From: Owenia fusiformis
Lineage: Eukaryota; Annelida; Polychaeta; Sabellida; Oweniidae
Assembly: GCA_903813345.2 (NCBI GenBank)
Contig: CAIIXF020000009.1
Span: 11,464,030 to 11,528,029 of the forward strand
Reading direction: 5' to 3'
DNA length: 64,000 nucleotides
Shown: positions 1 through 64,000 of the stretch, piece after piece
Layout of the letters: every line of letters starts with the position of its first letter
How positions within the stretch are numbered: position 1 is the first letter of the stretch
The notes under the pieces: generated by a model
What the model was told of the DNA's origin: nothing
Databases searched by the model: none
The model's input: the letters and a program-made list of their open reading frames with translations, nothing else
Made by a program: the position numbers and the translations under genes

Positions 1-832
1 TTTGTGATGTTTGATGCTGTATTTTTAGAACAATTGACCATGACATATTGACCTCTTAAACTATACGGAGTGAGAAACCAATATTGTGCCGTTTTATACA
101 AAACAAACAAAGCCCTGTCAAAGTACTTGTCTATTTTGCAATTTAAACAGTATTAATTTGAATAATTTTCTTAATCTAAAACTATTTAATTTAAGAAAAA
201 TGGTTTTAATTGTCATGAGAGCCGTTAGAATATAAATAATCAATGACAGGTTCATTGACTTACCCTGTACGTACCCGGAAGTGGAAGGGCAACTAACGTG
301 AGTGCAATTTTGTGGATTTTTGTTTGTTCCGGTTCTCGAAAGAAAAAAGAAAATATATTTTAGATTAGACCTAGATTCAATAAACCTCGTATATTTGATG
401 TATATACTACATCAGTAAATATGTAGAAACTTAAGTTACATATCACAGACATATAGAAGTGTCTTGTTCATTTCAATGTGACTACTAGGAGGCTGAAAGT
501 GAAAGATTTAAAAATTTAGAGTTCCAAATCGGACGGAAGGTGTTTTTAGAATTATGCTGAGTTGAGAGGAATGGATGACAAGTCAACGGACCTTTAGACT
601 AAAGTACATGGGATGACAACATGTTGGAACATCAAGAGCAAGCATCACCAATTGTGTCAGACATACATGTAATTCTGTTACCTTATCATCACATGCAGCG
701 CTCACCATAAATAAATGGCACAGCTGGACTTGCTGAAGTTAGGATTTCCCATGTTATAAAAAGTAAGCCTGACAGTTGATTGTTTGGGATATGCAGGCCT
801 GTAGACACTTTTTACCAATGGGAGTGGTTTTA
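1..832. other. AT-rich sequence without a recognised gene
   Basis: I see no convincing exon, RNA gene or repeat structure here. Short open frames on either strand show no domain-like sequence. It borders the inverted-repeat element that follows. Confidence 0.4.
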
Positions 833-1605
833 CCAAGGGGGAGCTTTTGTCAAGGTGGGAGACCCTATCTGTTGCAAGACTAACGCCTGGCATAACCGTC
901 ACCATGTTATTCGGTGTTTTTTAAGTAGCGCAAGGATCCTGCCATGACCGTGGTAATGTTATCGTGAAAGCCTGGTATAACCGCGACAATGCTGTATTAT
1001 ATTAAAATGCCTGCCATGACCGTGGTAGTGTAATCGTGTAAGCCTGGCGCGACCGCAACCTTTATATGACATTAATGACCTTCATGTTTCGCCCATTGCT
1101 GTTGGTATTTTTTATGGATAAATCTTATTAATTGATCATTATAGAAAGTATATGCTTTCGAATCGAAGCTCCTTGAATGAGAGTAGAGATATAGTTTGTT
1201 CACAAATTATTTATGAGTAAAAATTAGGTTTTCGTTGTGAAATTAATACACATTTTTAGTAGTCTTTATTTACATATTTAAGGTAGTTAAACACGAAGAA
1301 AAATTGTCATTACAGTGTTCTCAAGCTACTTTAAATACAACCACGGTCATGAGAGGCCTTGCAATATAATATAGCATTGTCACAGTTATGACAGGCCTTG
1401 CAAGCATTGTAACGGTCATATCAGGCTTTAACATTACCACGGTCATGACAGGCCTTATAAGCATTGTCACGGTCATATTAGGCTTTAACATTACCACGGT
1501 CATGACAGGATCCTTGCGCTACTTAAAAAACACCGAATAACATGGTGACGGTTACACCAGGCGTGAGTCTTGCAATAGATAGCATGTGCAAGGGGGAGCT
1601 TTTTG
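833..1605. repeat. Inverted-repeat element with internal minisatellite
   Basis: A segment near 869-960 is the near-perfect reverse complement of 1490-1587: the run through the ggatcc site, the ttttttaag run and the gttattcgg stretch occurs in both arms in opposite orientation. Inside the arms are degenerate copies of a roughly 60-bp unit rich in accacggtcatgacagg, clearest at 1380-1510. Outside both arms a similar string, caagggggagctttt, occurs in the same orientation, which could be flanking target sequence or part of the element. No transposase frame is visible; open frames here merely translate the repeats. Most likely a non-autonomous foldback or MITE-type DNA element. Confidence 0.65.
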
Positions 1606-1739
1606 ACAGTTTTGGTTAAAATTTCATGCAAAAGGTGCTTGAACTGGTGAAAACTGCATAATTTTGAAAGAGGGGCCTTGCTACGGGCCTGATAAGGTAC
1701 AGCATGAACATAGGCCCAGGTCAAAGTTTAGTATAAGTA

Positions 1740-2102
1740 CCGGATTTTCTCGCATATAAGCCCTGGGCGTATAACTGAAAGAAGGGGCAATTTCGTCTGT
1801 TATTTTACCTCTTATTTTTCGCCCATGGGCGTATAAGTGTACTACTTTCGATTTTTGGCCCAGTGGGCGTAAAGGTGAGAAGAGCTGATGAATACAATGG
1901 AATGTTAAGTTGTTAATGAATGTTAATACAATGAAACAAAGTACGACAGAACGATCTGCCAGTGACAAAATACTCTTGAATTTATTGAAAAAATCAATAA
2001 ATAGTCATTTTTTATAGGCCCATGGGCGTATAAGCGTACTATATTCGATTTTTGGCCCATGGGCCTAAATTTAGGAGGGCGTATATGCGAGAAAATCCGG
2101 TT
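1740..2102. mobile_element. MITE-like element with terminal inverted repeats
   Basis: The left end reads ccggattttctcgcatata and the right end is its reverse complement, tatatgcgagaaaatccgg (about 2080-2099). Inside, the string gggcgtataag followed by a tactatttcgatttttggccca-like stretch occurs near 1828-1870 and again near 2028-2062. Length is about 360 bp with no coding capacity. This fits a short non-autonomous cut-and-paste transposon; the superfamily cannot be named and no clean target-site duplication was found. Confidence 0.65.
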
Positions 2103-2940
2103 AGTCCAATATAATATTCACAGGTGCCCCACTTCAGTCGAAATATTTAAAAATCTCGCAGTCTCAGGTACGAGTTCTCCTAACTGGTATCAAATTGTAC
2201 ATGTATTCCCAAATCTGTCCAAAATCTTCTTCAAAGTGGTTCTATGTAAGTTCATCTCTCTGGTTTATATATTATATAAAAGACTAGGGGATACTAGTCG
2301 AAAGTCTCAATGGGATAAATATTCTCTGAAGTAATGAATAAACTTACTTAAACATTCTTCAAAGTGTTTTCAAACTTTTGCATATAATATTCGACTTACT
2401 AATACTTTAACCTGGGCCTATGAACATGAGAGTGATGAAATTTGAGCAAACTGATATTTTCATTGTTTCAGAAAGATTTGGTCTAGCTTCTTGATATTTT
2501 TATTTGTAAATGTTAGAGATATCATAGGACGAAAATAAGAAAATTCTAGTCTATATTATATTCACCATGCATTTTGGAAGTTTAGGGTCATATGCAAGCG
2601 TCAGATGTAGTATATGGTATAAGGCGCAGGTAAATTTCACTGAGATAAAACACGAATTCAAATTCATTGTGTTGTACCTAACCCATTGCCATTTGGGTTA
2701 AAAAGATAAACATTTTCAACTCTGATTAAAAATTGTGTAGAAATAGACTATTAATCATCATTCTTGTCTCATAACTTCTTATTCTAGCTAATACATAGAT
2801 TGAATCTTCTCTGCTGCTGTAACATAAATGTTCTCTCTTTTCCTTGCTTAAAATGATCATATATTTTATAATAGAATTTTTGGATTCCATTCCGAACTTT
2901 AAAATTATGTATTATTTAATATTTGTATAATAATTTTCAG

Positions 2941-3023
2941 TTTCAGGAATGAATTGGTACTGTGGCTGTTAGAAGACAATGGATTTCACAATAACTTTTT
3001 ATGCAGGGCCTTCATAATATCAG
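2941..3023 (+). CDS. Candidate internal exon, unknown gene
   Basis: The 83-bp segment follows a pyrimidine-rich tract ending ttttcag and stops at a caggtaaat donor. Its open frame reads as a soluble helical segment (starts FRNELVLWLLED, ends CRAFIIS). Start phase 2 and end phase 1 do not match the next candidate exon at 8274, so any transcript would need more exons that I could not find. I do not recognise the protein. Confidence 0.25.
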
Positions 3024-3664
3024 GTAAATAATTTCTGTTTTAACCTTCATTAGCACATTCTATTTTACAACCTAAATGGTATTTTGGGGTAATGGAAATG
3101 ATACCCCAGATCTAAATGCTGACTAATTGATTTTCTATGCAATATCTCATCTTGGTGCATTATGGTCAACAACCTCCAGAATGAATGCTTTGGCTCAATG
3201 GAAATGCCATTGAGCACACAGATAAGGTGACCGGACCAAATCTTTCAAAAAACAATTGAAAAAGGCAATCACACCAAAACTGTTAATCATATTGAAGGTG
3301 CTGTGCATGTTTGTTTTGTTGTGATGGCCTTTTCCTGAATCATTTCCACCCGATAGATCTAAGCAGAAAGATTCAAACTGTAAAATTGCAGACTTCTGAT
3401 ACTTGACTACTCATTTTTCAGATTTTGTAAAAGCAACAACTGAATGGCCTATTGAAAGGATGTTTTGATGACAGCATACTTTGACTTCGGAGCAAGAGGG
3501 TCAAACAGTATCCTGTGGGATCAGCTGGACTTCTGTTGCTGTCTAGAAATTTCTTAACATTGACTATGAATACAACAGTCTTCCTACTCCCCTCCTGTGT
3601 CAGCTTCAACAGTCTAAACCAGCCATATGACAGTAGTGTTGGGACAGTTAACTTAATTCCAACA

Positions 3665-4390
3665 AACAAGGTTTGGTAGGGATATAGTGAGCCCCCAGTT
3701 CATCCATTGAACAACTCAGATACTAGTGGATGGATTTTTTTCACATTGGGTGGAAAGATGTGTATTGGTAATTGTTTTAAGCAAAACAAACAATTTTCGA
3801 GATGGCTACCACTTTAAAATGTCAGGATTTTTTTGTGAAAATCTAAAATTTTTAAGCAAAGTGGTGAATATTTCTGTTTGAAATTTTGGAAGTAAATTCA
3901 CAAAATACATCTATTTCACCTATATTACGTGTTTTTCAGCCTGACCCCTAGGTATGTGTATGGGGTCGGGAATACTGGAATTTTTGTTTGTTTTGAGATC
4001 TTTTTCAGTACATGTATAGCTCTGTAATGCTAAAATGAAAGATTAGTTCAAACAGATTTCAAGTTCAGTATTGTTTTTCCGATTTAGATTTAAGAACATT
4101 CAAAGGGGCTGTCTAAATTGGGATTTCACAATTTCCCGACCACTTCCAAAAATAAGGCTATATGGCTATATTACACTCAAATTGAAGGCATTGCAGAGTA
4201 GATCACAATAATGGTATTGTTTTTCTGATTTGATCCTCAGAAAATTCAAAATGGCCACCTAATAGGGAATTTCACAATATTTCACCCATCTCTTCAAAGT
4301 AGACTATTTTTATACTCAAATTGAAGGAATTTTAGAGTAGATCACAATTATTATATTGTTTTCTGATTCTTCCCTCAAACTGGCTGCCTA
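3665..4390. repeat. Interspersed repeat, copy 1 of a family also at 19080-19770
   Basis: The order of phrases is shared with 19080-19770: tagggatatagt, then ggaaagatgt-tattggt, then agatggc-cca near a Phe/Lys-poor stretch, then ttttca-cctgacccc-agg, then repeated cagagtagatcacaatta segments. The copy is older or more degraded than copy 2 and lacks its gtccgtccgtc tract. No coding sequence; a non-autonomous dispersed repeat is the likely identity. Confidence 0.55.
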
Positions 4391-4902
4391 AAGTATGGAC
4401 ACATTATATAACATTAGATCTAAAATAAATGTAATGTGTTGTCTTTATGATCTCTGAAATAAACAATCATATGTGTATAAGGTATTATTGGAAAGATTAT
4501 TCAATTCCCAGTATTTTGAGCTTACTTTTAAGTATATTGAACCATTATTAATGAAGAAATTCATTTTATAAGAACACAAGGATTTATCGTTTCAAGTCAA
4601 AACTACTGAAAATTTGGGCATGTCAGTAACTTTAACAAGCTCAACTTTTCTCCTAGGTGGGTTAAAGGAACATTTTTTTGCTAAAACATGCCTCTTGAAA
4701 TTTAAAAAAAATTATTTGACCTTGTACACTACCATGGTGTTTTGTCACTCTATAAAAACAGGTTCCAGTGAAGTTTGACATTTTTCCAGTTTGACAAAAG
4801 TATTAAACAAAACTGTTTTATAGGTGTTTTTACTCATGACATATTTATTCATTGCATCTTCTTACATTAATTCAGGCACATGTATTTCAGAGGGAAACAA
4901 GT

Positions 4903-5354
4903 TGTCTGAATTCAGACAGAAACATTCCTTAGCTTAACATATAGTGTATCTTACACTTGAATATTCTGTGTCTGAATTCAGGCAGCGACTTCCTAATCTA
5001 TAAGAAACCTAAATTTTCACTGTCTGAATTCAGACACAACTTGATAATAGTAAGATGAATTTGTTTATCTCTTGTGTCTGAATTCAGACACAGGCTTTTC
5101 CATATTAGAAAACAGAAGCTGATTTCAACTGTCTGAATTCAGACACAATTTGATAATAGTAAGATGAATTTGTTTATCTTATGTGTTGTGTCTGAATTCA
5201 GACAATGGAAATCAGTATCAATTTTCTCAGATTGAAATCTTGTCTGAATTCAGACACATAAACAAATTCATCTCACTATAATGAGACTGTGTCTGAATTC
5301 AGACATAGGCTTTTCCATGTTAGAAAACTGATTCAACTGTCTGAATTCAGACAT
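4903..5354. repeat. Array of 16-bp palindromes, array 1
   Basis: Nine copies of the perfect palindrome TGTCTGAATTCAGACA (one has GGCA at its end) start at 4903, 4969, 5021, 5075, 5130, 5189, 5241, 5290 and 5339, a spacing of 49-66 bp. The spacers are related to each other: the spacers after 5021 and 5130 share a gataatagtaagatgaattt string, and the spacer after 5241 carries the same sequence reverse-complemented. Each palindrome contains an EcoRI site. Function unknown; it could be a satellite from a mobile element or an array of dyad-symmetric protein sites. Confidence 0.9.
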
Positions 5355-8270
5355 GGACTGATCATAGTGAGGTGAACCCTAATTAAGTTATGCAATGTTG
5401 CATATGACCACATTATCCAAACTTTTCTGACAGAAATGGACATAATATACTCTAATTCACATCAAAGTAATTAGAAAATAACAATTTCTTTTCATATATG
5501 GTTCTCAGTGACAGTTCTCATGGTTTAATCTACTGTACATCATTACAAAATGTATATGTTCAACCTTAAGTTCATCATATTGTATGTCTGACTACTTTAA
5601 TAATATATTTCAGCACATATTTTTGAGTACACTCAGTACATACAGAAAAAGTTGTCAAGTTATTCCATTCCATTTCATTTGATTTTTCATTTATTTGATC
5701 CTTTTAACTTAGAGATGTTAACGTACATTCTGCATCACATGATTGAAGCTGATTTAAAATTGATGAACTATTTACAATCAAATTCTTTTGTTAATAACTA
5801 TTATGATACTAGTAAGTATATTAACTATATAGTAAATATAAAAGGTATAATATACAATGTACAACCCAAGGGAAAAGTGAACCATGTCACTTTCACTTCA
5901 TTTGATAGATCTTTGACAATTTGTAGCTGTCAAAATACTAGATTAATAGTATTTACCTGTGTGTCTCGAATTGTGGCGGGGGGGGGGGGGGGGGGTGTCA
6001 ATGTTTTTTGTAAATTTTGTTGTAAGTTGATCTTATTTCTGATTTGTTGTGGGATTCAATTAATTGGACTGTGTTAAAGTGAATGCTTAACTTCAATTTT
6101 AAGTTCCCTGTCAATAGTCATGGTACAGTAGATGCCATTGGATATAACGTTTGCCGTGTTCAATTGATATCCCGTTAAAAGTAAATTTTAATGTCCAATT
6201 TCCACAACCAAACCAATCTTCACTACTTCACCAGGACTCTTTCTATATCCTACTATGTATTCCACCTCAAACTTCTGTCTTATTTGGAGAGGTCTCTGGT
6301 TTCCCCCTGATTTAATGGACACTTGCTGGTTACAGCCTGAAATAGTATAGATTAAACAGTTTATCATGAAGACTCAACTTGACGGATGGACAGACAAAAG
6401 CAGACAGACACTCCTAATAATAAAGAAAAATAACAAAATAAGCGGGAAAATAACACACTTCAAATTTCATATGGAGTGTAATGGAATATAATAATTTGAG
6501 TGGAATATACCTTTTTGACCATTATTGTGTTTTGATTCAATGTAATGCTCATAGTATATTTCTGTCAAGTTATATTTGTATTTTACAATTATCTTGTATT
6601 CTGTATTTTACATTTGATGGTGTAATTAGAATTGTATTTGACAACAACTTTATTTTTGTATTCAATAGTTAGTTTAGTCTTAGGTCAGTTTTGTAGATTG
6701 AAGTTTTTAGTGACTAATATGTCATTGTAATGACATCAGAGAGTCAATAAAAGATATATATACCTTTTTCTGCAGACCTCGACTTTGTTCGTTCAATAAT
6801 GCTGTTAGGATTAATCACTTTCTTTTTTGACTCATTGGTATGTCCTTCTCATATAGCCATGAGAGTTTGACCGGATTTTCTGAAATATTAATTATCAGTC
6901 TATCAATGTCAAGTAAGAATAAGTTAATTAATTAAGTAGAATTTAAAACAAACACATTTTTTTTAAAATTAAATATACATTTGATGATGGTGTTACATAC
7001 TTGCAGTGCAAACATAGAGTCCTTCCAATATATGCAAACTCTATTTGTTATGTTCACTGGCTTTTGTCACTTTGTATAGCTCGGCAAGTCGATATTCAAA
7101 TGATATCGGCCCTGTTTCAAATGTTGGTACCTTAGTTGCCATCTCATATTTTCCAAGTTAGTTTTGCATTGTGTTTTCTACCACAAGTAAATGCATCCAG
7201 GAGTGTTGTCTTCATAAGATCTACATCTAAAGCCTTCTCTTTTCTTCTAGTATTAGTGGTTCTGCAAAATAAACAGTGCTAACATATATTTTGACCTCTA
7301 GCTCACAGACTTGACGTTTTTGTCTAATACAAGATTAAAAAACCATAAGAGTCATTATAATATTTTGAATTCTCATATTAAGCTGTCACCCAAGGAGGAT
7401 TGGAAGCCAGAATGAAACAGAATATCAATTGGCGTCACCGGGAGAAAATCCTCCTTGGCTGTCACATTAGTTATTTATGAAGAAATGTATATTATTTAGG
7501 GTCTGCCTTAAAAACAGATGACTGGGTGGCCGGTGACTCAGGGTACCTAATGTGTCTAGCAGGGTTACCAACTTTCAAAGTTGGACATTTTCCCCTAATA
7601 TAGTAGCAAATTGACATGATAGCCCCAGCCTCCTAAGTGTAAACTATACTGTTCTATATTTAAACATTATCTCTTTATCAAAAACCTTTTTTGAATAATC
7701 GACTATTTTTTCAATATCAGAATACCTGAAAGGCATAAAATCAAATCCTAGCCCTGCTAAGAATGTTACCAAGTCACCTGGCAACCCGGTTATCCAGTCA
7801 CCTCAATTTTACACAAAACCTTTAATTCTCCTCTCAAGCTAAACCCTCTTCTAAATTATTTTTACATCTTTCTATCCTACTCTGGACTTAAAATTATGAT
7901 AAATTGACTTACCAAATTCACAATTCCCTGTTGATGTATCTGCCATACTGTACATAAGCATGTTCCAATAATCCAGTGTTTAACTGTTTAATTCAGATCT
8001 CTTTCTTCAAAATGTTAATAATTTCTAATATTGTCTGTTAAACCTGTTTCCGCCAAAAATTTGAATGGGTGTAACTTAAATCCCTTCTTTCATTGGATAG
8101 TGTAAAGTTTGGGTGAGTCTAATATTTCAAAAAGGGTACACAGTGATTCAATGGACTGATCTGAAAGCTTATTCCCTAAGTGCTACTAACTGTATCTGTA
8201 TGCAATATACACCACAAAAGTAACATTAACATCTTCAAATAGAATAATTTCCATTGGACAATTGATTATA
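5355..8270. other. Non-coding AT-rich stretch with an 18-G run
   Basis: No gene recognised. A homopolymer of 18 G lies at 5978-5995. The longest open frame (5652-6077) crosses that run and has the composition of translated AT-rich DNA, so I do not call it. The rest shows no clear repeat structure by eye. Confidence 0.4.
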
Positions 8271-8273
8271 CAG

Positions 8274-8379
8274 TATACAAAAGGAAAATAACAAAAGCAT
8301 GACAGTTGGAGAAATCCTAGGTGCTGGAAATTTGAAGAAGATTCTAGGATTTATTCCCAATATGTTGATGATAGCAGGG
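8274..8379 (+). CDS. Candidate exon, unknown gene
   Basis: After an attatacag acceptor an open frame runs through GEILGAGNLKKILGFIPNML to a gggg-taagt donor at 8380, ending in phase 0. The amino-acid text is plausible for a real helical protein, and an internal ATG at 8299 could also be a start. The following candidate exon (8761) begins in phase 2, so the two cannot be spliced directly. Product not recognised; it may also be a pseudogene relic. Confidence 0.3.
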
Positions 8380-8760
8380 GTAAGTTATTTTTATTAAGAT
8401 AGTTTTAAATACTTTTCAAAAATTACATTTAATGTAAGAAAATCCAACTAATCTTAAATATAAAAAGAGATATTGAAGATTAGAATTAATGCGGATTATG
8501 TGAGCTTCCCCTTAAACCAACTAGAACTTTTAAACCAAGAATGAATCACAGCCCCTTCAATGAATGATATTGGTTTATTTAAAACTTATGAATTTGAAAA
8601 TTTTAGATGAATAAATCACTGGCCCTTCAGAGGGGAATAATAGTGCAATGATGGTGGTCTTTCCTAACATGGACTCAACCACCAATGATAGGGTTAAATT
8701 ACTGTTGCTGCAAAATGTTGATTATATAAAGCTATTTATAATTTACATTATTTTTTGTAG

Positions 8761-8832
8761 GAACAAAGCCCTACATGCATACATAAAATATATTGATTGT
8801 GAAGAAGAGTCTGCTACCAACATATGGATAAA
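8761..8832 (+). CDS. Candidate exon, unknown gene
   Basis: A strong polypyrimidine acceptor (attttttgtag) and a consensus donor (aag|gtgagt) bracket 72 bp encoding NKALHAYIKYIDCEEES and a short remainder. Start phase 2, end phase 0. The splice signals are the best of this group, but I recognise no family. Confidence 0.3.
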
Positions 8833-10440
8833 GGTGAGTAATTAATTCTAACATGTTTTTTTGCCTTGTTTTCTTTAAAACAATTTTTTCTGGAATTTTG
8901 AAACAATATTCAACATTTTCCCTTTCTTTTGGGGCCCACATCTTTTGTATTAAAGGATAGTACCTTGTGAAATTGACTCCTTACTTTTTATTCATTATAA
9001 GTTCTAGTTCAGTGTTCCATTTGTACTTTGTTGCATTAGGCCATATGATGTAGATACTTTGTTTTATGTCCTGCTTTAAAGTCCAAATTACACAATGGCA
9101 TAAGGGAAACAAACATTAACACTTGTTTGCTGGGAAATGTATATGATAAATTGCTTGAAAAGGGTATGGTATTCCTATTTGCAGTGATTTCAAATACACA
9201 TTTAACTAATCATGTACATTGGTACATGTGGCATGCAGTATGTTTCAAAGATATTCATAGAAATAAAATGCTCAACTATTCAATTGATTATAATTAATCC
9301 AACCTTATTGATAATTAGCAAATCAATTATATTTTAATATCAATCTCAGTGAGGTAATTTCCAAAAATATTAAAGCAGGTTTTATGATGAAGTAAATGGG
9401 TCTTCACATGCAGTATTACTCTGAACAGATTTGTCATTAAAATTCAGAGTATACCCTCACAAAAAGATAAAAACAGATGATTAAATAAAGGAAAAGGAAA
9501 GCAACAGAAATTAACGAAACAGAATAATTACTTATGTATGAACCTAAAAGTTAATTCATCACTTTTGTTTATTTTTTAGTGAATATTTGTTGAACATCTT
9601 TTAAGGGCAAATTCTTTGAAATTGAGATGCATATCTAATAACCACAAATTGCACAAGCATTTACACTGCCATATAATTTAATTTGATATCAACTACAATG
9701 TTTAACTCCTTGATATTATGACAAATTCCATCTGAAATTCACAAAACCACTTAGCGATTTCTTATATAATATAGCACCAACGAGATACTTATCCATTTCT
9801 ATAGCATAACATCTTTACACAAAAGCTAGGCTTTTCAATAGGTTGAGATCACTCAGTTGTGAACCATATAATAAAATCAACTTCTAGATTGAGTTTCATG
9901 ATTTAAGTTTGGAGAAATCTGATGAAGTTGAATTTGGTTATATTGCTTCAAATGTTCATAAAAATGTGAGCAATACAAAGAGAATGCTGTGTTTGGAAAT
10001 AAATATATCACAAAAATATGTTTTTTTTAAATAAATGGTTACATCATTTCTCATTGAAATTCTCCCAGATTCTCCTATTCTGAAGTCCAATAAACATGAC
10101 AGTTACCACTTAAATGGATCAAACTTTCCAATGACTGATTTTGACATTATCTATTGTAACGAGTTGATCTAATAGAATGGACTGTTGGTACTGTCTCCTA
10201 AAATAAATAAAATACCACCCTTTATTTACCAGTGATAGACCACTTCTTCAAAATGGGAATGTTAACCGTATAAAAACTAATTTGATTATGAATTTCTTTT
10301 TAATAAAATGTGTCAAATACAGAATCCAGGCTAGTTTAACCTTGTTAGAATACAGCATGTTTCAAATGCAATTCAGGGCCAAGCTTGATACTAATTAATT
10401 GATATTAATGAATATAGGCTAATAGGACCATCCTGATGCT
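8833..10440. other. AT-rich non-coding stretch
   Basis: No exon, RNA gene or obvious repeat array could be supported here. Confidence 0.35.
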
Positions 10441-10446
10441 AAAGTG

Positions 10447-10620
10447 TCAGCAAGGGCTCAAAATTCATTTGATGTATTGCAAATATTAGAAATAATGTTC
10501 GAAAACATCAAAGAAGAAAATGGACAAACAACCAATAGGAAAAATAAATATGAAACACAGCAGATGCTCATCAAGTTTCAACCTCAATCTAAAGCATTGT
10601 TATATTCCTTGGGCTATGAG
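10447..10620 (+). CDS. Candidate exon, unknown gene
   Basis: An open frame of about 58 codons ends at a gag|gtatgt donor in phase 0. It has balanced, protein-like composition (FDVLQILEIMFENIKEENGQ and a Lys/Asn/Gln-rich continuation). The upstream acceptor is weak, with little pyrimidine tract, so the left edge is uncertain. No family recognised. Together with 8274 and 8761 it could belong to one plus-strand gene whose remaining exons are undetected. Confidence 0.25.
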
Positions 10621-12225
10621 GTATGTTATGTGTTAGCATGCCACCAAGAGAATATTAATTGTCAAGATTTGGGTGATAATTATTGATCAAAGTATCAAAG
10701 ACAAAGTGTCAATTTTTCTAGGGAATACTAAGTGTTTCGATATGGGTGAAAGACTAAAAGAAAGTAATTGAGATGCAAGAAATATAATTGTAATCACAGA
10801 TACTCTTATGAATTTGGCTCAAAATTATGTAATGACATGCAAGTTCCTCAAATACAAAGTTAAATTAGAAAGTTGATCAAAGTTGAAGATACATTGTGGA
10901 CTATTGTGACTATTATTAAATTGTGAAAATACTTAGTTACACCCAAATTCTTGAGTACATACATGTCTCAGCTAAAATCCAGTTTTAGAGGAACACTTTT
11001 TATGTTATAATGTTAAAGCTTTAAAACAATGAAGCCACTATGTATTTGGTTTATAACAAGATTCAAGGACACAGCATATTTATGCTTCCTTGCAAATGCT
11101 GATACCAAAGTTCTGGTACCAGGGACATGTCAAATTAATCAACCTACTTAGGTGATGTGATCACCAACTTGTCAACACTAAACGTTTTCCATGACCTTAA
11201 ATCATTAAACAGGAAACTTGAATTTGAATCAGGTCATTTATATTTTTAATAAAGGGAATATCGCAAACATTTTAGAAAAGGAAGGATATTTCATATTGAA
11301 AAGGAAGCTTATTTAGATTAAACATATATGATACCACCCCTTTTAAAATATATCCCATGTTAGTTGTAAATTTCAAAATGTTAATTTTTGCCCTCCCCAA
11401 GTAAAATAAACATTAACATTATGTAATGTTGTGATAAGGGGAGAGGGTTATATCATATTAAGTAAGCTTTAGAGAACTGATTGATCTATTTCATTGCATG
11501 GAAACCGGCAGTGTTTCCTAAGTGACATTTTTGTGGTTTTGAGAAAATGGGTTTAAAGTTGAATATGAACCATTTATGATACAAAGCTGATTTTATGCTA
11601 TCTCATGTCATTGTAAGGTTTATGTATATGATTTCAAAACTATTATATTTGCAATGGTAAATGTAGTTTTTTCAGAAAGGAAATTGTGGCAGAAGATATT
11701 TTAGCTGTTTTGCACGTTTTGACATTTACATTGACTCATTGTATCAAACTGATCAATTCATTGATTTTGCAGTTTGGAAAATAAAACTTATTGCATCATT
11801 GAATTCCCTTTCAAGTTTATAATGTTGAAGTTTTCAATCAACTGTTTTAATTGTAATTAATAATTTAATTAATGCCATATATCACAGTCATTGTTTTTTT
11901 AGCACATTATTTTTGTCATTATACCATTATACTGTACATTAAACATTATTGCAATATTAGCATATACTGATTATTTGTTGAAAGGGTTGACTCAGAATTT
12001 TAATGCAGAGTAGGCCCATTTGTAAGTTGTATGTGATGGAACCTTTGAATATATTATAATTACAACCTACATGCATCCTTCATTTCCAAAATACACTTAT
12101 GTAATACATTAATTAAACAATTCCATTTACTTTAAAAGTAGAATCAATTTTGCATAAATATAATTAAATTCATTGTTCCCCACCAAAGGAAAGTCTTTAA
12201 TGCCCAATGGAAAGATGTTCATTGT
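10621..12225. other. AT-rich non-coding stretch
   Basis: Nothing that can be supported as a gene or repeat was seen. Confidence 0.35.
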
Positions 12226-12232
12226 ATCTTTG

Positions 12233-12302
12233 TTTGTCCAGCTTGGACCAGTTTTGTATTTCAAACGTGAAATACAAAACTGCTCCCCCAAGCTGGACAA
12301 AA
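12233..12302. repeat. Long hairpin
   Basis: The left arm starts tttgtccagctt and continues agttttgtatttca; the right arm is the reverse complement with a short gggggagc/ggacc difference and a 4-base loop (aacg). A related fragment with ctaagctggacaaa lies at 12955-12968. Probably a miniature inverted-repeat insertion or a fragment of one. Confidence 0.7.
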
Positions 12303-12435
12303 AAATAAATATTATTTTTTTTATAGAAAAAATTAAAAAGATCCAATACATCTAGATCTTATTAAAACCATCAGAGTAATGCTGAAAACATATGCTATCA
12401 TCGTATGATCTGTAAAATAAAGCCTTCTGATTGGT

Positions 12436-12703
12436 CAGTTCCTGTGCTCTACCAATCTGTATTGCTACTGAGATTGTCCCCATTGATCATCTCCGTCGCA
12501 ATACAGAAAATATTGGTACGGAGGGAACAATCTCAGTAGCAATACAGAGGACCACACGATAAAAACGTTATTGAATGATTTGAAGTGCAATGCAGGATAT
12601 ATTCTGTCTCGATATCCTGTATTGGCACTCGGCTCCGTCTCTTGCCAATACAGAATTTCTCGAGCAGAATATATACTGTATTGGACTTCAAATCATTCAA
12701 TAA
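12436..12703. repeat. Two adjacent imperfect hairpins built on a caatacag motif
   Basis: The first spans about 12436-12554: ctgtattgctactgagattgt on the left pairs with acaatctcagtagcaatacag on the right. The second spans about 12569-12703: ttattgaatgatttgaagt pairs with acttcaaatcattcaataa, and both inner arms carry agaatatata. The two share the words caatacag and ctccgtc, so they are probably related MITE-type insertions placed side by side. No coding sequence. Confidence 0.7.
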
Positions 12704-13168
12704 CTTATAATATTATCATTTCATTATATTGTGCCATCAAAAGAAATGATACATTTTAGAGTGTGATACTCTGGTGCCGTTTTCAATAGATCTTACTTTT
12801 AGTGTTATTGGACTTCAAAGAGAAGTGAAGGTTATCCGCAAATATTATACCCATTGCATGGGATAGGTTATTTTCTTTGGTATAACAAAATATTTGAGCT
12901 AAAAAATAATTTGTGAAGTTTTCTAAATTTTAATGAAAAATAGCATGCTCCCCTAAGCTGGACAAATCGTTGACCACCTGTGACTTACCAACCATATTTC
13001 ATGACTACCAGCCTGATATAGTCACAATGTTACATGACTTTAAATATCAAGTAGTTATTTCCTAAAATGACAGGGTTGCAGCTTTTTTTGACCACCCTGT
13101 ACAGCAATATTACTTAATATTATTATATTACTTAAATAATATTATAGTTTTCTTTTGTTTAATTCCAG

Positions 13169-13372
13169 GTGATGTTTGAGACCAAAAAAACGGCGAGCGG
13201 TTTATGTTGGCTATTTCCAAAGCAACAACATGTATGCATATCAATACAAGGATTGCCATTGCGCATGTTCATTTGTTGCACAATACAACACAGAAAAAGC
13301 AAGCAAGATCAAAGATTATTAATTGAGCCATTAGAGCCAAATACGACACCAATCTCGAAAAAGAAGCTTTAA
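13169..13372 (+). CDS. Candidate terminal exon, unknown gene
   Basis: After a gtttaattccag acceptor, an open frame in phase 0 runs 67 codons to a TAA, ending with a basic NTTPISKKKL tail. It could be the last exon of the unknown gene suggested at 8.3-10.6 kb, whose exon at 10620 ends in phase 0 and would match. Domain unknown. Chance cannot be excluded in this AT-rich background. Confidence 0.25.
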   Translation: MMFETKKTASGLCWLFPKQQHVCISIQGLPLRMFICCTIQHRKSKQDQRLLIEPLEPNTTPISKKKL

Positions 13373-13653
13373 GATGAAATTGGGGAAGATAGCATCTCTC
13401 TATATAGGAATGAACACTCTCACTATTGAGTCAAAGCCAGTGATATGGTGGGATCAATTTATGTGGCAAACGTCAAAGCCATTGTAAATTCCTTGAAGAT
13501 GAATCTGACAAAATGCGAAGATAGACTTGATGAATATGACCCTAATTTACTTCAGATTTTTTTAAACCGTTAGATTAGAACTTGGGCTAGTATAATGATG
13601 AAGCTAATAGATTATAATGTATTATGAAAGAACTAGAGTATTACTCATATTTA

Positions 13654-15055
13654 CACGCCTAACCATCGACAACGTACAGTGACAAAATATACCATTGCAC
13701 ACTTTATATTGTACAGTGTCACTAAAAACTGATGATGCAGGTGTGATGTAGGTTTTCAAAAATTAATTTTGGGAATACTTGAAAGATTTCAATTTCATCT
13801 CCAACTTTTAGCTTTCTGATTACATTAAAAGATTTAAAAGCAATGCTTGATTTTTTCCTAGTTAGTCTATCAACAAAAATTGAACGGTTGGAAAATGTTG
13901 GGTTTTTCAGATTACCTTTGATCATTTTTTCTCCTGTCGCCTAAGAGTGTCATTTATTTTTATGAGAATATGTTTCTCTAAACTACACAATTTAAGATGA
14001 GTGAAGATTTGATAAATATTATGTATTGGGTGTAATTTTAAAAAATCAGAAGAGTAGTTGTCAACTCCACTGAAGGGTGTTAGTGTAAAATGTAAATGAA
14101 ATTCACGAGATGTTATATTGAACAATGCAATAATTAAACAAGTTATGTTTAAGGAACATGTTCAATAATCCCCAATACAGATGTTCTAAAGTTAAGGTAA
14201 ATTTGATTTTTAAATCTTGTTGAATGTTATTTCATTTTATAAAAGTGTTGGTGTGGTGATTAATATGTGACCATGGGGTGTTAGCCTCTTACCCTTTGAT
14301 CACTTGACATCTGTACTTTAACGTAATAAGAAACACTTTTATGAATTTTAATTATCTTAAGAAGTTGATAGAGAGATTTATACTAGCTAGTCGAAGATGA
14401 CTTTTTAAAATCCTCTTTATGCTATATCTGGAAAGTGTTGAGGTTCAATACAATGGTTCAATCAAGTAATACTGTGATTGTTAAGCTTCAGTTTGAAATC
14501 AATCTGATCCCCCTGCCCATTAGTGTTATTAAAAATATGTTGTCAGGGTTAACTGTGAATTCAGATATGTAAGTTCGTTGAGACAACGTACATCAAGATG
14601 ACAAGGCACATTCGTAATTTTCTGATTTTTATTATTTTAACAAAAACATGAATATTTATTACATTTTCAACCGACCTTAATTGTGTAACTTAAGGAAACA
14701 TATTCTCATAAAAATAATTGACACTCTTAGGCGACAGGGGGAAAAATGATCAAAGTAAATGTGAAAAACCCAACATTTCCAACCGATCATTGTTTGTGGT
14801 TAGATTTACTATGAAAAAAATCGAGCACTGCTCGAAAATCTTTTAACATAATCAGAAAGCTAATGGTTTTCCTAATCGAATACACACAAAATTAAGCATG
14901 AAATTCTTTATGCATTCCTCAGATTAATGTTTAAAACCTACATCACACCTACATCATATCTTTTGCTTCATATCAGTTAGAATAGTGACACTGTACATCA
15001 AAAGTCTACGGGGGTATATTTTGTCACTGTACTTTGTCGATGATCAGGTGTGATT
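13654..15055. repeat. 1.4-kb element with about 350-bp inverted arms
   Basis: The left arm, about 13654-14000, and the right arm, about 14695-15055, are reverse complements with moderate divergence. Landmarks in both are tacagtgacaaaatata at the outer end, aggtgtgatgtaggtttt, and gtcgcctaagagtgtca near the inner end. The spacer of about 700 bp has no long open frame. This is the structure of a foldback or long-TIR non-autonomous transposon. Confidence 0.7.
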
Positions 15056-15422
15056 TAAAATAAAAAAGTTAAAATGATCAATCTTCTGCCTGTTGTACCA
15101 TCAGAAACAATATCTTCTAATGAAGTATTTTCTGTAATGCTAAAGATTACTTGATCTGTACGTGATGAACTACTTTTTAAAAATATCTTGTCATGAAATT
15201 TAAAATTGTACTTATATAGAATTGCAATTAAAACATTATATAAGACATGTTAATTGCAATCCGATGAAAATTTCTGTTGCCAAACTTATGAATGGAAGCG
15301 AATTTGCTTTTAACACACAAATGTTGACTTAATGAATTCAAACATCAATTTCGATTAAAAAACAGAAGTGAAAACTATAATTTCTGAATCCTTACCTGTA
15401 ATGTCAGTTTACTATACTAGAA

Positions 15423-15871
15423 TGTCTGAATTCAGACACCTTATTTCAGTTTTATAGATTGTTGTCTGAATTCAGGCACCTCATTCAAGCTTAGTTAAGT
15501 GTCTGAATTCAGACACCATTTTTCAGTTTTAAAGATTGTTGTCTGAATTCAGGCACCTCATCCAAGCTTAGCAAAGTGTCTGAATTCAGACACCATATTT
15601 CAGTTTTATAGATTGTTGTCCGAATTCAGGCACCTCATCCAAGCTTAGCAAAGTGTCTGAATTCAGACACCATATTTCAGTTTTATGGAATGTTGTCTGA
15701 ATTCAGGCACCTCATCCAAGCTTAGCAAAGTGTCTGAATTCAGACACCTTACTTTAGTTTAAGAGAATCTTGTCTTTTTAAATTAAAAATGTGTGGGCAT
15801 GTCTGAATCCAGACACATATTTTCCCATACTAAGAGTTGCATAGAGTAAAACATCTGCCTGAATTCAGACA
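15423..15871. repeat. Array of 16-bp palindromes, array 2, with 77-bp higher-order unit
   Basis: Eleven copies of TGTCTGAATTCAGACA or a one-to-two-base variant begin at 15423, 15463, 15500, 15540, 15577, 15617, 15654, 15694, 15731, 15800 and 15856. For the first nine the spacing alternates 40, 37, 40, 37. Copies alternate between the perfect palindrome followed by a ttttcagtttta spacer and a variant ending ttcaggca followed by a catccaagcttagcaaag spacer, so the real repeat unit is 77 bp. The same palindrome forms array 1 ten kilobases upstream. Confidence 0.92.
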
Positions 15872-16260
15872 CTTCATATATCTACACAAAAAGCTTGTAA
15901 ATATGTTGCTGATGTCTGTACATAACATAGATATACAGTACCTAGAAATATATATCTTTATTTTTATACTTTGCTGGTTGTTTATAATCTTTTCTCATAC
16001 AAATAACTTCTCCAGCACCTAAAGAATACATTAATTGTCAAATATATTTCTTAATTTATATTAATAATTCAAACTTTTGTCACCTATGGAATTGCCAAAC
16101 TACACTGGAACCTGTTTAAACAGGTCCTTTTTACTCGATTTTTGTATGATAAAAAATTATGTTTGGGTCTGTTATAAAGGACCAGGTACAGTATGGCAAG
16201 TGATTTTGGACAGTCATATCTTAATCCATTAGTACTTTCTTGCCAAAGGGCAGTGGTTTT

Positions 16261-18537
16261 TAGCTCACATGGTGAGCTTTTGCAATCACTCACTTGTCTG
16301 TCCGTGCGTCCGTGCGTGCGTCCATCCGTCGGTCTGTCCATCAACAATAGTGGCACATTTTTAAAACCTCTGTAGATAGGATTCTCGTTTTGAGTTATTT
16401 TTGTTCAACATCAATACAGAAAACTCCCCTCCGACTCCTGGTTCTAAAGCTCACCAATTTTCAAGATGGCTGCCATTTTTGTCTCGTGAAATTCATTTTT
16501 GACCCATTTCCTAGCTTTACAAATAATGTCAGGTGTCCTGCATTGTTAATATCCATGTCAATGTGAAGAGTAGTTATATGAAATAATTTTGTTACAAAAA
16601 ATCAGTAAAACATTGTATCCGTTTTTTTTATTTTCAGCCATTTTAGTTAACATGGATTTGTCCATCTGTCTGGCGAAATCCACTTTTGGACCATTTGCCT
16701 GAAAACCTCTGTCGATAAGATTCCCGTTTTAAGTTATTTATGTTCAACATAAATACAGAAAACTCCCCTATGACTCCTGGTTAAAAAGCTCGCCTATTTT
16801 CAAAATGGCCCCCATTTTTGTCTCGCGAAATTCACTTTCAACCCATTTCCTAGCTTTCAAAATAATTTCAGGTGTCCTGCATTGTAAAATCCATGTCAAT
16901 GTAAAGAGTAGTTGTATGAAATAATTTTAGTTAACATTTATTTGTCCATCTGTCTTTCAGTCAGTCCAAGATAGTGGCAAGTTTAAAAACCAATGTCTGT
17001 CAACACTTGGCTCTTTTTAAATCCTCTGTAGATAGGATTCCTGTTTTAGAATATTTTTGTTCAGCATCAATAAAGAAAAAACCCCTGTGACACACTACCC
17101 TACCTCGATCACGCATGCGCGAATTTTTTGGCTTTCAATCAGGTCGCTTTTGAGTATATCGACTGCTTACTCAAAAGGTTAATACGTTTGGTGCTCGGAG
17201 TGAGTCAATATTGCTATTCGCTACACTTCAGTGGTGCAATAGTGAAGTCGATGTTCCAAGTTATATGATAGTTATAGAAAGAATGAAAATAATATCGTTT
17301 TAAATTTTAAAATATTTGATATGTCATAGTACACGGTACACAATTGCAAAAGTTGATCAATACAGGGTACAAGGAATGTAAATTGTTCAATAGTACAGGG
17401 AGCGAGAAAGTAAGCTGATTATACAGACATACTATGTTCCGACCTCATGTACATTTACGCTGCAAACAGTGAAAGTAATGCTAAAAAGGTCGCCTGTTGA
17501 TGCTTTGGGGTGTCCTCAATTGTTATTTAATCCAAATAAAGTAAACATTATTTTGTAGATTTAGACACAGGCTTTCAGGTCGTATGCATTTTAGTCATAA
17601 AATAAACAAGAACGCTAGATTATACGTGTTACTAGGGTATTAAATTGAAATAAAATAACAAAATTAAATGTTAAGACGTTAATGATAATTATATAAATGA
17701 CTATCCGCTATCAGTATTAATGGCTATCCGCTACTCAGAATAATTAAAATTGCCTGAACTACATGTGAAGAATCCTTCTATATAACCCCTTGAATGGTAT
17801 AATTCACTACCGTCCTCAAAAACCGATCATTTAGAATGTTTTGTTCAAATTCACAAAAATACAGTTGAATAACATACTAGAAAACGTATCCACCTATAAC
17901 ACGATGACACGCAGTTGAAATAATAGTTCACTGTTTTTTTTTGTTACATATCAATGTAACATTTTCGAAGGGAAACTTACATGCTCCCTGTACGTTGACA
18001 GATTTACTGAAATGTATCGTGTATTGTGTTGAGTTTTGCTTCACTGCGCCCACTATTATCTATCTTTGCCTATAGGGTTTTTTTGCCAACAATATTCTAC
18101 AAACTGCTTGATGAATCAATTCTATGTCTGGTAGAACACTAGAAATAAATGTAAAATGTATTTTACGTTCAGAAATATGGAATTAAACCCACGTCCTCCA
18201 TTTGCAACTTAGCTGTACCCTGTTTCCATTTTAAACGTGGTCACGTGGTAGGGTAGTGTGTGTGACTTCTGCTTCAAAAGCTCGCCTATTTTCAAAACGG
18301 CCACCATTTTTGTCTTGTGAAATTCACTTTTGGCCCATTTCCTAGCTTTACGAATAATTCCAGATGTCCTACATTGAAAAAGCCATGTCTTTGTAAAGAG
18401 TAGTTGTATGAAATAATTTTGTTACAAAAAATCAGCAAAAACATCATATCAATTTTTTTATTTTCTGTCATTTTAGCCATCATTCACTTTTGAGCAACAC
18501 CATGTGAGCCCAGTACCCACGGTACTAATTTTTATTT
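16261..18537 (+). repeat. gctcac/gtccgtcc-type interspersed repeat with three tandem internal units
   Basis: The repeat starts tagctcacatggtgagct, has a gtccgtgcgtccgtgcg tract at 16300-16340, and ends near a cccagtacccacggtacta string at 18511-18530. Internally about 300-bp units begin aacctctgt-gataggattc near 16360, 16706 and 17022; each contains ctcccct-gactcctgg, aagctcgcc and a caaaatggc-ccattttt phrase. The third unit is split by the insertion at 17091-18260. A reverse-oriented relative lies at 49757-50707. Confidence 0.65.
17091..18260. mobile_element. 1170-bp non-autonomous DNA transposon with TIRs and TSD
   Basis: The ends are cacactaccctacc and ggtagggtagtgtg, exact inverse complements. 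They are flanked by the direct repeat tgtga at 17086-17090 and 18261-18265. Removing the element and one tgtga restores cccctgtgacttctgcttcaaaagctcgcc-type sequence, which aligns with the uninterrupted paralogous unit at 16762-16795, so the empty site can be read in the same window. Subterminal sequence contains a further imperfect inverted stretch (tacagggagc / gctccctgta). There is no long open frame. The superfamily is not certain. Confidence 0.85.
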
Positions 18538-19074
18538 AAAACAATGTGCTTTCTTTCAAGTGAAGTTCCAACAATTCCACTTGTGGAGGTGTTCCATTTA
18601 AAGAGGTGTTCCACTTTACAGGTTTTGAGAAAGTACTCATGGTGAAAGATATAATGACCTTCTAAAATCACTTGCCATACTTACCCTGGTCCTTTATGTT
18701 GGGTTATTAGGTATTAGACATGGATATGATATTAGATAAAATAAGATTATACAAGTAATATTAATAAAATATTATTAAATAAGAATTATGAAATAAATTG
18801 AATTGAATAAATGACAGAACTAAATTTGCTTGCCGATCCTGAATTAATGATTTATGCAACACAACATGATATCATTTTTAATTTCACATTGTATTAATGC
18901 TTTAAATGCTATATTCATAGAGTCAAGTAGTTGTGACATATTTCCTATTGTATTGCAATTAAGTTGTATGTTGTAGGCCTATATCAGTATGCCCTACACC
19001 AAAAGAAATAAAGCAATGTAAATACGTATATGTTACTATACTTATTGTATCTTAATTATCCCAACGGACGAAGT

Positions 19075-19775
19075 TCTGTAGGGATATAGTAAAGCCCTCC
19101 GTCCGTCCGTCTGTCCGTCAGTCACACTGGAGGCCAAGAGAACTTATCCTGGTATTCATGTTGGAACTTGAATTCGTCCGTCTGTCCGGAGGATAACTCG
19201 AATACTAGTCAACAGATTTTCTTCATATTTAATGGAAAGATGTATATTGGTGAATAGTTTTACGCAAATTTTTCTTCAAGATGGCCGCCAGTTTGAAAAT
19301 GCCGCGAATTTTTCACAAAAATCTTACGTTTTTCATTTTAAACCAAAATAATAAATATTATTATTTGAAATTTTGGCAGTTTATTAACATCTGTCTATTT
19401 CACATATATATCCCGAGTTTTTCACCCTGACCCCCAGGGGCCGTAAATGGGGGTTGAGAAAACAGGAATTTGCGTTAATTTTGAGATGTATAGCTTTATT
19501 ATACTCAAATGAAAGGCAATTTAGAGTAGATTGTAAATATCGTAGCGTTTTTCTGATTGGGGCCTAAAAAAATCAAAATGGCCGCCTAATGCGTGATTTC
19601 GCAATTATTTTCTGATCTCTTAAAAGTATGGCTATATTATACTCAAATTGAAGGTATTTCAGAGTAGATCACAATTATGGCATTGTTTTTCTGATTTGCG
19701 TCTTTGAAAATTCAAAATGGCTGACTAGAGCAGAAATTCGCCATTTCTTAGATTTACATGATGCTACAATGATTT
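19075..19775 (+). repeat. Interspersed repeat, copy 2, with gtccgtccgtc tract
   Basis: The copy begins cggacgaagttctgtagggatatagt and has a ccgtccgtccgtctgtccgtcagtc-like tract at 19100-19126. It continues with the same ordered phrases as 3665-4390 (ggaaagatgtatattggtgaa, agatggccgcca, cctgaccccca, and gagtagat segments). A cgttgggatttgctactccgt string at 19852 may be its right end. Non-coding dispersed repeat. Confidence 0.6.
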
Positions 19776-19869
19776 AATATATTTATTGAAGGTAAGAGTA
19801 GATGGTAAATATTATTTTGTGACTGTACAGATTGATGATTTATATAGTGTTCGTTGGGATTTGCTACTC

Positions 19870-21840
19870 CGTGGAGTTGCCATTTTCTAGTTCCTTATTG
19901 AGTTCAGTACAGAGTGATCATGACAAATATATCACAAAAATGGACATACATCATGACATTAAATGTCATTTGAGCCATATAGTACTGTTCTTTTTCCTCC
20001 CAAACATTTACATAATGATCTAATTTGGTGGGTGTTTGGTGTACAGCTGGAAAATATTTGAAATACGATTTTGTTTCTATTATATGACTTCGAATTTAAT
20101 GAGAAACAATTAAGAAAAATATTATGTAGACTAGTATAAAAATTCATTTACAGCGCGCATAAGAAGCTAAGACGATTCTCTTGGATTTACATAAATCAGT
20201 CAAAATTGGAGCACAGTACGTGTTCGTGAGTTTAATGTCCATATAACATGTTTAGTACCATGGTACATGAAGTGTGAACTATTCCATATCATAAATGAGA
20301 ATATTTTAACTGAATGAGGAAAAAATTACACTCTTGTCTATTCTAAAAATGCGGAATTTATACATATAATCATCATTCCGATTGGAATGACGCGCTAAAA
20401 AAGATTCACAGGCCAGCGGAAATTGTGCCGTAAAATATGGCGCTGTTTTAAATGCGCCCACATTGCAAAGAAATGTACCAAATCCATCCACTTCATCCTA
20501 TATCAATGAATTTTCTCTTAGCTGTTATTTGGAACATGTGTAGTGTGATCGGATGAAAACATATTTTCTACACAAAATGGGCATCTTGAATTTGAATTTC
20601 GAACATTCGTCTTTAAGAAATGAATACGATCCGTCTTTAGAATAGGTTAATTGTTCATAAATGTCCGTATCTTTAAACCCTTATACTATCTACAAAGTGT
20701 CTTATCGTACATTGATTTTTCAATTTCATAATATGATATTTGGCGTACACATTATTCAATACGCCTTTACGAGACTTATGTTATTTCGATCGTTTTATTT
20801 GGAATTTCAATGGGCGAATTTCATGTTCAAGCTTGATGTCAACTGAAGTACATCCGTGAACTATTTAAGTCGTCAACTTGGATTTTGGGCTAAAATGACG
20901 CCATTTAAGAGTTTTCATTTTAGTAAAAACTGTAACAATTTTTCATGTTCAATTGAATCATTCTTGTTTTTTGTTTGCCTAAAATTCGATACATTGCTCA
21001 CGCTGTGGTCGTCTTATATATATTTTCCATTAAATATTGATCCTTAAAATTAATTCCAGATTTCTATGAAGAAAATGCATGATTAAAGAAATAATTACGT
21101 CACACGTAATTTTTGTCTCAATATTAGCCCCGTTTTAGCAGTTTTCGTATTTTTAAACTGAAAAATGAATACTTAATCGTTATCGGATCAGATAAATATT
21201 TCGTATACATGAAATTAAATACCTTCCGCGAATAATGGGTGATACATATTTTTATATAACAATATTTATTTGGTGTGCGAAATGCCTAAACTTTAGAGAT
21301 AGAAACTACAGATAGATCCGTGATTTGTGTCGTCAAACACGTTATTTGTGTAAAAAATGAGCCGTTTTAAGTTTGAGGTTTAGTAAAAACTGTAACGATC
21401 GTTGGATTTTAAGTGAATCTAAATAATTTTTTCACGAGCATGATTTTCGATACATTATCCAACTTTTGTACGATCTAAAATGAATCATAAAAATAAATTA
21501 TTCTATAAATTAATCAGACAAAGTCGAAGTTCAAAAAAGTTAAAAGTAGCCCTTTTTCCAACGCATTTTATACCCACTTCCCGTGGTCTTGGGCAGTTGA
21601 AAAATACACCATTAGATAGAGGAGGTACTTATCATTATAGGCATACTATTTTTATTTTATTAAAGTAACATCTTGATTGCTAAACAACTCGTTAAAGACC
21701 ATGCCCAATCGGGCGTAAACAAGTAGTTCGAAAATGCCGAAATTATTACTACGCACTTTTTTTTTAAAACCGGTAAACAACAATGGGTTTATAACGTCGG
21801 CCGACAGACTGATTGTACTTGTTCATGCTAACTGGTCCCC
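19870..21840. other. Region upstream of gene A without a recognised exon
   Basis: I searched this stretch for the signal-peptide and N-terminal exons expected upstream of exon A1 and found none that is convincing. Two segments, near 20890-20945 and 21355-21405, share tttagtaaaaactgtaac with similar surroundings, suggesting an old local duplication. Several open frames of about 60 codons occur on the plus strand but lack splice signals or recognisable domains. Confidence 0.4.
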
Positions 21841-21842
21841 AT

Positions 21843-21973
21843 CTGGTTATAAAGACGTAACGTTTCTATACAACAAGACCTCCTTTTTGGCAAAAAAAAG
21901 AAAATAAAGAAATCTCCCGACGGGATTTCATTCATTTTGTTATAAAGACGTAACGTAACGTATTTATAACCAG
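21843..21973. repeat. Short TIR element just upstream of exon A1
   Basis: The ends are ctggttataaa and tttataaccag, with gacgtaacg/cgtaacgta continuing the symmetry inward. At 131 bp and without coding potential it is likely a MITE. It ends about 65 bp before the acceptor of exon A1. Confidence 0.55.
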
Positions 21974-22038
21974 GTGATTTTAATATATAGACCAAAACAT
22001 AATCTTTATTTTGAAAAAGTGGTGAACATCTTGGATAG

Positions 22039-22232
22039 TGCCGTATACTACCTACCCATTGAAGAGATCAAGAACGGTAAAATCTCAGGAACTGGCCATG
22101 GGATATACGGAGAAGTCTTTGAAAATCCAAATATAGTACAAGGCCGAGTAGGGGGTGGACTATCGCTGGATGGAATAAACCAATATGTTAAGTTGAACAG
22201 CCCGACTGTAAACCTGAGAGAAACATGTTTTG
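22039..22232 (+). CDS. Gene A exon A1: LamG domain, first part
   Basis: The exon follows gataag-free acceptor ttggatag and ends at ttttg|gtaagt. It encodes YYLPIEEIKNG, then IVQGRVGGGLSLDGINQYV and TCF, typical of the first strands of a LamG_3/concanavalin-like fold. Start phase 2, end phase 1. It corresponds to B1 at 46975-47162, and a stretch of about 50 bases through ggccgagtagggggtgg is identical in the two genes. The acceptor has a modest pyrimidine tract; the position is fixed mainly by alignment with B1. Confidence 0.85.
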
Positions 22233-23110
22233 GTAAGTATGAATATTTTTATTTATCTGACTGGTTCTATTTGAATTGTCCCCAAGTTGAGGAAAAATTC
22301 AAATATTTTCCAATAGTCCCTCCTTCAAAAAAGATTCCGCATTCACAATAGAATACTATTAGAAAATCACCGTTCGCACGGAAGCCAATGTAAATGGTGA
22401 ATTTATAGAGTGTGTATGGAAACTCATTCTCGAAATTACAAGAAGTAATCCCTATTCACAATTTGAATTGACCAAAATCTTACAAAAATGTGCTACATTG
22501 CAGTTGCACCTCCTCCAAAACACAAATAGGAAGACCTGTGTGAATGCCCTGGATTCACTGTAGCCGTTTAATTTCTTTAATTTAATGAATGTCCTGTTAT
22601 ATTGTGAACGCAAACTCTCATTTATGGAACATACGATTTACAGTAAATCAAGTCAGTGATTTCAGACTTTTTGTATTCTAATTGAAGTTTATTTAAATCT
22701 CCTGTGCTAGAAAGTAGTTTTATTAGTTTTGGAAATTGAAAATATTGGTTTTACATCTTAAAAGTACATGTAGGTAGTCCCATGTTGTGAATTTAGATAC
22801 TTACTAAGAGGTGTTCAATATGATTCTTATTCTGACTGTTGGGAATGTGTTTTGTCCTATGTACTTGATGTGATACTTGCTACAATTTGTCTTCCAAATT
22901 ATAATTTTACCATTTCTATTGTTCGTTTTTTTATAATAGCATCAGATGGCAGAAATTCGTCAATAATGTACATCAAACAACGCATGATAATAAAGATATT
23001 TATATCAATTCAATGTTTAATATTGCAAATTGGAAGGCTGGTATAACTGTTAGATTAATATGTAAATTTATTAGTGACCATTTGCATGAATGATGTCAAT
23101 TGTGTTACAG
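22233..23110 (+). other. Intron A1-A2
   Basis: It starts with a gtaagtatg donor and ends tgtgttacag. Its first 50 bases resemble the start of the equivalent gene B intron, where the same sequence has expanded into a satellite. No other structure seen. Confidence 0.7.
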
Positions 23111-23413
23111 GGGATCTCGATAGATGTAACAATGGAGCAACACTTTCATTATGGATAAAATTAGGCCAGAAGGATTCTTCAAACATGTACTACTTCTCTA
23201 GTGGAGGACAAACGAAATATTCACACGGTATAGCGGTACTCTGGAAAGACGGGAGCCTCCTTGCTTGGATGAGTAGCACCACGAAATTGTGGAAGACATC
23301 TTGGGATTGGCCAGAGAAAGGAAAATGGTACCATCTTGTCTTAGCCTGGGATAGGGACCAAGACGCGATGCAATTCTATGTTAATGGAACGATGGTTCAT
23401 GAAAATATCGCAC
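23111..23413 (+). CDS. Gene A exon A2: LamG domain, core
   Basis: The exon encodes the core of the LamG/ConA-like fold: GATLSLWIK, SHGIAVLWKDG, DWPEKGKWYHLVLAWD and FYVNGTMV. It begins after gtgttacag in phase 1 and ends at gcac|gtgaga in phase 1. Reading through the donor meets a stop five codons on, which supports the splice. The donor is shared with B2 (gaac|gtgaga). Coding similarity to B2 is very high, including silent sites. Confidence 0.93.
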
Positions 23414-24053
23414 GTGAGACAAATCTTTAGTACTCTGATTTTATATTTGATTGATGTTATTTCTCATTTGTTTACTCATTGTTAGTGACAATAAGTTAAC
23501 TTAAAACATGTTTTAATGTCATTACTCTATGAAGATTCTGAATTAAGCATTAAATTCATAAACTGTACATTTGGTGTCGAAACGGTACGGTATTCGATGT
23601 CGGAACTGCGTTGTACCTTCGGTGCAGAAACGGCGCCCAGTTTCGGTGTCGGAACGACACCGAAAGAATTCAGTGTCAGAAATTCAGTGTCACAATTCAG
23701 GAATGGTGCCGAAACGGTGTTCATGTTTAGGTGCCCGGAACAGCATCAAAGTGTTGGCTGTGTATGTTTTTTATGTTATACAAATGATACCTTTCATTAT
23801 CAATACATATTTCTCTCACTAAACAATTATTTTTTTAAAATATTGAATACTGTCATGGTCATGTTAAAACAGAAAATGAAGGCAATCCCAAATATACAAT
23901 AGTGTTATGGAACCGTCTTAGTTTTGTAAATAAAAATACCATTTTTGAAGTCTGTCGCAGTCGATGAGTTAATAGAAAGAGTTGGATTGAAATTCTGTTG
24001 CTTGATCGATATTGAGCATTAAACCTGAAAATTTTATTTTTTAATTTTTTCAG
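23414..24053 (+). other. Intron A2-A3 with GC-richer repetitive patch
   Basis: Between 23572 and 23735 the sequence is unusually GC-rich for its surroundings and made of imperfect copies of a ggtgycgraacgg motif, in both orientations (for example tcggtgtcgg aacgacaccg). The remainder is AT-rich intron ending in a T-rich tract and ttttttcag. The open frames across the patch do not look like protein domains. Confidence 0.6.
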
Positions 24054-24221
24054 CTGAAACAAGGAGTGATCTATCAAATCAGTACAATGACATCGTCCTC
24101 GGAAGGCCAAACAACAATGCTTTAAATGCATTATATGGGGAAGTAATCGTCGATGAACTCATGTTTTGGGATACACATCATGACTCTGAGTTTTCTAGAA
24201 ACCTTTATAACATGTATTCGG
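24054..24221 (+). CDS. Gene A exon A3: LamG domain, last part
   Basis: Phase 1-1 exon of 56 codons between tttttcag and a tcgg|gtacgt donor. It encodes YNDIVLGRPNNN, then YGEVIVDELMFWD and LYNMYS, the C-terminal strands of LamG_3 (a GxxxxDExxxW-like signature). Matches B3 at 50837-50995 but is clearly more diverged than the A2/B2 pair. Confidence 0.93.
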
Positions 24222-24604
24222 GTACGTGAATCATAATCGCTGTAATGAAGGAATTCCTTTATATAAATTGAAATCGAATGATAGTTTTACTATATCAATT
24301 GAAGCTACCACAATAGCCTTGCTTTATAACTGTGAACCCCCTTATCTGCTTCTCCAACACAACACAAAGTAGAGTAGATAGGAGGAGGGTCCAGTTTCTT
24401 AAAGCGAGACCACTACCACAAATGCCAAATTCACGAACAAGTGATGCTTGTCAAAGTTTATTATAATGAAATGGTATTTTATCACTAATACTGTCTAATC
24501 AAAGGTCAATTATCGATGAGTTTAAAGTTAAACTTATAACCTATGAAGTTGTTAAAAGTTGAAAAAATGTTATGAAAAAGAAACAAGATGATGGAAACGG
24601 GAGC

Positions 24605-25249
24605 ATGCAATTTAAATTCTAGATTTGGAAGTGGACTCTACCTTTCACACCCAGCGGCTGCTACAATATTCCCCTGACTAACCCAAATATTGTTCATGTA
24701 ATTTAAATTCTAGATTTGGATGTGGACTCTACCTTTCACACCCAGCGCCTGCTAAAATATTATCCTGACTAACCCAAATATTGATCATGTAATTTAAATT
24801 CTAGATTTGGAAGTGGACTCTACCTTTCTCATCCAGCGGCTGCTTCAATATTACCCTGACTAACCCAAATATTGATCATGTAATTTAAATTCTAGATTTG
24901 GAAGTGGACTCTACCTTTCACACCCAGCGCCTGCTAAAATATTATCCTGACTAACCCAAATATTGATCATGTAATTTAAATTCTAGATTTGGAAGTGGAC
25001 TCTACCTTTCTCATCCAGCGGCTGCTTCAATATTACCCTGACTAACCCAAATATTGATCATGTAATTTAAATTCTAGATTTGGAAGTGGACTCTACCTTT
25101 CTCATCCAGCGGCTGCTTCAATATTACCCTGACTAACCCAAATATTGATCATGTAATTTAAATTCTAGATTTGGAAGTGGACTCTACCTTTCACACACAG
25201 CGCCTGCTACAATATTACCCTGACTAACCCAAATATTGATCAATCAGAC
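24605..25249 (+). repeat. 91-bp tandem array of truncated exon-A4 copies
   Basis: Seven units begin with atg-aatttaaattctag at 24605, 24696, 24787, 24878, 24969, 25060 and 25151. The spacing is 91 bp for the first six intervals; the last unit is 99 bp, ending in an 8-base addition. The eighth, at 25250, runs into the true exon A4. Every unit carries the acceptor ttctag and about 60 bp matching the start of exon A4. In the exon frame this reads TLPFTPSGCYNI, TLTNPN and then a stop in the next atttaa. The units have one extra base near the start (gaagtgg versus gaattg), so they cannot enter the gene frame. Sub-types alternate (ctcatccagcggctgcttcaa versus cccagcgcctgctaaaa). Confidence 0.93.
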
Positions 25250-25267
25250 ATGTAATTTAAATTCTAG

Positions 25268-25552
25268 ATTTGGAATTGACTCTACCCTACACACACAGCG
25301 GCTGCTACAATATCCCCCTGATTGATCCAAATATTGTCGAACTTACCGTTGACACTGGAAGTACTGAATTAGAAGACCCAATATACACGTGCTATGTGAA
25401 AGCCTTGAATAATGGCATGAAAGAATTTGCATTAAGGAAACGACAATGTTACGTGAGGAGAGGTAACATTTCGAGCACGATTGATTGCAGTAGTGAAAAT
25501 GAGTGCAATGGTATTGGGACTGATAATGTCGATGTGTATGAGATACATACAG
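25268..25552 (+). CDS. Gene A exon A4: cysteine-rich module
   Basis: Phase 1-1 exon of 95 codons. It reads DLELTLPYTHSGCYNI at its start, then PIYTCYVKALNNG, QCYVRRG and NECNGIG. The spacing GCY...C.VKA...G...F.....CYV resembles the small Cys-rich modules (WSC/apple-like) that precede lectin domains in invertebrate mosaic proteins, but I cannot assign a named family. B4 is its counterpart and is five codons longer. The acceptor ttctag is the same as that copied seven times upstream. Confidence 0.88.
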
Positions 25553-25770
25553 GTGAGCTTATCCATTCTTTATTCAGTGTCTTCATTTTGTATGGTAAAA
25601 TATACTCTGTTACATGCCACGCAAAATGTGACATATGGTTCAAGTGACGCACATATTTTCACGAGATAGAGTCAGAAGCCATGAACATACATATCGCAAA
25701 AGACTTTGGAAAGCTTATTCACAACGGTCCCTATCCTCTGATAGTCTACTTGCTACCTTTTTGCATTCAG

Positions 25771-25974
25771 ATAACACTGCTATTGGAAAAAAGTCCAAAC
25801 AGTCCTCAGAAGAATCGAAAGACTACTCATCCAGAAATGCTCTCCTCATGGGGTTAGATAACCACAAGGACGATTTTATAAATAGTTTAACTTCAAGAGA
25901 AATCAGGCCATATTGGATGTCCTTCTCTAGAGACTATTTCATATTCTCAAAAATTGTAATAACCCCTGTGAAAG
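25771..25974 (+). CDS. Gene A exon A5: F-type-lectin/discoidin-like module, first half
   Basis: The exon encodes NTAIGKKSKQSS, NALLMGLDNHKDD, RPYWMSF and KIVITPVK. The order (A-x-G-K-x-x-x-Q-S-S, N-A-x-x-G-D/L-x-N, W-hydrophobic, hydrophobic-x-I-T) is that of the fucolectin/FTP branch of the discoidin fold. Length is 204 bp, phase 1-1, identical in length to B5. Acceptor ttgcattcag, donor aaag|gtaagc. Confidence 0.9.
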
Positions 25975-26443
25975 GTAAGCCTTACTATATCCAAAATATT
26001 TTAAAACTATGAAATACTTTTTAGACAAAAATATAGCAAAATATGCATCAAGTCGATCATATTTTAGATAAAAGCATGCATTTAACGTTTACATGTGCAT
26101 TATATTAACCTCTTGACTACTTGGAGTGGCGAGATTTTTCGTCACCTCAGAAACCCAGAGTGACGAGAAAATCCGTCCCAAAATGTCTCACTAAAATTGG
26201 TCTTATTTGAATCATTTTCATCCAATTTACACAAAAATTCTAATTTTACGAAGGTGAGAATCTAAAGTGGTATAGGTATGTGGTAAAATGTCAAAAGGTG
26301 GCAAAAATGAAAAATTCTCTGGTTCCAACCGATTTTAGAGACTGGGATTCAAGAGGATAATATAATAATATATCACGGAAGTTATTTCATCCATTAGGCC
26401 TATTGTGATTTTATATACTTCGTAGCTTTCTGTGAACTTTCAG

Positions 26444-26629
26444 ATTATCCCCTGAAGAATTTTACCATTTATATCGAGAATAAAGAGTGTATGAGTCACC
26501 CTGGTGTGATTTTAACTCCTCATGAGATAACATGCAATGAACCAATAGGTGGGAGATCAGTTAAAATTGAATTGATTGGAGAAACTGCTACTCAACTAGC
26601 TCTGTGCTATGTAGAAGTACATGAAAAAG
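26444..26629 (+). CDS. Gene A exon A6: F-type-lectin-like module, second half
   Basis: The 186-bp exon, phase 1-1, encodes FTIYIENKECM, TPHEITCNEP, GRSVKIELIG and LALCYVEVHEK. This matches the second half of FTP lectins (a YIGN-x-x-C segment, EI-x-C, GR-x-V-x-I, and a final L-x-L-C-E/Y-V-E-V strand). Same length as B6. Together with A5 it forms one domain split by one intron. Whether the fucose-binding His/Arg set is complete cannot be judged; a full HxRxDG-type motif is not apparent. Confidence 0.9.
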
Positions 26630-26701
26630 GTAGCTTTGCTTTATATACGGTAATTAGGCTTGATGTAAGTGCTGTGTTGAACGAGGAATGCAGACCTATA
26701 C

Positions 26702-27280
26702 ACAGGGTGAGCCAAGAAAGGTAACCCAAACAAATGTTAATAACTCCTGTCATCCAGAATGGGATTAAAATCATATTTGGCTCGATTGGAGGCTGTTGGT
26801 TGTTTTGGAGGCTAATTTGAATATACCGGTGAAGTTACTACATACATACAAAAATAGTTACCTTCCTGAGAGTGGGGTTCCTTCCTAACTTGGGGTTCAT
26901 TAATCTTTCAGAAAAGGGGGTTATTCCAAACCGGGAATTCATTTTATAACAAAAAATATGGGGGGTCGAGTCGAAGACGGTTGCACAAGCCACGCGAATC
27001 CCCTGTTGCTACGCCCATGCTTCTAGAGTTGTAAGTGTGGACAATATCTTTGACTTGGCTCCAAAGCTTTAAGTTTGGAGATTCATATTGGATGATTTTG
27101 TAATGTTTCCTTATTTGGGCATGTCTTTGTAAAATGGCCATACAATCGTGAACATAATAACAGACCAATGGATCTAAAAGAATGAAAGAACATTGTGATG
27201 AGCCAAATATGATTTTAAATCCATGGATGAGGGACTTATTAACATTTGTTTGGGTTTAACTTTTTTGACTCTTCCTGGTA
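26702..27280. mobile_element. 575-bp TIR element in intron A6-A7
   Basis: The left 90 bases (acagggtgagcca, cccaaacaaatgttaataa, aatcatatttggctc) recur as reverse complement at 27190-27280. The acagggtg-gcca start resembles the lone element end at 43053. Interior has no transposase. Likely a mariner-like or related non-autonomous element. Confidence 0.75.
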
Positions 27281-27515
27281 ATCACGCGATACCATAAAAA
27301 GACAAGGAATGGAAGAGAACTCCAGTATCTAAATTATAATTCAAAAGCCTATCGAAGAATGTTGGATTTGTAAAGCAGATGAATATGAATCTTTAGTCTT
27401 TAGTCTTGAATCTTTTCCTTATTATTGTATCATAAATCAATTCAAAGAGATACAAGTGTTGTTTTTATCATGTTATCAGTCCCTATTATATGCCATGTCG
27501 CTGTTTTGATTTAAG

Positions 27516-27651
27516 TCCGCTGCACACAACTGATATCTGGGGATGTTTACAATGTTGACAATTCACATATAACAGCATCTAGCACTTGGCCTATAGATTC
27601 AACACACTACTTAGGAACAAACAGATCTAGATTAGACACCACTGGAGAGAG
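27516..27651 (+). CDS. Gene A exon A7: F5/8C domain, first part
   Basis: The exon starts after tgatttaag in phase 1 and ends gagag|gtacgt in phase 2. It encodes VRCTQLISGDVYNVDN, then ITASSTW and RSRLD: the opening Cys, the hydrophobic strand, the S-S-T-W element and the A/S-R-L strand of coagulation factor 5/8 type C (discoidin) domains. B7 is twelve bases shorter. Confidence 0.9.
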
Positions 27652-29923
27652 GTACGTAGGTTATCCGGGACCTGTTAATGTAAATATGGGTTTTTAGAAG
27701 TACATTCCAAAAAACGCAACAAGCACAATCAATGTAAAACCTCAATACCAGTGATGCAACATAAAGATTTAGTTAAAGTGTCTCACATATTCGATCAAAA
27801 CTTGCCATGCAAACATGTTAGTCTACTTTACTGGCCCCCCTTGCTGTAACAAGGAACCCAAAACACATTAAAACGTAAACATAAACCAATTAGTCACTTC
27901 ACTATGAAAGTGAGGGGTGTTACGCTGTGTGCATGGACTAACACAATATCAATGGTCATTTACTGTGTCAACTTAGTAACCCTTGCATATCGTGCTCACT
28001 CAAGTATTGAATAATTTTTTTATGATCTAAATGTTTGTGGTTTATAAAAAAATGTGATATATTTTAGTTAGAAATATATTAATTAATATATTCATTCAAA
28101 CAGCACTAGAATGCGGGAAGAAAGAGCAATGGTGACAAAATGCAGACAGAATTTTCCGTAAGGGTTTCAAACATTTCTGGACACAATCATACATGTACTT
28201 CATGTGTACTGTTATTTTTAGTGCTGTATTTATAGATATAATTTCACGTATTAAAATCATATTTTCCAGCAATGACTTCAAATTCGGAACCACACCCATA
28301 TCACATTTTCTTCAATAACTCAAACATGTGTAAACATTGACCATGTGCATATAAATTCAGATTTCACGAGCTCTTTCCTATTCGAGTACCTCATACACCC
28401 CTGCATGGATTTGAGTTGGATTCGCCTTTTATACGTGAGCCGACACACTCGCAAACGCTGATTGGATAAAGATTGCGAGAATCTTTAAGCATATAGAAAC
28501 ATGTTTCTTCTTTCCAATGGTATGTTATTTATTCATATATGACCGCAAAACAACAGTTAACAGAGAATCACCAATGTGGTTTATACTCTCCGCAAGAACT
28601 CACGTATGATTCAAAGAGCCGTGCGTGACATGGAGAGATGAGCCAATTCCCATGTGTAGAGAAATGGGGGCCATGTTAACTTTAGAAGGGGCATGGAATG
28701 TAATTTTTCATGAGTAATCAATCCTAAGATGAGAGACAATAATTGTGACTAACTCTTTTTCCATATGTTTGTTACGTAAAATGAACCACTAAGGATACAC
28801 TTAATCTAAGTCTGAAATTATTGTTATTAGGTCCCGCTGTGAAAGAAATGATGGTCCCCCAGGGATTATTGTCCCCTTTCTTAACGGCCCTTACTGGCCC
28901 TGATTGCGTATAAGATAATGAGGGAAGGAGTTGTATTTAGGTCACCATATAAATCAACGGAGAGTAGGACCATAATTTAATAGGACCGCCTACCCTTTTA
29001 CACCGCCACCAGAATTTAATCCGCAGCTCCAATAACATGAGGATTTATCTGATTGTACAATAAGAATCGGTTGATTGGGGATATTTCATAATTTGGCACA
29101 AACGCCTTTTCACCCACTTGCTAAAAAGTGATTATTCAGTAGTCCATGAACACATATACACAAATGACATATCATTGGAAAGAAAAGACACGTGGTTTTA
29201 TGGTAAACTAAATGAAATTGATGAAAAAATCACTAGTTCTGTGATTTTACAATGTGTTTGATCGTGTTTTTGAGACACATTGTATACACAATACATTTTG
29301 ATATTTTATTCTGGTGCTTATAAAACCAAACAAAAGATTGAATTAAAGATTTAGACATATTACGTTTTCCGTCCGCATGCTTTCGGTGATATTGGAATTT
29401 CTGTTTTAGCCATTATAATTATATGTGTCATTTCTGGATTGCTCTCACTAGCTTATACATTTATTATCAAGAATATGTCATAACTACCGACTTTCTCATA
29501 GAAGTTGTCAGATTTGATGAACTGACTCGCTTATACGGTAAATTTTAAGAAAGACTAATTTCCGATTTACAATTTTGATTGATTTTGTGTTAGAGTATAC
29601 CTCCGCAAAATGAGATGACTCTTATAACCTTCAAGTTGTCGATGTTATGTATTACATCACCGCAGTTCATCTTCCCTGCTAGCTTAGAGGGTGGGGGAGC
29701 CGCAGAGTTTAAGAGTTAACAGATATAATTATGTCTCTTGCGTACCACCTTCGTTTGCGCCACTTCCCACCAGTTAGTTTTCGAAAATTACACGTTGTTG
29801 CGATGTTTTAATCGATGTAAGTATATTGATTACACCTTTCTCCGTATTGATTCAAAATAACAAGCTATGGTAAATTCAACACTCCAGAAATTAGCATAAT
29901 ACTATTCGAAGCGTGTTACGAAA
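27652..29923 (+). other. Intron A7-A8, left part
   Basis: No exon or clear repeat recognised. It is AT-rich with somewhat higher GC near 28350-28700 and 28840-29010. Confidence 0.5.
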
Positions 29924-30645
29924 AGGTCCACGACTTCACGTGCAATATGGCAAGTAATTTCAGACGGTCATATCAATATCTTTCACCATGAGTACTTTCT
30001 GGGCATAAATACAGTGGTTTACATTAAAACAATATGTTTTCTTTCAAGTGAAGTCCCCATGATAATAAAAATACCAATCGGACAATTCGAAAAATTATAA
30101 ATAGGGACCAATAGTCAACAATTTTTTCAAAATGTTGAACTTATTTGCTCAAAAAAAGATCTTCTTTTTCTGATTTTTATTGCATGAAAAGATTATTCAA
30201 CAAGGGGTCTAAAACATCTTCAAAAGTAGAATGGTATTAAAAGTCTAGTTTTGAAGATATCAATTTTCGATGACCAGAAGCATGCTGAAAACAATGGATA
30301 GCATGAAAATGTGTTTTTTTAACTTTATTGAATTTCAATACCCATCCTCTTTTCAGAAGTTATTAATATAGTGTAGAAGAAACTTTAGATATATTCAAAT
30401 TGAGAAAAACAAGATCCTCTTTTTATAAAATAAGCCTTTCATTTTTAAAAAAGTGACAAAGTGGGGTCCTAATCCATTATTTTTTCAGAGAGTTGGATTG
30501 ATATTTTACTATCATGGGGACTTCACTTTAAAGAAAAAATATTGTTTTAATAAAATCCTCTGTATTTATATCCAGAAAGTACTCATGGTGAAAGATATGG
30601 CTGGCTAAAAGCACTTGCCATACTGCGCATGGACCTTTAGAAACC
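29924..30645. mobile_element. Foldback element, second copy of the 16160-18700 family
   Basis: The left arm (about 29930-30065: aaaggtcca, tatggcaagtaattt, ccatgagtactttctgg, tttctttcaagtgaagtcccc) and the right arm (about 30515-30640) are inverse complements of about 125 bp. Unlike the copy at 16.2 kb it has no insertion in its arms. Spacer about 450 bp, no coding sequence. Confidence 0.75.
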
Positions 30646-30841
30646 GCCATTGTCTGTCTGTCGGCTGTCTGTCGTATTCTCAATACAGATTTACATGATA
30701 GACATATATCTTATTTGAACCATGGGGTTTTCCTTTAAATGCCAATAAGATCCTGAAAGCATTAAATGTTGAAATTAAAAGACTTCTTATCTTGTTTTTT
30801 TTTATTTACAGAGTACATATGGGGTATATAATAAAACATAT

Positions 30842-31003
30842 AGTGACTGCCAGCTGATCGAGAAATAGTGTAAATATTTTCCCCTCGGGAATATCCTATC
30901 AATCGACATATGTTCCCTCAGCCTGCAGCCTCGGGAACATGTCAGTGGACAGGATATGCCCTGGGGAAAATATTTTGCATTATTTCCCTCAATTACAGTC
31001 ACC
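30842..31003. repeat. Long hairpin MITE adjacent to exon A8
   Basis: gaaatagtgtaaatattttcccc pairs with ggggaaaatattttgcattattt. The centre is a further palindrome (gacatatgttccc / gggaacatgtc), and the tips gtgact / agtcac also pair. Its right edge lies about 57 bp before exon A8, so the acceptor region of that exon is built just beyond it. Confidence 0.75.
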
Positions 31004-31059
31004 ATTTGGATGATATAAAATGTGGCAAATCCACCTAAAAGACAATTTGTTTATTCAAG

Positions 31060-31255
31060 TGATCATGAAACTCTCAAAGGAGGAAGCTGGACTGCAGCTG
31101 TCGAACACGATAACCAGTGGATACAGGCAGAATTTAGTAAAGTTATGACCGTGAGTGGAGTTGTCACTCAAGGAAGGTTTGATGAAGACCAGTGGGTTGA
31201 ATCGTATAAGTTCTTCTATGGTGACACTGAAGATAAATTGGAAGAGTATGAGGAG
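31060..31255 (+). CDS. Gene A exon A8: F5/8C domain, middle
   Basis: The exon begins with the last base of a split codon after gtttattcaag and ends gag|gtaata in phase 0. It encodes NQWIQAEFSKVMTVSGVVTQG, then WVESYKFFYGDT and LEEYEE. This is the W-I-Q-V-D-L-G, V-x-G-V-x-T-Q-G-R, V-x-S-Y-K core of discoidin domains. The usual D-L-G is E-F-S here; gene B keeps DLG. Confidence 0.92.
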
Positions 31256-31493
31256 GTAATACAGCGCGAACCTTATCTATATTTTCAGGTATTTAAGGTT
31301 CCATTGTATGGCATCATATGTGTACTACTGATTATCTCAATCCTATTTATACGTCATATAGGAACGTTATTTTAATTATCATAAATTTAAAATGGATTAA
31401 AAACATCATGAGGCAACAAATATGAAGACGTGTTCATTGTATTCATTCCAAATACTAATTCTATAACTAGTATTTATATTTATTTTGAATTAG

Positions 31494-31671
31494 ATTCTAC
31501 CTGGTAATGAAGACCGAAACAGGCACGTTATTAACTTGATTGAACCACCTGTCAACGCCAGATTTGTTCGCATTAATCCTCAGGCATGGAAGGATCATGT
31601 ATCATTGAGGTTTGATGTAATTGGTTGCAATTCTTCGGAGTATGATAACTCTGCAGGGCCAATCTTAACAG
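31494..31671 (+). CDS. Gene A exon A9: F5/8C domain, end
   Basis: Phase 0 start after ttttgaattag, phase 1 end at aacag|gtatga. Encodes NRHVINLIEPPVNARFVRINP, then LRFDVIGC: the final strands and closing Cys of the F5/8C domain. A short non-conserved tail of about 15 residues follows the Cys; B9 has only three. Confidence 0.92.
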
Positions 31672-31947
31672 GTATGAAGTTGGAATGTATTGTTCTATGT
31701 TACTATTAAGTCCTTTAGTAGCAACTTTGCATTTCACCATTTCGTATGCGCTTCACACCCCGCTGGCAATTATATCATATTGTATCTTTTATTATTTAAA
31801 TGGAATGAAAATGAGATTGAAACATAATAAAATCAAGTTGGACATGAGTTTCATAGTTTACACAATTCTTATGTTATCACCTGATAAAGTTAAAATAGAA
31901 ATAAGTTTCTCACTTACACAATTCTTAAGCATGTTCTCTGCTTTTAG

Positions 31948-32145
31948 TTCAGTGTCCAGTGTTACCAGAGCCACCTATTGGGCATACGCGAATCACTCAA
32001 CTGGATGGGTGGCACAATGGTGCAATAGTAAAGTATGAATGTTTGCCTGGAAATTTTTACTACTCGGGAGAATTCACAAAGAAATGTGAAATTCACGATT
32101 CTGCTGGATCCGGTGAATGGATCGGAGATGATCTCAAATGTAGAG
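31948..32145 (+). CDS. Gene A exon A10: sushi (CCP) domain
   Basis: The 198-bp phase 1-1 exon encodes VQCPVLPEPPIGHTRI, IVKYECLPGNFYYSG, KKC and GEWIGDDLKC: four Cys and the Trp before the last Cys, a complete sushi module. The acceptor is ctgcttttag; a second ag five bases later would break the frame, so 31948 is chosen. B10 is very similar. Confidence 0.93.
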
Positions 32146-32824
32146 GTATGGACGTTGACAATGTGTTTCTTTCCTGAATTATGAAAAGCGCATAACTAAA
32201 TGGTTCTCAGATGCGCCAAAGGCAATGCAGGATTTATATTAGATGATTCATAACCAACCAAAGCAAATCCCAGATCACGTGGCAACATTTCTTAATATCA
32301 TAAGGAAGCTTATTTGATTCTGGAATTATTTGCCGGAATCATTGATCATCGGGTACAAAAATTATGAACTACTCACAATCGCCCTAATTTGCAAGATTTA
32401 TGGGCGTCATTTTGAATTCAAGAGATAAGCAGATCGCTATGTTTTCAATTTAGAGCTTTTTTGAAATATTATATAGTATATCCTTAGCACAAATCAGATC
32501 TTATGAGTTGCACATGAATAGAGCTTACATTAGTTAGCTATAGAGAGTACATGGCGTATTACGTGTAAAAATTAGATCAATTGTTTTCAGAAATGAATTC
32601 TCCAACAGTCGAATATTTATACAATATTTTGAAAATATATTCATACATTAGCCCAAATGTGTGACTGTATCATCCTAAAATGTTCCTGAACACTTCTCAA
32701 AAACTCAACTGAACTAAGCCAACCTTAGACGAGCCTGGAATCAATTAGGAGGCATGAACGGTGTCCCATTCTGTCCATGCATACAAACATAGAATAAGAC
32801 ATATTTGTCATATCTATTATTTAG

Positions 32825-32905
32825 GCTGTTGTGATTTTGAGAGGACTTCGAAAACAATAATCGTATACAATTTCAATACGCAAGCCCCGTTTGAAAATCT
32901 ACAAG
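32825..32905 (+). CDS. Gene A exon A11: short linker exon
   Basis: A 27-codon phase 1-1 exon between tattatttag and acaag|gtaacg, encoding GCCDFERTSKT and a hydrophobic/polar remainder. It keeps the frame between sushi A10 and the next LamG-like exon. Being symmetric and short, it could be alternatively spliced. No domain recognised; it may be the first strand of the following ConA-like fold. Confidence 0.7.
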
Positions 32906-33075
32906 GTAACGTACATATGATTTATATTGTAACAAGATACGTTTAATCAAATGTTTATATGGTTATTGGAAGGGCGCGTTAAAAGTTGGTTTATAAATTC
33001 GTTTAACATAATCATTTTGAGAGTTCTGGATTGCTAATGTTTTGTTCTTACATTGCGAATTATATTTTCTCATAG

Positions 33076-33600
33076 GGAATGCTACTTTAAGAAAACAGGG
33101 AGACTATGTTGGACTGTCAGCAATTCAAAATGAGGATAGTGTGGCCTCTGGTGAACTCAACAGCGCATTCTGTTTAGAAACTTGGGTAGATTTCACACCA
33201 AACGCAGAACATCATGATGACAGAGATACAGATATAGATGTTATGATTAAGGTTACAAATACCTTCGGGATGCTTATCATCAACAACAATTCTGAAGGTT
33301 ACGTTGAGATTAGTGGATACCTCAGTCTAAAACAGGCGATTTTAGCTCTGTCGGTAAAACTGAATATGAAGTTCCTGGAGCTATCAAAATTACTCCAAAT
33401 AACTATGACAAAGGATGAGGAAATGGTTGGATACTACGTAAATGGAGTCCAAGTATTTACCAGTGATATTGAAGAAGAAATGGAAGGTCCAATGAATGAA
33501 ACCATGGAAGAGTTTGTTATGTCTGCAACTGGTGACGTAATCCTTTATTCAGTACATCTGCAAAACACAAGCTGTTTTGAGACGGAAACATACAAGAATG
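33076..33600 (+). CDS. Gene A exon A12: second LamG/ConA-like domain
   Basis: A 175-codon phase 1-1 exon. It encodes DYVGLSAIQ, FCLETWVDFTP, a long strand pair around GMLIINNN, VGYYVNGVQVF and an SCF end. The F-C-L-E-x-W and Y-Y-V-N-G-x-x-V elements point to a concanavalin A-like jelly roll of LamG or pentraxin type. The acidic IEEEMEG stretch is unusual. Unlike the first LamG it is in one exon. Confidence 0.8.
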
Positions 33601-33833
33601 GTAATGATTTATTTGAAAATATTAACTTCTTATCTTAGACTATCTCTCGGAGTTGTTTCCCGCTTATAACACTATAACTCATGTTAGTAAAATATTTTGA
33701 AATCGTTTGTTGGGTGCACTTATTAACCTTGCGTGGCTTCTTGTGGAACGTTTTGTAAAAATCAATGACAATTAAAGTGTTTCACTTATTTCAGACTATG
33801 ATGATTATTTTTTTACATTGTCACCTCTTTCAG

Positions 33834-34148
33834 CCCAAACACTGAAGAAAACTGGCTGTGAGACATCAGATAAAAGTATTAGACTATCATGTCAGGGGGA
33901 CGATGTTCTAGTTGTTGATACTGTCGAAGTGGGACAAAGCAACAACAGCAATGGTATCAATTATTTGTGTGGGTTTGAATTCAACTCCGTGTGCAATATC
34001 CAGGAAGTGAAGAATGACAATGTGATCAAGGACATGTGTGATAAGCAAAATGAGTGCATAGTACACTACGACGATTACTCTGTTCTTAGGCAGAATACAT
34101 GTGATGAGGACCATAATGTAACGGCAGTGATAACCTACCGCTGCATAA
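33834..34148 (+). CDS. Gene A exon A13: SUEL-type galactose-binding lectin domain
   Basis: The 105-codon exon encodes SIRLSCQGDDVLVVDTVEVG, then VCNIQEVKNDNVIKDMC, ECIVHYDDY and TAVITYRC. The Cys pattern and the closing V-x-Y-x-C match the SUEL/rhamnose-binding lectin family (Pfam Gal_Lectin). Phase 1-1; acceptor cctctttcag, donor cataa|gtgagt. Confidence 0.88.
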
Positions 34149-34289
34149 GTGAGTATAATCATTTACAAATAGAAGTGCTGTTAATAAAACAACGCTTAAA
34201 CTGGGATTTGACCTGATAATTCAAATGCATCACGAATTGAGTTTAGATTATGAAACAATCTCTAATGCATCATTAATTTCAATCGCATT

Positions 34290-36383
34290 TAAAGGGTGAC
34301 GCATATCGTTTAGCAAATCGAACGCTCGTTTCTGGTGTTGCTCACCGTTTAGTATAAAAGGCCCGATCCCGGAATAATACTCAAGGGTTCACAGGCTCGA
34401 GGTCGTTGTGTCAACACCTCTAACTGTTATATAGCATAAGTATATTATAGATCGTCACATATTTATAAAACGGTGATTTTTATTTTGACAAATCAATTCC
34501 ACATTTATGGGTGAAGTTTCTGGATCTTCTATTTGTTTATAATAAGGAAAATTGACATCTAAATTCCCCCACAACGTAATAGCACACAGCTTGGTATATG
34601 AAATATCCTACAAATGAAACAAAGCAGTTCTAATTCAAGGATTTATATTGGCTGTTGTACATATTCTTTGAACGCAATCACTCTATGGATAATGTTTTCA
34701 AAATCATTATAAACGGATTACTTTATCTCAAAGACAATTTCAATAAACTGGATTTTACAGAACTCCCCTTATTTCTTAAAAATGGACTGATCCAGTCGAT
34801 TCGCCTGGAGCCGCCATATTGTTTTTATACGGAATGCTTATCGGAACCCTTTAAGGAGAGACCATGAGACGCGGAATAACATTCAATAAGCCGAGCAATT
34901 AAATGTGTACATTTAAAGTTGTACTAAAACCAATTGAAGAATCTCTTATTTTCTTCTTTTTAGCACAAATAGCATATCTTTTGTTATTTGGACTACAAAG
35001 TTGTGATATTTCCCCACACAACACGATTTATTAAGATAAGACTGTCAACCTCTGAAATGTTGTTATTTTTGCGAACTTCTTAAGGTAACCTGACCATGAG
35101 TACCGTGTACCGTGTTGTTGCAAACTACTACGAAGGCTGAACCAAAGTAAAAATATACATTAGTTCCAAATTCGCACGCATATAGCCACATAAATATTTC
35201 TAATTCATTGAACTTCACAAAATGAAATTCTTGAGGAACGAGCAGTGCAATATTATTCATTACATATACAAGGAATTGATTGAAATGCATTTGTGAAACC
35301 GTATACCGACAACTGATATTGTTAACCCAAAAATTATATTTAAAAAAATTGGCCTTACAGCATTACGTTCGGGTTAAAATGTTTTAATCTCCAAACACTG
35401 ACAGTGTTTGCTATTATATAACGTACATGCTTTTAATAGCGTTTCAGCTCGATTGATTCCGCAGTCAGTTGCAAGTGATATTATACTCTTTTAATTACTC
35501 GAAATTGATGAGAATAGACTCAATCGTGCAAAAATCGATTCAACATGAGAACGAATAACTCGTTTTTGAAAGCCAGGGTTCCATTCATTATATCTACAAA
35601 ATCGTATTTCGCGGCAAATTGTTTCAACCACACACGTCATGTCACGTGACGTAAAAGTTCTGCTCTGAAAATGAAATCAGTTTTGCCGCGAAAACAGACA
35701 CGTGCTGACTTTATATCCCCGATATCATGATAAAATGGAATTGTCGATGGTTCATCATCGTAAAGTGTGGCATTCATTCGGTAAGATGGCATAAATATAT
35801 CTAAATCTAGTCAAATGGTTTTTGTAAATCTTTAAAGGGACTCGATAAGCTTCCCGTATAAAAACAATATGGCGGCTCCAGGAGAGTCAACTGGATCAGT
35901 CCAGTTTGAAGAAATGAGGGGAGTTTTGTAAAATCCAGTTTATTGAAATTGTCTTGGAGATAAAGTTATACATTTATAATGATTCTATAAACATTATTCA
36001 GAGAGTGATTTTTCAAAGAATGCATGTACAACAGCCAATATAAATTCTTGTATTACAACTGCTTTGTTTCATTTGGAGGATATTTCATATGCCAAGTTGT
36101 GTACTATTACGCCATGGCGTTTAGATGTCATTTTTCCTGATTATACACAAATAGAAGATCCTGAAACTTCACCCATAAATGTGAAATTCATTTCTCAAAA
36201 AAGTCTCCCTTTAATAAATGCGTGATGATCTATGATATACTTATACTATATAACAGTTAGAGTTGTTGACACAACGACCTCGAGTCTGTGAACCCTTGAG
36301 TATTATTCCTGGATCGTGCCTTTTATACTGAACGGTGAGCAATACCAAAAACGAGCGCTCGATTTGCTAAACGTCACCCTTTA
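34290..36383. mobile_element. 2.1-kb element with about 570-bp terminal inverted repeats
   Basis: The left arm (34290-34862) starts aaagggtgacg and the right arm (35826-36383) ends cgtcaccctt. The arms match almost throughout, with shared strings such as tcaagggttcacaggctcgaggtcgttgtgtcaac-type sequence, acttcacccataaatgtg and gtacaacagccaatata. The spacer of about 960 bp has no transposase. It sits inside intron A13-A14 and ends 30 bp before exon A14. Confidence 0.85.
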
Positions 36384-36412
36384 TGAAAAATACATGTATT
36401 TTGTGCTTACAG

Positions 36413-36568
36413 GAAAGGGAAATATGAATCCTCTCAACATAACGTCAAAATTGGCGCCTGTAGTGACTGACGTATATCAATATGAGACATGTACAAACAT
36501 TTCACCCACCAGCTTAACATTTCATATGGGAGCTTATTTTCGAATTGATGAACTCATAATCAACTTTA
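36413..36568 (+). CDS. Gene A exon A14: FTP/discoidin-like module, first part
   Basis: A 52-codon phase 1-1 exon between gtgcttacag and ttta|gtaagt. It encodes NPLNITSKLAP, then SLTFHMGAYFRIDELIINFS. The F-R-I-D-x-L-I-I strand resembles the W-x-V-D-L-x-x-x-Y-x-I segment of discoidin folds. Weak family signal, but the frame continues perfectly into A15. Confidence 0.75.
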
Positions 36569-37103
36569 GTAAGTAAAGCTCAATAGAAAAACATGACAAC
36601 CCCTAAAACATGATGTTTAAGACATTCTTGAACATAATGTAAAACACTATAAAACACAAGGGTTATTGTTTCATGGCACCTGGAATTGAATTAAGGAATG
36701 CCGTTATATTATAAAATCGTAAAATTGTATATCAAACTAAGGTTTGAAACCTAACAAAAAGGTATAAGAAAGTTTAAAATATGGTTGACTTAAGGACCCC
36801 AAAATACTATGCTTAAAATATGTATTAGCGTAACTATCCTTTTATAAGTAAATATTTTAAATCACTTATTCATGTGGTGCACGCTATCTGTTCGTGTAAT
36901 ACAGTGTTCTGTTGTTGTCTTTTAATCTAAAACAGGTATTGGCAGACAGTGGAAATAATTTTGGTACCCTTTGATATTTTAATATTGAAATGTTTAAGAA
37001 TATGAGCAGCGTATTAATCAAAATTTTTAAAAAATGCTATAGCTTATTCAAAGACACTATACCATACGAAGTGCTTTATTACACCAAAAAATATATATTC
37101 CAG

Positions 37104-37325
37104 ATGCCACAACTACAGCAGCGCCTTATCAGTTCAATATCACTGTTCACGACAGTGCGGACCAGCACAGTCTATGCATCGGAGATGCTCAAATAAAGCA
37201 CTCAATTCCTGCTTTATACAAGTGTCAATATTTAGAATTTGGGGACCAGGTTGAGATACAATCAATACAATCAGATGTTTACACAGATTGGAAGATTTGT
37301 AATGTGGAGATCTATGCAACACCAG
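37104..37325 (+). CDS. Gene A exon A15: FTP/discoidin-like module, second part
   Basis: A 74-codon phase 1-1 exon between tatattccag and accag|gtaaag. It encodes YQFNITVHDSAD, SLCIGDAQI, YKCQYLEFGDQVEIQ and DWKICNVEIYATP. The pattern (C-I-G-D, K-C, G-D/R-Q-V-x-I, K-I-C-N-V-E-I-Y) parallels exon A6 and supports a second lectin-like module of the FTP type. Confidence 0.8.
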
Positions 37326-37607
37326 GTAAAGAAAATTACAATGAGCAAATAAAACACACACACCAAGTTTTCCATATTTTTCACAGTTGGGCATGAGCAC
37401 TTCTAAGGAATTATTGTTTTAAGGCAGCCATTTAGATTGCATTTCGGTAAATCATTTTGTGATCCCATTAAACTACTAGTAGTTCGATTTTTGTAAAGTT
37501 TTGCAATTGATTCGCTTTTTGGCCGGTCAATTTGTTCTCATCTTTTTGGTGGCTAGTTAACTATGTGAAACCTTTACGTCATGTGGCTTGTTTTTTTGTT
37601 GTTGTAG

Positions 37608-38425
37608 CGTGTCGTCCAATATCAGAAATAGAACATGGTATTATTCTAAATTCAACTTCATGGATAACCAGCTTCACATGTGACGAAAGATTTGGAAACA
37701 CAACTTCAGAAATACATTGCATTAACCACACGTGGTCTCAGACACCATCATGCACCCTTGTAAACTGCAAAGAACCCCCAACTATGGAACATGGAAGCCG
37801 GAATTATACATCTACTCGTGTTGAATCCCTAGCTGACTATACCTGCGATGATGGCTTCCAAATACCAAACATAACATCCCTGCAGTGTTCATCAAATGAT
37901 TCCTGGGTGCCATACGGGAATTATTCTAATGTCACATTTATCTTTTGGACGAACCACCAACCAGTGTGTCATCCCACCCCAACAACCATTGGAACCAACC
38001 CAACAACTGAAACCATCGGAACCATTCCTTCAACCACTGAAACCATCCCTACAAGTGTTGACACTCCTACTTCGTATCCAAACCAAACGATTCAACCTGA
38101 GTTTCAGTCATCGCCAAACACAACTATGCCCAAGACTACGCCTCTAATGATTGTATTTAAAGACATAGCAGAGGAAGCTGAAAAAGCTGATGAATATGTT
38201 TACATTAAGAAAATCGAGTATGAGCCAAGTGAAGCGAAATATGCAGCTGCTATAGCAATCCCTGTATGTGTCCCACCTATTATATTTATATCAATGATCA
38301 TTATTCTAGACCTCCCAAAGCTTATAATGGATATCAGACAGGCTTACAACTTGGTTGTATATGGCACAAAAAAGAAACCAAAGATTGGACCGAAAGCGCC
38401 CATATTGAAGCCGAATAAATCTTAA
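37608..38425 (+). CDS. Gene A exon A16: two sushi domains, stalk, TM helix, tail, stop
   Basis: The last coding exon starts after gttgttgtag in phase 1. Sushi one runs from ACRPISEIEHG to TWSQTPSC and sushi two from CKEPPTMEHG to PVC, four Cys each. About eight N-x-S/T sites occur in this pair, and two more in the stalk. A Thr/Pro-rich stalk (TIGTNPTTETIG and on) follows, then an acidic/Tyr juxtamembrane piece. A hydrophobic helix begins AAAIAIPVCVPPIIF and ends IIIL. The 38-residue tail contains YNLVVYG and a basic KKKPK run, then TAA at 38423-38425. Confidence 0.93.
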
Positions 38426-38446
38426 AACACAAGGCTTTAATTGAGA

Positions 38447-38510
38447 GTACAGTAAAGTGCAGTGTATTGCAGTGCAGTTACAGTGCAGTACAATTACAGT
38501 GCAGTGCAGT
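38447..38510. repeat. Short tandem repeat of cagtgcagt type in the gene A 3' UTR
   Basis: Irregular repeats of tacagtgcagt fill about 60 bases between the stop codon and the polyadenylation signal. Confidence 0.7.
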
Positions 38511-38532
38511 AAGCTTACATTTATATTGTATT

Positions 38533-38538
38533 AATAAA
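38533..38538 (+). terminator. Poly(A) signal candidate for gene A
   Basis: An aataaa hexamer lies 108 bp after the stop codon. A short tacagtgcagt repeat (38447-38510) separates the two. Cleavage position not determined. Confidence 0.5.
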
Positions 38539-39169
38539 ACATATTTTTATTCAGAAAATGTGCAACTTGTTCCTAAACTACTCGGGCCAAAGAACCGCAG
38601 AAAGTGTTGCAACAGATTTCAGACAGTCATATGTTGGATTTTGACTATTTCCCGAGGATTTGAACAGGTGCATATTGACTGACTACGGCCTGTTAATTTC
38701 TACGGTGACCACGGTAATGAAAAAAAGTTAACTCCAAGCTATAATTTCTACGGCGAGTCTACGGTTGTAATATCTAGATAAGTCATACGAGGATCGCAAG
38801 GCGACCTCGATTTTAAGGAACTACATTCGACGCACGGTCGCCTTAGAGCAAATGTGACTGGGACTAAAGCGGGACTCCTCATCCTACTGTACATATGTTT
38901 TTTGAAAACTTACATAGAAAAGTCGCTTTGCCTGTGTAATGCATACCTCTTTGTTAGAAATGCCTCGCTTATAACCTGTATGATTAGTGTAAAATTAAGA
39001 TGTAAAATCGAATTTTAAACAAAAGTATTCACCGAATATGTGAAATGTTGCTATTCTACAATATTCCATGGTCAAGGGAAATTTCTTAAGTTTATAAGAA
39101 TATTAAGGTTTTAAAGCATAGCAGATGTAAACTTCCTAAATATACCAGTGTAAAAAGGGTATTTAACTG

Positions 39170-39300
39170 TTCATTGCTCTCATTAATTATGCAATATTGT
39201 ATGCTCCCTAATAATTTGGCGTACTTTTTTTGCCAATTGCTCTCATTAATTATGCAATAATGTATGCTCCCTAATAATTTGGCGTACTTTTTTGCCACCT
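39170..39300. repeat. Tandem duplication of a 64-bp unit
   Basis: attgctctcattaattatgc through gcgtacttttttt-gcca is present twice in direct order with one or two differences. It lies in the A-B intergenic region. Confidence 0.85.
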
Positions 39301-40808
39301 TTTTTACTTTTCAACCAATCAGATTTGTTGGTTGGATAAACCCATAATGGAGAACGATTTGGTAAGAAATTATCCCATATTTTGTAATATTTTTAACTGA
39401 TATAATAACCCTAGAGATTAATTACATTAATATTCATTAAGTAGATATTACAAGGTTCATGTACAGTACATATAAATTATTAGATGTTTTGATAGAAATA
39501 TAAACTTGAAATTGTAATTTTAGAAACTTGTCAACTTTGTGAACAAAATCTATATTTTGTAAACAGACATTTACATTTTGGGTATTACTTTATTCAATTA
39601 AGGCAACAATGTTATAGCAGATACATACAAAATCCAATCAACCACAGCTTTATACAGTTAGCCCATAGGGTAAGCATATATATTTAGAGAACATGCATTT
39701 CACTATGACGATTGCATTTATATCGCATTTCTCATTTGCTCATATGAGATGGCGTAATTGCTTCTATATTAGAGATAGTTGTATTCACAGGATACATTTG
39801 GTCATTTATGTAATAATGGTATATATTTTTAGCTTACTCTACATAATGTAGTTGGTCATTGAAATGCACATTGTTGTTTGAAATGCGCATATGCTCAATG
39901 TTCAATGACAAATATCTAAGCTTTTTATGACCACGTTTATGTAACTGTGTGTTGATTCAGGGATGATATGTTATGTATTCTATTTTTACATTGGTAATTT
40001 TATTCATACCCAAAATGTTGTAATTTGTACTTTTACAGGCTGTCTGTCTGTGTCTATGTCTGGCTATCTGTGTTTGTGATTACAATAAACAATTAATTTT
40101 AAACCTAAGATGATCTACCTTTTGTGCCGCATATCATATCCACTCCTAGCCATTTAAAGCCACCACTACACCAGCAACGGTGTAGAATAAGATTATTTAA
40201 TTTCAATTCCTTCATACTTATATACATTGTTATTGTATCTTTCAATTAAGGCTACAGGATATTCACAAAATACAAATAATATATGGTATTTAGATGTTAA
40301 ACATCGGAACAATAGCTAACATATATTTTCCCAGTTGTGACTCTGTATTCATAATCATCACCATCATCATCATTTCTATTGTTCCGTTACTTGTCATATG
40401 TAGATTAAATTACATATTGCATGATATCATTTTACCAAACTAAATGAATGGAATAATTTATATATGATAGCACCAAACAATAGTTACCAAGGAATACATC
40501 AATTGCTATATACAATTACCGATATGGAAGACCATGCTTTAACAAAATGAATGGGAAAATGGAGATCAATAAAAAATATACCCCTTCAAAAAGAGTTCAT
40601 ATAAGTCATCTATTTAAATGCAGACTAGAATTGTGGAAAAAGTATGAAAACTAATAGTTGAAATTGTTATCAAATAAATTTACATAGCCGAGAAATCAAA
40701 ACAAGACACAATATGTAAATGGACTCATCTTTAAGATGATAAATAAACTAATATAACATAACATAAATAAGAAAGCAACAAAACAAAACATAAATGCAAG
40801 ACATAACC
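39301..40808. other. Intergenic region between genes A and B
   Basis: About 2.3 kb separate the gene A polyadenylation signal from the gene B start codon. Apart from the 64-bp duplication I see no gene and no clear promoter motif; the transcription start of gene B is unresolved. Confidence 0.5.
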
Positions 40809-40835
40809 ATGGAAACAATCTTTGTGTTGTTGTAA
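40809..40835 (+). promoter_or_regulatory. Upstream ORF in the gene B leader
   Basis: An eight-codon frame (METIFVLL, stop) with a strong start context, accATGg, ends one base before the gene B ATG. If it lies in the mRNA leader it would be expected to reduce initiation at the main ATG or allow reinitiation. Whether it is transcribed is not shown. Confidence 0.45.
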
Positions 40836-40836
40836 A

Positions 40837-40921
40837 ATGGAAAACTCATCCCAAATGTGGATTTTCTTCCTTGGATTCTGGACAGCTAATATCCCAAGTG
40901 TTCCAGCATACATAAAAGAAG
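40837..40921 (+). CDS. Gene B exon 1: signal peptide
   Basis: ATG in aaaATGg context opens MENSSQMWIFFLGFWTANIP, then SVPAYIKE before a gaag|gtaaat donor, end phase 1. It has a short polar start, a hydrophobic core with Trp/Phe/Leu and small residues (V-P-A) before a likely cleavage site, so secretion or membrane insertion is expected. Phase 1 fits the next exon at 42694. An upstream ATG at 40809 gives only an eight-codon frame. Confidence 0.75.
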
Positions 40922-41185
40922 GTAAATTTTACATACATTCCTTTATAACATTTTGATTATTATATTGTATTGTATTGTATAATATTGTATTGTATCTTCA
41001 TTTACCTGTTATACATAAGAGAGTTACAAATATGATATAATAAAAGAAGGTAAATATTAATACATACATTCCTTTATTTATAACATTTTGATTATCATAT
41101 TATATTGTATTGTATCGTATAATCTTGTATTGTATCTTTATTTACCTGTTATACATAAGAGAGTTACAAATATGATATAATAAAA
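40914..41185. repeat. Tandem duplication of about 130 bp in intron 1 of gene B
   Basis: The segment from aaaagaaggtaaat to gttacaaatatgatataat is present twice, with internal ttgtattgtattgta runs. The first copy begins at the exon 1 donor, so the splice donor region itself (gaaggtaaa) is duplicated at about 41045. Confidence 0.8.
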
Positions 41186-42693
41186 TAAAAGTTATTACAA
41201 AATGTATAACTATTTAATCATGTTAATTTACAATTTGTTTCAAAATTAGACTCTAAATTTGCAAGTGAAGCTTGTCTCTTAAGGAACATTGCGTGGATGA
41301 TTGACAAAACTTGCAATGAAAGATCATCGTTATCACATGCAAATATCATATAGTGACTCTAACTTTATCACTTATCATTCCATAAAACGCTCAATTGATT
41401 CAATTTGATTTAAACTGCACATATTGCAAAATCGTCCATTTTCTTTTGCCTTGGACCATTTACTACGACCATTTAAACCAAACCGACCGGTCATTAATTT
41501 CATAATGGTGCCCATATGTTATTTTTTGGCATAGAATATACCATTTATTCGGTGTAGTGCATGTATGACCATAAGCAAAATAAGTAAATACAACATGCAT
41601 CTAACTCGAAAAATCGATTGCCGAAGGTCTCTGACGCGCACGACATTTTACAAGACGCTTCCAATAATATTTAGAGATAAATTGTCCATTTAACATCAAG
41701 TGAACATAAGTTTTGCTATGTCAATCTGGCATTCTATCTTAGTGGTTCATATGCTACATTTACACCATCATCTCTAATTTGTGAATTTTATACGTAAAAA
41801 ATGCATATCATATTCTATTTTACTCGTTCAATACGACTTTTATTTTTCATATGTCAAAAATCTCAATTAAATATGAACATTTTCAGAAGTGCATTTTCCT
41901 CGATCGACAAAAACAATATTTAATGTGATGCCTTAAATTATAATTATTTGAAGTTCGGTGTCATTAAAGGGAATTAATCGTGGACCAAAATTCAACGTAG
42001 ATTGGCTCTCGGTACTGTTTTGTGATCTTTCTTACACTTATATGGACGAATTGGATAATAATATTAATCCCAAAACCAAGCATTTAGCCAATCTTCCTTA
42101 ATATAAACAAAAATGAGAAAATAAAGCAAAGAATTTAAAAGTGATTTTATTCCGATTTCACAAAACTGACTTACACCTCACAAAACGTATGAAGTTAATA
42201 TAAAATATCTTCAAAATGATACCCTATGTGTAGTTTGCAAATACTGACGCACCTAATAATAGTGTGCCGCTGTTATGTCAAAATAAATAAATAAAAAATG
42301 ACAAGTGTCATTGTTGAGTCTGGAAATACAAGACTTTTCAATAATTTATGTTATTCCCATGCATTGCGTATACGTCAAATTTCACATCAATAAACATTTG
42401 ATAAATATAAACACACCACCTACTTTGTGTGAAATCGAAACTATTAGCATGAAATCTTAACAGAGGCTTAATTACAGTATCGAAAATAGAATAACATCCC
42501 AATGATTCCAAAATGTTAATCTAAGTAAAAATCAATCAATTACATTCATTTGTGAAAAGCAAAGCTAGAATAGGTCCACGGTGTCATTTAATTTCTTTAT
42601 CTTCCAGTGTCGACTCCCTTTTCCACCTTCTCACTTAGAATAACTCTGAATGATATGTTTTACAATGCTGTATAAATGTAAAATTATCTTCAG
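41186..42693 (+). other. Intron 1 of gene B, remainder
   Basis: AT-rich sequence without recognised exons or repeats; ends with a attatcttcag acceptor. Confidence 0.5.
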
Positions 42694-42968
42694 TTTGTCC
42701 GAAGTCAAGCGGTTACATAACGGAACAACCAGAAGGTACTGGGACACCTGTGTACATAGACATCCTAACAGACTTTGTGTTCCCCTGTAATGGGACATTG
42801 ATAGCCATTGATTTTTATGCGTCTACAGAAACGCCATTCAGGATAGGAAGTTTTCATAAACATGAAGAATCAGTGAACCAGGCCCAAACGTACTCCTTGA
42901 TGGATTTCAATTCTGTATTCCCAAATTCAGTACAACCAAAATATAACAGAATCGCATTGAATATCAAG
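42694..42968 (+). CDS. Gene B exon 2: N-terminal module of unknown family
   Basis: A 275-bp exon, start phase 1, end phase 0 (atcaag|gtgagt). It begins VCPKSSGYITEQPEG and contains PVYIDILTDFVFPCNGTL, then IAIDFYAST and RIALNIK. The pair of Cys and the alternating hydrophobic strands suggest a small beta-rich extracellular module, but I do not recognise it. No counterpart was found upstream of gene A. Confidence 0.75.
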
Positions 42969-44289
42969 GTGAGTTTAATAGTGTTCAAATGTGAGTAGCA
43001 TCCAAGACAATATCTGGCTAGATGAGATATGAAACGTTACATGTTGATGTACAGGGTGGGCCAAAAACGTCCTCATTTTCATTTCGATATAACTTTTTTG
43101 AAAATGCATGGCTTTCAATAAAATGTTGTCAAAATATGCATGAATTAATTACAATTGTTCCTGAAGTGGGATGAATAAAGGGGTCTAGTTTAGTAATTAA
43201 GGTAAACGGGTAGGTAAGGTATACATCATATATAACATGTTTTTCTGGCATGGATGTACAAATACAAAAAGTCTTGATACGACGTCAGATAATTCGCGGC
43301 ATTTTACTGCATTTTTAATGCGTACTTATTTTTAAAACTCGCATTTTACTGCACTTTTAATGCGTACTTACTTTTAAAACCGCAATATCTCGACAGCAAA
43401 ATCATATTTTTCTACAATTTTTCGTCATCAGTTGAACACGTATGTCCATGAAATATTTTGCCTATCAGAATTCCAAATAACTGATTTGGGACTTTTTAAA
43501 TGAGAATCACGCAAGCCGTATTATGCGACTTTCTATGCTAAAACCGGGTGTCGACTGTAACATTTTGAAGAAAAGTGATTTTAATTTTAAACGAAAAATG
43601 AAGATAACTTTTTCATTTCCCAACGGATCTTTCTCAAATTTTCACAATATTTAAATTCACCATTTTGGAAAATACAAACAGATTCTGTGTGATGACGTCA
43701 TAATATAACAATGCTAACTTAACGCTTATAAGTGTCGACAGGCAGAATTTCGTACCAACAAGATATATATTTTGATCAATTAAACATTAAATCGTTTGAA
43801 AGGTGAATTATTCTTTTTTGATTCCTGAAAGGCATATATTCTATATACATCATATTCCATATTTTTATCAAAAAACTATATCATTTCGATTAAAATTCAG
43901 TCTGTAAGAAGTATAAATTGAAAGAAATATGAAGTGAAGCCATGTGAAAAATTCACAAAATTACGTTTCATTTTTGAGTTCAAATATTTCTAATTAAGGG
44001 ATAAACATTCAAAACTTTCCAATGTTTCAGTATGTTCTTTTAAATATACCCTTTACTACATACAATTAATTTCATTTAATTTGAACCAGTATATATTGAG
44101 ATAGACATCGTTTTATCACCGCAACCCCAAGTGAAGCCTTTACAAAATAAGACGTTACGCCGTTAGCGTATTATATGTTTTCCTTTATTATTCATTGCTT
44201 TAAATAAATAAAACTAAATATTCGAGTTAAAATAAATTACAAATAATGCATTTAACAATCCTTAATATCTTCCCGTCTGTGTTTATCAG
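42969..44289 (+). other. Intron 2 of gene B
   Basis: Near 43053 an acagggtgggccaaaaacg string looks like a transposon end similar to that of the 26702 element; a matching opposite end was not found. The rest is AT-rich with several paired phrases (gcattttactgcattttaatgcgtactta occurs twice near 43310 and 43342). Confidence 0.5.
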
Positions 44290-44381
44290 TTGAATATGAC
44301 AAGGGGCATTGTGAAAGGGTCTAGAAAGACGGTGCGACAACGAGAGCACAGGGCCGAAAAGCGCGACAAAGAAGAAAACGG
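44290..44381 (+). CDS. Gene B exon 3: basic linker (candidate)
   Basis: A 92-bp exon between a pyrimidine-rich cccgtctgtgtttatcag acceptor and a ggtaggg donor. Start phase 0 and end phase 2 are exactly what is needed to join exon 42694-42968 to B1. It encodes LNMTRGIVKGSRKTVRQREH and a charged remainder rich in Arg, Lys and Glu. Such a basic stretch could be a protease-sensitive linker. The support is phase and splice signals only. Confidence 0.45.
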
Positions 44382-44699
44382 GTAGGGTTTGAAATGTCTA
44401 CTTTCTGGTGATTCTAATTCTGTATATCGTGACACAACCTTTTTGAATATAGAATTGTATTGAAGCGCACATTAATCTGAACAAAACTTGAAGTTTTTAA
44501 GAAGATTCCACGAATATTAAAACGTTTGCAATTACTTGGAGGAGCATTGCGCATATTTATCGCGTAAATCTTTGCATTTTGTCGGTAAAATGAACAATTA
44601 CACTGTTACGCCGTGATGTACAGTATCTGACGTCGTATCCTTGTGATTTTTCTCCCAGACAAATCAGTGATGTTCCATTCTGATGACTTATATACTACA

Positions 44700-45005
44700 T
44701 AACATATCTTATTATATATTGAGACCCACTTTTGAGCACAGTATTCCCAATATACTAAGAAAACCAATGAAACAACCAACAGAACAACCAACTGTCAGAT
44801 AAAACACAATTAGTCTAAAGCAATATACAATAGTTTAATCTATATTCTAAAACTTTTAAAAGGTAATAAATATTTACTAACGTATAACAAGAAACAAGTA
44901 ACTGCTGTTGTTTAAAAAAATTATGGTATAGACGGGATTCGAACTCGGCATACGGTTGCAAGTCTGACGATATACCGAGTGAGCTATCGCCCGGTGATTA
45001 TAAAT
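44700..45005 (-). repeat. tRNA-derived SINE
   Basis: On the minus strand an A-box-like tagctcactcgg (44975-44986) is followed at the right distance by a B box gagttcgaatccc (44934-44946). The whole head resembles a tRNA, but the acceptor-stem halves do not pair, so it is not a working tRNA gene. The body continues to lower coordinates; its exact end is not clear. Confidence 0.65.
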
Positions 45006-45380
45006 TATTGCATAATTCCCTAAATACATAAATAATTTCAGAATAACCTCATGAAAGGTACACTCATTTGATTTGGAAATGATTAATTGTACTATCAATA
45101 TATTGTTATATGTAAGTTTGAGTAAATATTGTTGTGAACTTTTGTAATTAACGGTGTTTATCTACAAGATGAACTTCCCCCAGCGCTATGATATGGTGAC
45201 ATGGGTTGCCAAGCCAATCAGCCAATCAGATTGGAGCAAATTGTTGGACTGGGGCTTTTAATTTCTTTTTGACTTCTTTCTTGCCAAGAAAGAAGTATTG
45301 ATATCGTAACGAATTAGTTGAGTCCTCGTGGTAAGTAGATGAACAAGTTTCCTGTACATATTATAGCGTCAAAACCTTAA

Positions 45381-45392
45381 GGGGGGGGGGGG
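45381..45392. repeat. Run of 12 G
   Basis: Homopolymer in intron 3 of gene B. Confidence 0.9.
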
Positions 45393-45883
45393 TACTGAAA
45401 TTGTGCTTTTATTCGACTGTTCCTCTTTAAGATTTATTTATTACACTTTTGTAAAATCGATTTCTGCATATTCTTCATGGAAATCCATGTTTTCTGGCCC
45501 CCTTGTAGGTTACTCGACAATCGAATAGTGTTAGGCCCAAAGTTTATTTTATTTTCGTTTTGTTTAAGAAGGAAACGTAAATTGTACACATTTATGTTTT
45601 TCTCCAAATATTTGATAATGCACTGATATACCCCCTATCGGGTATCTAGTGTGTAAATGTAACACTTGATAATAATTATAGTACATGAATAAGTTTCAGG
45701 TCTAAACTGAAGAAGCATTACTAGAATGGTCGGGTTGAAACCGACATTTTGTGATTCACGCTGTATACATTGTGTTCATATTCTCATTGTGTGATTTTTG
45801 TTGTACATAAAACATTACCGTATTGATCATACTCACCCTTTAAGATTTTTCAATAGATAAATAAAGGAGAGATACTCGGCATC

Positions 45884-46102
45884 ATGTCTAACGAAGCTGA
45901 GAGTAATGGAACTAACATAGGCATCCAGCACCACGATATAGCTGCTGGTGTCGTACCAACGCATGATATGTACTACAATGTATCTGAACTGAGCTATGAT
46001 ACCGCATCTAACAACTACCGAGTTGTACAAAACAAATTGAAATCTTACTCCTTCAGGATTTTTTACGGTGATAGTGACCTTGGTAAGAAACAGTTATTTT
46101 AG
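45884..46102 (+). CDS. Orphan ORF with tyrosine motifs inside gene B intron 3
   Basis: The frame MSNEAESNGTNIGIQHHD continues through MYYNVSELSYDTAS and NNYRVV to GDSDL, where a g|gtaaga donor lies at 46083; read through, it stops six codons later. Composition is that of a cytoplasmic tail or disordered N-terminus. The donor phase (1) does not fit B1 (phase 2) but would fit B2 (phase 1), so it could be an alternative first exon skipping B1, or part of a separate transcript. Product not recognised. Confidence 0.4.
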   Translation: MSNEAESNGTNIGIQHHDIAAGVVPTHDMYYNVSELSYDTASNNYRVVQNKLKSYSFRIFYGDSDLGKKQLF

Positions 46103-46974
46103 GAAATTTTAAATTAAGGTAGTTGTACAAATATAAATTTTAAGTTAGGTCAAAAATAAAAATCATAGTTCCTCGTCATTTTGTAATTGCTTTCATATTT
46201 TATGTATTTTGTAAAAAAAGGTAGCTACCTGTATACGCGTACATGTAACTGGGTAAAAACTATTGTATCATATTAAAATATTTTTTTAAGGAATGCACTT
46301 TACTGTATTTAACTATATAAATATATGTAAATGTCTTGTAAGTGATTTTGTCAGGACAAAGGAAACCAAATGTTGCAAAATCTTGAATCTTGTATCAAAT
46401 TAATAATTAAAGCTGATTTAAACTTATTTTTCAAAATAAATCTTATCAACATAATGATTTATTTATAATTTCATACTAATTAAATGCATTTTTTGATCAA
46501 AATTTTCCAGTCCAGGATTGGGATATTGGGGGATGTTAGACATTTTCAATTCAATTCAATTTTTAATTCAATTCAATTTATTAAATTAAAATCAATCATA
46601 CAATGTTTCATACAATACATGAAAAAGACACCCCACAGGGCGTATACATTTCATGGCTAATTAGATTTTCAACAATCATGTTTTACTTATAAACCAGAAG
46701 CAATTTGAATTTGAACATTATTTCTTTCCACGTCAGATCATGGATTGTTGGATATTCAGGGTCTGTTTTTATGACAGGTTAACGTTTCAGAGTATTGACA
46801 CTCGAAAGGTTTACTCGGATCGGACTATATTGATACTCATCGGTTGGCGTTTGTCTTGTCGTATGAATATTTTAGAATCAGAATTTCTTTCAGAATCTTC
46901 ACGCCTAAATATAAGGGCCATTATATATGATGTCTGTTATTTTTATATTTGTGTAAAGGCATCTTCTCAAACAG
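46103..46974 (+). other. Intron 3 of gene B, right part
   Basis: AT-rich, with a run of attcaattcaattt repeats near 46545-46585; no exon recognised. Ends tctcaaacag. Confidence 0.5.
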
Positions 46975-47162
46975 TGTCTCATACTATGCCCCCATGGAAG
47001 AGATCGGGGGTAATATAATCCCAGGAACTGGATTATACGGAGAAGTCTTTGGAAGTCCAAGTATAGTACAAGGCCGAGTAGGGGGTGGACTATCGCTGGA
47101 TGGAATAAACCAATTTGCCAACTTGTACGGCTCAACTGTAGACCTGAGACAAACATGTTTTG
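46975..47162 (+). CDS. Gene B exon B1: LamG domain, first part
   Basis: Start phase 2 after catcttctcaaacag, end phase 1 at ttttg|gtatgt. Encodes YYAPMEEIGGN, then SIVQGRVGGGLSLDGINQF and TCF. It aligns with A1 throughout and is two codons shorter. The downstream intron begins a satellite array at its very first base. Confidence 0.92.
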
Positions 47163-49330
47163 GTATGTATAGTTACCTTTATTTACATGATACTGGAAAT
47201 GGAATGCTCATATAAATGCAATATCATGTAAACATGCTAAGTATGTATTGATATCTTTAATCACATGATATTTGAAATGGACAGATAATATTAATGTAAT
47301 ATCATGTAAACACGTTACGTTTGTATAGATTCCTTTATTCACATGATATTGGAAATGGAAGGCTGATATGAATGAAATATCATGTAAATACGTTACGTAT
47401 GTATAAATACCTTTATTTACATGATATTGGAAATGGAATGCTCATATAAATGCAATATCATGTAAACACGTTACGTATGTATAGACACCTTTATTTACAT
47501 GATATTGGAAATGGAATGCTCATAGAGATACAATACCATGTAAACATGTTACGTATGTATAGATACCTTTATTTACATGATATTGGAAATGGAATGCTCA
47601 TACAAATGCAATACCATGTAAACATGTTACGTTTGTATAGATATCTTTTTTCAAATGATATATTGGAAATGGAAGGATAATGTTAATGCAATATCATGTA
47701 AACATGTTAAGTATGTATAGATACCTTTATTTACATGATATTGGAAACGGAAGGCTCATATGAATGCAATAATATGTAAACAGGTTAAGTCTGACTGATA
47801 CCTTTATTTACATGATATTAGAAATGAAAGGCTCATATAAATGCAATATAAAGTATACATGTTAAGTATGTAAATATACTTTTATTTAGATGATATTGGA
47901 AATGAAAGACTCATAGCAATGCAATATAATATAAACATGTTAAGTATGTATAGATATCTTTATTTACATGATATTGGAAATTGAAGACTCGTATCAATAT
48001 CATGTAAACACGTTAAGTTTGTATAGATGTATCTATTTACATGATATTGGAAATGGAAGGCTCGTCATAAATGCAAACGCCATGTTAATATGTTTTGGTA
48101 TGTATATATCTAACTTTATTTACATGATGTTGGAAATGGAATGCTCATATAAACACAATATCATGTTAACATGTTGAGTATGTATAGAAACCTTTATTTA
48201 CATGATATCGGAAATGGAAGGCTCATATAAATGCAATATCATGTAAACACGTTGAGTATGTATGTATGTATACCTTTTTTACATGATATCGAAAATGGAA
48301 GGCTAATATAAATGCAATATCATGTAAACATGTTAAGTATGTATAGATACCTTTATTTACATGATATTGGAAATGGAATGCTCATACAAATGCAATACCA
48401 TGTACACATGGTAATTATGTATAAATATCTTTATTTACATGATGTTAGAAACGGAACGCTCGTATAAATGCAATAACATGTAAACATTTGTTGGTATGTA
48501 TAGATACTTTATTTACATGATGTTGGAAATAGAATGCTCATATAAATGCAATATCATGTACATGTTAAGTATAGATATCTTTATTTCCATGATATTGGAA
48601 ATGGAAGGGTCAAATAACTGCAATATCATGTTAACATGTTAAGTATGTATGTATATCTTTATTTCCATGATATTGGAAATGGAAGGGTCAAATAAGTGCA
48701 ATATCATGTAAACATGTTAAGAATTTATAGGATATCCTATGATTTTGAGGAATATTATTTTTATCTACGAGGTGATATTGATATCTGCACGAGAGAGCAA
48801 AGCGAACGAGTGCGTATATCAATATCACCGAGTAGATTAAAATGATATTCTGAAAAAAATCATAGGATGTTCTTATTATCCTACACTTACAAGGAGTGTA
48901 CTAAATGTATGATATCATTGCAATAATGAATTCCATGCCAAATAGAGTCAATTTGGCGGGAAATCAACAAGCGGAGTATATCGTCACAATATCCTCCGCC
49001 AGGAGTATATCATCACGATATCCTCCGGTTATTCATTTTGCCAATAAATATCAAATTTATTTTTTGATGTTATTATACATTTAGTACACTAAGTGTAGGA
49101 TAAGTATAGATATCTTTATTGCAATGATATTGGAAATGGAAGGCTCATATAAATGCAATATCATGTAAACACGTTACGTATGTATAGATACGTTTTTACA
49201 TGATATTGGAAATGGAATGTTCATATAAATACAATATTAAGTACACATCTCAAGTATGTATAGATATCTTTATTTCCATGATATTATAAATGGAAGGGTC
49301 ATATAAATGCAAATATCACGTAAATATTCC
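47163..49330. repeat. 78-79-bp satellite array starting at the B1 splice donor
   Basis: Units of the form gtatgtatagatacctttatttacatgatattggaaatgga-aggctcatataaatgcaatatcatgtaaacatgttaa (quoted loosely in parts) repeat about every 78-79 bp, roughly twenty times to 48721 and about three more times after an insertion. The first unit begins with the B1 donor, and units include the preceding acatgtt of the exon; some, for example near 48095, even keep tgttttggtatgta. The same intron in gene A has one unit-like stretch only. Confidence 0.92.
48722..49100. mobile_element. Composite inverted-repeat insertion inside the satellite
   Basis: The array is interrupted between taag (48718-48721) and taag (49101-49104), a possible 4-bp target duplication. 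The left part is a hairpin with atcaatatcacc / ggtgatattgat arms around a gagcaaagcgaacgag loop and outer arms ending in ataggat. The right part has tatcctacactta and taagtgtaggata ends with tttagtacact arms. It may be one element with complex ends or two side by side. Non-coding. Confidence 0.7.
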
Positions 49331-49362
49331 TGGTCATATGCATAGTGTTGGTCGTATTGCAG

Positions 49363-49671
49363 GGAATCTTGATAAATGTAACAAAAATAATGGAGCAACA
49401 CTTTCATTATGGATAAAAATAGGCCAGAAGATATCTTCGGACATGTACTACTTCTCCAGTGGAGGACAAACGACCGATTCACACGGTATAGCGGTACTCT
49501 GGAAAGACGGGAGACTCCTTGCTTGGATGAGTAGCACCACGAAATGGTGGAGGACATCTTGGGATTGGCCAGAGAAAGGAAAATGGTACCATCTTGTTCT
49601 AGCCTGGGATGGGAACCATGAGGCGATGCAGTTCTATGTTAATGGAAGGATGGTTGATGAAGATAACGAAC
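49363..49671 (+). CDS. Gene B exon B2: LamG domain, core
   Basis: The 103-codon phase 1-1 exon encodes GATLSLWIKIGQK, MYYFSSGGQT, SHGIAVLWKDG, EKGKWYHLVLAWDGN and FYVNGRMV. Acceptor gtcgtattgcag, donor gaac|gtgaga. It is six bases longer than A2 owing to an extra Asn/Lys pair after the first Cys. Confidence 0.93.
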
Positions 49672-49756
49672 GTGAGACAAATCTTTACTATTCGATTTCC
49701 ATGATTTATCATGTTGAAAAGAACAATAACTTAATCATGAAAATGACATGAAAAAT

Positions 49757-50707
49757 TATAAAAATAGGACCCACGGTCCTGTGCTCAAACAGTTTGGAAC
49801 CTTCAGAGGAATGTATATCCTGATTTTCAAACAAAAATATTGATTTGGATTTGTAGTCTCAAACTTTGAGAAACTTAGATAGCACAGTTGTGTGACCTAG
49901 TTTGATGACCTTTGACCTTGAAAATTTTACTTATTCAGAGCTCAGTAAGGTCTTTTGTGATTAAGCTGACCAAAATTTACATCCCAAAATCAATTTGAAA
50001 AGTCAACTTTTTTAAACTTTCGAAGGTCACTGAAGGTCAAGTGAAGGTCAAATCCTAGAACTAATGTCAGATTTGAACTCCTGGCAACTTGTAGATGATT
50101 TTCAAAAACAAATTGGTCAAATTGAAGCAAGTTGAAAAATAACTTATTTTTACTGTTTTTTGACGTCAAATATCTCAAAAACGGTAATGCTGACATATAT
50201 TGAGCAATATGTAAGGAATGCTTAAATCTAGTAATGATGTAATTCATTGCAAGAAATGATCAAGTATAAGGCAAACCTTGAGAAACTTGTCAATCACAAA
50301 ACCTGCCATTGACTTTATACATGAGAAAGTTTCCTACTTTTTGTCAAATTTTATAGAATAAACACCAACAACTGTAATTCCAAGAGCTTTGAAATCTTCC
50401 GAGGACATAAGTTGCATATACAGCAACTACTAAAAGTTATTTGAAAGTTCTACTTCAACAAAGTGTCTAGTATTTACAGAAAATTTTACTTTTTGACGTC
50501 AAAATCCGCAATTTCTCGGAAACCGGGCGAACTTGGGAAATGGCGATGATAGGTCAAATAGGCATTATGGATATGCATAAAATGAATGTGGATATGACGC
50601 AATCCGAAAAGCAGTTTTAATTTGTGCGGCCAATGTTGACAGACGGACGGACGGACCGACGGACGGACGGACGCCTGGTCGATCCCATAGGCTCACTGTG
50701 TGAGCCA
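49757..50707 (-). repeat. gctcac/gtccgtcc-type interspersed repeat, minus orientation
   Basis: The right end carries ggacggacggaccgacggacgg followed by ggctcactgtgtgagcc, and the left end has ggacccacggtcctg. These correspond in reverse to the start and end phrases of the repeat at 16261-18537. The interior contains repeated tgaaggtca phrases. It occupies most of intron B2-B3. Confidence 0.65.
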
Positions 50708-50836
50708 AAAATAATCTATTCGGCATGATTTTAGTTTCATTAGACTATTGTGAGTTTTTTATATCGTTTTAATAATGATCCCTAATTTTTATGAATATTT
50801 ATATAATATGAATATATTTATAATTTTGATTTTCAG

Positions 50837-50995
50837 CTATTATTAGGAATGCTCCAGTCCTTTACAATGACATCTTCCTTGGTCGACCAAACAGTAATGA
50901 TGTATTTTATGGGGATGTGATTATTGATGAAATAATGTTCTGGAATACACACAACGGCTACGATTTCGTTAAAAGCCTCTATGATATGTATTCAG
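50837..50995 (+). CDS. Gene B exon B3: LamG domain, last part
   Basis: 53-codon phase 1-1 exon after ttgattttcag and before ttcag|gtatgt. Encodes VLYNDIFLGRPNSND, then YGDVIIDEIMFWN and LYDMYS. Three codons shorter than A3. Confidence 0.93.
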
Positions 50996-53585
50996 GTATG
51001 TACATACACGGTAAAATGCACTGTAAAATAAACTGAAATTTTTAGGTTAAAAATACACTAAAATATTCTGACTTTTAAGGACATTTTAAGTATAAAAAAA
51101 ATACTTTAGCACAAATAAAAATAATGTCATTTAAAATTCACCCTAGACAGGATTTCCAAGGCAATTTTGCATTTGGAGGAGATTATGATACCTGGTTGCC
51201 CCGGTATACCTGATCATTTTAATAAATTGACTACATTGGTGATAGTTTTTTTGCATGTAAAGTTATTTTGACCCAGTTTTGAGATATCCGTCTCCAAAAA
51301 GTGGGTTTGCAATAGTTTTCCAAATTCGAGGTTTGAGGTAACACATCCTCAGGGTTCCGAATCTGACATCGAATTCAAATTCGTCTTCCAGTTAAGATTT
51401 TACGCCATTTTATAAATTTGGAAGTTGCGCCTGCCAGTATCTAAATAAAAAAGCTGAATCAAAAATACTTTCACCAATTCTTGCCTACCTTCAGGTAGTG
51501 CTTACCGACCTAAGACTTGTCTAAATGTCTTCTGGCTGACTCAGTTTAAAAAGTCTAAAATCTGGAACCTTACCATTTTAGTTAGTTTACTTTCTTTCAT
51601 CAATATATTTTTACACAGTTTGATTGTCTTTAGAAAGGCTTATACTACAATTTGATTAAACCTACATTTAATGAAAACAAGAACATCTTTGAGATGAACA
51701 ATGAAAGCCCCTCATAAAAGTATTGTTATGCCACTATGTTTAAGTAGAAGCTTCGGTACAATTAAAATCAACACTTGTGGAAAGCAAGAATTGTGTAGAA
51801 ATGAAATGAATATAGATGGTTATGCTCCAATACAAGCGATTCTTTGATAGATTTCGTAGAACTGGATCTCGTTATCTTAATTATGTACAGAAAACATTGG
51901 TATATCTTTCAGTATGTCATTTATACTTTAAAATTATGTATTTGAAATTCAGTCTATTATTAGTATATTAGTCAATATATTTTTCAGTACATCTTTGTAT
52001 CAAAAAATGTCCTTAAAACGTACGTACTTTGTATTGAAATTAGCTCCTAAAAATCAATATACTTTTAAGTAAAATTTTGTACTTAAAAGAATACATAGGT
52101 TTTGCAATTTTAATTTTCAAAATCTAGATTTTTGAGTAAAACAATAATGCAGATTTTAAAGGACTGAGAAATATAAAGCCATATTTTTAATCGAATCTTA
52201 GTAAACAATGATTAGTGATTCCTAGGTTAAATAAAATAAATATACTTTTCAGATGATGGTCTATAGTGCTACGGCCAAGACGATTTGTGTCCAAAACACC
52301 TAGATTCAATTTGACTTTAGATTCTTGTAGGGGACCCCAAGGCAAGTAAAAAAAAGTTTGTGAACCCTTGCAAAGCAGGCTCAAAAGTGCTGAGTCAGCA
52401 AATTTTATCATTTTCGAGTCGGAGTTTGACCATATGCTTGAAACTATTTAATATCTCATTTCAGGATGTTGCAATTGTAATGAAACATTGTTAGTATATC
52501 AATAAGGCATGTATGAAGAATTCCTGAAAGTTTGGGTCTTATCCAACAAAATTTGGTAGAGATATGGGATAATTTGTCCCTAAAAGTACATAATTTCTTC
52601 TCAAAATTTCTTAATCAGTCGATAGTTAATCAGTCATTTAAAAAACAGTAAGAGCCTATGGTGTATAAAACCTGATTAAAAACTTCACTGATGATGTTAG
52701 CAAATATTTCCTGTAAGTTTCAATAAAAAGTGCATGCATCTATTTTTCTGATTTTTCTCTTAACCTTCCCTTAAAAATTCAAGAAAGGGGGCGTGGCACC
52801 TTACACTTCAGTTGTTGAATTTTTTGCTAGGGTCAAATAGAAAATACGTATCATTATAGCAAAAAGTGTTATTCTAAATAAATCTTAACACAATATGTGA
52901 CATCATAATATGCTAAACATATTCATTATCTATCAATTTATATTTTTTACAGCTTATCATTGCCATAAACCATAAAACCATTTAGGGCATGTGTGGTCAG
53001 CAATTGGAAATACATGTATGTGTACTAATAACATTTTTCAAAACTGTATTTCGGGTGCCATTCTTTCCAACTGTTGTTCATGTAGTTATAGTTTATGTTT
53101 ATGAATGATAGCACTTCCCATCATAGGTTTGGCAACTCAAACCCCTTTGAATCACTTCACTTATTAAAGTCTGTTTATTTTTGGCATATGAAATCGAAGT
53201 ATCTGAAATACGGTAATAAAGAACATAATCAAGTTTTAAACATTGACAGACTTTGATATCCTATCATATAATAACTTCCAGTTGCCAAATTTATGGAGGG
53301 GTGTACATGCTTTATAGTATAGGGTCCATGTAAACATGTAAACTGCAACGGGACCCCTATTGTTGCTGCAAATAATTAGCTATATAATAACAAATTGTAA
53401 CACTACAAATGATTAAGAGCCAGAGTTTCTCAGAGCCTGGTTGCAGTTTGCACACTTCGTATTGTATATATGTCATAAATTGTTTAGTTGTAGTCTGTAG
53501 AACATAACAAGATGTGTATGTTTTGTTTATGTCAAAATAATACATCTTGTCCATAGGCTTAGCCAGTGGGTGCAATGGGATCGCA

Positions 53586-53596
53586 CCCCCCCCCCC
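53586..53596. repeat. Run of 11 C
   Basis: Homopolymer near the inner end of the left arm of the long inverted-repeat element. Confidence 0.9.
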
Positions 53597-54214
53597 ATGA
53601 CCAATAAAAATATAACCATGAGATAGAAGAAGAGTTTTAAAATGCTTTTTATTTTAAGCTTCTAGCCCTATTTTGAAGGAAGTTGAATCAAGATTTGTAA
53701 AATTCAAGATAGATCTAAATTTTTAGCCTTTTTTATGCCACAGTTGCATCCCCCTGACTGAAAACCGAAAATATTTTGGCAATCAAACCCCCACTGAACC
53801 AAAGCTGGCTTCGCCCCTATTGTCCCTAAGGAATTGGGGATAATGTTTCACTGCTAGTCTTGCACCCGATACTTCACATAGTATCAAGGGAATTGATTGT
53901 ACTTTGTACAGAAAATAATTGTATCCCTAGCTGTAGATAGAAGAGTTAAGAAACCCCAGCAAAGTCATCACCTCCATAGTAAGCATTTAATGGAGCTTAT
54001 TAGCATCTTCGACTTCCATGTTATTATACAGTTGGAGAAATTGAAACTTTGGAAATCAAAATGGCTAATTATCAAAATTTCAATCTTAAATGGGTTCTCA
54101 TTTGCTTCTACCACCTTGATTATGCTTTGTACAGATGAATCATTATTCCTGGAGCAGCATGATCGACAGTAAGTGTTACATGGTATATGGCATACATTCA
54201 TGGTTGCGCAGTAT

Positions 54215-54785
54215 TTGTGATACGGGTGAATATGCCATACTCACCTGCAGTGTATGGCATATTCTGCTGATGGGTATGCAATATTCCGCAGTGAATATGC
54301 GATACATTGTACATTGATTTCAGTGAATACCCCATACTCACCTGCGGAATATGTCATACTCACTTGCGGAAAGTGCCAGATACTGCAGTCCAAAACGTGA
54401 TACAGAAAGCCTTGATTTGATTGGTTGCAAGAATTGACTCTAAATGAAAAACTACGCTGGATTACCAATAGTTAGTGCATCTAGTACTAATGTATCAATC
54501 CTGGATTGATTGAGTAAGTTTATTGCACAAGATTGGTGACTGATACTTCTGCTAAGTTAATATATTCTAAGTTAATATATTTGATACACAGTGCTGTTGA
54601 TTCAGTAATCATTATAATAATTTATAATGTTTAACTTGTTCGTTCAATCTAAGCAATTGACAATTGCGTACTTCCATATCACATTCTCAATTGTTACTGT
54701 GTATGCCATATACCGCAGGTGAATCTGTCATACACCGCAAGTGAATATGCCATATTCATTGCGGAATATGACATATTTTTGTATC
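54215..54785. repeat. Degenerate repeats of a tatgccata-type motif
   Basis: In two clusters, 54215-54375 and 54700-54785, phrases such as gaatatgccatactcacctgc, tatggcatattc and ccgcaggtgaat recur in both orientations. It lies within the interior of the 4.7-kb element. Confidence 0.65.
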
Positions 54786-55309
54786 GTGATTACTGCATAA
54801 CAGTAAGTTCCAGTTTTTGTTCCCTGCTAACTGTTATAGTACGTAATAAGCTACTGACTGATAATATCTTGGGATCAACCAATCCACACTCAGTTATTAA
54901 GCATTACTTACGTTTTGTCACTCCCATTGACTTTTGGAATCTGTTTATCCAAGACTCATACGTTTTCATGGAAACCCCTTCATAATAAACCTATTCACCT
55001 GAGTTAAAGACATTCAATCCAAGGCCAAGTGACCATGGAATGGCTTATCCCTGAGGATCCTATGGATTCTGTATAGTAGTAACATAACATGTGGTCATGA
55101 ATTGAATGCAGGAGAAAAAGTTTATTTGAAGATAATATGAATGGCACTGGCCCGCTCAGTTCGTGTAAAACTAAAATAGCTTTAGCAGACAAGTGAAATC
55201 GGTCCAAATAATCACGCTCTTACAAAGTTTTGACAACTTTTCCTTTTTAACGATTTGATGAATGTAAACAAAGGAAGTTACTTCGCTAAAGCCTAACATA
55301 CACCAATAC

Positions 55310-55760
55310 GGCATGGTGGGACCTCCATTGATTTAACATAGGGAGGGACCTCCATTGATTTAACATTGGGTGGGACCTCATGGAAATCTGTTGGGCTTCA
55401 TTGAGCTTTGCCCGATGGAACTCCTTCGGATTCCTTGGGATTTTCCACATGAAGCCCCATTGAGTCCCATAAGATTCGATTGGGTATCATTTGGCGAAGT
55501 CCCACTGAGAATAAACCTATTCATTCTTTCCATTGGGCATCGTGGGACTTTTGATCATGGGATGTGTCAGCTAACTTGGGATCAAAATGACCTTGACAAA
55601 ACCTTTTAAACTAAATTACATCATTTCCGTGAGACTCGATGGGATATAGAGGGACTCGATGAGACTCCATGGGGCAAAGTTAACAAGGTCTCTTGGGACA
55701 TTGTGGGACTCGATATGGCAGAGTGGGACTTGATGGGGCGAGTGGGATTCTGCACCATTG
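55310..55760. repeat. Low-complexity array of gggactcgatgggg-type phrases
   Basis: A direct duplication, gggacctccattgatttaaca, occurs at about 55318 and 55345. Many variants of tgggactcgatgggg and attgggcatcgtggga follow to 55750. The stretch is GC-richer than its surroundings. The plus-strand open frame here is only a reading of the repeats. Confidence 0.65.
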
Positions 55761-57209
55761 GAATATGTTGGCCTTAGGACCAAACTCGCGTAATGTCACA
55801 TATCATATAAGTAATGTCAACAAACCCAGTGCCACGGAATTGATCACTGTCTTTGAGAGAATGTAAAGCACTATTATTTCCTTTGGCTTCAGATTTCTAC
55901 AACTAAACAATTTATGACACATATAATATTTATACACCCCTCTATAAGGTTGGCAACTGCAAGTTTTCATATGATTACATATTAAGGTCTGTCAATGTTT
56001 GAACCTTGATTTTGTTCCTTATTGCTTTATTCCAAAAGCTTGATGTCTTGTTTAAAATTTCCAAACAGCATGACAAGCTTTAATAAGTGATTCAAAGGGG
56101 GACTTACAGTTACAAAACTTATGATGGGGAGTGTAATATAACATATTATCATCATAATTCATTCTTAACATACCATAACTACATGAACAACATTAGGATA
56201 GAGTGGCATCTGAAATACAATTTTGAAAAATGTTTTAAGTACACATACATGTATTACCTATTGCTGACCACACATACCCTAAACGGTTTTATGGGGTATG
56301 GCAATGATAAGCTGTAAAAATATAAAATGGTAGATAATGAATATGTTTAGCATATCATGATGTCACATATAGTGTTAAGATCTATTTAGAAAAACACTTT
56401 TTGCTATAATGATACACATTTTCTATTTGACCCTAGCAACAAGTTCAACAACTGAAGTGTTATGTGCCACGCCCCCTTTCTTGCAATTTTAGGGGAAGGT
56501 AAAGAGAAAAATCAGAAAAAATAAATACTTGTACTTTTTATTGAAACTAATTCAAGAAATATTTGCTAACATCATCAGTGAAGTTTTTAATCAGGTTTTA
56601 TACACCATAGGCTCTTACTGTTTTTTAAATGACTGATTAACTATCGACTGATTAAGAAATTTTGAGAATGAATTATGTACTTTTAGGGACAAATTATCCC
56701 ATATCTCTACCAAATTTTGTTGGATAAGACCCAAACTTTCAGGAATTCTTCATACATGCCTTATTGATATACTTACAATGTTTCATTACAATTGCAACAC
56801 CCTGAAATGAGATATTAAATAGTTTCAAGCATATGGTAAAAGTCAGACTCGAAAATGATAAAATTTGCTGACTCAGCACTTTTGAGCCTGCTTTGCAAGG
56901 GTTCACAAACTTTTTTTTACATGCCTTGGGGTCTCCTACAAGAATCTAAAGTCAAATTGAATCTAGTTTTGGACACAAATCGCCTTGGCCGTAGCACTAC
57001 TACTTCTTATTTCATTAAACATTCTGAAATCACTGTAATTACAGAATGGGGTCGGATTGGACACTCCCATATCATCTTATGTTATAAAAATTAAGGAGCA
57101 AAAGACTTTAACCTTTGGAGACAAAGGTAACTACGTCTATGTTAATACAATGCAGATGATTTCATACAGAGATCATTTCAACCCAGACTTTCTTACTTCT
57201 TACTTCCAG

Positions 57210-57509
57210 ATGGTGGATTCACACTTCCATACACACACGATGGCTGTTACGGATCTCAATTGACCACAAACCCAAATATTGTCCGACTCAGTAATACTGA
57301 AGATGCAAGCGTAGCAGAACAAGTAGAAGACCCAATATACAAGTGCTATGTGAAAGCCCTCAATGAGGGTAAAGAAGCATTTGGAATAGAGGAGAGACAA
57401 TGCTACGTTAAAGAAAATGACACTGTTAGTTGGACAAGTGTTAGAGGTCAAATAGCAAACTGCAATGGGATTGGACTTGACAGTTTTGATACATATATCA
57501 TGCACACAG
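57210..57509 (+). CDS. Gene B exon B4: cysteine-rich module
   Basis: 100-codon phase 1-1 exon, acceptor ttacttccag, donor cacaca|ggtatg. Encodes DGGFTLPYTHDGCYG, PIYKCYVKALNEGKEAFGI, QCYVKEN and NCNGIGLD. Counterpart of A4, without the upstream array of truncated copies. It begins 207 bases after the 4.7-kb element. Confidence 0.9.
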
Positions 57510-57599
57510 GTATGAACATATTTTCGGATAATATTATAAGGTAGTGTTTCTGTATGTTCTTCATTTTTCATTATATTCTTTATTGCGACTGCTATTTGT

Positions 57600-57722
57600 C
57601 ACTGTCAACATCACATTCTTGCAATATCACATAGTTGCGAAATCACATTCTTGCAATATCACATTCTTGCGACATCACATTCTTGCAAAACCACATTCTT
57701 GCGACATCACATTCTTGAGATC
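57600..57722. repeat. 17-bp minisatellite
   Basis: About seven units of cacattcttgcraYatcac type in the short intron B4-B5. Differences of one or two bases per unit. Confidence 0.85.
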
Positions 57723-57853
57723 ATCCTTGAAAAACAATGACTTCACCTTTAGATTTTAAAACAATTATCAATTGAAAAAACGTATGCATCCTTAAAATTT
57801 CTGAAATATTGCATGAATGACATATGTTGATAAAATCAAATGTGTCAATTTAG

Positions 57854-58057
57854 AAAACGATGCAATTGGGAAACTGACATTCCAGTCATCAGAAACATGG
57901 ATCAACAAACCATCGGAGAATGCCCTTCTCATGGGGTTAGATAACCACAAGGATAACTGCTTAATCAGCTTAACTTCAATCGAAACGAACCCTCACTGGA
58001 TGGTGTTTATGAGAAATGATGTTCCGATTTCTAAATTTGTGATAACCCCAAGCAAAG
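57854..58057 (+). CDS. Gene B exon B5: F-type-lectin-like module, first half
   Basis: 204 bp, phase 1-1, same length as A5. Encodes ENDAIGKLTFQSSETW, NALLMGLDNHKDN, NPHWMVFM and KFVITPSK. The G-K-x-T-F-Q-S-S start and N-P-H-W-M-V-x-x strand fit the FTP lectin fold better than the gene A copy. Confidence 0.92.
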
Positions 58058-58180
58058 GTAATCCATGTTTATCATGATTCAAAATTAACATTGAACGCCT
58101 ATATTTTCTAAGGCGCTGTACGTTTATTTCTTTTTAATGTTACCTATATTGTAACTTGGGTAATTGTTTTGCAATTTTAG

Positions 58181-58366
58181 AGTACCCACTAAATAACTTT
58201 GCAATTTACATTGGGAATGAGGAGTGCATGACATACAAAGGTGAAATTAACACCCCACATGAGATAACATGCGATGAAGCCAAGCATGGGCGGTCAATTA
58301 TGATAAAAATGATGGATGACACGCCTAGTCAACTAGCATTGTGCTATGTAGAAGTACATGCAAAAG
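58181..58366 (+). CDS. Gene B exon B6: F-type-lectin-like module, second half
   Basis: 186 bp, phase 1-1, same length as A6. Encodes FAIYIGNEECM, TPHEITCDEA, GRSIMIKMMD and LALCYVEVHAK. Acceptor tgcaattttag, donor caaaag|gtattt. Confidence 0.92.
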
Positions 58367-58897
58367 GTATTTCTATTTAAGATGTACAGTGCAGTAATTT
58401 TTATGATACATTCGCCCGAATTGCTGTTTGGTACTTGCCGGTTGCATAAGAATAATAACACAATAAAGCTTACGTTTCAGAAAATATTTTAGTTGCACAT
58501 CTTAAGTGCAACAAGACGCTATACATAATTATGCAAGTTGGCTCTAAAATAGCTGGGCAGTAATACATGCCGTTGCGTTGATAAGGATTTTACATCAATT
58601 TTATAATGTTCCCGAGGGTGAATAAATACATTGAAATCATGGAAATACGATTCTTATTGAAAGTAGGTTACATTTTTAAAATACGTGTTAATTCACAGAG
58701 AGATGAGCTGCATTACAATACTCATTACCGATACGTAAATACTTATTTTAATTCTAAAATCAAGTGCAAGATATTGGCTTCGGTTAATGCGAATCATTTA
58801 GTTAACCATATTTTAAGATATCATTAATTTCATTTGATTCAAAAATCCATGCTTTTTAGTAATAATGACATCTACATTATGTTTTTATATAATGTAG

Positions 58898-59021
58898 TCC
58901 ACTGCACAGAACAACTTATATCTGGAAATATCTACCATGTTGACGATGCTAGATTAAGTGCATCAAGCACTTGGGATGAACGTCATGGAGTACAGAGATC
59001 TAGATTAAATACACCGGGCAA
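58898..59021 (+). CDS. Gene B exon B7: F5/8C domain, first part
   Basis: Start phase 1 after tatataatgtag, end phase 2 at ggcaa|gtatgt. Encodes VHCTEQLISGNIYHVDD, then LSASSTWDE and RSRLNTPG, the opening of a discoidin domain. Confidence 0.92.
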
Positions 59022-59285
59022 GTATGTATTTACTAAGTCATATCACACCTGCATAATGACAACGCCTATCAATTTCATGAAAAATACTAATAGAACAACA
59101 GCTTAACAGAACATTTTTCGAATAATAAACCAATACATATCAAGGAAGGATATGGTGAAGAAAATCTTCGGGCGAAATTATGAAGGTCGTTCAACTGTTA
59201 ACAGTAAAAAATCGCATTGTTATCTTCAATTTTTATCGAGTAAGCCATAGTGAAGATTATAGCTAACAACACGTGTCTGTTCAAG

Positions 59286-59472
59286 TTCTACCCTGGTAGG
59301 AGCCTGGTCTGCTAGAATAAATGATTTAAACCAGTGGATTCAAGTTGACCTTGGTGAAGTTATGTTAGTGAGTGGAGTTATTACCCAAGGAAGACCTGAT
59401 TACATACAATGGGTTACATCATACAAGTTCTTCTATGGTAAAACTGAAGATAATTTGGAAGAGTATGCTTCG
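59286..59472 (+). CDS. Gene B exon B8: F5/8C domain, middle
   Basis: One base of a split codon, then STLVGAWSA, NQWIQVDLGEVMLVSGVITQ, SYKFFYGKT and LEEYAS to tcg|gtaagt in phase 0. It keeps the canonical W-I-Q-V-D-L-G and V-x-G-V-x-T-Q-G-R signature. Acceptor gtctgttcaag. Confidence 0.94.
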
Positions 59473-59708
59473 GTAAGTAATAATATATTTTATATTTTGA
59501 TCTAAAATAAGTAAATGTCTACCAGCAAATTGTCATATTTGGTATGACTATATTCAGATACGTTATTTTTTCAATAGGGCTACCAGTAATGTATAATATT
59601 TCAATGTCTGTCAAAAAATTAATTACATATGGGGGAGGGGATTTAAATACTATTTTATTAGATGACAGCCATTGAATTGTAGTTTTATGTTTTTATCGTA
59701 CCTAATAA

Positions 59709-60455
59709 AGGTACGATATTGTCGTCAGCTTGACGGGCGGGCGGCGGGCGGGCGGGCGGCGGGCGGCGTCTCACTTTTCAGCTTGTCTACAGGTTTCCAG
59801 CCAAACCATTTGACAGATTCATCTGAAATTTTCAGGAATGTTTCTACGTATCAAAGTTAAGAATTGATTAGTTTTTGGGCATTCTGGGTAAATTTTAAGG
59901 TGGCCATTTTGGATTTTCCGTCCTAAAATCTTCACTTTCAAGACTTGTCTAAGGGTTCCAGCCAAACCATTTGACGGATTCATCTGAAATTTTCAGGGAT
60001 GTTTCTACGTATCAGAGTTAAGAACTGATTAGTTTTTGGGCATTCTGGGTAAAATTTAAGGTGGCCATTTTGGATTTTCTGTCCTAAAATCTTCACTTTC
60101 AAGACTTGTCTACAGGTTTCCAGCCAAACCATTTGACGGATTCATCTGAAATTTTCAGAAATGTTTCTACGTATCAGAGTTAAGAACTGATTAGTTTTTG
60201 GGCATTCTGGGTAAATTTTAAGGTGGCCATTTTGGATTTTCCGTCCTAAAATCGTCACTTTCAAGACTTGTCTACAGGTTTCCAGCCAAACCATTTGAGG
60301 GATTCATCTGAAATTTTCAGGGATGTTTCTATGTATCAAAGTTAAGAACTGATTAGTTTTTGGGCATTCTGGGTAAATTTTAAGGTGGCCATTTTGGATT
60401 TCCCGTCCTAAATTCTTCACTGTCACACTGCTGTGTTTTAGGTACGATATTGTTC
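59709..60455. repeat. Four tandem units of about 160 bp with shared end motif
   Basis: ggtacgatattgt occurs at both ends (59710-59722 and 60441-60453). Inside, units containing ccagccaaaccatttgac-gattcatctgaaattttcag and aaggtggccattttggatttt recur near 59785, 59947, 60106 and 60265. The left end includes a cgggcgggcggcgggcgggcgg tract. An interspersed repeat in intron B8-B9, non-coding. Confidence 0.85.
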
Positions 60456-61366
60456 ACGTCTGTGCCTTGTTTTTATTTTGTGGTCTGCATGATAGCCATG
60501 AATTGATCATCACATGTAAATACCCAACTGAGGTTCAAAAGTATCATTCTTCTCTGTAGTGATTGGCATTATTTATTTTGCAAATGATTCATATAAGTAT
60601 ATAATGTTTATATATGTTACTTACAAACATCAAAATATCTAAAGTTACTGAGAATGAAAACTATTTTCCCAATGTGGGGTGTTTTGGGGGGGTGGGGGGC
60701 TAACCCCTGAAAAAAGAATGTTTGTACCACTCTGCAAACCTATCACCTAGGTAAAAAGTTTATTCAAGACTTCCCCCTAACTGAAAATGCTGTCAAAGAA
60801 TTTTCCTCCTCGCTCTTAGAGTATCCTTCAAGAAGCGTGGCATTTATTTTGAAAGAAACTTGAGATTCCATCACAAAATGTCAAAAATGTACACCCCCTA
60901 GGTGACGCTGACCTCGATTTGACATTTTTGACCTAAAATGCAATACTTTTCTGAGTTATAATTGAATAAAGGTTAACAAAGATACCATAACCATAATAAA
61001 ATCAGATGGGTGAGGGGATTTTGCGACTTTGTGTTATGAAAAAGTGTTGCAGACATTAGGATTTTGTGTTTTTTTTTATTTTGGAACTTAACCAGGCATA
61101 ACCCACGTAGAACCTCCATATATATTAAATACACCTATATGTACAGTCATATACGGTCGATTTTGGAGACTGCTGGGTATTTTGAAGATGCAATAATTAA
61201 CTACGATTTGCAATTGCTAGTATGTGTGTCGACTCAATAATGTTCAATATTAATTTTACCAATATAATATTATCTTATCGAACAACCTAGACAGAAACGA
61301 GGGTCACTGTAAATCTAATTTATTCAGAAAATGTATAACTACTAAACTCATTTTTTCTTGATTTAG
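60456..61366 (+). other. Intron B8-B9, right part
   Basis: AT-rich with a ttttgggggggtgggggg patch near 60689-60706; no exon or named repeat seen. Confidence 0.5.
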
Positions 61367-61514
61367 ATTCTACAAGGGAATACGGATCAAGACAGCCATG
61401 TTACTAACTTGATTGACCCACCTGTGCGAGCCAGATTTGTTCGAATCAATCCCCAAACATGGGCGAATCATGTATCGTTGCGGTTTGATGTCATTGGTTG
61501 CTCCTTCGAGGCAG
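61367..61514 (+). CDS. Gene B exon B9: F5/8C domain, end
   Basis: Phase 0 start after ttcttgatttag, phase 1 end at ggcag|gtaatt. Encodes DSHVTNLIDPPVRARFVRINP, then LRFDVIGC. Confidence 0.94.
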
Positions 61515-63591
61515 GTAATTGTATGTTAATATTGGTTAGCATACTGTCAGCTGGTTAGTACTGCGCATGAGGCATTCGGGCGTAATCTTTCAACTGAAAT
61601 AAAAACATCGCCAACCCTACCGACCTTTAAGAAAAACTATAATAAGAAATACACATTTCATGAAAAGAATATTTTAACAAAAACTCTTAATTTAAAAAAG
61701 TCTTCTGAAATTCGAAATTAAACTTAGAAGCGATCTTGCCCTTAAAAGTGACTTTTTAGACATATTTTTACACATTAGAGATCCTTGTTGCCCTCGTGGC
61801 CACCGAGATTAAGATAAGATTCATCTTTTACTCGACTGCCCTCTAACCGCCATACATAGAAATGATTACATACTGAATATCCTGAAGTTCAATCTTGATA
61901 TTATGTGGTATCTTTAGAAAAAAACAGAAAGCAAAAAATAGAATTTATCCTTTATGGAGGTGGAAATTTAAATAGTGAACTGAATACAAAATGCCTTCAA
62001 CTATCTTCAAATTATATCGAAAATACGTAAAAAAGCAATGAACACGCCAACATTTGATATTTGTTTCTTCAGTGTTTGACATATCTCAACAAATATAACC
62101 AAACGAGTAACCAAGCATTTTCCAAAGATACCTATTTATGTTACAAACACGGATTTAATAAACCTCCTTGCCATTCATGAACATTGGACCATGGTCAGCT
62201 CTCACTTATTTATAGTCTAGCTACAAGCCATTGTGATTAATTCTCAAGTTCCTTGTACTATATCAAATATATGGAAAGTGATAGACAATACTCACTTATC
62301 CAAAAGTATTTCCCATAACATAATTTCAATTCAAGAAGGGGTTATATAGTTAATTGTAAACACAAACAGTTAAGCTATCTACAAACGTTCCTAAATCCAA
62401 ACAAGAAACTCATCCATCCAAGAACAGAGAGAATATTTGTCAGTCGTGACAAAGTTTATTACGAAGATATGGATTCAAATCTTTCCTGGATTAAGTGACA
62501 AAAATGCAATCGGTGGTATCATGAATCCAAAGAATGTTCGGGTAAATTTGGACAACTCAGTGGTTAGACTGAGATTTTTGTTTTGGTTCATTAAAACTAC
62601 ACGCATTACACGTCGCACGAAACTGAGGACAATTAGGGTAACATTATGGCGTCAAAATACCAAAACAAAACAATGAGCAGTATAGGGCGCAAACAGCATT
62701 AGAACGTCAAAAACGACGAGCGTCGCATTTTTTCAAGTTATATCAACCTCAAAATAAAAGCCCTTATCCTTATCTAATCACGATACAATGCACAGGGGAG
62801 CAAGAGCTCGAGAACAATAGTAGTTTTAACTTTAAAAAATGGTAGATCACATGGAAATTCTCGACCAAAAATAGTATTACCGAAATGTGCATAGAGAACC
62901 TTCAAAATGATGTTTGAAATAATGAAACACGTGCTTCGGTTTTTTACTTAGGCGGGTATTAACGTTTATAGTTGACATTAGGCCGTATTCCTCTAATTGT
63001 CCCCAGGTCCGTGCACGTCATATATATGACTGACTTGCATATGACTGCTGAGTTATGTAATAGACTACTAAACGATATGATATTTTGTTTTATATAATAA
63101 TGTAATGTTAAGTTAACAGTTCAATTAGGTTGCAAAAGTTTTTTTAATATGTCTATATAAACTGATAAATGCTAATAGAATTGTCAACGAAGAAGCAGGA
63201 GATCAAATCATGGCCAACATTGTGAATAATGTTGCATTGGGGGATAATTTTCATCTACTTTACAGCCCACAAAATAGAGGCCTCTTGTTTCACGTTAGAC
63301 GTGAATTTCTAATTAAGTCTCAACCTGACCTAGACACAGTCCAATGACTCTCTTTGGAGTGAAATCAAACAAAACATAAATAAAATCATATATGGTGTGT
63401 ACTGTGTAACACATTTTACACAAAGTAGGTGAGAGTAAGCATGCCTACAACATAATATATAACATCATATTGGATAACATCATGTCAGTTACTTTGAATC
63501 AATCCTCGTATCTGACATAAGCTTCAAAGTTAATCTTATTTGAATCATGATAACTCTAAAAACATTAAATCTAGTAAAATCACAATTACAG
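61515..63591 (+). other. Intron B9-B10
   Basis: Two kilobases of AT-rich sequence with no recognised exon. A frame at 62437-62676 rich in Arg and Thr lacks splice signals and family resemblance and is not called. Confidence 0.5.
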
Positions 63592-63786
63592 AGTGTCCCG
63601 TGATACCAGACCCTCCCATGGGACATGCACGGATCACTCAGCTTGATGGATGGTACAATGGTGCAATAGTAAAGTATGAATGTTTGCCAGGAAACATTTA
63701 CTACTCGGGAGAATTCACAAAGAAATGTGTAGTTCCTTATTTAGCGGACTCTGGTGAATGGATTGGCGAGGATCTTAAATGTAGAG
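63592..63786 (+). CDS. Gene B exon B10: sushi (CCP) domain
   Basis: 195-bp phase 1-1 exon after cacaattacag and before tagag|gtatgg. Encodes ECPVIPDPPMGHARI, IVKYECLPGNIYYSG, KKC and GEWIGEDLKC, a complete four-Cys sushi module. The middle is nearly identical in DNA to exon A10. The gene continues beyond the window. Confidence 0.93.
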
Positions 63787-64000
63787 GTATGGCAGTTTCT
63801 GTTGTGTTTTTATCATGTACTTCGAGCCAACATAAGGCACACATTGTCTCAAGATTCGCTAAACCAGGAGGCAAAATAGTATGGAGTCCATTTTCTTTAT
63901 ATTTGGGTATAGCATTCTTGAAAATGCACGGGTTTCGATCTAATAAATCACATGGGATGCAGAATCAGTTCTACACTTCCTTGAATGGGATCAATGCTCC

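Follow-up and report, generated by a model that had tools for sequence, protein, structure and literature searches.

The original paper on mirages is said to have appeared in Nucl Acids Res in 2002, and the human gene IFI6/6-16 reportedly holds a minisatellite with a short unit that multiplies splice donor sites. In the available text of two reports, mirage is the name given in lancelets to tandem copies of intron-exon boundaries, with both 5' and 3' boundaries affected (PMC3087553), and mirages are reported for the lancelet globins BflGb6 and BflGb9 and for Adh3 and TnC (PMC3087553, PMC3902484), along with a similar though less perfect case in PGBD5 (PMC3902484); the cases called mirages there have cephalochordate hosts. 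In the BflGb6 mirage, as far as that text describes it, each repeat joins the 3' end of an intron to the 5' part of exon 2; many, but not all, units retain splice signals, two haplotypes have 6 and 3 units, identity is 81-100%, and edge units escape homogenization (PMC3087553). The same sections report that lancelet mirages leave normal splicing undisturbed (PMC3087553, PMC3902484) and that those of Adh and TnC make no aberrant mRNAs (PMC3902484), and they suggest that new introns may originate from mirages (PMC3087553).

Human genes provide further repeats of this sort. The available portion of the report on ABCA7 describes a variable number tandem repeat (VNTR) in intron 18 whose repeat includes the real splice site, with a C-rich unit of 25 bp in about 12 to 427 copies; the donor copy located one unit downstream, when used, gives an out-of-frame transcript, and VNTR length at the splice site is reported to affect the splicing of neighboring exons (PMC5954066). 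For genes in human segmental duplications, the accessible part of another report states that minisatellites in recently duplicated paralogues can change splicing and create introns when they lie at exon-intron boundaries, and that half of these internal tandem repeats sit in coding exons (PMC2812944).

We analyzed a stretch of DNA of 64,000 nucleotides, hereafter the window, in which genes A and B are paired exon by exon, with at least 10 exon pairs among the matches listed in the translated comparison. The tandem array of 7 copies of the intron 3/exon A4 junction directly 5' of exon A4 was confirmed as real. It lies at the 3' end of gene A intron 3, which extends from the donor after position 24221 to the acceptor G at 25267, and TRF placed it at 24604-25336 with a period of 91, 8.0 copies, and a score of 1177. 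Splitting the array at the motif catg[c/t]aatttaaattctag delimited 7 units spanning 24604-25248, with lengths of 91, 91, 91, 91, 91, 91, and 99 bp (Table 1), each composed of 19 bp of intron end with ttctag and about 70 bp of exon start (71 bases of U1 were aligned to exon A4). The ttctag splice acceptor is kept in all 7 units, as a sequence-only reading had claimed in describing 7 truncated exon copies, each with an acceptor of its own, and the true exon as the last unit of the array, which is indeed the eighth copy, combining the real intron end with the start of A4. The 91-bp unit given in that reading applies to 6 units, with U7 being longer, and its figure of about 60 exon bases has to be raised to about 70. 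A 21-mer across the A4 acceptor has 8 exact occurrences in the window, and the same 21-mer gave 0 matches in 100 shuffles, even with 3 mismatches allowed. Through its 8 extra bases (25241-25248), U7 gains another CAG, which ends at 25247 and lies 20 nt upstream of the real acceptor. RNA folding of the array revealed nothing special (z -1.59; 2 of 20 shuffles folded at least as well).

Table 1. Positions of the exons, junction copies, and donor-type repeats within the window
Feature	Position	Strand	Description
Exon A1	22039..22232	+	5' part of LamG region; pairs with B1; donor gtaagt
Exon A2, Laminin_G_3 (PF13385)	23111..23413	+	Pairs with B2; Pfam E 1.4e-13 for ORF 23059-23430
Exon A3	24054..24221	+	Donor cgg/gtacgt after 24221, phase 1; frame open A1-A5, aligned to B
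Unit 1 (U1)	24604..24694	+	Decoy acceptor G 24622; upstream array edge
Unit 2 (U2)	24695..24785	+	Decoy acceptor G 24713
Unit 3 (U3)	24786..24876	+	Decoy acceptor G 24804; same sequence as U5 and U6
Unit 4 (U4)	24877..24967	+	Decoy acceptor G 24895; 1 difference vs U2
Unit 5 (U5)	24968..25058	+	Decoy acceptor G 24986
Unit 6 (U6)	25059..25149	+	Decoy acceptor G 25077
Unit 7 (U7)	25150..25248	+	99 bp; decoy acceptor G 25168
Eighth copy	25249..25338	+	True 3' end of intron 3 with acceptor G 25267, joined to the first bases of exon A4
Real exon A4	25268..25552	+	285 bases; tblastn to B4 region 43% over 129 aa, E 1e-24
Donor-type counterpart, gene B intron 1	47151..48730	+	78-bp units, about 20 copies; TRF score 1944, 20.3 copies
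Further donor-type copies near end of gene B intron 1	49104..49324	+	TRF 76 bp x 2.8
Paralogous exon B4	57210..57509	+	One acceptor; array absent 5'

Assigned by structure, the A4 array would be an acceptor-type mirage, a repeat type already described in lancelets; it is ordinary as a kind and an unusually clean specimen. As in lancelet mirages, each unit spans an intron-exon boundary, and the units stand beside the real junction as the eighth copy. Like BflGb6, the array keeps the splice signal (in 7 of 7 units here and in many there) and is homogenized inside, with distinct edge units. It differs from BflGb6 in its unit of 91 bp, compared with 150-160 bp, and in a gene family other than globins, and from the lancelet mirages in one +1 frameshift that is common to all 7 units. 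The GC content of the window is 33.5%, below the approximately 41% of Branchiostoma. Mirages would gain a wider known range should the animal prove not to be a lancelet. Among the human systems, the ABCA7 VNTR resembles the A4 array in having a real splice site within the tandem repeat, but it duplicates the donor and is closer to the array that we describe below for gene B. The IFI6/6-16 minisatellite likewise reportedly multiplies a splice site, although it is the donor that is multiplied and the unit is short. With the repeats of segmental duplications, the A4 array shares its position at an exon-intron boundary of a paralogous gene, whereas its units lie in an old intron common to both paralogues.

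Splice sites and phases of exons 1-5 agree between the 2 genes, and exons A1-A5 and B1-B5 encode 384 and 386 residues, respectively, with 0 stops. A Laminin_G_3 match extends over exons 1-3 (gene A: E 1.4e-15), and exon 4 had no Pfam match over a curated cut-off. The dN/dS values between A and B were 1.45, 0.6, 0.14, 0.42, and 0.22 for exons 1 to 5, with that of exon 1 giving no signal of constraint and being based on few changes only. Separately, dS was 0.14 and 0.15 for exons 1 and 2 and 1.1 to 2.0 for exons 3-5 (22039-23413 vs 46975-49671); the low dS of exons 1-2 is probably due to gene conversion or to the 5' part having been duplicated separately at a later time. Rfam gave 0 matches in the window at the gathering score, and the PDB search returned 3 matches at chance level (E 0.5 to 0.65). 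No relative was identified in viral contigs searched with the B4 reading frame, the 21-mer, and the B2 exon protein or in bacterial and archaeal contigs searched with the B2 exon protein, and tblastn confirmed none of the peptide-pattern matches (9 viral with the B4 frame, 1 viral with B2, and 26 prokaryotic with B2). Bacterial-type signals, which are not meaningful in an animal gene, comprised 2 promoter-like sites vs 6.4 expected and 0 terminator-like sites vs 1.0 expected.

The comparison with gene B also gives the direction of copying. Genes A and B have intron 3 in common, with identical position and phase, and the B4 acceptor is single, with a long pyrimidine tract and 0 repeat matches for its span in the 60-bp boundary survey. 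Because gene B has the same intron and no array before B4, the exon came first and the +1 base is derived, which bears out the claim that the exon was copied into the array. Further, A4 and B4 align without gaps over their first 41 bases, and the units have 1 base more than exon A4, so that the extra base arose in the units. Joining the donor at 24221 to the acceptor at 25267 gives the open frame of exon A4, and joining it to a decoy acceptor leads in 7 of 7 units to a frameshift, reading DL[E/D]VDST..., with a stop after 19 codons (junction codon counted); the +1 base and downstream in-frame stop noted earlier are thus found in every unit. The extra CAG at 25247, if used, would lead to a stop after 2 codons. 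U2 and U4 still contain a stop each when read in the own frame of exon A4. All 7 units encode TNPNI, as does B4, and exon A4 reads IDPNI; the founder copy is therefore older than those changes of exon A4, and since the array preserves an older state of the exon, the founder is not brand new.

We compared the units with one another and with the exon. U3, U5, and U6 share one sequence, a single difference separates U2 from U4, and U1 and U7 are separate types. The block U2U3 differs from U4U5 at 1 of 182 bases and represents a recent two-unit duplication; the earlier proposal that an alternation of sub-types arose by repeated two-unit duplications is sound for this block, but the strict alternation is confined to U2-U5. 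Differences from exon A4 number 11 in U1, 12 in U7, and 15-16 in the middle units, indicating concerted evolution inside the array that spared the edge units U1 and U7, which are closest to the exon. Of the 20 columns that vary among the 8 copies, just 1 lies within columns 1-26 (P 0.005, for a segment picked after looking). This low variation could reflect constraint on the acceptor, but the 7 units alone give 1 of 11 variable columns in that segment (P 0.12) and a longest invariant run of P 0.51. None of the 12 differences between U7 and exon A4 lies in the first 26 columns (P 0.013), and U1 has one there.

Acceptor strength was scored with a matrix of 15 local sites from both genes (A7 left out; A8, B7, and B8 not placed). 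The real A4 acceptor scored 3.57, compared with 4.63 for 6 decoys, 2.24 for that of U1, and -0.96 for the extra CAG. Out of 46 AGs in gene A intron 3, 7 outscore the real site, namely the 6 decoys and an AG at 24284 (4.58), and across the window 341 of 3125 AGs equal or exceed the score of the real A4 acceptor, with 4 of 15 real acceptors falling below it in leave-one-out scoring. By these scores and ranks, the real A4 site is therefore unremarkable to weak and holds no local advantage over the decoys. Leave-one-out scoring also exposed 2 misfits, the acceptors of A1 (a bad -10.49), whose start had been set by comparison with B1, and B5 (-5.73); these 2 acceptors fit the matrix badly, and the starts of both exons are therefore uncertain.

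We identified tgactaac in each unit, with 7 of the 8 plus-strand copies in the window falling in the A4 array. The motif sits in the exon-derived part of the unit, and its taa doubles as the stop. In 6 of 7 units, 32 nt separate its branch-point-like adenine from the next decoy acceptor downstream; in U7, the adenine lies 40 nt before the real acceptor, with the extra CAG in between. Judging from the motif, tgactaac might act as a branch point. The intron sequence upstream of the first decoy (24622) lacks such a motif, ctaac being absent from 24401 up to the array. The best donor-like site in the units, cat/gtaatt, had a mediocre score of 4.34 (real donors: 2.08-11.31 in leave-one-out scoring), exceeding 3 of 15 real donors (2.08, 2.23, and 3.39). 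Potential cassettes would be 83 nt long in U7 and 75 nt long in the other 6 units, with an in-frame stop in all 7. Of the effects suggested by the sequence-only reading, frame-shifted transcripts and slower splicing are hypothetical, and the idea that the array serves as a seed for new exon variants finds little in these data, with every unit frameshifted and stopped and a donor-like site of that quality.

A donor-type counterpart was identified in intron 1 of gene B (Table 1), where the first unit begins within the final 12 bp of exon B1 and repeats the B1 donor site. Past the real B1 donor and up to 49300, there are 18 gtatgt copies, 3 of which repeat gtatgtatgt out of register; scores reach or exceed that of the real B1 donor (6.06) in 7 of the 18 and lie at 3.66-5.13 in the other 11. 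Gene A intron 1 has no array in the TRF listing. The survey of exon boundaries with 60-bp spans, covering 32 boundaries of 16 exons (A7, A8, B7, and B8 left out), found tandem copies in the adjoining intron at 2 boundaries, the A4 acceptor and the B1 donor, and 2 more short matches at the A9 donor and the B6 acceptor (19 and 14 bases, respectively) look like chance. The donor-type array in the sister gene means that the process is not confined to the A4 junction, and the presence of 2 junction arrays within one window may be chance.

The structure of the array, the direction from exon to array, and the +1 base and stop common to all 7 units are thus observed features of the locus, and we consider it probable that the A4 array is a mirage minisatellite that arose by tandem duplication of the junction, spread by unequal exchange, and is mostly ignored by splicing. 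One segment over the intron 3/exon A4 junction, with 19 bp of intron and about 70 bp of exon, would have been tandemly duplicated; an early copy would have gained the +1 base, and its descendants would have multiplied by one- and two-unit unequal exchange, with the real exon staying in frame at the downstream edge of the array. The spliceosome would mostly ignore the decoys because a weak acceptor alone defines no exon, and only the last copy has the full exon and a good donor (25552), which would also be why the array is tolerated. Any use of a decoy would place a stop ahead of exon junctions, so that the mRNA is expected to be removed by nonsense-mediated decay. The array most likely does little and is a by-product of unequal exchange seeded at the junction. 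Against the decoys being ignored, 6 of 7 outscore the real acceptor, and the local sequence gives no reason for their losing; the intact state of all 7 acceptors and the possible constraint on columns 1-26 across the 8 copies also count against it.

An alternative is a copy-number rheostat, in which the decoys or 75-nt poison cassettes would be used steadily, lowering the productive splicing of gene A according to the number of units. The acceptor and the branch-point-like actaac present in all 7 units, the donor-like site at the end of each unit that exceeds 3 of 15 real donors, and the stop-containing cassettes are consistent with it, and the effect of ABCA7 VNTR length on splicing, as given in the available text (PMC5954066), is a partial human parallel; however, lancelet mirages are reported, in the text at hand, not to disturb splicing (PMC3087553, PMC3902484), the branch-point role is a motif match alone, and the first decoy has no such motif upstream, and we regard a rheostat as unlikely. 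An elaboration, which we hold to be quite improbable, would make each unit a poison module consisting of a weak acceptor, a stop, an actaac for the next acceptor, and a weak donor, with copy number determining what fraction of gene A transcripts goes to decay, mirrored by the donor array in gene B. Tandem repeats are often mis-assembled, and the draft-genome copy of the BflGb6 mirage was apparently assembled aberrantly, according to the part of the report available (PMC3087553), but the units differ in an ordered manner, those at the edges are distinct, and U7 alone has extra bases, all of which argue against an assembly artifact with a lower true copy number or mis-stacked units, which seems very improbable here; the copy number of the A4 array may be wrong, and its existence being an artifact is unlikely. 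The row of acceptor-bearing copies before exon A4 also recalls tandemly duplicated alternative exons, in use now or recently, yet each unit covers only some 70 bases from the start of the 285-base exon, all 7 are frameshifted and stopped, and the stops of U2 and U4 in the own frame of exon A4 add to this, making such use extremely improbable. Since all 7 units are truncated, frameshifted, and stopped, intact alternative exons are ruled out. The shared position and phase of intron 3 in both paralogues likewise rules out intron gain by tandem duplication.

The natural series of near-identical acceptors before one exon offers a ready test of how the spliceosome chooses among equal 3' splice sites. 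With an acceptor array in one sister gene and a donor array in the other, it is evident that both ends of an intron can give rise to such arrays and that a gene can carry one while its exons 1-5 remain open.

Other repeats were also recorded in the window. A tandem array of 162 bp x 4.1 lies between the paired exons B8 and B9 (59771-60425), and TRF identified arrays with the palindrome tgtctgaattcagaca at 15423-15775 (77-bp period) and 5021-5186 (54-bp period). Translated self-comparison further revealed large inverted repeats at 34300-34874 / 35806-36380, 52253-53352 / 55880-57010, and 13655-14050 / 14621-15051, which are possibly transposable elements or foldback structures.
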